Assembly (NCBI GenBank): GCA_025362395.1
Contig: JANYGK010000096.1
Coordinates: 1-32,569 of the forward strand
DNA length: 32,569 nt
Direction of reading: 5' to 3'
Source: Bacteroidota bacterium
GTDB lineage: Bacteria > Bacteroidota > Bacteroidia > B-17B0 > Aurantibacillaceae
Below, piece by piece: positions 1 through 32,569 of the stretch. Position 1 is the stretch's first letter; each line of letters starts with the position of its first letter. The notes beneath the pieces are model-generated. The model did no database searches. It had not been told where the DNA came from and saw nothing but the letters and a program-made list of their open reading frames with translations. A program made the position numbers and the translations under genes.

Positions 1-1
1 T

Positions 2-715
2 AATTCAAAAGAACTAATTTGTCCGAACCATTACCAAGGGGCTTTATATGCGAACGACTTGGCTAACCTGACTAATGTTATTGAAAGTTCTTCACTGTAT
101 CGCCAAATTAGATTAAAGCAGTTACTGAACCGTTATGATACCTTAAATTATTTAGAAGCCGCTACTATACTCAGAAATCAAAAAGGATTAAATGATAAAA
201 ATATTGGGTTAACCAATGAAAAAGGTTTAAACCAATTACTGGCGCACCACGCGGTTATTTTTAAGCCGCAGGATAAATTAATGTGGGTAAGCGCTAATCC
301 TTTTCAATGTGGGGAGTTTATATGTTATAATCTGGATTCTGTGTTTACAAATGCAAAGTCTTTAAATACAGACAAAGAAATAAATGTAGGACGTTTTACG
401 ATTTCTGCCGATCCTTTTTTAAAAACGCCGGGTTATCAAAACTTTTTATTGTTTAAGAAACTAAAAAATTACATCCGGTTTATTACCAAAAAAAATTACA
501 CCGGTGAACTTGCACCAAACTTAGAAAATGCTTTTATCAGTTGTAACCCCCAAAGTTATTTTATGTATCAGCTTTTGGGTGATTATTATGTGTCGCGTAA
601 AAATAATGTTAAAGCTAAACAATACTATGAATTGGCGCTCACCAAGGAGGTAGCAACGCTTAAAGAAGAACAACACATTAAAGAAAGCTTAGCTGAATGC
701 GAAAGTAAAAAATAA
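2..715 (+). CDS. C45-type acyltransferase/hydrolase, 3' fragment
   Basis: The reading frame is open back to the first bases of the window, so the true start lies upstream and only the C-terminal part is seen. Before the first possible start codon it reads CPNHYQGALYAND, which resembles the NHY region of the acyl-CoA:6-aminopenicillanic acid acyltransferase-like (peptidase C45, Ntn-hydrolase) family. The later MWVSANPFQCGEF stretch is typical of the Bacteroidota branch of that family. The last 60 residues (YQLLGDYYVSRKNNVKAKQYYELAL) look like one TPR-type helical hairpin. The nucleophilic Cys expected after self-cleavage would lie upstream and cannot be checked. The substrate is unknown; family members hydrolyse or transfer acyl amides. 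A small gene follows after 3 bases, so the two are probably co-transcribed. The assignment is from motif memory. Confidence 0.62.
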   Translation, partial: NSKELICPNHYQGALYANDLANLTNVIESSSLYRQIRLKQLLNRYDTLNYLEAATILRNQKGLNDKNIGLTNEKGLNQLLAHHAVIFKPQDKLMWVSANPFQCGEFICYNLDSVFTNAKSLNTDKEINVGRFTISADPFLKTPGYQNFLLFKKLKNYIRFITKKNYTGELAPNLENAFISCNPQSYFMYQLLGDYYVSRKNNVKAKQYYELALTKEVATLKEEQHIKESLAECESKK

Positions 716-718
716 ATA

Positions 719-961
719 ATGGAAGAAATTAAATGGTATAAAAGTAAAGAGCGTGTAGATGAGCTGTTAACTCATGAGTTAGTAAATGCCGTAATAGGTT
801 ATTATAAAAAAGAAATGCCGACAGACCAAACCAAGCTTTATGCCGCACTCGGTAATTACTACATTAAGACGACTAATCCTATCGGCGTATTTAAATACTT
901 TACCAATGCTCGGTTTGAGGAATGCGTTAAACCAAAAAGAAAAGAGTTGTCTCCGCTTTAA
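719..961 (+). CDS. small helical hypothetical protein following the C45-type gene
   Basis: This 80-residue protein starts at an ATG 3 bases after the preceding stop, so it is almost certainly translated from the same mRNA. It has no signal peptide or membrane segment, is rich in Lys and Glu and is predicted to be helical. The stretch YAALGNYYIKTTNPIGVFKYF resembles a single TPR-like helix pair, as does the C-terminus of the upstream protein. That suggests a partner or an extension of the upstream enzyme, but this is inference. I do not recognise the family. Coding potential is supported by the tight spacing and a codon use like that of its neighbours. Confidence 0.6.
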   Translation: MEEIKWYKSKERVDELLTHELVNAVIGYYKKEMPTDQTKLYAALGNYYIKTTNPIGVFKYFTNARFEECVKPKRKELSPL

Positions 962-1109
962 AGTTATTTTACAATTATCATTTTAATGCTTTTATTTATA
1001 TTTTCGTAATTCCAATATGTTAAAGCGTAGTCTATAGCAAGCGCCCTGTAATTTGCAGAGTGCTTCTTTATAACCCGTTCTTTTTATCATTGAGTTGAAA
1101 AAAATTGCT

Positions 1110-1598
1110 TTATAACCCTTCGTTACTACTTTTTACGTTACTTGTGGGTATATGGTATATAGGAAAGTTTACCGAATTAGCAATAAAGCAAAGCGCGTTG
1201 GCCTCTTTATGTAATTCATTTGCTTTGTTAATCATAGTTTTATCTTTTACTGTAACCACCGGGTTTAAGGTTACTTCTTTAAAGCACGCGCTGCCGTTTG
1301 AAGTTTCAACCATCGTTCCTGTTGCATGATCAACATACTCAATCACAATTACCCCTGCAACTGAACATACATGCAAATACGATAGCATGTGGCAAGCAGC
1401 TAAAGAGGTAAGTAAAAGATCTTCCGGGTTATGCTTTGTTATATCCCCTCGAAAAGAAGGATCTGATGAGCCTAAAATATCAGTTTTATGATCTATTGAA
1501 AACGTATAACTTCTTTCATAAGCCCTGTAGCCGGTAGTACCTTCACCGTTATTTCCCGTCCACTGAATCGTGCCTTTATAATAATGTTCTCTGTTCAT
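1110..1598 (-). CDS. OsmC/Ohr family thiol peroxidase
   Basis: This 162-residue protein fits the OsmC family, cytosolic peroxidases that reduce organic or fatty-acid hydroperoxides with a pair of cysteines. The conserved first Cys is in SLAACHM (Cys69), preceded by the family's PEDLLLTSLAAC helix. The second Cys is in ALCFIANSVNFPI (Cys137). The length is close to the family norm and both redox residues are present. The ATG lies 18 bases after the stop of bshA on the same strand, so it is probably the second gene of a bshA-osmC operon. This suggests that bacillithiol or a bacilliredoxin may recycle it (inference). The exact subfamily (OsmC, Ohr or YhfA) is not certain. Confidence 0.88.
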   Translation of the reverse strand: MNREHYYKGTIQWTGNNGEGTTGYRAYERSYTFSIDHKTDILGSSDPSFRGDITKHNPEDLLLTSLAACHMLSYLHVCSVAGVIVIEYVDHATGTMVETSNGSACFKEVTLNPVVTVKDKTMINKANELHKEANALCFIANSVNFPIYHIPTSNVKSSNEGL

Positions 1599-1616
1599 CC
1601 GGTTTTAATTAGGGAG

Positions 1617-2747
1617 TTAAATCCCTGCGGCAATTACCTCTTTATACAATTGCTCATACATGGGTAAAATGTAATTAAGGTCAAACTTCTTGGCTTGTTC
1701 AAAGGCGTTGGCTTTAAATTTTTTATAGATGTCTTCGTTGGAAAGTAAGTGAATGGTGTTTTTTGCCATATCTTCAAAATCGCCCACATTACTCATAAAG
1801 CCTGTTTTTCCGTGGATGTTTAGTTCGGGGATACCGCCTGTGTTGGTAGAAATTACAGGGATCTTCATAGCCATAGCTTCCAATGCCGATAAACCAAAAC
1901 TTTCTGTTTCTGACGGTAAAATAAACACATCGGCTACCGCTAAAATTTCTTTAGGGTTTGAAATTTTACCTACCGAAATAATATCATTACAGGTATCCAA
2001 CTCGCGACACAACTTGTCTATTTGGGGCCTTTCAGGACCATCGCCGACTAATATTAATTTACTTGGAATTTTTTTTCGCACAATGTCAAATACCCTTAGT
2101 ACATCTTCCACCCGTTTTACTTTACGAAAATTGGAAATATGGATCAAGATCTTTTCATGATCTTTTGCAAACCGGTTACGTTGGCAGCTATCAGTTGTAC
2201 CTTCGTATTCAGCAATTTTTATAAAGTTAGGTATGACCTTTACATCATTAGAAATTTTAAATGTTTTTAGTGTGTCTTTTCTCAGGCTTTCAGAAACCGA
2301 CGTAATAGCGTTACTGTTATTTAATGAAAAAAAGATAACGGGCTCGAAGGAAGGATCCTGCCCCACTAATGTAATATCGGTACCGTGCAATGTTGTAATG
2401 TAAGGCAGCTTTATTTTTTTAGATTTCAAGATTTGTTGTGCAAGGTAAGCTACCGATGCATGCGGTATAGCGTAATGCACATGCAACACATCTAACCGCT
2501 CATATATGGCAACATCTACAATTTTGCTGGCCAATACACTTTCATACGGTTGGTAGTCAAATAAAGGATAGTCGTTTACATTTACTTCGTGATAAAATAA
2601 ATTTTCGTTAAAGTGATTAAGCCTGAAAGGTTGCGAGTAGGTAATAAAATGGACCTTATGTCCTTTATCTGCAAGGGCAATTCCTAATTCTGTTGCTACT
2701 ACACCGCTCCCGCCAAATGTAGGGTAACATACAATTCCTATATTCAT
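1617..2747 (-). CDS. bshA: N-acetyl-alpha-D-glucosaminyl L-malate synthase BshA
   Basis: BshA is the first enzyme of bacillithiol synthesis: it transfers GlcNAc from UDP-GlcNAc to L-malate in the cytosol. The 376-residue GT-B glycosyltransferase (GT4) has the full BshA signature: the GGSG loop at residues 12-15, HVHYAIPHA at 89-97, HGTD at 121-124, VIPNF at 171-175, and the nucleotide-binding motif with Glu282 and FGLSALEAMA at 284-293. Its length matches the family. The deacetylase (BshB) and ligase (BshC) genes are not in this window. The gene is followed closely by an OsmC peroxidase. About 110 bases separate it from the M16 peptidase gene upstream; this spacer is AT-rich and carries scattered AGAAAGTTT-like words but no clear promoter. 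Confidence 0.93.
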   Translation of the reverse strand: MNIGIVCYPTFGGSGVVATELGIALADKGHKVHFITYSQPFRLNHFNENLFYHEVNVNDYPLFDYQPYESVLASKIVDVAIYERLDVLHVHYAIPHASVAYLAQQILKSKKIKLPYITTLHGTDITLVGQDPSFEPVIFFSLNNSNAITSVSESLRKDTLKTFKISNDVKVIPNFIKIAEYEGTTDSCQRNRFAKDHEKILIHISNFRKVKRVEDVLRVFDIVRKKIPSKLILVGDGPERPQIDKLCRELDTCNDIISVGKISNPKEILAVADVFILPSETESFGLSALEAMAMKIPVISTNTGGIPELNIHGKTGFMSNVGDFEDMAKNTIHLLSNEDIYKKFKANAFEQAKKFDLNYILPMYEQLYKEVIAAGI

Positions 2748-2857
2748 CTCTTAGTTAAAAGTTAGAAAGTTTAGAAGGTTAACAAACGTAGAAATTAAAA
2801 GTTTTAAATCATATTTATTTCCAAACTTTCTTAAACCTTCCCGCTCACTAAACTATT

Positions 2858-5740
2858 TTAATTAACCTTATTTCCATTAATATCCAACTCAATAATTTCG
2901 TAACCGAGTTTAGAGAGTTTATCATAGTTTGTGGCTTTATCGCCTACTACTAAAATAACCATCCTGTCGTAAGGCAGATTATTTTTCGCAAGCAGGTCAA
3001 TTTCCGGTTTACTTATTGTATTAATTATTTCACCTTGTTTAATTACAAATGTTTTATCTAATCCAAACTCAAGAATACGTTTCACAAATCCCAATTTCTG
3101 GGCAGGTGATTCATATTTTAAAGCGTCTGCCTGTGCCATGGCATTTTTAGTAAAATCCAATTCTTCGTTAGTAATGCCGCCTTGGTTATATTTTTTTAAT
3201 TCATCCATAATAATTACTATAGAACTGTCGGTGGTATTTCCTTTTACACCGGCGCTTATAGTGTATGGACCGGCAAATTTATTGCCGTAAAAACCACCTC
3301 TTGCGCCGTAGGTAAACCCTTTAACTTCGCGTAATAAATAGTTAACACGGCTGTTAAATGCTCCTGCAAATGAATAATTCATAATCGTTGATTTAAAGTA
3401 TTCATCCGTTGCATCATATGCTAAAGAAATATAACCTACGCGTATCTCTGATTGAGGAGCGCCTTTTTTATCTACAAAATAAATGCGCGTTTTATCAATT
3501 TCCGGTAATTTGTATTTTGCCATTGGCATCGTAGCATTTGATTGTAACTTGGTTAAAAAGCCCAGTTTTTTTAAGGCCGATTCCAAGTCAATATCCCCAT
3601 TAACAGCTAACACGGAGTTGTAAGCGGAAAAATTTGTGTAATACGCTTTTACGTCGTCTAACGTAATAGAGCTAACGGTTTCCGTATTACCTATGCTCGG
3701 TAATGATAAGTTAGAGCCTGCCCCGTATAATAATTTTGAATATACGTTATTTGCAATAGATGTTGCTTGCGTTAATTGATTAGTAATATTATCTAATTGT
3801 GCCTTTTTTACCAAGTCAAAATCTTCTTTACTGAATTTAGGCATAAAAATCATTTCTTGCGCAATTTTTAAAGTAGAGTCCAAATTTTGTTTAAGGCACG
3901 ACACATTTATGTTTAATTCGTTATCGTTTGCCGAAAAAGATACGCTGCTCCCTAATCTTGCCAGTTTGTTTTCTATTTCTTCCGCACTGTGCAATGTGGT
4001 CGATTCTTGAAGGATAGAGGCTAACAATACCGCTAAACCTGCTTTATTTCCTGGTTCATACCGATGGCCTATCGGCATGCTGAATAAAATAGTTACTTTA
4101 GGAATATCGGTTGAATTGACACCGATAATTTTTATACCGTTCTTATAATCAGAAGTCCGGTAATTTGGCAAAGGAACTAATTTAGCAGGCGTAGAGGCAG
4201 GAGTCTTGCTTCTGTCAAAATTATCTTTAGGTTCATTGTACGATAAATTTTTATATTCCGCGCTTTCCTGTTCAATAGTTCTGTCATACATTTTCCATGT
4301 ATCGGGTTTTGCGGCAAGGTCTAATTTACCTTTTGGCACACAGCTTAATATCACGGCAAACTTACCTTTAATGTAAGTATTGTAAACGCGCATGACGTCG
4401 GCTTTAGTAACTTTTAAATTTTGAGCCAATTCCGTTTTTAAATAATTAGGATTGTCAGCGTAGGTTTGGTAAGCGGCTAACTGCTTGCCTTTACCCTGCA
4501 CGGTTGCAATAACTTCATATAAGTTACTTTGATAAGAAGCTTTATACTTTTTCATGTCATCATCGGTAGCACCGGTTTTTTCCCAATCAGCCAGTGTTTG
4601 GTTCAACAATGTTTCCATATCGGCCAGTTTTGTTCCGGCATTGGCACGGATCATTATTTCAAACTGCCCTGCCAATTCACGCCCGTAATTGTAAGCATTT
4701 GCAGAAACTGCTTTTTGTGATTTAATAAAGGCATTATATAAGGGTGAGCTTTTTGATGAAGAAAGTATTTCTCCTAACACGGTTAAGGCTGCTTCATCTT
4801 TATGCATGGACGGTACAGTAGCGTATGTAGCCTTATACATCGGGAACCGTACATTGTCTTCGTAAGAAATATATCGGTTTTCGGTTAACACGGCAGGCTG
4901 CTTATCCATATTTTTTACTTCGGGCCCGCGCGGTATAGAACCAAAGTAGGTATCGGCCAACTTAACTACTGCATCTGTATTAATATCACCTGCTATAGTT
5001 AATACAGCATTGTTAGGGCCGTACCAACGCATATAAAAACGCTTTAAATCATTTACATCAACCCGGTTCAAATCTTCAATATAGCCTATGGTGGACCATG
5101 AATAAGGATGCCCTTTAGGAAATAGGGCTTCGCCTGTTTTTTCTCCAACTAAACCATAGGGGCGGTTATCGTAGTTTTGTCCGCGTTCATTTTTTACGGT
5201 GGCGCGTTGTACTTCAAATTTCTTTTGTGTTACCGAATCCAGTAAAAAGCCCATACGGTCAGCTTCTAACCACAACATTTTTTCAAGCTGATTTGACGGT
5301 ACTGTTTCAAAATAATTGGTGCGGTCGGTATTTGTGGATCCGTTCAATGTACCGCCTGCTTCGGTAATAATTTTAAAATGCTGTTCATCAGCCACGTGTT
5401 TTGATCCCTGGAACATCATATGTTCAAAGAAATGTGCAAAGCCTGAACGGCCCTGTTGCTCCCTGTTTGAGCCCACGTGGTAAGTTACATCTACATACAC
5501 AATAGGGTCTGAATGGTCTTCGTGAACTATAACGGTTAAACCGTTAGACAGTACATATTTTTTATACGGAATAATGATTTCATTGCCCACCTTTGTAACC
5601 GTTTGCAACAATTTAGGCGCTATCCGCATCGTTGTAAGAGGTTTTACATAGTTTTTTGGCGGTTGTGTATTTTTTTGCACCTGAGCGGTAGTTGCTAAAG
5701 AAGCAAAAGTAAGCATCGCTATAAATGATCTGTTCTTCAT
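2858..5740 (-). CDS. secreted M16 family zinc metallopeptidase, two-domain
   Basis: This 960-residue insulinase/pitrilysin-type peptidase has an N-terminal signal peptide (about residues 1-20, ending near ATTAQVQ), so it acts in the periplasm or at the outer membrane. The inverted zinc motif HFFEH is at residues 103-107 and the third ligand, Glu185, is in KNERGQNYDNRP. The first M16 domain runs roughly from 55 to 470. A second M16-like half (about 540-930) lacks an HxxEH motif, as is usual for M16B/C proteins in which the C-terminal half shapes the chamber. Members degrade peptides; the actual substrate here is unknown. It stands alone, about 110 bases from bshA and from the next gene upstream. 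All catalytic residues appear intact. Confidence 0.92.
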   Translation of the reverse strand: MKNRSFIAMLTFASLATTAQVQKNTQPPKNYVKPLTTMRIAPKLLQTVTKVGNEIIIPYKKYVLSNGLTVIVHEDHSDPIVYVDVTYHVGSNREQQGRSGFAHFFEHMMFQGSKHVADEQHFKIITEAGGTLNGSTNTDRTNYFETVPSNQLEKMLWLEADRMGFLLDSVTQKKFEVQRATVKNERGQNYDNRPYGLVGEKTGEALFPKGHPYSWSTIGYIEDLNRVDVNDLKRFYMRWYGPNNAVLTIAGDINTDAVVKLADTYFGSIPRGPEVKNMDKQPAVLTENRYISYEDNVRFPMYKATYATVPSMHKDEAALTVLGEILSSSKSSPLYNAFIKSQKAVSANAYNYGRELAGQFEIMIRANAGTKLADMETLLNQTLADWEKTGATDDDMKKYKASYQSNLYEVIATVQGKGKQLAAYQTYADNPNYLKTELAQNLKVTKADVMRVYNTYIKGKFAVILSCVPKGKLDLAAKPDTWKMYDRTIEQESAEYKNLSYNEPKDNFDRSKTPASTPAKLVPLPNYRTSDYKNGIKIIGVNSTDIPKVTILFSMPIGHRYEPGNKAGLAVLLASILQESTTLHSAEEIENKLARLGSSVSFSANDNELNINVSCLKQNLDSTLKIAQEMIFMPKFSKEDFDLVKKAQLDNITNQLTQATSIANNVYSKLLYGAGSNLSLPSIGNTETVSSITLDDVKAYYTNFSAYNSVLAVNGDIDLESALKKLGFLTKLQSNATMPMAKYKLPEIDKTRIYFVDKKGAPQSEIRVGYISLAYDATDEYFKSTIMNYSFAGAFNSRVNYLLREVKGFTYGARGGFYGNKFAGPYTISAGVKGNTTDSSIVIIMDELKKYNQGGITNEELDFTKNAMAQADALKYESPAQKLGFVKRILEFGLDKTFVIKQGEIINTISKPEIDLLAKNNLPYDRMVILVVGDKATNYDKLSKLGYEIIELDINGNKVN

Positions 5741-5849
5741 GTAATTGTATTTAAATACTTAAATATAAAATTTGTACAGGCTTGTTTTTAAGAATAAGTA
5801 CAAAAGGTAAAATAGTGTTAGGTGTATTTGTGCAAATTCATGAAATGCT

Positions 5850-6194
5850 TTAGTTTATTTCTTCCTCTAAAAAGCCGGTACGTTTAAAATAATCAATCAG
5901 CGCATCATTCATTAATTTGTTTTGTTGTTTGGCATCAAGGTGCGGCAGGTTTTCCTTTAATTCCCAGTGTGGCCAGTCATCATCATCGCGCCCCTTATAT
6001 TCGTAAAAGCCGTAAGGCTGTAATACGGTACAAACTCCAATATGCATAACTTCCAGCTTTTCATCTTTTTTGTAATTACGGGGAGGTTTGTCAAGCTCCT
6101 GTAACCCTATCATAAATAAAATAGCGTCGTGTTCCATTTCTGAACCAAAACGCTCCTTTAATTTAATTTGCAATTTCTGCCAATCAGATACCAT
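5850..6194 (-). CDS. small conserved protein of unknown function downstream of engB
   Basis: With the start at the ATG at 6194 the product is 114 residues and begins MVSDWQKLQIKLKERFG. A longer version starting at 6215 adds seven residues but lies deeper inside engB. I chose the shorter one because it leaves an 11-base overlap with the end of engB and because similar Bacteroidota proteins begin with an amphipathic helix of this kind. It is cytosolic and acidic, with no membrane segment or signal peptide. A Trp/Asp-rich stretch (GRDDDDWPHWELKENLP) is its most distinctive part. I recognise it only as a conserved Bacteroidota hypothetical protein often found beside engB; no function can be named. 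Confidence 0.72.
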   Translation of the reverse strand: MVSDWQKLQIKLKERFGSEMEHDAILFMIGLQELDKPPRNYKKDEKLEVMHIGVCTVLQPYGFYEYKGRDDDDWPHWELKENLPHLDAKQQNKLMNDALIDYFKRTGFLEEEIN

Positions 6195-6849
6195 ATACGT
6201 CATCTTCGTTATCATCCTCTTCTTCTTCTATTTTTGAGCCTTTTGGCGGCGGAATAAAATATTGTAAATTTTCTTCAATGTAATTTAAGAGCTCGTCCTT
6301 ACCTTGTTTTTTTTCTGCGCTTGTCGAAAACATATCCGGCAGTTCTCCCCAATAATCCGTTAAGCGTTTTTTATATTTAGCAAGGTTGCTTGCCCATTGG
6401 TTTTTACCGATTTTATCTGTTTTGGTAAATGCCAGGCAAAATGGAATTTCATGTTGCGTACACCAATCCATAAATTCACCGTCAATAGGCTGAAGCTCTA
6501 AACGGCTGTCGATTAAAATAATAACGCTTATTAAATTTTTACGTTTGGTAATGTAGTTGCTGATAAGCGCTTCAAATTTATCTAAATTAGTTTTACTTGT
6601 TTTAGCGTAACCGTAACCGGGTAAATCTACCAGGTACCACTTATCGTTAATATTAAAATGATTAATAAGTTGTGTTTTCCCGGGCTTTGAAGATGTTTTT
6701 GCCAGATCCTTTTGGTTACATAACATATTAATGAGCGATGATTTACCAACGTTGCTTCGTCCTATAAAAGCAAATTCAGGCTTATCAGGTGTAGGACAAC
6801 CTTTGTTATCGGAACTGCTTTTTAAAAACTTTGCACTTTTTATTTCCAT
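6184..6849 (-). CDS. engB: ribosome biogenesis GTPase EngB (YsxC/YihA)
   Basis: EngB is a TRAFAC-class GTPase needed for assembly of the large ribosomal subunit. The 221-residue protein shows all the G motifs: G1 GRSNVGKS at 30-37, G2 region TSSKPGKTQ at 52-60, G3 DLPGYGYA at 75-82, G4 TKTDK at 142-146 and G5 TSAEK at 176-180. After the core comes a short acidic tail (EEEEDDNEDD) that is longer than in Escherichia coli or Bacillus. The last codons overlap the start of the next gene, which suggests translational coupling. The preceding 214-base spacer contains a REP-like palindrome rather than an obvious promoter. Confidence 0.95.
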   Translation of the reverse strand: MEIKSAKFLKSSSDNKGCPTPDKPEFAFIGRSNVGKSSLINMLCNQKDLAKTSSKPGKTQLINHFNINDKWYLVDLPGYGYAKTSKTNLDKFEALISNYITKRKNLISVIILIDSRLELQPIDGEFMDWCTQHEIPFCLAFTKTDKIGKNQWASNLAKYKKRLTDYWGELPDMFSTSAEKKQGKDELLNYIEENLQYFIPPPKGSKIEEEEDDNEDDVYGI

Positions 6850-6907
6850 TATATTATTATTGCAACCCTGAGAAAAAATTAGGAGTTCGCTGAGTTTTTA
6901 CTTGGTC

Positions 6908-6928
6908 ATGCTGAACTTGTTTCAGCAT
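6908..6928. repeat. REP-like palindrome in the engB upstream spacer
   Basis: The arms ATGCTGAA (6908-6915) and TTCAGCAT (6921-6928) are perfectly complementary around the 5-base loop CTTGT. The element is flanked by GTC and CT, giving the word GTCATGCTGAACTTGTTTCA and its continuation. I recall this word as one dispersed in many copies in intergenic regions of Bacteroidota genomes, behaving like a REP sequence. It is the only copy in the window. It could act as a transcript-end hairpin on either strand, although no T-tract follows directly. The family identity comes from memory; the palindrome itself is seen directly. Confidence 0.6.
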
Positions 6929-7063
6929 CTTATTTTATTTTTAATAGGTTATCAATTTGTTCGCAACTGAATTAGAACGCACATTGAACAAATCTTTAAT
7001 CTTTTGTATTTTACTTCCTTCAATCTCTTTCGTCCCTTCAATTCTCCTCCTCATAAGTCTCTT

Positions 7064-8008
7064 TTAATCTTTTCTTTCTCTCAGCTCTTTGTTGTAAGTT
7101 TCAATATGCCTGTCTGATTTACTTTTATAAATATCTGCTATCGTTACCAAAATTCCTGTTTCTTCAACACCGCCAAAGGTTGGATTAATAGCAGTACCAA
7201 ACGAAAGCATGGTGCTTGATAAATTGCTGTACGCGTTTACCATCGGCGGTATATTTTCCCCCAATGCCCTTACATGTTTATTTAAAATGGCATGTCCTTC
7301 TTTATATGTTTTCCCTTCGAGTTCTTTTAATAATTCCGTCACATCTGTTTTAATTTCAATACTGTGAATAGGTGTTACCAACTTTTGAGGATCGGGAAAG
7401 TAGAATTTAAGAAATGATAAAATATAATCCCTGGCTTCAATATTAAAATCGGTATACATAGTTACTTTCCCGTAGTAATATTTCATATCAGGATTGTCAA
7501 CTACAATAGCGCCAAGGCCGTCCCATAAATTATCGAGGCTGAAGAGCCCTTTCCTGAACTGTTCGGAAGGTTGGTATTGCGGCTGAATAAAAGATCGGCC
7601 CAACTCAATGGTGTAAGGTAAATAGGTTTTATAAAACTCCGGTGAAAAATAAAACAGCTCGGTAGTGGCCAGTAATACTTTACCGTTTTCGTATTCGGCA
7701 TCACGGCATAAAATAAAACGGTAAGCGCCAACAATTTCCTGCTCTATAGGATCCCACACCAAAAGCTGCTGATACGGGTGTTCACCAAGATCAAACTCAT
7801 CAATATCGGTAGATTTACCAGTACCGCCACCGGCATGCCTGAATGTTAGTTCTCTTAAACGCCCTATCTCCCGCATGGTGTTAGGAGAGTTATGGTGTGT
7901 AATAATGTAAATTTCGTTAATGCCGTTATTCGTTTTACGAACGTACCTGTCTTTATTTAATTCGCTTAATAATGATTCGCGAGGTATTTTAGGTATAATA
8001 TCTTCCAT
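7064..8008 (-). CDS. GNAT-family N-acyltransferase, GlsB/OlsB-like (aminolipid synthesis)
   Basis: This 314-residue protein matches the Acetyltransf_5/OlsB-type acyltransferases often called hemolysin-like. They transfer a 3-hydroxy-fatty acyl group from acyl-ACP to the amino group of glycine or ornithine, the first step of glycine- or ornithine-lipid synthesis. The telling regions are MREIGRLRELTFRHAGGGTG (about 45-64), DEFDLGEHPYQQLLVWD (about 69-85), VGAYRFILC, and ELGRSFIQPQYQ followed by LFSLDNLWDGLGA. In Bacteroides the glycine-lipid enzyme is GlsB and works with a PlsC-like O-acyltransferase, GlsA. No such partner is adjacent; a PlsC-like gene lies about 14 kb away. The first 20 residues are polar and no membrane segment is seen. 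It is divergent from the symporter gene across 193 AT-rich bases. The substrate amino acid cannot be read from the sequence. Confidence 0.82.
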   Translation of the reverse strand: MEDIIPKIPRESLLSELNKDRYVRKTNNGINEIYIITHHNSPNTMREIGRLRELTFRHAGGGTGKSTDIDEFDLGEHPYQQLLVWDPIEQEIVGAYRFILCRDAEYENGKVLLATTELFYFSPEFYKTYLPYTIELGRSFIQPQYQPSEQFRKGLFSLDNLWDGLGAIVVDNPDMKYYYGKVTMYTDFNIEARDYILSFLKFYFPDPQKLVTPIHSIEIKTDVTELLKELEGKTYKEGHAILNKHVRALGENIPPMVNAYSNLSSTMLSFGTAINPTFGGVEETGILVTIADIYKSKSDRHIETYNKELRERKD

Positions 8009-8201
8009 AAATTTGTAGGCAACAAGATACTATAAAAATAAGAATTTTGAATGTAATTATATATTTTTACCGGTAAATTTATGCTCCATAAACCTCATTA
8101 TTGTAGGGAAACCGGAGAAAAAAAGATATTAACGCCTTATTATTTAAAATAAGATAATTTTCGCGTGATATTATAAAAACGTTATAATTACTTTTAAGTA
8201 T

Positions 8202-9704
8202 ATGTCGCCACTGCTTATTATTTTATGCATCTTCATTTATTTTGGAGGATTATTGTTCATCGCATACTTCACTTCCAAAAATTCAACAGCGGATAGTTAT
8301 TTTTTAGGTAACAAAGCATCCCCGTGGTACGCTGTAGCCTTTGGTATGATTGGCGATTCGTTGAGCGGTGTTACTTATATCTCTGTGCCCGGTAAAATAG
8401 GAACATCAAGTTTTTCTTATTTGCAATTAGTGCTCGGTTATTTTATAGGGTATTTTATTATTTCAAAAGTGCTGCTGCCTATTTATTATAAAATGAATTT
8501 AATTTCTATTTATACATACCTGGAAACACGCTTTGGCCGACATACTCAAAAAGCGGGAGCCTTCTTTTTTATTTTATCAAGAATACTGGGGGCATCAGGC
8601 CGGTTGTACCTTGCAACCGGTGTTATCCAGTTTTTTGTGTTTGACAGGATCACTTCCTTTCATGTGCCGTTTTGGTTAAGCGTGTCCATTATACTGGCTT
8701 TAATGTTATTGTATACCTACAAAGGCGGCATTAAAACATTGGTATGGACAGACACGTTTCAATCGTTGTTTTTAATATTGGGGGTGGTTGTTTCAATTAT
8801 CATTATTATTAATAAAATGGATATCGGTTTTGGTAAAGCAGTATCCAATATTGTAAATTCACATTATTCAACCACTTTTTTTTGGAACTGGCAAAAACCC
8901 AATTTCTTTTTTAAAGAATTTATCGGTGGTATTTTTATAGCTGTTGCTATGACAGGTTTGGATCAGAACATGATGCAGAAAAATTTAAGCTGTAAGTCTT
9001 TAAAAGACGCGCAAAAAAACATTTTCTGGTTTAGTATTGTGATGGTTATGGTTACCGTTTGTTTTTTAGCCTTAGGCGCTTTATTGTTTCAGTATTACGA
9101 TTCAAGCGGCATTCCTTTGCCTACAAACCCCGAAACAGGAAAAGTAATTACCGATAAAGTCTTTCCTAACCTTGCATTGAATCATTTAGGGGTTTTTGCC
9201 GGCTTAATTTTTATTATCGGGTTAACCGCCGCTACTTTTAGCAGTGCGGATAGTGTGCTTACAACCCTTACTACATCTACTTATGTAGATATGCTGGAGT
9301 ATGACAGGAACACTCAATTAACCGAAAAACAAAAAGCACAGCGCAGAACCTATATTCATATTGGCTTTGCCGCAATTATGTGGCTGGTTATTATTGTATT
9401 TGATATTATGAACCAACGGGCTATTATTGATACTATTTTAATGATAGCGGGGTATACTTACGGCCCTTTATTAGCATTATTTGCATTGGGATTATTTACA
9501 AAAATTAGTCTTAAAGATAAGTGGGTACCTTTTGTTTGCATCCTGGCACCCATAATAACCTACATCATCGCTAATTACATGGTTAAACCTTATAGCAGTT
9601 ATGAAATAGGCAACGAGCTAATCGTTATAAACGCAGGCATAACGGTTTTGGGTCTTGTGTTGCTGAAAAGGAAAAATAAATATGAGCCCGGCCCAACTGT
9701 TTAA
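8202..9704 (+). CDS. sodium:solute symporter (SSS family)
   Basis: This 500-residue inner-membrane protein has about 13 hydrophobic segments, the usual number and length for the sodium/solute symporter family (LeuT fold). Family features include the early DSYFLGNKASPWYAVAFGMIGDSLSG segment, split here as DSYFLGNK and the following helix, the RILGASGRLYLATGV helix, the GLDQNMMQKNLSCKS loop typical of SSS proteins, and the TFSSADSVLTTLTTS helix that carries the Ser/Thr residues of the Na2 site. The substrate (sugar, acid, amino acid or other) cannot be deduced. It begins at an ATG with a divergent neighbour and ends 8 bases from the convergent methyltransferase gene. Confidence 0.9.
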   Translation: MSPLLIILCIFIYFGGLLFIAYFTSKNSTADSYFLGNKASPWYAVAFGMIGDSLSGVTYISVPGKIGTSSFSYLQLVLGYFIGYFIISKVLLPIYYKMNLISIYTYLETRFGRHTQKAGAFFFILSRILGASGRLYLATGVIQFFVFDRITSFHVPFWLSVSIILALMLLYTYKGGIKTLVWTDTFQSLFLILGVVVSIIIIINKMDIGFGKAVSNIVNSHYSTTFFWNWQKPNFFFKEFIGGIFIAVAMTGLDQNMMQKNLSCKSLKDAQKNIFWFSIVMVMVTVCFLALGALLFQYYDSSGIPLPTNPETGKVITDKVFPNLALNHLGVFAGLIFIIGLTAATFSSADSVLTTLTTSTYVDMLEYDRNTQLTEKQKAQRRTYIHIGFAAIMWLVIIVFDIMNQRAIIDTILMIAGYTYGPLLALFALGLFTKISLKDKWVPFVCILAPIITYIIANYMVKPYSSYEIGNELIVINAGITVLGLVLLKRKNKYEPGPTV

Positions 9705-9712
9705 CAAGGCTG

Positions 9713-10480
9713 TTATATTTTTTCGATCTCAACTGTGCAAAACAATCCTAATTTTTTGCTTACCGGTTTTAACAGCCACTCCAAACATTTGGCAAAATTG
9801 TACATAAAATAGGGCAGCATAGCACTTCTTGAAACGCCGCCGCTTAATACGTATAAAAAAGGCGTATGGTATTTGATCCGTGTTATTTTAAGTGAAGGAA
9901 AGTCTTTGCCGAATTGCTGTAAATCCCTTTCAAAATAGATATGTGGTAAGGCCTGGTTAGAGTTAGTCAACGGATTACCCGCCTGTATCTCTCTCGGACC
10001 TTTTTCTTCAAAAGGCTCATGATGAAAGTGCTTATAAATAAACCTTCCCAAGTTTGAATTTGCAGGTTCTATCATAATTATTTTACCGCCTTTTAATAAG
10101 GTTCTTTCTGCTTCTTCTAAAAATAAATAGGGGCGGGGAATATGGTGAAATACGTTCAGCATCATAATACAACCCAATTCATTTTCTTTGTAAGGCATTT
10201 TTTCGGCGCTGAACACTTTATCCACTACGGGCAAATCTAAAATATCAGAGGTTTCTATCTGCGGGAACACCTCTTTTAAAAATCCGCCACCGGAGCCTAT
10301 CTCCACGTAAATACCTTTGCCTACAGATTTTGAAACCGTTATAAATTCCTTGTACCATTCAGTATACAAGCGCTTCAAAAAAGGCTTTTGTAAAATGATC
10401 TCTCTGTGGGCTAACGTAGCTTTAGGATCATCCAGATTATAGGGTATGGTATATTTTTTAAACACGTACTTTACTTGCAA
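9713..10480 (-). CDS. class I SAM-dependent methyltransferase
   Basis: This 255-residue protein has a Rossmann-type methyltransferase core: motif I EIGSGGGFLKE at 60-70, an acidic post-I strand (TSDILDLP), motif II-like region CIMMLNVFHHIPRPYLFLEE and motif III LLKGGKIIMIEP. This is the Methyltransf_11 pattern, and the HHIPRP stretch is common in glycan- and lipid-modifying enzymes. The C-terminal third (residues 165-255) is hydrophobic and aromatic and may contact membrane or a lipid-linked acceptor. Its start overlaps the end of the FkbM gene by 23 bases, making it the last gene of a three-gene operon with a GT-C glycosyltransferase. The acceptor is unknown; a surface glycan is the likely class (inference). 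Confidence 0.85.
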   Translation of the reverse strand: MQVKYVFKKYTIPYNLDDPKATLAHREIILQKPFLKRLYTEWYKEFITVSKSVGKGIYVEIGSGGGFLKEVFPQIETSDILDLPVVDKVFSAEKMPYKENELGCIMMLNVFHHIPRPYLFLEEAERTLLKGGKIIMIEPANSNLGRFIYKHFHHEPFEEKGPREIQAGNPLTNSNQALPHIYFERDLQQFGKDFPSLKITRIKYHTPFLYVLSGGVSRSAMLPYFMYNFAKCLEWLLKPVSKKLGLFCTVEIEKI

Positions 10481-11201
10481 AAATGTTCATATATATTGTT
10501 TCAGGTAAGTCTAAAAAGGATTTTACTTTGTCTTCCGTTAATTCAGTTAACCGGTTGTTTTCAATTAAATAAATAAAAAAACCGGCTTGTTTTAAAACAT
10601 TAAAATATTCTGATACGTTGGTTCCTGCTTTACGCATGCCGTAAGGCCAAAATTCCGATAGTATTTTTAAATTCGGATTTTGCAGGGTATGGGTCATGCC
10701 TTTTACGGCGCTCATCTCAAAGCCCTGTATGTCCATTTTAATAAAATTTACACTTGCTCCGTTAAGGTAGTCATCAATAGCTATTGCTTCAATATCAATT
10801 TCAGCATCATACTCATCGGGCTTGTAAGTGCGGTGGTCAACGTTTAATTGTTTGGAAGTATAAATTTTTAAAGGCCCTGTTTTATCTGCAACCGCCTTAT
10901 TAGTTATGGTTACATTTTTAAGACCTGCACATTTTGCTTTTAAATGCTTAAAGTTTGTAATGTCCGGCTCAAAGCAATGCACTTTTCCGGTTGCGCCTGT
11001 GCAGTCCGACAATATTTCTGCATAAAAGCCTATGTTTGCCCCAATATCTAATACAGTATCACCTTTATGAATGTAGGTTTTCATTAAAGAAATCTCGAAA
11101 GCATCTTGTTTTTTTTTGAAGGATGTATAAGTGATCTTATAAAGCGGAAAACAATTTTTATATAAAAAATTACCGAGAGCTATGCTTAAAGAGGATGCCA
11201 T
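10458..11201 (-). CDS. FkbM family methyltransferase
   Basis: This 247-residue protein shows the FkbM-type O-methyltransferase pattern: KGDTVLDIGANIGFYAEIL with motif I at about 50-60, VHCFEPD at the post-I acidic position, the NKAVADKTG stretch, DYLNGASVNFIKMDIQGFE (the family's IKxDxxGxE motif) and a C-terminal region with FLDLPETIYMNIFA. FkbM enzymes methylate hydroxyls of sugars and polyketides. The gene starts where the glycosyltransferase gene ends (one shared base) and its 3' end overlaps the next methyltransferase by 23 bases, so all three are probably translated in a coupled way. The N-terminal 30 residues are hydrophobic and basic, perhaps giving membrane association. Confidence 0.9.
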   Translation of the reverse strand: MASSLSIALGNFLYKNCFPLYKITYTSFKKKQDAFEISLMKTYIHKGDTVLDIGANIGFYAEILSDCTGATGKVHCFEPDITNFKHLKAKCAGLKNVTITNKAVADKTGPLKIYTSKQLNVDHRTYKPDEYDAEIDIEAIAIDDYLNGASVNFIKMDIQGFEMSAVKGMTHTLQNPNLKILSEFWPYGMRKAGTNVSEYFNVLKQAGFFIYLIENNRLTELTEDKVKSFLDLPETIYMNIFASKVRV

Positions 11202-12883
11202 TATTTTGTGATTTCAAAAATATAACTTTGCTCGCTCAGCCCCTCCGTATGGATAAGCTTTAATTTATTAGGATATTTTTCCATAATGGGCTGAATAATG
11301 TTATGCACTGTATTAATGACCTGCCCTGAATTTTGTGTAGGATCAATGCGTAAGCTGCCAACCATAATGTGAGTCACTTTATTTAACCTGAAAAAGGCAA
11401 GGGCGCTGTCAGGATTCGATTGTTGCGTTAACGAATCTTTTTTTATAACGCTGTAGATCGGAAAAAACTTACGGCCTTTACCGTATACAAAACTCATAGG
11501 TGCTTTTCGGCTTGCCACCAAAGTAGTAGGAGGTAAACTATCGGCGCACCATTCACTGCATTTTAAAAAATTTTGCCAGTCGGGCGTGTAGCCGTAATAT
11601 ATATTTCCGGCCAGGTTCTTTTTAACGATCGGTAAATTTGTTGTGCCTCTTTTAAAAGACGCTATAAATACCGAACAACACAGTAACCCGATAGCTATAG
11701 TATAAATGCCTCTGCCCATCGACGAATTTTTAACTGTATCGTAAAATAAATTATAAATAAGTAACAGCATTACCGGCATACAAATTAAAATAATACGGGG
11801 CTGGTCCCAACGCGCCTGTAAAATAAAAAAGGATAATAATAACTGGGCGCCCGTAAACATCCCAAAAAATACCATAACCTTATTCTTATGTTTAAATACA
11901 TAAAATAAAGCGATTAGTGTTATTGCTATAACTATAAATGAAAGGAAGCCGAATACATCCACCGAATTTTCATCTTTTAAACCAAGCAGCTGAAAAAAAC
12001 GTTTGCTTAAATAGAGGTCGCAATTGTTGGTAAATCGTCCTATAAACCCCGACAAATCATCATTCCCTAATGATTTATCATAAGGGTCCTTTAGCAATAA
12101 TATTTTACTTTGCCCGCTGAATTGGTTTTGCGAACCCCATATTAATTTTACAATAATTTCATACGGAATTTTAAATATAAGATAAGCGCCAAGTGCGAAA
12201 CCTGCATTCTTCCATTGTTTTTCTAAAAGGAAAAATAATATAAGCGCCGGTATGGCAACAATGGCAACACTTTTACAGGTAGCAATTAAAAAAGAAAATA
12301 AGCCTGCCATCAGCCATAACTTTATATGTTTTTTGGCTTCGGGCTCTGTTTTTAAAGCATCATAAAGCTTCACAAACCAATAAAAGAAAAGAGATTGCAG
12401 AAACAGGTAAAACGCTTCGGTAAACGTCATGCTGGCAAAATACTGTATAAGGTGATTACAGGTTATAAAAAGCATTACCGGAATTAAGACCGCAAAGGGT
12501 ATACGCTTATAAAATGCTTTATAAAAAAAGTAAACCGAAAAGAAATTAAAAACAACATTAAAACATTTAAATAATAATAATTTAAAGCCGAAAATCTTTG
12601 TCATTAAGCCTAAAAACAGAACATATAACGGCGCATTTTGTGTATAAAAGTAAGTAGGGAACTCATGCACATAACGCCAGCCGCCTTCCAGGTAAAGGGC
12701 GTCATCATGCGCTTCGCTGATGCGGGCGTTAAAAAGCATGAACGAAAAAAAGAGGGAGAGCGCTAAAAATCCCGCAAATAATTTTTTAGTGTTGGCTTCT
12801 GCCCATATTTCAAACGTATCAAACATACTTTTAGAAGATGCCGAACCTGAACCGGTATTTTTTTGAGTTGTTGCTTTAGCCAT
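11201..12883 (-). CDS. GT-C fold integral-membrane glycosyltransferase (GT39/ArnT-like)
   Basis: This 560-residue protein has a short Ser/Gly/Thr-rich cytosolic N-terminus, a first membrane helix at about 35-52, then an extracytoplasmic loop with the paired acidic residues Asp60-Asp61 (SEAHDDALYLEGG). That is the catalytic signature place of GT-C enzymes such as ArnT and protein mannosyltransferases. About 10 to 12 further membrane segments follow, and a soluble C-terminal domain (about 410-560) faces the periplasm. GT-C enzymes use polyprenyl-phosphate sugars and glycosylate lipid or protein on the outer face of the inner membrane. It heads an operon with two methyltransferases. Donor and acceptor cannot be told. 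A -7-like box TATTTTTG lies on this strand at 12911-12904, just upstream. Confidence 0.8.
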   Translation of the reverse strand: MAKATTQKNTGSGSASSKSMFDTFEIWAEANTKKLFAGFLALSLFFSFMLFNARISEAHDDALYLEGGWRYVHEFPTYFYTQNAPLYVLFLGLMTKIFGFKLLLFKCFNVVFNFFSVYFFYKAFYKRIPFAVLIPVMLFITCNHLIQYFASMTFTEAFYLFLQSLFFYWFVKLYDALKTEPEAKKHIKLWLMAGLFSFLIATCKSVAIVAIPALILFFLLEKQWKNAGFALGAYLIFKIPYEIIVKLIWGSQNQFSGQSKILLLKDPYDKSLGNDDLSGFIGRFTNNCDLYLSKRFFQLLGLKDENSVDVFGFLSFIVIAITLIALFYVFKHKNKVMVFFGMFTGAQLLLSFFILQARWDQPRIILICMPVMLLLIYNLFYDTVKNSSMGRGIYTIAIGLLCCSVFIASFKRGTTNLPIVKKNLAGNIYYGYTPDWQNFLKCSEWCADSLPPTTLVASRKAPMSFVYGKGRKFFPIYSVIKKDSLTQQSNPDSALAFFRLNKVTHIMVGSLRIDPTQNSGQVINTVHNIIQPIMEKYPNKLKLIHTEGLSEQSYIFEITK

Positions 12884-12986
12884 AATTTAGTCGCCCAATT
12901 TTACAAAAATAGCAAATTAATTAGGTTCGCTTGATTTATTGCAGGATGTTTTTTGTAAATTTATGGCTCATTAAAAATTTAAGAAT

Positions 12987-14525
12987 ATGCCGATAAGAAT
13001 GACGGATGATGATGATTCTAATGATGGTTACAGCGGAAATCAAGGCAACAAGCGTTCCTCGGGGGGCGGTTCCGGCGGCGGTAATTTTATAATGATGATC
13101 CTTCCTTTTTTATTCAGGTATCCAAAATTAATTATTCCCGTAATTATAATAGGTGTTGTGTTTTATTTTTTTAGAGGAGGCTGCTCCGGTAGCAGTGCTT
13201 CACACAATGAGCCATCTTCTTACGCAACCGGTGCTACACTCGATAAAAATGTATACGACAGCGCGCAGGTATACGCTGCCTTAAGCTCCAATGAGCAATT
13301 GCCTGACAGGGTATCACTGGAGCGTTTTGCGCCTTCAGCTAAAGATCAGGGTCAACAAGGCTCCTGTGTAGGTTGGGGAAGCACCTACGCGGCACGAACT
13401 ATTTTAGAGTCAGTTAACACAGGCGAGGATCCCGATAAAATAGCGTTTAGCCCGGCGTACACATATAATCAAATCGGCCTCCGGGATTGCCAAGGCACTT
13501 ATATAAATAAAGCCATGGATCTTTTAACCAATAATGGATCCGTTCCTTTAAGTGAATTTCCGTATGATGAAAATTCCTGTTCAAAACAGCCCGATGGTTA
13601 TATTAAAAAAGATGCCACACACTTCAGGATGAAAGGAGCTAACCGTTTATCTGTTAGCGGCGATGATTATAGCATTGATGTAAATGCGATAAGGGAGAAC
13701 CTTGCTCACAATGCCCCTGTTGTGTTGGGTATGAATGTAGGTGGTACTTTTATGCAGGACATGGAAGGTAAAGAGGCGTGGATACCCGGTACCGGGGATT
13801 ACAACCAAGGCGGTTTCGGGGGCCACTGCATGTGTATTATTGGTTACGACGATAAGTATTTCGATAAAGACGGTGCTTTTTTAATACAGAATTCATGGGG
13901 CACTAAATGGGGAAAAAAAGGCAGAGCTTGGATAAGCTATGGCGATGTGGCTACCTTTGCAACCGAAGCCTACGGAATGTACCCGATGCCAAACAGAGTT
14001 GATCAGAGTAAATTAAATTGTATTCTTGCCTTGGTTGAAAAAGACACTAAAAATTATATTCCGCTTTTATATAAAGGAAACAACGTGTATACAACCCATT
14101 CAAAAATACCTGCCGGTACTAAATTTAAAGTGGAGTTCAAAAATAATATTGAATGTTATGTATATGTTTTTGGTAAAGAAACAGATAACGGCTCTTATAT
14201 ATTATTTCCTTATACCCCCAAGCATAGCGCGTATTGCGGTATTACAGGCACACGTGTTTTTCCGAGGGATAAAAGCATGACTCCCGATAATGTAGGAACA
14301 AAAGATTATATTTGCATATTAATATCCAAAGAAGCCTTGAATTTTAAAGAGCTCAATGAAAAATTTAATGCCGCTAAGAATGAGGATTATCAAAACCGAA
14401 TTAATAAGATTATTGCAGATCAGATAATCACGGATGTTAAATTTAATGTGGATACAAAGATAAGTTTTGATGCGGATGTAACCGATAAAACAATAGTTCC
14501 TATTATAATAGAGATAAATAAATAA
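12987..14525 (+). CDS. membrane-anchored papain-like (C1) cysteine protease with a C-terminal DUF4384-like domain
   Basis: The 512-residue protein begins with a short acidic segment, a Gly/Ser-rich linker (residues 23-33) and a hydrophobic anchor at about 34-62, so the rest lies outside the cytoplasm. The papain core is complete: oxyanion Gln121 and nucleophile Cys127 in DQGQQGSCVGWGS, His280 in GGHCMCIIGYDD and Asn302 in IQNSWGTKWG. Residues about 340-480 form a beta-rich domain resembling DUF4384, seen behind other Bacteroidota C1 peptidases. No pro-domain is obvious in the ~45 residues between the anchor and the core. An alternative start is the ATG four codons in. It is transcribed alone or with the methyltransferase gene 51 bases downstream. 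The substrate is unknown. Confidence 0.86.
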   Translation: MPIRMTDDDDSNDGYSGNQGNKRSSGGGSGGGNFIMMILPFLFRYPKLIIPVIIIGVVFYFFRGGCSGSSASHNEPSSYATGATLDKNVYDSAQVYAALSSNEQLPDRVSLERFAPSAKDQGQQGSCVGWGSTYAARTILESVNTGEDPDKIAFSPAYTYNQIGLRDCQGTYINKAMDLLTNNGSVPLSEFPYDENSCSKQPDGYIKKDATHFRMKGANRLSVSGDDYSIDVNAIRENLAHNAPVVLGMNVGGTFMQDMEGKEAWIPGTGDYNQGGFGGHCMCIIGYDDKYFDKDGAFLIQNSWGTKWGKKGRAWISYGDVATFATEAYGMYPMPNRVDQSKLNCILALVEKDTKNYIPLLYKGNNVYTTHSKIPAGTKFKVEFKNNIECYVYVFGKETDNGSYILFPYTPKHSAYCGITGTRVFPRDKSMTPDNVGTKDYICILISKEALNFKELNEKFNAAKNEDYQNRINKIIADQIITDVKFNVDTKISFDADVTDKTIVPIIIEINK

Positions 14526-14576
14526 ATAATTAATTTAAATCATTTTTAATAAAATAGTTAATACTAATTTAATTGT

Positions 14577-15338
14577 ATGTTTCATTTTATCCTTCGCACA
14601 GTTCCTCGTCCCATACTTATTCAGCTTAGCTTAATATTCAGTAAATTTGCCCCTATTGTTTATTACGGAAAAAAATATGAAGATCCCATTAGCGGAAAAA
14701 CATACCGTAAATTTTTGCCCTATGGTTACAGCGGCCGTGCTAAACGTACTAATGTACTTTGCCCGGGAAGCTTATCACTGGAGCGACACAGGTTACTATG
14801 GTTGTATTTAAAGACAAAAACCGATTTTTTTACCGCTAAACATAAAGTGCTGCATATTGCCCCTGAACAATGTTTTTACAAATTATTTAAGGCTATGCCT
14901 AATTTGGAGTATACCACCGGCGATTATAATTCACCCATTGCCGATATTCATTTTGACCTGCATAAGGCACCTTTTGATGATAACGCCTTTGATGTTATTT
15001 TTTGTAACCACGTATTAGAGCATGTGGAAGATGCAGACCAATGTATGAGAGAATTATACCGCATTATGAAACCCGGGGGTTTTGGAATCTTTCAAATTCC
15101 GCAGGATGTGAACCGTTACGAAACCTATGAAGATAAAACCATAACAAGCGAAAGAGACCGTGAGATTCATTTTTGGCAAAAAGATCATGTGCGTTTATTC
15201 GGTTTGGATTATAAGGATAAGCTTGCCGCGGCAGGCTTTAAAGTAACGGTTGAAGACTATACAAAAGAAATAACCCCCGAATTGGTGGAAAGATACCGTT
15301 TACCTAAGGGCGAGCTATTGTATGTATGCAGGAAGTAA
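14577..15338 (+). CDS. SAM-dependent methyltransferase with a degenerate zinc-ribbon N-terminus
   Basis: The C-terminal two thirds of this 253-residue protein are a class I methyltransferase: KVLHIAPEQCFYKLF at about 90-104 (motif I region, GDYN acidic strand after it), FDVIFCNHVLEHVEDAD at 138-154, and IMKPGGFGIFQIPQD at 163-177. The N-terminal part aligns with a Bacteroidota family whose members, as I recall them, carry CPxCG...FRKFLPYG...LCPxCxSLERHRL, a four-Cys zinc ribbon. Here the equivalent text is DPISGKTYRKFLPYG and LCPGSLSLERHRL, so only one of the four Cys (Cys62) remains. The acceptor is unknown. The gene is 51 bases after the protease gene, and an AT-rich leader of about 110 bases separates it from the next. 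Confidence 0.85.
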   Translation: MFHFILRTVPRPILIQLSLIFSKFAPIVYYGKKYEDPISGKTYRKFLPYGYSGRAKRTNVLCPGSLSLERHRLLWLYLKTKTDFFTAKHKVLHIAPEQCFYKLFKAMPNLEYTTGDYNSPIADIHFDLHKAPFDDNAFDVIFCNHVLEHVEDADQCMRELYRIMKPGGFGIFQIPQDVNRYETYEDKTITSERDREIHFWQKDHVRLFGLDYKDKLAAAGFKVTVEDYTKEITPELVERYRLPKGELLYVCRK

Positions 15339-15452
15339 TTCCCTGGACAGTTGTAATACCCTAATTCCTATAAAACCAAATCACTATATATAGTTATAAA
15401 ATAGGTATGCTAAAATTATTATATTTACAGCATTAATTAAAAACTCCCAATT

Positions 15453-17117
15453 ATGAAATTAAAAATTTTTACAGCCTGCCTTGCAGCATTAAGCAGTATG
15501 TCTTTTGCCCAGGCAACAATGACCAATGGCCCGGAGCTGGATAATGATCCGGACAATAGAATGAATCGTGTGCTTAGTGGTGACGATAACAGTTTTTATT
15601 CTTACAGGATTAAAACCAAAGGGAAAGGGACCTCTTTTTTTGTTGAAAAATATGATAAAAAGACTTTAAAATCATTATTCTCAAAAGAAATTAGTCTTGG
15701 CGAAGAAGGTCAGACTAAAATTGAAGATGTAGAATATGCGAACGGTAATATTTTTATTTTTAGAAGACAATACGATAAAAAAGCAGATAAAATGACCTTG
15801 TTTTTTCAAACAGTTTCTTCTGCAGGAGTAGTTTCAAACGATTTAAAAGAAATTACTACCGTAAATGCGGATCATTATGAGTTTGTGGATTTTGACATTT
15901 ATCCTAATCCAAATTTAACTAAGTTCCTTATTAAATCTTCACATAAAGCTAATAAAGCAGATACTTACAAAACTGATTTTTTGTTAATGGATGCTGTCAG
16001 CTTAAAAAAATTGTGGACAAAAACAGTTAATCAAAAATTACACAGCGGCGGCGGTATTAGTGCCGGATCAATAGTGACGAATTTGATTTTTGGAGGTGGT
16101 ATTGCATCAGAAGCTGAAGGGGTAGGTTTTTTAGGATTATTAATTGATAATAAAGATAATATTTATTGGGGATTTAATGGTTTAGCAAAAACGGCCACAG
16201 AAAAAGAGAAACGTTACCGTTTACATATATATACATTAAATGCCGGTGATCAAAAAGAAAAAGATTTAGAATTAACATTTGATGATGATTACCTGGTAAA
16301 TGATATTGAGTTTTCAAAAACCGGCGATAACGAAATTGTTATGGGTGGCTTTATTAAAGATGTGATTGAAAGAAAAGGAAGAGATTTGGTAAAATGTGGG
16401 ATATTTAGCTTTAAAATTAATTTAACTAATAACACGGTTGCTGCCAAAACCTTTAAGTTTTTTGATGACAAAATGTTAGTAGCGTTAGAGTCTAACCCAA
16501 GAAGATCAAAATATTTTAAATATAAACTGGATTATATTTTACCGATAGGCAGTGATGTTTATTACGTAGGAGAGCAGTATAATGAACAGTTCATCAAAAA
16601 TAATAATAATTCAATGGGTTCTATCGGGAGTAATGGTAATTGGACGTATGAGTACATGGATGTTATCATTGCTAAATTAAATGCAAAAGGTGAATTTGAG
16701 TGGATCAAAAACTCACCATTGCGTAATGAAATGACTATAGGAAGTATTGCACACGTTTTTAAACAATATATCGCGGTAGCAACCACTAAAAACTTATATA
16801 TATTAAATGATGATCATCCTAAAAACATTGAACGTTATGCCAAAGCGGATTTCGAACCAAAAGATCTGAAATCGGTTAGAGGGATACATGGTTCAAACTT
16901 TGTTTGTAACACAGTCTCTTTAAGAGATGGATCGGTTACCGAAAGACAAGTATTAATGAAAAATGAAGATTATTGTTTTGCGCCTATCCAGGAACGTAAT
17001 CCACAGTTCATTCCTCCATCCGATTGTGAAATCTTTGTGCCGGGAAAAGATAATGAGATCTTTATTTATACCGAAGATAAAGGAAAAGACAGATTTGCAA
17101 AGATCAAATTCCAATAA
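15453..17117 (+). CDS. secreted protein of unknown function, probably beta-rich
   Basis: This 554-residue protein starts with a clear signal peptide (MKLKIFTACLAALSSMSFAQ, cleavage near residue 19-21). The rest has no membrane helix. It alternates short predicted beta strands with Asp/Lys/Asn-rich turns and repeated phrases of the type DNKDNIYWGF, GDNEIVMGGFIKD, IGSDVYYVGEQYNE and TTKNLYILNDD. That spacing would fit a beta-propeller. No catalytic motif is visible and no T9SS C-terminal sorting domain is apparent. It is monocistronic: a promoter-like TATATTTA sits about 30 bases before the ATG and a strong terminator follows. I cannot name the family. Confidence 0.75.
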   Translation: MKLKIFTACLAALSSMSFAQATMTNGPELDNDPDNRMNRVLSGDDNSFYSYRIKTKGKGTSFFVEKYDKKTLKSLFSKEISLGEEGQTKIEDVEYANGNIFIFRRQYDKKADKMTLFFQTVSSAGVVSNDLKEITTVNADHYEFVDFDIYPNPNLTKFLIKSSHKANKADTYKTDFLLMDAVSLKKLWTKTVNQKLHSGGGISAGSIVTNLIFGGGIASEAEGVGFLGLLIDNKDNIYWGFNGLAKTATEKEKRYRLHIYTLNAGDQKEKDLELTFDDDYLVNDIEFSKTGDNEIVMGGFIKDVIERKGRDLVKCGIFSFKINLTNNTVAAKTFKFFDDKMLVALESNPRRSKYFKYKLDYILPIGSDVYYVGEQYNEQFIKNNNNSMGSIGSNGNWTYEYMDVIIAKLNAKGEFEWIKNSPLRNEMTIGSIAHVFKQYIAVATTKNLYILNDDHPKNIERYAKADFEPKDLKSVRGIHGSNFVCNTVSLRDGSVTERQVLMKNEDYCFAPIQERNPQFIPPSDCEIFVPGKDNEIFIYTEDKGKDRFAKIKFQ

Positions 17118-17167
17118 CCCCTGAATAGCAGGATAACGCTACTCATATATAGTATAAATTAATAATT

Positions 17168-17204
17168 AAATCCTTTTTGAGTCAAATCAAAGAGGATTTT
17201 TTTT
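17168..17204 (+). terminator. rho-independent terminator after the secreted-protein gene
   Basis: A 13-bp stem pairs AAATCCTTTTTGA (17168-17180) with TCAAAGAGGATTT (17187-17199) around the loop GTCAAA. It has one G-U pair and is followed at once by a run of T (17200-17204 and on). It lies 50 bases after the stop at 17117 and just before the M48 gene start at 17228, so it separates the two transcription units. Confidence 0.8.
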
Positions 17205-17227
17205 ATATTTATACAATATCTTATTTT

Positions 17228-19399
17228 ATGCAAAAACTCCCTCTGTTACTCTTGTTTACAACCATAATAGGTTATTCTCAACAAAATCTTAAAGAAAATT
17301 TTACCCCCTTAAAATCATCGGGTGTTTTACCTGATATTTTTACACAAAATATAAGAAATATTATTAAAGCGGATCTTACGGAGCTAAATAGGCAGAAAGA
17401 TGAAGATGAAAGGATTAAAAGCAATTACCTCACCGCCGCTAATTATGAAATTGAAAAAATTGTAAAAAGCGGGAATACGCTGATCAATGATGAGGTAACA
17501 ACATACTTAAATGAGCTTACAGGCGTTATTCTTAAAAACAACCCGGCCTTAAAAAATCAGCTTCACATTTACACCCTTAAGTCGTCGGTGGTTAATGCTT
17601 ACAGTTATGATAAAGGATATATATTTATTGATATAGGCTTAATTGCACAGGCAGAAACAGAGGCCCAACTAGCCTACATCTTATCACACGAAATATCCCA
17701 TTTTACTAAAAAACATAATATTAATAGTTATGTAAATAATACAAAAATTGATAAAAAAAACTATACCGGGAAAACGAGTGAAGATAAGCTGATCGAAAAA
17801 TGCCAGTATTCGAAAGAACACGAAAGTGAAGCTGACCTTGAAGGATTTAAATTACTGGAACAGACAAACTATGATTTTAAGCAAACAGAAAAAGCATTTG
17901 ACGTATTACAGTATGCACATTTGCCGTTCGAATTAGTAGAATTCCGGAAAACCTATTTTAATAACCCTAACTATAAAATTCCCGACCGTTATTTTTTAAA
18001 AGAAGTTTCCTCTATCCGGAATAACTCGGCCGAGGATGATACAAAACATACACATCCTAATACTGCCAAACGTAAGCAGGCTATGACGGAGCTCATCGCT
18101 AAACGAAGCAACGAAGGCAGAGTAAGCTATATACTGGGGAGAGAAAAATTTGAATATATCCGCGACCTTTCCCGGATGGAGCTTTGCAGGTTATATTTAA
18201 AGAACAGGGATTATATGAATGCGTTTTATGCCGCTTATATACTCGAAAAAAAATACCCGCAAAACGAATATATTGCAGAAACAATGAGCAAGTGTATGTA
18301 CGCTATTACACTTTACGATAAAGGTGATCTGCGTTACGATAATGATTCTTATCTTGAAAACGGCATTTTATCGCATACGGATATAGAGAGTTACCCGCAG
18401 CAACTGTATTACCTGGTAAATAAAATGCCAGCTAATGAGTGGACCATTTTATCGATGGATTATGTATACCGTAACCATAAAAAGTTTCCGGGTAATAAGG
18501 TAATCAACGCGTATGCCGACAGTTTATTTAAGTTGATGGGAGCTACCGACTGGGGCATCTTTGACTTTGTAAGAACAAATGTAAAAACAGCGCCCGCCGA
18601 AACTAAAATTGACACAACGCATAAAGAAATAGAAGTAAGTACGTCAAAAACTGACCTGATTGCGAACATACAAAAAGAAAATAGTTTTAAAAATTACGAT
18701 ACGGCTTATTATAAAGAAATTTATGTTGACCTGTTTATGAGTGATAAAGAATTTGTTTCCAAGTTTCCTTCCGGCGGCACTAAAGTAGAAACTTCTTCAA
18801 GCGGGTTTAAGAGCTATAAAGAAACGGCACAATACAGTAATAAAAAGAAAAAAGGGAAACAATATAAAGATGTAAAAATAGATAAAGTAATATTACTTGA
18901 GCCTTTCTATTTAAAAATAAACGAGAAAAAAGCGGAGGAGGTAAGGTATATTGATTCCGACGCGGGGCAGGAGAAGTTTGTAGTTACCGTAAATAACTGC
19001 GCCCAAAAACAGGATTTTGCAATTGTAACCCTTGATCCCGGGCTGATAAGCCCGAACGAAGTGGATAAGGTAAATGATTATTCGATAATAAACGATTGGT
19101 TTTTAGAAAAATTTGACGCAGCCTCAAATACAAACACAGCTATTTTTAATACAGACGAAATTAATGGTATCGTTAAAAAATATGCCACACAATATGTTTT
19201 AAGAACAGGCCTTATCAGTTATAAAAGCAAACATGGAAGAAAAGCGACTTATTATTACGCGTATGTTTTTGATATATTGAATAATGAAATGATCTATAAA
19301 AAGCAAGAAGTGTTTAAAGGAAAAGATACCAAAGACCTAGTAAATGCTAAAGTGTACCAGACATTGTTTGAATTAAAACGCCTTAAAAAACAAGTATGA
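17228..19399 (+). CDS. M48 family metalloprotease, BepA-like, with TPR region and an extra C-terminal domain
   Basis: The start is set at the ATG at 17228, which gives a signal peptide (MQKLPLLLLFTTIIGYSQQ); the longer frame begins with TTG inside the upstream terminator. The 723-residue protein carries HEISH at 154-158, a third zinc ligand at Glu199 in EHESEAD and HTHP at 275-278, the layout of BepA/YfgC periplasmic proteases. Residues about 300-470 are helical and TPR-like, as in BepA. BepA helps outer-membrane protein assembly at the BAM complex and degrades stalled substrates. A Lys-rich linker and a further domain of about 170 residues (from LLEPFYLKINE to the end), which BepA lacks, close the protein. 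Its stop overlaps the next start (ATGA), coupling it to three outer-membrane proteins. Confidence 0.86.
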   Translation: MQKLPLLLLFTTIIGYSQQNLKENFTPLKSSGVLPDIFTQNIRNIIKADLTELNRQKDEDERIKSNYLTAANYEIEKIVKSGNTLINDEVTTYLNELTGVILKNNPALKNQLHIYTLKSSVVNAYSYDKGYIFIDIGLIAQAETEAQLAYILSHEISHFTKKHNINSYVNNTKIDKKNYTGKTSEDKLIEKCQYSKEHESEADLEGFKLLEQTNYDFKQTEKAFDVLQYAHLPFELVEFRKTYFNNPNYKIPDRYFLKEVSSIRNNSAEDDTKHTHPNTAKRKQAMTELIAKRSNEGRVSYILGREKFEYIRDLSRMELCRLYLKNRDYMNAFYAAYILEKKYPQNEYIAETMSKCMYAITLYDKGDLRYDNDSYLENGILSHTDIESYPQQLYYLVNKMPANEWTILSMDYVYRNHKKFPGNKVINAYADSLFKLMGATDWGIFDFVRTNVKTAPAETKIDTTHKEIEVSTSKTDLIANIQKENSFKNYDTAYYKEIYVDLFMSDKEFVSKFPSGGTKVETSSSGFKSYKETAQYSNKKKKGKQYKDVKIDKVILLEPFYLKINEKKAEEVRYIDSDAGQEKFVVTVNNCAQKQDFAIVTLDPGLISPNEVDKVNDYSIINDWFLEKFDAASNTNTAIFNTDEINGIVKKYATQYVLRTGLISYKSKHGRKATYYYAYVFDILNNEMIYKKQEVFKGKDTKDLVNAKVYQTLFELKRLKKQV

Positions 19400-20181
19400 G
19401 GTTTGTAGTGTTACTTATTTTAATGAGTTGTTCAATAACGGTCTTTGCTCAAACTCCCGGTTACATGGGTAAGCGTTTTGGAGCAGGTTACGGCGCTTAT
19501 GCAAGCCCGGGGTACATTGGCTCGGCAGGTGCCACGCCTGTAAATATACAACATGAGGCCTTTGTAGAGTTTGTTACAAAAAAACGGTTCAGTATCGGCT
19601 TATCTGTAAAAGCTTACAAAGCAATTTATGCCAACACAAGGTATGTAAACGTATTAGATAATAACTCATCCTCTAATGATCAGATTGACAAACACCCTTC
19701 GGGTGTTACAAACATCAGGGCAAAAAACTATATGCTTTACTTTAAATTTTTCGGTAAACATTACTTGGCGCCTTGGGGCAGGTATTTTATTATGGGAGCA
19801 ACCCTTAACACATTTAACTCAACCTACGATCCCGATCACATGAATGTAGGTACAGAATCATCTCCAAGTTATAGTAACGGATATACTCATTCTGGGTATG
19901 TTTCATATTCTGATTTCGGGCCTGCAAAACAGTCATTCAAAAAATTTGATGTGATGATAGGCTGGGGAAGAAGTAGAATTGTTGCCGACAGAATTACGAT
20001 CGATTATGGTTTTAACGTTAATTTGTGGGCCTTTACAGCCACAGTATTCGATGCGCCCGATGATGATATAGGAGAAAAAATACTGCTTCCCGACAAATAC
20101 ATAAGCACTATTTCAGCTGCAAGAATAAGAGGGGTAAACAGGTTCAATATATTTTGTAAAATTGGGATTTTATTATTCTAA
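19396..20181 (+). CDS. outer-membrane beta-barrel protein, PGYMGKRF family, paralog 1
   Basis: This 261-residue protein has a signal peptide (MRFVVLLILMSCSITVFAQ), and the mature chain opens with TPGYMGKRFGAGYG, motif at 21-28. The body consists of alternating amphipathic strands, and the last residues, RFNIFCKIGILLF, end in Phe as outer-membrane barrels do. Motifs shared with the next two proteins are LAPWGRYFIMGATLN, MIGWGRSRIVADRITIDYGFN and the RGVNRFN ending. The ATG overlaps the stop of the M48 gene in ATGA, so translation is coupled. It is the most divergent of the three at the DNA level. I do not know the family name; an 8-10 strand barrel is likely from its length. Confidence 0.8.
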   Translation: MRFVVLLILMSCSITVFAQTPGYMGKRFGAGYGAYASPGYIGSAGATPVNIQHEAFVEFVTKKRFSIGLSVKAYKAIYANTRYVNVLDNNSSSNDQIDKHPSGVTNIRAKNYMLYFKFFGKHYLAPWGRYFIMGATLNTFNSTYDPDHMNVGTESSPSYSNGYTHSGYVSYSDFGPAKQSFKKFDVMIGWGRSRIVADRITIDYGFNVNLWAFTATVFDAPDDDIGEKILLPDKYISTISAARIRGVNRFNIFCKIGILLF

Positions 20182-20281
20182 AACTATGAGTTTAAAATTA
20201 CGTTGCCTTAAATGCCTGTTTATCTTATTAGGAGTGCTGCAAGCCCATTCGCAGGCTCCCGGCTATATGGGCAAACGCTTT
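20179..20281 (+). repeat. 103-bp near-identical segment, copy A (start of paralog 2)
   Basis: This segment covers the stop codon of paralog 1, the 4-base spacer and the signal peptide plus PGYMGKRF codons of paralog 2. Compared by eye with 20981-21083, it is the same length without gaps and differs at 8 of 103 positions. The final 32 bases are identical. Confidence 0.9.
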
Positions 20282-20983
20282 GCGATTCATTATGGCTTTT
20301 ACTTTAGTCCGGCAATATTTGGTTCCAATGCACAAGGCAATACCATGATTGGGAAATCTGAATCAAAATCTGAATCAGGTCATTTTGCCTTTAATTCGCA
20401 GCATCAACTGGGCATAGAATATGTTTTAAAAAATCATTTGTCCATTGGTTTTTCAACTACCTATTATAGAACAATGTATGACAATAGTATTCGCGTGAGT
20501 TCTAATTTAGGATATCCAACCGGTAACTATGATATTTCGGGGCTTAACTATTCTCTGTATTTTAAAATCTATAGAAAACAAAGTCTGGCACCTTATGGCA
20601 AATACTTTTTGTTTGGCCCTACACTTAACACCACTAAAAGTACCTATTCCAACACTTATATGAAAATTGCCAACCCTAATACGCCCTATGATAACAATTT
20701 CGGACTACTCGAGCAAAAATATAAAAGAGTTGATTTGGTAATAGGGTGGGGTAAAAGCAGAATTTTATATAACAAGCTTGTGGTTGATTACGGATTTAAC
20801 TTACAGTTTATAGGAACTATTAATGCGGTGTTTGGACCCGAAAGTACTGAAATACTGGATCTTTCCTTTGATTTCATTCATTACCATACTGCGTTAAACT
20901 ATATTGAAAACACTACCCGGTTAAGAAACAGAGAAGTAAATAAATTCAACGTTTTTATAAAAGTAGGTGTATTATTATTTTAA
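20186..20983 (+). CDS. outer-membrane beta-barrel protein, PGYMGKRF family, paralog 2
   Basis: The start is the ATG at 20186, 4 bases after the preceding stop; the longer frame begins with TTG inside paralog 1. The 265-residue product has the signal peptide MSLKLRCLKCLFILLGVLQA followed by HSQAPGYMGKRF, with the motif at 25-32. Barrel-like strands include LAPYGKYFLFGPTLN, VIGWGKSRILYNKLVVDYGF and a C-terminus KFNVFIKVGVLLF ending in Phe. Its first 100 bases are nearly identical to those of paralog 3, whereas the bodies differ widely. The function is unknown. It is most likely placed in the outer membrane through BAM, perhaps with help from the upstream BepA-like protease (inference). Confidence 0.8.
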   Translation: MSLKLRCLKCLFILLGVLQAHSQAPGYMGKRFAIHYGFYFSPAIFGSNAQGNTMIGKSESKSESGHFAFNSQHQLGIEYVLKNHLSIGFSTTYYRTMYDNSIRVSSNLGYPTGNYDISGLNYSLYFKIYRKQSLAPYGKYFLFGPTLNTTKSTYSNTYMKIANPNTPYDNNFGLLEQKYKRVDLVIGWGKSRILYNKLVVDYGFNLQFIGTINAVFGPESTEILDLSFDFIHYHTALNYIENTTRLRNREVNKFNVFIKVGVLLF

Positions 20984-21083
20984 AACTATGGGTTTAAAAT
21001 TACGCTGCCTTACCGGCCTGTTTATTTTATTAGGAATGCTGCAAGTCCATTCGCAGGCTCCCGGCTATATGGGCAAACGCTTT
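20981..21083 (+). repeat. 103-bp near-identical segment, copy B (start of paralog 3)
   Basis: This is the second copy of the segment at 20179-20281, placed equivalently over the stop of paralog 2 and the start of paralog 3. Identity stops right after the codons for GKRF. A further 20-base identity (GGTGTATTATTATTTTAAAA) links the 3' ends of paralogs 2 (20966-20985) and 3 (21735-21754), so the duplicated unit covered a whole gene. Confidence 0.9.
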
Positions 21084-21752
21084 AATGTAGGCTACGGATT
21101 TAATGTAAGCCCGGCTATTTTTGGCGCAACTCCCAAAAATAAAACACTGCTTGGTGATGGGGGTTCCGCTGAGTATGGCAATTTAGCTTTTAATAAAATT
21201 CATGAGGGCTTTATTGATTTTGCGCTCTCCCGTAAATGGATGATCTGTTTTTCTGCAAGGTATTACAAAACAGCTTACGATAATCCGAGTCAGATAAAAG
21301 AAAGAACTAATCCTTTTTACATGAATTCCCATCGTACCGCCGATGATTATTTTTATATCATAAAAGGACAAACCTATACGTTGTATTTTAAATATTACAA
21401 TTCTAAAAGTGTGGCGCCATGGGGAAGATATGTATTATTTGGTCCAACATTAAACAGAACAAATTCAATATATAAAGATGTAGTTGAAAAACATTCAACC
21501 TTAAACTTTACGATGGGCTTTGGCAGAACCCAAATTATTGCCAATAGAATATCCATTGACTATGGCTGTAATTTTCAGCTTTTTTCTATTCTTACCGGCT
21601 TTGCCGATCTGGCATCCTATGCCTTTGATGAGGATATATTAAAAAACTATCCTACAACAGCAGGTAATTATTTTGAAAGAACTACTCAAATGAGAGCGCG
21701 TGGTGTAAACCGCTTTAATGTGTTTTTAAAGATCGGTGTATTATTATTTTAA
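20988..21752 (+). CDS. outer-membrane beta-barrel protein, PGYMGKRF family, paralog 3
   Basis: The start is the ATG at 20988, 4 bases after paralog 2; the longer frame begins with GTG. This 254-residue protein has the signal peptide MGLKLRCLTGLFILLGMLQV, then HSQAPGYMGKRFNVGYGFNV. Shared barrel motifs are VAPWGRYVLFGPTLN, MGFGRTQIIANRISIDYGCN and the C-terminal NRFNVFLKIGVLLF. It is the last gene of the M48-plus-barrels operon; a convergent gene begins 28 bases beyond. A weak stem (CAGT/ACTG) in that gap is too short to call a terminator. The function is unknown. Confidence 0.8.
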   Translation: MGLKLRCLTGLFILLGMLQVHSQAPGYMGKRFNVGYGFNVSPAIFGATPKNKTLLGDGGSAEYGNLAFNKIHEGFIDFALSRKWMICFSARYYKTAYDNPSQIKERTNPFYMNSHRTADDYFYIIKGQTYTLYFKYYNSKSVAPWGRYVLFGPTLNRTNSIYKDVVEKHSTLNFTMGFGRTQIIANRISIDYGCNFQLFSILTGFADLASYAFDEDILKNYPTTAGNYFERTTQMRARGVNRFNVFLKIGVLLF

Positions 21753-21780
21753 AATGCAGTAAAATACTGTAGGACCTCTT

Positions 21781-22962
21781 TTAACCCAATTTATTGATCA
21801 CCGGATTAGCGTACAGTTTAAAGAACAGTTGCTTTAGCATTTCCGGTTCTCCATTCATCTTAACAATATGAGAGTGTATATAAGTTAAAAAGTGTTCTTT
21901 TTCTTCCTTAGTATAGGTGGTTTCAAAAACATTGGTAGCATGCAGCAAATCATAAGCAATATGGTTTACCGCGTGTAGTTTATAATTTTGGTGTATTTGC
22001 TTATCAATGGCAACAGCAAGTAATCTTATTTTTTCATTCTCATTACCGCTGTTATTATTTATTTCATCAAGCTCCTTCAATACGGGTGTTCCAAAGGCCA
22101 TGTGTATTCTGCCTTTTGGCTGTTGAATGCCGGTTAAAATGCTGTTAAGGTCTTCGCCCTGCGCCTTAATATATTTACTGTGAAGAGACGATAAATAAAG
22201 CTCCTGCACTTTTAAGGAATCACAGGGTTCATACTCAAAACTAATCGTAAGCGGTACAATATTTAATTCGGAAAAACTTTTTTTAAAGTCTTTATCCCCA
22301 CTCATATTCAGCATTTTTAATAAGCCGGTTTGGGTCACGTCATTCCCGTCTTTAGTTCTTCCGTTGCGTTGCGCTATCCACACGCTTACATTCTTATCTA
22401 AAATAGTATGCCTTAAATAAGCGCTCAGCTGCCTCGAAATGTCGTACAACTCTTTTACCGTACCCTCACGTTTTACCATAAACATGCGGTTCATTTTTCC
22501 GAAGTCAGTAATAAAGCCTTGTTCCATAAGGTTCGAGCCAAAAGTAATTTCAGATGTCGAAAATCCTTCCTTATCTAAAATGATCTGTAAAATAGCGCTG
22601 TCCAGTAAAATATCTCGGTGGTTGGCTACAAATAAATACGATTTATCTTTATCAAGATGTTCAATTCCGCTATACGATAACCCTTTGGCAGTGTTGTTAA
22701 CAATAGTCCATATAGCATGGTGCATATACCCTGTTTGAAACTCGAAGGGCGATTTAGTATGCAGCGCTTTTTGTATAGCCTCTTCCGGTGTTATGCCGGG
22801 CCAAAGGTAAGCCATGGCTTTATGGTAGGTTTGGTCAATTGCGATGCGTTTCATCACTTCTTCTGTTTCCGTGTCGTAGTAAGGGCGCAGCACTTCAAAA
22901 TTAAATTCTTTTGCAAACTCGCTTACCTTTTCAGGCGCTTCCGATATATATTTTTTCATCAT
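21781..22962 (-). CDS. PlsC-like glycerolipid acyltransferase
   Basis: This 393-residue protein belongs to the PlsC/PlsB acyltransferase superfamily, which moves acyl chains from acyl-CoA or acyl-ACP to glycerol-phosphate-type or other lipid acceptors. Block I is NHRDILLDSAIL (about residue 115), with Asp at H+2 and H+6, so the spacing is HX5D rather than the textbook HX4D. Block II is KMNRMFMVKREG, block III WIAQRNGRTKDGNDVTQ and block IV IVPLTISFEYEP. The alignment of these blocks supports the family despite the altered first motif. The N-terminal 100 residues are an added helical region. It starts 3 bases after the adenylate-forming ligase gene on the same strand, so the two form an operon. 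The acceptor is unknown; glycine- or other aminolipids are possible (speculative). Confidence 0.82.
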   Translation of the reverse strand: MMKKYISEAPEKVSEFAKEFNFEVLRPYYDTETEEVMKRIAIDQTYHKAMAYLWPGITPEEAIQKALHTKSPFEFQTGYMHHAIWTIVNNTAKGLSYSGIEHLDKDKSYLFVANHRDILLDSAILQIILDKEGFSTSEITFGSNLMEQGFITDFGKMNRMFMVKREGTVKELYDISRQLSAYLRHTILDKNVSVWIAQRNGRTKDGNDVTQTGLLKMLNMSGDKDFKKSFSELNIVPLTISFEYEPCDSLKVQELYLSSLHSKYIKAQGEDLNSILTGIQQPKGRIHMAFGTPVLKELDEINNNSGNENEKIRLLAVAIDKQIHQNYKLHAVNHIAYDLLHATNVFETTYTKEEKEHFLTYIHSHIVKMNGEPEMLKQLFFKLYANPVINKLG

Positions 22963-22965
22963 AGG

Positions 22966-24261
22966 TTATCTGTTATCAATAAATGTAATTGGTTTCCTGC
23001 TCATTTCGGGTAATTGTTTTTTGGCAATGCTTTCGGGTGTGCTTAAAATAATAGTGGGGGCAACTCTCAGCTTTGCCCTGAAATGATCTTTCAGGTCTTT
23101 ATCAAAATTTTCGGGCGGGTTAACCGCTCCAATATGTATTACAATTTCATCAGTCCCTATATCGTTTGTAAATACTTCAACAATGTAATTTTTAATATAA
23201 GGTATTGTGTTTAATACATCGTATAAAGCGGGCGGGTAAAGGCTCGTGCCTTTAAATTTTATCATTTGTTGTTTTCTGCCTAAAATAGGGCTTATCCTTA
23301 AGGTTGATCTGCCGCAGCTGCAGGGCTCATAATGTGCTTTGCAAATATCGCCCGTTTTAAAACGAATTAAAGGCATGCCTTCTACATTAAGGGTGGTAAC
23401 CGTTAGTTCACCCGCCTCACCTTCTTTAACAGGCAGGTTATTATCGTCTAAAAATTCGGCAATTAATAATTCAGGGTGGTGGTGCCCGCCTTTTCCGGCC
23501 TCACATTCTGTAAACGCCGCGCCCATTTCGGTTGATGCATAGGTGCTGTATAATTCCAAAGGCCATTTATCGGTAATGCGTTTGCCTAATGTGTTATACG
23601 TAAAATCATCATTACGGATGGGTTCGCCGATGCACACTACTTTTTTTATGCTGCAGTTTTTGTAATCCATGTTATGTTGTTCGGCAAACTCTATCAGCTT
23701 TATTAAAAAGGAGGGTACCGCAATAGCAATGGTTGGTTTTAAGCGTTTAACGGTATCCCATTGAAACTCGGGCATTCCATTGCCAACGCGCACTACACCG
23801 GCACCCATTTTTTTTAAGCCTAAAAAATAAGCTATGCCTGCCATAAAGCGCCTGTCAATAGTGGTCATTAACTGGTAAATATCATGCTTCGTCCCTCCCG
23901 CGCAAGCCAAAGAAATAAACTCGTTGTAGGCTAAACGTTCCAGGTCTTTATCGGTAAGTACAAAGGTTAAAGGGTCGCCCAGTGTGCCGCTGGTGGTTAC
24001 ATAATCAATAATATGATCGGGACTTACACATATAAAATCGGTATTGTAATGATGAAGGTCGTCTTTGGTAGTAACCGGAATTGTTTCCAGCTCTTCCAAC
24101 GTGTTGATGGTATTAATATCTATACCATGCTTTTTAAAATGCGTTTTATAAAATAAGGAATGTGCGTTCACATAGTTCAACAATTCGCTCATTTTTTGTT
24201 CCTGAAACTTTTTAATTTCTTTGGAACTTTGTGTTTCTATAATTGGTACAAATGAGTTCAT
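22966..24261 (-). CDS. PaaK-like adenylate-forming acyl-CoA ligase
   Basis: The start is placed at the ATG at 24261 (MNSFVPIIETQSSKEIKKFQ), where homologous proteins begin as I recall them; an ATG at 24306 would add 15 residues. The 431-residue product resembles phenylacetate-CoA ligase and coenzyme F390 synthetase. It has the Ser/Thr/Gly P-loop TTSGTLGDPLTF, the YASTEMGAAFTEC motif (A5), GGHHHPELLIAEF, the RFKTGDIC motif, a CSCGRS segment and GRKQQMIKFKG at the hinge to the small C-terminal domain. Such enzymes make an acyl-AMP and then an acyl-CoA. The acid cannot be named. The PlsC-like gene follows after 3 bases, suggesting activation of a carboxylic acid followed by transfer to a lipid acceptor. 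Confidence 0.85.
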   Translation of the reverse strand: MNSFVPIIETQSSKEIKKFQEQKMSELLNYVNAHSLFYKTHFKKHGIDINTINTLEELETIPVTTKDDLHHYNTDFICVSPDHIIDYVTTSGTLGDPLTFVLTDKDLERLAYNEFISLACAGGTKHDIYQLMTTIDRRFMAGIAYFLGLKKMGAGVVRVGNGMPEFQWDTVKRLKPTIAIAVPSFLIKLIEFAEQHNMDYKNCSIKKVVCIGEPIRNDDFTYNTLGKRITDKWPLELYSTYASTEMGAAFTECEAGKGGHHHPELLIAEFLDDNNLPVKEGEAGELTVTTLNVEGMPLIRFKTGDICKAHYEPCSCGRSTLRISPILGRKQQMIKFKGTSLYPPALYDVLNTIPYIKNYIVEVFTNDIGTDEIVIHIGAVNPPENFDKDLKDHFRAKLRVAPTIILSTPESIAKKQLPEMSRKPITFIDNR

Positions 24262-24326
24262 GTTGCCGTAAATATTTGGTGCCCGCTGTTTTAGTAAAGA
24301 ACCCAAGAGTTCAAAATTATAAATTT

Positions 24327-24334
24327 TATCTTTG
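24327..24334 (+). promoter_or_regulatory. candidate -7 box for the HEAT-like gene
   Basis: TATCTTTG matches the Bacteroidota -7 consensus TAnnTTTG exactly and lies 32 bases before the ATG at 24367. I find no TTG at the usual 17-23 base spacing, so the support is partial. Confidence 0.35.
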
Positions 24335-24366
24335 TAAGGTCAAAAGCAAACAGCAATTTTTTAACA

Positions 24367-24912
24367 ATGCAAAATAAGAAGATATTACAACGGAACCTTG
24401 CAGCCGAGTTAACCCTTGAAATAAGGAACTTTAAAGCGCCTGAGCTTGCCGCTTATGTGTTGGAAAATAGCAGGATGAATGAATTGGCGGCACTTGCCCT
24501 ATCAAACGACCCGTTGCTGAGTAGCCGTGCCATGTGGGTTTTAAGCCGGTGCAGCGAATTAAATTACGATAGCATGACACCTTATCATGATACCCTCATC
24601 AAAAATCTGGCACAAAAAAATCTTCATAACGGGGTTATAAGAAATACGCTTCGCCTTTATCAAAACAAGCCGGCACCCGTAAAACATCACGTTTTTTTAT
24701 TGGATAGATGTTATTCTTATTTAAAAAACCCTTCTGAAGCCATTGCTGTCAGAGCTTTTTCTATTACTATTATTTTTAATATTTCAAAACACTATCCTGA
24801 ACTGATGCATGAACTGGTGGAGGTGCTGAACCATATTCAAATTCAGGAAGAACCGGCCGCTATCCGTTCGCGTGTGAAAAATACTTTGCAACACATTTAT
24901 AAACTCACATAA
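24367..24912 (+). CDS. HEAT-like helical repeat protein
   Basis: This 181-residue soluble protein is all helical by inspection. Successive 30-40 residue units contain patterns such as MNELAALALSNDPLLSSRAMWVLSRC and AVRAFSITIIFNISKHYPEL, shown here in parts, typical of HEAT or armadillo repeats. There is no signal peptide, membrane segment or catalytic motif. It is transcribed alone, divergent from the ligase gene, and a perfect -7 box precedes it. Such small HEAT proteins are common in Bacteroidota and are usually of unknown function; a protein-protein contact role is the most that can be inferred. Confidence 0.72.
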   Translation: MQNKKILQRNLAAELTLEIRNFKAPELAAYVLENSRMNELAALALSNDPLLSSRAMWVLSRCSELNYDSMTPYHDTLIKNLAQKNLHNGVIRNTLRLYQNKPAPVKHHVFLLDRCYSYLKNPSEAIAVRAFSITIIFNISKHYPELMHELVEVLNHIQIQEEPAAIRSRVKNTLQHIYKLT

Positions 24913-25007
24913 ATGGTGTAGTAGATAGTATAGAAGAGCCCGAATAAATTTTTAGTATATATGAGTAATATGGAGTGGGTGTGGACGAACGGAGGGCATT
25001 TTTAAAA

Positions 25008-25952
25008 CTAGAAGCTATAATTGCCCATGCGGGCAATAGTGGTATTATAATCTCTTACAAGCTCATCAATTACTTCCTGCACCGGTTGTATAGTATCTAT
25101 TAATGCCGAAACCTGCCCTATTTCAAGTTCTCCCTCTACGAGGTCACCTTCAAACATTCCTTTTTTAGATCGTCCTTTTCCCAGTAAATGGGTTAATTCA
25201 TCAACATGGGCTCCTTTTTTTTCAAGCTCATCTACCCGGTTAAAAAAGTCGTTTTTAATAAGTCTTACCGGTGTCAGTTGCTTTAACGTTAGGCTTGTAT
25301 CACCTTCCTTGGCAGCTATTACCGAGTTTTTAAAATTAATATGTGCCGACGATTCATAGGTGGCCACAAACCTGCTGCCTATCTGCACGCCGTCGGCCCC
25401 TAATGCGAAAGCCGCTGCTATGGCTTCACCCGAAGCTATACCGCCCGCGGCAATTAGAGGCACTGTAATCGCTTTTCTTATTCTTGGTATCAATACCAAA
25501 GTGGTGGTTTCCTCGCGTCCGTTATGGCCGCCTGCTTCAAAGCCTTCTGCCACAATCGCGTCTACGCCTGCTTCTTCACATTTTAATGCGAATTTTACGT
25601 TCGATATGGCGTGAACCACAGTAATACCATGCTCTTTAAGGTAGTGAGTCCATGTTTTAGGATTGCCCGCAGAGGTAAATACGATCTTCACGCCTTCCTC
25701 AACAATTACCTTCATGTGTTCCTCAATATTGGGGTACAATAAGGGCACATTAACCCCAAAGGGTTTGTTGGTAGCTTGTTTGCATTTTCTTATATGTTCC
25801 CTCAGCACTTCGGGGTACATAGAGCCGGAGCCTATTAAGCCTAAGGCTCCTGCATTCGACACGGCCGACGCCAGTTTCCAGCCGCTGCACCATATCATGC
25901 CGCCCTGTATAATCGGGTACTTAATGTTAAATAATCGGGTTATAGTATTCAT
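25008..25952 (-). CDS. NPD/FabK-type FMN-dependent oxidoreductase
   Basis: The 314-residue TIM-barrel flavoprotein matches the nitronate monooxygenase / enoyl-ACP reductase II (FabK) superfamily. It begins ITRLFNIKYPIIQGGMIW, the usual opening with the FMN-contacting QGGM. Other motifs are GVNVPLLYPN, VFTSAGNPKTW, VAEGFEAGGHNG with the conserved His, LIAAGGIASGEAIAAAFALGADGVQIGSRF (phosphate-binding GG and G/GSRF, quoted in parts here) and a C-terminal region with a GEL-EIGQ segment. The AEGFEAGGHNG form is shared by FabK and NPD enzymes, so fatty-acid enoyl reduction and nitronate oxidation remain alternatives. It is monocistronic and divergent from the DUF6089 gene, with only 66 bases between them. 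Confidence 0.86.
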   Translation of the reverse strand: MNTITRLFNIKYPIIQGGMIWCSGWKLASAVSNAGALGLIGSGSMYPEVLREHIRKCKQATNKPFGVNVPLLYPNIEEHMKVIVEEGVKIVFTSAGNPKTWTHYLKEHGITVVHAISNVKFALKCEEAGVDAIVAEGFEAGGHNGREETTTLVLIPRIRKAITVPLIAAGGIASGEAIAAAFALGADGVQIGSRFVATYESSAHINFKNSVIAAKEGDTSLTLKQLTPVRLIKNDFFNRVDELEKKGAHVDELTHLLGKGRSKKGMFEGDLVEGELEIGQVSALIDTIQPVQEVIDELVRDYNTTIARMGNYSF

Positions 25953-25964
25953 TTGGTATTATTT

Positions 25965-25996
25965 TTGGTATAAAGTTAAAGATTTTATTATTTTTG
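25965..25996 (+). promoter_or_regulatory. Bacteroidota-type promoter of the DUF6089 gene
   Basis: TTG at 25965-25967 and TATTTTTG at 25989-25996 match the -33 and -7 consensus (TTG, TAnnTTTG) with 21 bases between them. The -7 box ends 22 bases before the ATG at 26019. This is the best promoter match I found in the window. Confidence 0.5.
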
Positions 25997-26018
25997 TGTA
26001 CTAATCTTAGTTTTTGTA

Positions 26019-26942
26019 ATGAAAAAAATAGTTGTTTTATTTTTAATATTATTGTTCACTATTACCTTAACTCATGGGCAACGTCGTTTGGATTATGGAA
26101 TTAATATAGGCGTTTCCAATTATTTGGGAGATATTGGCGGTAAAGAAAAAACCCGCAGGGATTTTGTGGCGGATATGAAGCTGGCTAAAACCCGTTGGAA
26201 TTTTGGAGGTTTTGTACGTTACAAAATAAAACCAAAAATCTCCCTTAAATTAGCTTTGGATTATTTACGTTTGGAAGGAGATGATAAATTATCAACTAAC
26301 CCGGCGCGTAATACGCGTAACTTAAACTTTAGAAACGATATGTTTGACCTGGAACTTACAGGGCAGTTCTTTTTTTATGAAGACAATGATTTAGGAAATA
26401 CCTACCGTTACAAAAATGGGTTTAGGGCTTATGCGTTTGCGGGTGTAGGCGGATTTTATTCAAACCCTAAAGCACTTTACAACGGCTCTTATGTGAAGCT
26501 GCGCGAGTTGCAAACAGAAGGTGTTGCTTATAAACCGATAGGACTTGCCATACCGGTTGGTTTAGGATTTTATTTTACGGTTGAAAAAAAGCACCGCATT
26601 GGTTTTGAAATAAATTACAGAACTACCTTTACCGATTATTTAGATGATATTAGCGGTAATTACGCTGACCCATCTAAAATGACACCTACAGCGGCGGCTT
26701 TAGCTAACCGAACCGGTGAACTTGGCACCGTTGATCCTGCTTTTGCAAAAAACTTTGGTTATGATAACACGACAGGGGTAGGTAATAAGCGTGGCGATAA
26801 AACGCATAAGGATGCTTATATGACCATGAGTGTAAGCTATAGTTATGTGCTTAAAGGTAAATCGAGCTTCTACCGAGGCCGTTACGGTAACTTCTTCGGG
26901 CACAAACGCGGCAGGGTTCGTAAGATCAGAGCTAAGTTCTAA
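26019..26942 (+). CDS. outer-membrane beta-barrel protein, DUF6089/PorG-like (T9SS)
   Basis: This 307-residue protein has a signal peptide (MKKIVVLFLILLFTITLTHG, then QRR). Its mature part begins with the LDYGINIGVSNYLGDIGG pattern typical of the DUF6089 family. That family includes PorG, an outer-membrane part of the type IX secretion system thought to contact the PorK/PorN ring. Barrel strands include GFRAYAFAGVGGFYSNPKA and KHRIGFEINYRTTFTDYLDD. The protein closes with a strongly basic tail (FFGHKRGRVRKIRAKF). As I know it, the DUF6089 gene usually sits directly after CBS and nadK genes in Bacteroidota; here it is separated and inverted, next to eno. PorG identity is likely but not proven by sequence reading alone. 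Confidence 0.78.
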   Translation: MKKIVVLFLILLFTITLTHGQRRLDYGINIGVSNYLGDIGGKEKTRRDFVADMKLAKTRWNFGGFVRYKIKPKISLKLALDYLRLEGDDKLSTNPARNTRNLNFRNDMFDLELTGQFFFYEDNDLGNTYRYKNGFRAYAFAGVGGFYSNPKALYNGSYVKLRELQTEGVAYKPIGLAIPVGLGFYFTVEKKHRIGFEINYRTTFTDYLDDISGNYADPSKMTPTAAALANRTGELGTVDPAFAKNFGYDNTTGVGNKRGDKTHKDAYMTMSVSYSYVLKGKSSFYRGRYGNFFGHKRGRVRKIRAKF

Positions 26943-26967
26943 TCATTTCTTTTTATATGGTTTAAAG

Positions 26968-26997
26968 ATCCCATGATGATTGTCATGGGATTTTTTT
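26968..26997 (+). terminator. rho-independent terminator of the DUF6089 gene
   Basis: A perfect 9-bp stem, ATCCCATGA (26968-26976) and TCATGGGAT (26983-26991), encloses the loop TGATTG and is followed by six T (26992-26997). It begins 25 bases after the stop codon. Confidence 0.88.
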
Positions 26998-27035
26998 GTG
27001 AGGTTTATAAAACGTAGTGACAACTTACTCCAAAT

Positions 27036-27067
27036 AAAAAACCCCTCACGATACTGAAGGGTTTTTT
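27036..27067 (-). terminator. bidirectional terminator, probably ending the eno transcript
   Basis: AAAAAACCC (27036-27044) pairs with GGGTTTTTT (27059-27067) around a 14-base loop, which also allows one further T-A pair after a mismatch. The A-tract on one side and T-tract on the other let it work on both strands. It lies 117 bases beyond the eno stop and backs up the DUF6089 terminator. The 26943-27183 spacer otherwise holds nothing I can name. Confidence 0.65.
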
Positions 27068-27183
27068 AATATCGAGTCCTCGTTGCTTATTAATTTACTG
27101 CAAAACTTACTGCATCCCGGGCATGTTTACCATCGTTATCAATCCCCGGATGATACCAACAGGGATTCTTTAATTTAGATAGG

Positions 27184-28482
<1,299 letters not shown>

Positions 28483-28506
28483 TTATTTAGAGGGTTAATG
28501 AGGCCT

Positions 28507-28514
28507 CAAAATTA
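28507..28514 (-). promoter_or_regulatory. candidate -7 box for eno
   Basis: On the minus strand TAATTTTG (28514 to 28507) fits TAnnTTTG and is 30 bases from the eno ATG. The nearest TTG (28530-28528) is only 13 bases further upstream, shorter than the usual spacing, so this is a weak call. Confidence 0.32.
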
Positions 28515-28648
28515 AATAAACTTTTTACAATTAAAATTTAATGTGTGTAATATTTAGTAAAAAAGAAGGGACTAAATAGATTGTAGAGATGAAATACAAA
28601 AGCTTTTCGACTTGGCTTAAATTCAGCGGTCTTTGCGTTTAATTGATC

Positions 28649-29527
28649 CTACATTCTTTTATCCAACCCCCACAACAGCTTATTCCGAAGGGTTTCAAAA
28701 AAGTGTTGCCCCTCAAGGTTAATAAGGTTAAACCTGAAATCGGCTTTACGGATAATAAGTTCAGATTGCTGAGCAACGGTTTTTGATCTTGAATCTAAAG
28801 CCACATTAAAGCTGTCGCTCCGGCCCGAAACCTTAAAGCTTAATATTTTATGGTTGGAAATAACAATAGGCCTTACATTTAAATTATGCGGCGCTATGGG
28901 AGTAATGATAAAGTTGTCGGAATCGGGTAACATAATTGGTCCGCCGCAGCTTAAAGAGTAAGCGGTAGAGCCTGTTGGCGTTGAGACAATTAATCCGTCG
29001 GCAAAATAAGAATTTAAAAATACACCGTCTACATACGTATCTACATGTATCATGGCGCCCGATTCTTTTTTGTGAATGGTAAATTCATTCAATGCATAAT
29101 TTACATTATTAAATTCGGCGGCGTGATTTTCAAGTACAATTAATTCGCGTTTATCAAGCGTATATTTTTCTTTAATTACTTGCTGTATCGCGTTCGAAAA
29201 ATCTTCTTTGTACACTGTGGCTAAAAAGCCCAATCGGCCTGTGTTTACTCCTAATACGGGAATACCTGATCGCCTCACAAATTCAAGGGTTTCGAGCAAT
29301 GTACCGTCACCGCCCAACGAAATAACATAATCTGCTTTAGCAATAAGTTCTTCGGAAGTAGTAAACGTATCGGCAGTTAAATGTTCGGCACCCGAATTAA
29401 TTAAAAATTCCAGGTAAGGCTTATAAATAATTACTTTAAAATTTTCTTTAGCTGCCAACTCCAAAAGCTGCTCCGGGTAATGAGGAAAATTTTCTTTTGT
29501 ATTTCTTGCATATACAGCTATCGTCAT
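28649..29527 (-). CDS. nadK: NAD kinase
   Basis: NAD kinase phosphorylates NAD to NADP using ATP or polyphosphate, setting the cellular NADP pool. The 292-residue protein has the diagnostic GGDGT at 72-76, NTGRLGFLA at 95-103, the NE pair at 147-148 and the glycine-rich STPTGSTAYSLSCGGP at 182-197, which binds the nucleotide. Length and motif order are normal. It is preceded on the same strand by the CBS-domain gene with an 86-base gap; that CBS-nadK pairing is common in Bacteroidota. The region to eno (28477-28648) carries no further gene. Confidence 0.97.
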   Translation of the reverse strand: MTIAVYARNTKENFPHYPEQLLELAAKENFKVIIYKPYLEFLINSGAEHLTADTFTTSEELIAKADYVISLGGDGTLLETLEFVRRSGIPVLGVNTGRLGFLATVYKEDFSNAIQQVIKEKYTLDKRELIVLENHAAEFNNVNYALNEFTIHKKESGAMIHVDTYVDGVFLNSYFADGLIVSTPTGSTAYSLSCGGPIMLPDSDNFIITPIAPHNLNVRPIVISNHKILSFKVSGRSDSFNVALDSRSKTVAQQSELIIRKADFRFNLINLEGQHFFETLRNKLLWGLDKRM

Positions 29528-29613
29528 TTCCTTTGTAAATTCTAATCCTTATAATACATTTTAAAATAAATTCTAACTATTTTTTATTTGAATCTCTCTT
29601 TAGTTTCTTCAAT

Positions 29614-30276
29614 TTAAATATTAAGGAAGTGCATAAACTCATCTAACTTATCTTTAATGGCGGATTCAAAGTTACTATTTTGAAACGATGCTTTTACAAT
29701 ATAATTATACCTGTAAAACGTTTGCAGGATGCGTGAAAGATCTTCGGTATTTACTTTAAGGGTTACTTCCATTTTAGTGCTTTCCGGTATGGAAGATACA
29801 TGGGCGCTTAATACTTTTGAATCGTTGCCTTCAACAATATTGGCGATTTGTGTCAGCGAATAATCTGCTTGGTTCACTTCTAAAACAATTACTCCCCCGG
29901 GGTCCTGCACCGATGCCATGGTTGAAATATTTTGTAATAAACCTTTCAAAGTAATGCAGCCTTTGTATAACTCCTTATCATCCAATACGGGAATCAGAGT
30001 AAGGTTAAACGACATCATTAATTTAAGCAGGTCATAAGTGTGTTGATAATTATGAATGATGGGTTTGAGTAAGGGAGTTTTGATCTGCTCTAAGGTTTCT
30101 TCAGGATGATTATAATCTATTAATTCATGTTCTGAAACAATACCGATCAGCTCCCTGTCTTTCACCACTGCTAAATGAGAAACTTTAAATTGTTCCATCC
30201 AATCTAACGCAACCCCAACGGTATCGGTGTGCTTTAAAGGGGGAATTTCATCTGTAATTAAATCGGAAACTAACAT
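29614..30276 (-). CDS. CBS-domain protein with a C-terminal ACT-like domain
   Basis: The start is the ATG at 30276 (MLVSDLITDEIPPLKHTDTV); the longer frame begins with TTG two codons earlier. The 220-residue cytosolic protein contains two CBS motifs (about 1-60, with SHLAVVKDRELIGIVSEHEL, and 65-120, with LTLIPVLDDKELYKGCIT), which usually bind adenine nucleotides. An ACT-like alpha/beta segment follows (about 128-200, VIVLEVNQADYSLTQIANIVE onward, shortened here). It comes directly upstream of nadK and may sense nucleotides that bear on NADP supply (inference). A TACTTTTG word ends just 3 bases before the ATG, too close to be its promoter unless the mRNA has no leader. Confidence 0.88.
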   Translation of the reverse strand: MLVSDLITDEIPPLKHTDTVGVALDWMEQFKVSHLAVVKDRELIGIVSEHELIDYNHPEETLEQIKTPLLKPIIHNYQHTYDLLKLMMSFNLTLIPVLDDKELYKGCITLKGLLQNISTMASVQDPGGVIVLEVNQADYSLTQIANIVEGNDSKVLSAHVSSIPESTKMEVTLKVNTEDLSRILQTFYRYNYIVKASFQNSNFESAIKDKLDEFMHFLNI

Positions 30277-30413
30277 AAGCAAAAGTAGTATTAATTTATT
30301 ATAAAACCGGCGGTTGCAATAATACTGTTTAATGCATTACCGCCTTTAAATAGTAACAAAAACATACGTTAAACTTTATTAAATTAAGGTTAAAATTTAA
30401 GCGTTTAAACCTT

Positions 30414-30421
30414 TATATTTG
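30414..30421 (+). promoter_or_regulatory. candidate -7 box for the proline dehydrogenase gene
   Basis: TATATTTG matches TAnnTTTG exactly and ends 15 bases before the ATG at 30437, implying a leader of about 10 bases. No well-spaced TTG is seen upstream. Confidence 0.33.
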
Positions 30422-30436
30422 ACCATATTTTATCTC

Positions 30437-31591
30437 ATGATTTCTTTTGATAATACTGAAAATGCTTTTAAGGCAAAATCCAATGCTGATTTAAACCGTT
30501 CCTATTGGTTATTTAAATTGATCAGTAACCCCGTGCTGGTAAAAGTGGGAGCAAAAACCGCGCCGCTTGCGTTAGCAATAGGTTTTAAAGGAGTTTTTAA
30601 AAGTACCATCTTTAAACAATTTGTAGGTGGTGAAACTATAAACGACTGTGATAAAACAATTAATGAGCTTGGTAAGTTTAATATCGGTACTATTTTAGAT
30701 TACAGTGTAGAAGGCAAAGAGAGCGAAGCAGATTTTGACGCCTGCTGTAAGGAAACACTTGAAACGATTTACAAAGCAAAACAGAATGAACACATTCCGT
30801 TTTGTGTATTTAAGGTAACCGGCCTTGCCCGTTTTGACCTGTTAATAAAAGTAAGCTCTAAAGTTCTCCTTACAGCCGAAGAAACAATAGAATATAACAA
30901 GGTAAAACAGCGTGTAAACTCCATTTGTGAAGCAGCATATAAGGCTAACCAACCTGTGTTTATGGATGCGGAAGAAAGCTGGATACAACCCGCTATTGAT
31001 GACATGGCAGATGAAAATATGCACCTGTTCAATAAACAAAAAGCAATTGTTTACAATACATTTCAAATGTACCGTAAAGACAGGCTTGCTTTCTTAAAAC
31101 ATACTATTGCAAAAGGAAAAGCAGGGCACTTTCATGTAGGAGCAAAATTAGTACGGGGTGCTTATATGGAAAAAGAACGTAAGCGGGCAATGGAAAAAAA
31201 TTACCCTTCGCCCATACAGGATACAAAAGAAAACTCAGACAACGATTATAACCTGGCCTTAGAAGAGTGTATTAAAAATATAGAGATCATGGGTCTTTGC
31301 GCGGGCACACACAATGAGCAAAGCAGTTTGTATTTAGTAAAACTTATGCACGATCATTCTATACCTAATCCGGATAAACGCGTATATTTTTCTCAGCTGT
31401 TAGGCATGAGCGATCATATTAGTTATAACTTAACGTTGGCAGGGTATAATGTTGCAAAGTATGTACCTTACGGCCCCATTAAAGAAGTAATGCCGTATTT
31501 AATTAGAAGAGCGCAGGAAAATACTTCCGTAAAAGGACAAACAGGCAGAGAGCTTAGCTTGATCATAAAAGAAAAATCAAGAAGAAGATAA
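30437..31591 (+). CDS. proline dehydrogenase (FAD-dependent, monofunctional)
   Basis: This enzyme oxidises L-proline to 1-pyrroline-5-carboxylate, passing electrons through FAD to the quinone pool; it is the first step of proline catabolism. The start is the ATG at 30437 (MISFDNTENAF); the longer frame starts with TTG at the -7 box. The 384-residue TIM barrel has KLVRGAYME at 237-245, GTHNEQS at 290-296, QLLGMSDHIS at 320-329, YVPYGPIKEVMPYLIRRAQEN at 342-362 with the paired Arg that bind the proline carboxylate, and a basic C-terminus. It lacks the P5C dehydrogenase half of PutA, as is usual in this phylum. The size is typical for the Bacteroidota form with its inserted helical region. Confidence 0.94.
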   Translation: MISFDNTENAFKAKSNADLNRSYWLFKLISNPVLVKVGAKTAPLALAIGFKGVFKSTIFKQFVGGETINDCDKTINELGKFNIGTILDYSVEGKESEADFDACCKETLETIYKAKQNEHIPFCVFKVTGLARFDLLIKVSSKVLLTAEETIEYNKVKQRVNSICEAAYKANQPVFMDAEESWIQPAIDDMADENMHLFNKQKAIVYNTFQMYRKDRLAFLKHTIAKGKAGHFHVGAKLVRGAYMEKERKRAMEKNYPSPIQDTKENSDNDYNLALEECIKNIEIMGLCAGTHNEQSSLYLVKLMHDHSIPNPDKRVYFSQLLGMSDHISYNLTLAGYNVAKYVPYGPIKEVMPYLIRRAQENTSVKGQTGRELSLIIKEKSRRR

Positions 31592-31644
31592 TTTGGCTCA
31601 ACGTGTAGTAGAATGAAGCAAACCGTTATAGGGTATTAAACTAA

Positions 31645-31686
31645 AAAAAGTCCCCTCTCGGAAATGATTACGCAGCATGACTTTTT
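31645..31686. terminator. possible bidirectional terminator between proline dehydrogenase and porV
   Basis: AAAAAGTC (31645-31652) is complementary to GACTTTTT (31679-31686) with a 26-base loop. It lies between the stops of two convergent genes, at 31591 and 31704. The loop is long for an intrinsic terminator, so this is a moderate call. Confidence 0.4.
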
Positions 31687-31703
31687 ACTTCAAAAAGCAA
31701 TTT

Positions 31704-32569
31704 TTACTCAGTAGGTTTTGGAGCATCACCTTGCCCTTTAAAAGCATCAAAGTCGAAGCTAAGTGTAAAGCGGAGTGTGTTTTGTAAAGGATTACGTTGT
31801 GTAATAGGCACTAAGTACGACATATCTAAACCAAATACATTGTATCTTAAACCAATACCAACCGTAAAAAATTTACGATTTCCTTTTGTTTTAGCTTCGT
31901 TAAAATATCCGCCTCGCACTGCAAACGTTTTTGCATACCAATATTCAAAACCAATACTCCAGTTAATTTCTTTTAATTCCTCTTTAAAACCACCGGGCGC
32001 ATCACCAAACGATTGCACTATTCCTTGGGCTACCGGAACGTTTGGGTCTTTACCCGCAGCAATAACAGGCTTACCGGTATTAGGGTCAATCGCATTAAAA
32101 GCAGTAGGGTTGCCTAATGAGTCAAGCGCTTTTTTATAAACAGGTTGTGAAGGCACCAACAATTTATTTAAGTCTCCATAAATGCCGAATGTATTGGCGT
32201 CATCAATTTGAGTTTTTAAACCACCGCCTAATCTTAAGTTCATTGGGATAAAATCCTTTTTTTCTGAATAAGATATTTTGCCGCCAATATTAGTGAAAAC
32301 TAAGCCCGCGGAAGCAACTGCTTTTTTCTCTCCGACTTTAAAATTTTTCTTTGATTGGTAATACACTCCAAAATCAACGGCAACCGTTTGTCCCGGACGA
32401 ATGTTTTGTCCGTTAAGAGAATAATTGCCCACAAGGTTCGAACGGATATAACGCAAGGCTAAGCCTGCTGAAAATGTTTCTGATAATTTTTGTGAATAGG
32501 CAACGTCTAAAGCGAATTCATTAGGCCTGAACTGGCCGGTAGTATTACCTGCAATATCTGTAAACGTAA
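31704..32569 (-). CDS. porV: type IX secretion system outer-membrane protein PorV (5' end outside the window)
   Basis: PorV (LptO) is a FadL-like outer-membrane barrel that carries T9SS cargo from the translocon to the PorU sortase. The frame stays open to the window edge, so the N-terminus and signal peptide are missing; about 288 residues are seen. Reading inward from the edge it gives FTDIAGNTTGQFRPNEFALD, then a segment with AYSQKLSETFSAGLALRYIR, the IPMNLRLGGGLKTQID strand, FEYWYAKTFAVRGGYFNEAKTKG, and the C-terminal NPLQNTLRFTLSFDFDAFKG. These phrases are typical of PorV. The final GQGDAPKPTE is a short polar tail. The porU gene often lies next to porV, so it may be just outside the window (inference). 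Confidence 0.9.
   Translation of the reverse strand, partial: TFTDIAGNTTGQFRPNEFALDVAYSQKLSETFSAGLALRYIRSNLVGNYSLNGQNIRPGQTVAVDFGVYYQSKKNFKVGEKKAVASAGLVFTNIGGKISYSEKKDFIPMNLRLGGGLKTQIDDANTFGIYGDLNKLLVPSQPVYKKALDSLGNPTAFNAIDPNTGKPVIAAGKDPNVPVAQGIVQSFGDAPGGFKEELKEINWSIGFEYWYAKTFAVRGGYFNEAKTKGNRKFFTVGIGLRYNVFGLDMSYLVPITQRNPLQNTLRFTLSFDFDAFKGQGDAPKPTE

Follow-up and report, generated by a model that had tools for sequence, protein, structure and literature searches.

In many distantly related genomes of the class Bacteroidia, genes for small outer-membrane barrels come after a gene for a secreted M48 metalloprotease, and since this pairing recurs so widely, sequence comparison suggests that the two belong to a hitherto undescribed envelope module. 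In the window (the whole stretch of 32,569 nucleotides analysed), one such protease gene is joined to three barrel genes. No description of a module combining an M48 protease, a lipoprotein-type domain and a barrel was recognised in the open-access literature searched, as far as its text was available. BepA-type M48 proteases are known as helpers and executioners for outer-membrane proteins, but little is understood of which proteins they act on and how they are targeted. A protease that is linked by gene order to a single barrel family, and whose lipoprotein-type domain is either fused or split, is a defined pair for studying how such enzymes are targeted at the outer membrane; both the recurring module and the barrel family appear newly recognised for Bacteroidia.

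The protease and barrel genes of the window

The M48 gene (17,228–19,399; this and all other features described here lie on the forward strand) encodes 723 amino acids with a signal-peptide-like start (signal peptides of this protein and of the barrels were assigned by eye) and, also by eye, no lipobox; the product matches Pfam Peptidase_M48 (1.8e-17). The source genome contains only one other M48 gene. The first-pass annotation had described a BepA-like protease with the HEXXH, ExxAD and HxHP layout, and all three motifs are present in the sequence, as HEISH (zinc site, residues 154–158; 17,687–17,701), ESEAD (residues 199–203) and HTHP (residues 274–277). At the sequence level, the catalytic motif is retained across the M48 relatives, with HEXXH kept in 112 of 116. 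The likeness to BepA (YfgC), the beta-barrel assembly-enhancing protease of E. coli, includes the M48 domain with its motif layout, the predicted fold of the catalytic region at about residues 82–300 (17,471–18,127; 6ait, Z 17.0, rmsd 3.8, 187 aligned; 6sar, Z 16.9, rmsd 2.7, 158 aligned), a helical region after the catalytic domain and a periplasmic location as judged from the signal-like start. The helical region, at about residues 305–439 (18,140–18,544), consists of predicted hairpins, possibly TPR-like, in a model of low overall confidence (mean pLDDT 58.8 at full length), and a Pfam search gave no TPR match.

The resemblance holds for the catalytic part, in sequence and predicted fold, but does not make the protein a BepA ortholog: the scoring similarity is limited to about residues 74–166, and the 60.2 bits obtained against a cut-off of 570 for the NCBIfam BepA equivalog (NF052400) rule out a plain ortholog. 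BepA is described in excerpts of PMC8423444 as a two-domain protein, M48 plus TPR, and has a 487-residue chain in 6sar, whereas the window protein carries an extra C-terminal alpha/beta domain of predicted lipoprotein type, overlooked in the first-pass annotation, and has barrel genes attached. LoiP and YcaL, M48 lipoproteins linked to outer-membrane protein turnover (PMC13067283, excerpts), are not mentioned in those excerpts as having a fused domain or an attached barrel; the window protein scores 13.6 bits against the LoiP model NF052399, below its cut-off of 365.

As first reported, the TGA of the M48 gene overlaps the ATG of barrel 1 in an ATGA (19,396–19,399), and three paralogous barrel genes follow one another with 4-nt spacers, AACT both times: barrel 1 (19,396–20,181; 261 aa), barrel 2 (20,186–20,983; 265 aa) and barrel 3 (20,988–21,752; 254 aa). 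Barrels 2 and 3 are, respectively, 39% and 35% identical to barrel 1, and all three share PGYMGKRF after a signal-like N-terminus as well as the terminal LLF. Barrel 1 is predicted to adopt an 8-stranded fold of the OmpA/OprF/OmpW type (mean pLDDT 78.8; 4rlc, Z 16.1, rmsd 2.5, 132 aligned; 1qjp, Z 14.9; 8qxp, Z 14.4). Unlike proteins of that type, the barrels have an N-tail GYxGKR, an invariant P-x-G in turn T2 and no Pfam match: none of 60 family members gave one at E 0.01, barrel 3 reaches 16.2 bits against OMP_b-brl (cut-off 28.7), and a search of solved structures with the barrel profile returned no match at E 1. Bacteroidia gain with it a barrel family that Pfam does not cover. A PorG-like barrel was also considered: one of the 60 barrels matches the T9SS PorG model (E 0.0019) and one an inorganic diphosphatase (E 0.00052), and both matches were judged to be due to chance.

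The conserved N-tail of barrel 1, QTPGYMGKR (19,450–19,476), lies just past the presumed signal peptide, and APWGRY (residues 125–130; 19,768–19,785) forms the predicted periplasmic turn T2, of which P126 and G128 are present in all 60 aligned barrels. The most conserved positions of these barrels are on the side that the predicted topology places in the periplasm, and conservation is lowest in the extracellular loops (JS 0.19–0.23). Because the 60 barrels were picked for adjoining M48 genes and for the N-tail motif, conservation of the N-tail and linkage are partly circular within this set.

A terminator-like hairpin with a T run (17,168–17,199) separates the M48 gene from the 554-aa gene upstream, but is weak as evidence given that the scan of the region yields 7 sites of this kind where 4.1 would be expected from chance; the 19 promoters predicted in the region do not exceed the chance expectation of 20.5. 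Four window proteins gave no PADLOC match at E 0.1, and no relative turned up in the single pattern scan made of viral contigs, so that neither search yielded anything for a defence-system or a virus-borne reading.

Recurrence of the pair across Bacteroidia

In the host family, barrel relatives are found in 25 of 87 genomes, all 25 of which also encode an M48 relative, with a barrel less than 1 kb from the M48 match in 20 and within 2 kb in 3 more (23 of 25). The protease–barrel link drawn from the window alone is thus genuine, and independent occurrence of the two in most related genomes was not what the search returned. There are one to four barrel copies per genome, usually beside one M48 gene. 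The link is recurrent but not absolute: an M48 gene without a barrel match occurs in genomes such as G071, G075 and G053, and in G003 and G038 both are present but unlinked.

In the class-wide searches, the gene following 72 of 106 long M48 genes, in 63 genomes, encodes a barrel that carries the motif G[YFH]x[GNH], in most cases GYxGK, in its N-terminal part, and the gap is –4, the same overlap as in the window, in 26 of these 72 pairs (counts of this kind cover class-search loci with duplicates removed and ORFs of at least 440 aa starting near the profile start). Three further long M48 genes are followed by a barrel with a variant motif, five have a divergent barrel just upstream, one (G032) lies 1.2 kb from its barrel, with no barrel remnant seen by eye in the three forward frames of the interval, and one (G297) adjoins a barrel with an in-frame stop, which leaves 24 without an assignable adjoining barrel. 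The motif pattern was drawn up after the loci had been seen, and 17 of 170 non-adjacent control ORFs also match it. Eight secreted ORFs were picked by eye from these 17 and then placed relative to M48: five (L150, L168, L180, L182 and L204) are barrels immediately upstream of an M48 gene and divergent from it, L187 follows a truncated M48 ORF, L181 follows a C-terminal M48 piece, and L165 lies about 1.2 kb downstream of an M48 gene on the opposite strand. The remaining nine matches are taken as chance.

Motif-free BLAST clustering of the neighbours at 111 loci places the main barrel cluster at 64, and the two next-largest clusters comprise 5 loci each, one of them barrels again; together with the recurrence in the family and across the class, this rules out the pairing as a local accident. 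Among 121 strong barrel matches in the class (E up to 5e-16), 100 are within 5 kb of an M48 match; the other 21 are farther away or on another contig, including 4 in genomes without an M48 match (that is, none at E 1e-25) and one (G339) in which barrel and M48 both start near a contig end. An M48 match is present in 79 of the 83 genomes with strong barrels compared with 98 of 396 overall (hypergeometric P 3e-59, phylogeny ignored). The two class searches scored at most 2 and 6 candidates per genome, so that copies may be missed. A mirror-tree over the 72 pairs gives r 0.67, inseparable from the species phylogeny, and within-genome co-divergence of paralogous pairs exceeds 0.6 in 2 of 10 comparisons (the rest, at most 0.17).

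The distribution of the module is patchy, and how often it is seen varies greatly with the genomes sampled: it occurs in 98 of 396 in one draw, as opposed to 1 of 198 in the draw from the phylum, where the source genome alone was found. The 20 other genomes listed for the latter draw are 100% complete and belong to the same class.

A lipoprotein-type domain, fused or split

Residues 550–723 of the M48 protein (about 175 residues; 18,875–19,396) are predicted to form a domain of the PelC/CsgG/TolB-N/LptE-type fold, a group that makes up most of the structural matches covering this region: HpaA (Z 9.4, rmsd 3.4), PelC (Z 8.7, rmsd 4.0), CsgG (Z 8.4, rmsd 4.2), TolB (Z 7.7), PqiC (Z 7.1) and LptE (5ixm, Z 6.6, rmsd 6.4; 4rh8, Z 6.5, rmsd 3.4). 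The match is only moderate, as Z values below 8 often arise by chance and the fold was read from the full-length model rather than from the domain by itself; no Pfam family is found for it at E 0.1. In contrast to LptE, PelC, CsgG, PqiC and HpaA, the domain in the window is fused to a protease; any of these fold types may be its true relative.

The fusion is not universal. Ten M48 genes are short, and nine of these leave room downstream for inspection of the next gene: in eight, a separate lipoprotein-like gene follows directly (seven identified by pattern, L092 by eye), in the manner of the lipoproteins just named, and at the ninth locus (L170) this position is taken by a piece of the C-terminal domain that is not a lipoprotein. 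The eight split lipoproteins align with the fused C-termini (hhalign probability 99.3, E 8e-21), as does the L170 piece (probability 99.8), compared with a probability of 0.2 for the reversed sequences of the eight. In short-M48 loci the split gene usually sits before the barrel gene. With the domain fused in long M48 proteins and present as a separate lipoprotein where M48 is short, the M48 protease, the lipoprotein-type domain and the barrel look like a three-part module.

Possible roles of the module

The reading that we favour, to which we would give slightly less than an even chance, is a conserved module in which the M48 protease resides at the outer membrane with the barrels as stable docking partners. 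The secreted protein, with its BepA-like zinc protease domain, helical region and lipoprotein-type C-terminal domain, would act on the periplasmic side of the outer membrane in concert with one to four 8-stranded barrels; these would dock and orient it by means of their N-tail GYxGKR and their APxGxY turn in the periplasm, with their variable surface loops facing outside, and the docked protease would cut or check nearby envelope proteins. What the analysis shows of this is the recurrent gene order, the fission and fusion of the C-terminal domain, the retained catalytic motif and the placing of the conserved barrel positions on the predicted periplasmic side; the physical complex, its docking surface, the role of the barrels as partners and not clients, and the substrate are inferred. 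Such a module would resemble the accessory BAM subunits of Bacteroidota (BamG, BamH, BamM, BamP and others) in being Bacteroidota-specific outer-membrane machinery; the term "M48" is absent from the main texts of PMC12611786 and PMC12578637, and no M48 protease is named as a Bacteroidota BAM subunit in passages of these two papers. A more elaborate form, rather improbable in our estimate, would make the barrels sensors or adaptors whose periplasmic face (GYxGKR, APxGxY) controls the M48 protease via the lipoprotein-type domain; if true, this would be an undescribed regulated, outer-membrane-resident protease system of Bacteroidia.

A dedicated role of the M48 protease in assembly and quality control, with the barrels as clients that are helped into the outer membrane and cut when stalled, is the strongest competitor, although we consider it unlikely. 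This role, proposed in the first-pass annotation, can only be inferred: the protease would act as BepA does for LptD, with the C-terminal domain as an LptE built into the protease. The same linkage data speak for it, LptE is one of the structures that the C-terminal fold resembles, and one M48 protease with several barrels would suit a shared helper. However, HpaA and PelC outscore LptE as fold matches, M48 relatives persist without barrels, and small barrels of 8 strands generally need only BAM to fold. Of the two, we favour the stable protease–barrel complex.

Less probable still is a general BepA-like role of the M48 protease in envelope stress, with barrels that are only co-regulated neighbours and serve another purpose, for instance in binding to surfaces or in interaction with phages or predators. 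The existence of M48 genes without barrels and barrels without M48 would agree with this, as would the presence of just one other M48 gene, for 276 aa, in the source genome, but no other neighbour family occurs in more than 5 of the 111 loci, the –4 overlap is found in 26 of the 72 class-wide pairs, and the pair stays together even in divergent arrangements. An export or secretion apparatus, with a small channel made of the CsgG/PelC-type domain and a barrel and with the protease maturing the exported substrate, is highly improbable: CsgG and PelC, both parts of export systems, are among the fold matches, but no substrate gene recurs nearby in the 111 clustered loci and a barrel of 8 strands would as a rule be too narrow. 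Elsewhere, a BepA-like protease, BVU_0371, is raised by bacteroidetocin, according to excerpts of PMC8546649.

The M48-barrel locus

The M48 metalloprotease gene at 17228-19399 (+) (Pfam Peptidase_M48, 1.8e-17) overlaps by its stop codon the start of a small outer-membrane barrel gene (barrel 1, 19396-20181) as ATGA, and barrels 2 (20186-20983) and 3 (20988-21752) follow, each after an AACT spacer; re-reading of the sequence bore out the coordinates and motifs that the first-pass annotation had assigned to this locus. Barrels 2 and 3 are respectively 39% and 35% identical to barrel 1, and none of the three matches a Pfam family above the cut-off. Searches of the same genome found no further member of the barrel family; its single other M48 gene encodes 276 aa.

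The predicted structure of the M48 protein has a low mean pLDDT (58.8), with the catalytic region and C-terminal domain scoring better. Residues 65-338 of the model align with BepA 6ait (Z 17.0, rmsd 3.8, 187 aligned) and residues 79-318 with BepA 6sar (Z 16.9, rmsd 2.7, 158 aligned). Residues 550-723 resemble the outer-membrane-associated folds of HpaA (Z 9.4), PelC (8.7) and CsgG (8.4) and, more weakly, those of TolB (7.7), PqiC (7.1) and LptE (6.6), all of these values being moderate and those under 8 being, according to the structure-search tool, common without kinship. Assignment of the protein to BepA (60 bits vs. a cut-off of 570) or LoiP (13.6 bits vs. 365) was rejected. In passages of two papers on the Bacteroidota BAM, no M48 protease appears among the named subunits, and we recognised no description of an M48-barrel module in the open-access literature searched. 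The module belongs to a known kind, the M48 envelope proteases; we met no account of its domain arrangement or of its barrel partner in that literature.

Located 5′ of the module are genes for a papain-like (C1) cysteine protease (12987-14525), in which visual inspection shows a hydrophobic stretch close to the N-terminus and whose C-terminal part resembles DUF4384 slightly under the Pfam cut-off, and for a secreted-looking 554-aa protein (15453-17117) without a Pfam match at E 1. Several genomes of the family carry relatives of the latter directly 5′ of M48; clustering of neighbour ORFs did not place it among the recurring M48 neighbours class-wide. The window also encodes a 960-aa protein (2858-5740) in which the M16 (insulinase-type) peptidase domain is duplicated.

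Linkage of protease and barrel genes

Among 87 genomes of the family Aurantibacillaceae, which alone made up the order-level draw, 39 match the window M48 at 1e-10 and 25 match a profile of the three window barrels at 1e-5, with one to four barrel copies; all 25 fall within the 39 (P 3e-12 in a hypergeometric test that takes no account of phylogeny). The barrel lies less than 1 kb from the M48 gene in 20 of the 25 and within 2 kb in three more, of which G047 and G048 have a split M48 match that overstates the distance; in two genomes (G003 and G038) the genes are unlinked. In this family, the independent occurrence in most genomes that by the first-pass annotation would refute the M48-barrel link is therefore not seen, every barrel-bearing genome having an M48 match. 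The link is not absolute: the family barrel-profile search of the 87 genomes gave no match in G071 and G075, despite a close M48 relative (45-47% identity) directly adjoined by a convergent acyltransferase gene, nor in G053, where another gene type follows M48.

In the class Bacteroidia, M48 relatives were detected at 1e-25 in 98 of 396 genomes (64 of 196 genera). The loci of this search, together with further fetched neighbourhoods, yielded 116 non-redundant M48 ORFs, 106 long (600 aa or more) and 10 short. HEXXH is retained in 112 of the 116, so proteolysis probably matters to the module; it is absent from L176, L203, L204 (REIAH at the zinc-motif site) and L232, and L204 and L232 have a barrel neighbour despite this. 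For 72 of the long genes, the first gene downstream specifies a protein of 170-345 aa that carries the N-terminal motif G[YFH]x[GNH]x, the gap being -4 in 26 pairs. Barrels with a variant motif adjoin three other long genes (L186, L195, L223), and in five loci (L150, L168, L180, L182, L204) the barrel gene is divergent and directly upstream.

Because the motif was picked after inspection of the loci, two checks were counted without it. BLAST clustering of neighbour ORFs found members of the main barrel cluster at 64 of the 111 M48 loci, and the next two clusters, one of them again barrels, at five loci each. A genome-wide search of the class with a 60-barrel profile gave 121 strong hits (E no higher than 5e-16), spread over 83 genomes. 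No more than 5 kb separates 100 of them from an M48 hit, and an M48 hit was recorded in 79 of the 83 genomes, vs. 98 of 396 overall; these linkage figures are somewhat inflated because the profile was built from the window barrels and M48-linked, motif-bearing ones, and copies may have been missed, at most two M48 and six barrel candidates being scored per genome. Of the 21 unlinked strong barrels, four belong to genomes where no M48 was hit at 1e-25. In a different sample of the phylum (198 genomes), only the genome of the window gave a match, which means either a patchy distribution of the module or a large difference in composition between the draws.

Fused and separate forms of the C-terminal domain

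Nine of the ten short M48 ORFs have room downstream. Eight of these are followed by a gene for a small lipoprotein-like product, called by pattern in seven loci and by eye in L092, where the locus end truncates it; the gene after the ninth ORF, L170, specifies a piece without a lipobox. The following gene is a barrel by motif in six of the nine (L093, L170, L229, L230, L231, L234), likely in L221 (weak match to the barrel profile) and possible by eye in L233; locus L092 ends before any barrel position. Profile alignment to the fused M48 C-termini gave a probability of 99.3 (E 8e-21; reversed control, 0.2) for the eight lipoproteins and 99.8 for the L170 piece. By these alignments, the same domain occurs either fused to the protease or as a gene of its own placed between those for the protease and the barrel, and the existence of both states is a classical indication of joint function of the parts.

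The barrel fold and its relation to the protease

The model of barrel 1 (pLDDT 78.8) matches OprF (Z 16.1, rmsd 2.5, 132 aligned), OmpA (Z 14.9) and OmpW (Z 14.4), and none of 60 barrel-family members has a Pfam match at 0.01. The predicted strand order places the conserved N-terminal GYxGKR stretch, turns T1-T3 and the C-terminus on one side, which by analogy with OmpA would be periplasmic. Conservation across the 60 barrels peaks in the N-terminal stretch (JS 0.65, a partly circular value because nearly all were picked by this motif) and in T2 (0.47), where P126 and G128 of APxGxY are present in all 60, and is lowest in the extracellular loops (0.19-0.23). In a set of 15 barrels, the window ones and M48 neighbours in named records collected by similarity instead of motif, G22, G25, K26, P126 and G128 are likewise invariant. 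Alternatively, a P-x-G turn could be common to folds of this kind in general.

The most economical reading would place the protease next to its barrels at the outer membrane, where the conserved barrel face on the periplasmic side may serve as docking site. We favour the barrel as a stable partner of the protease, giving this tentatively close to an even chance. The proposal of the first-pass annotation, that the protease serves the assembly and quality control of the barrel as its client, is attractive given the predicted LptE-type fold carried by the BepA-like protease itself; however, small barrels rarely need dedicated assembly help and M48 relatives remain in genomes without barrels, and we consider it rather unlikely. 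Tests of M48-barrel co-divergence did not separate partner from client.

The largest form of the module seen, in locus L007 (5704-13508; also in genome G050), comprises two tandem M48 genes, ~40% alike, and four barrel genes after them. In-frame stops interrupt the barrel copies at G297:C29:2275-3009, directly 3′ of an M48 gene, and at G197:C1:43677-44132, both of which are possibly decaying genes.
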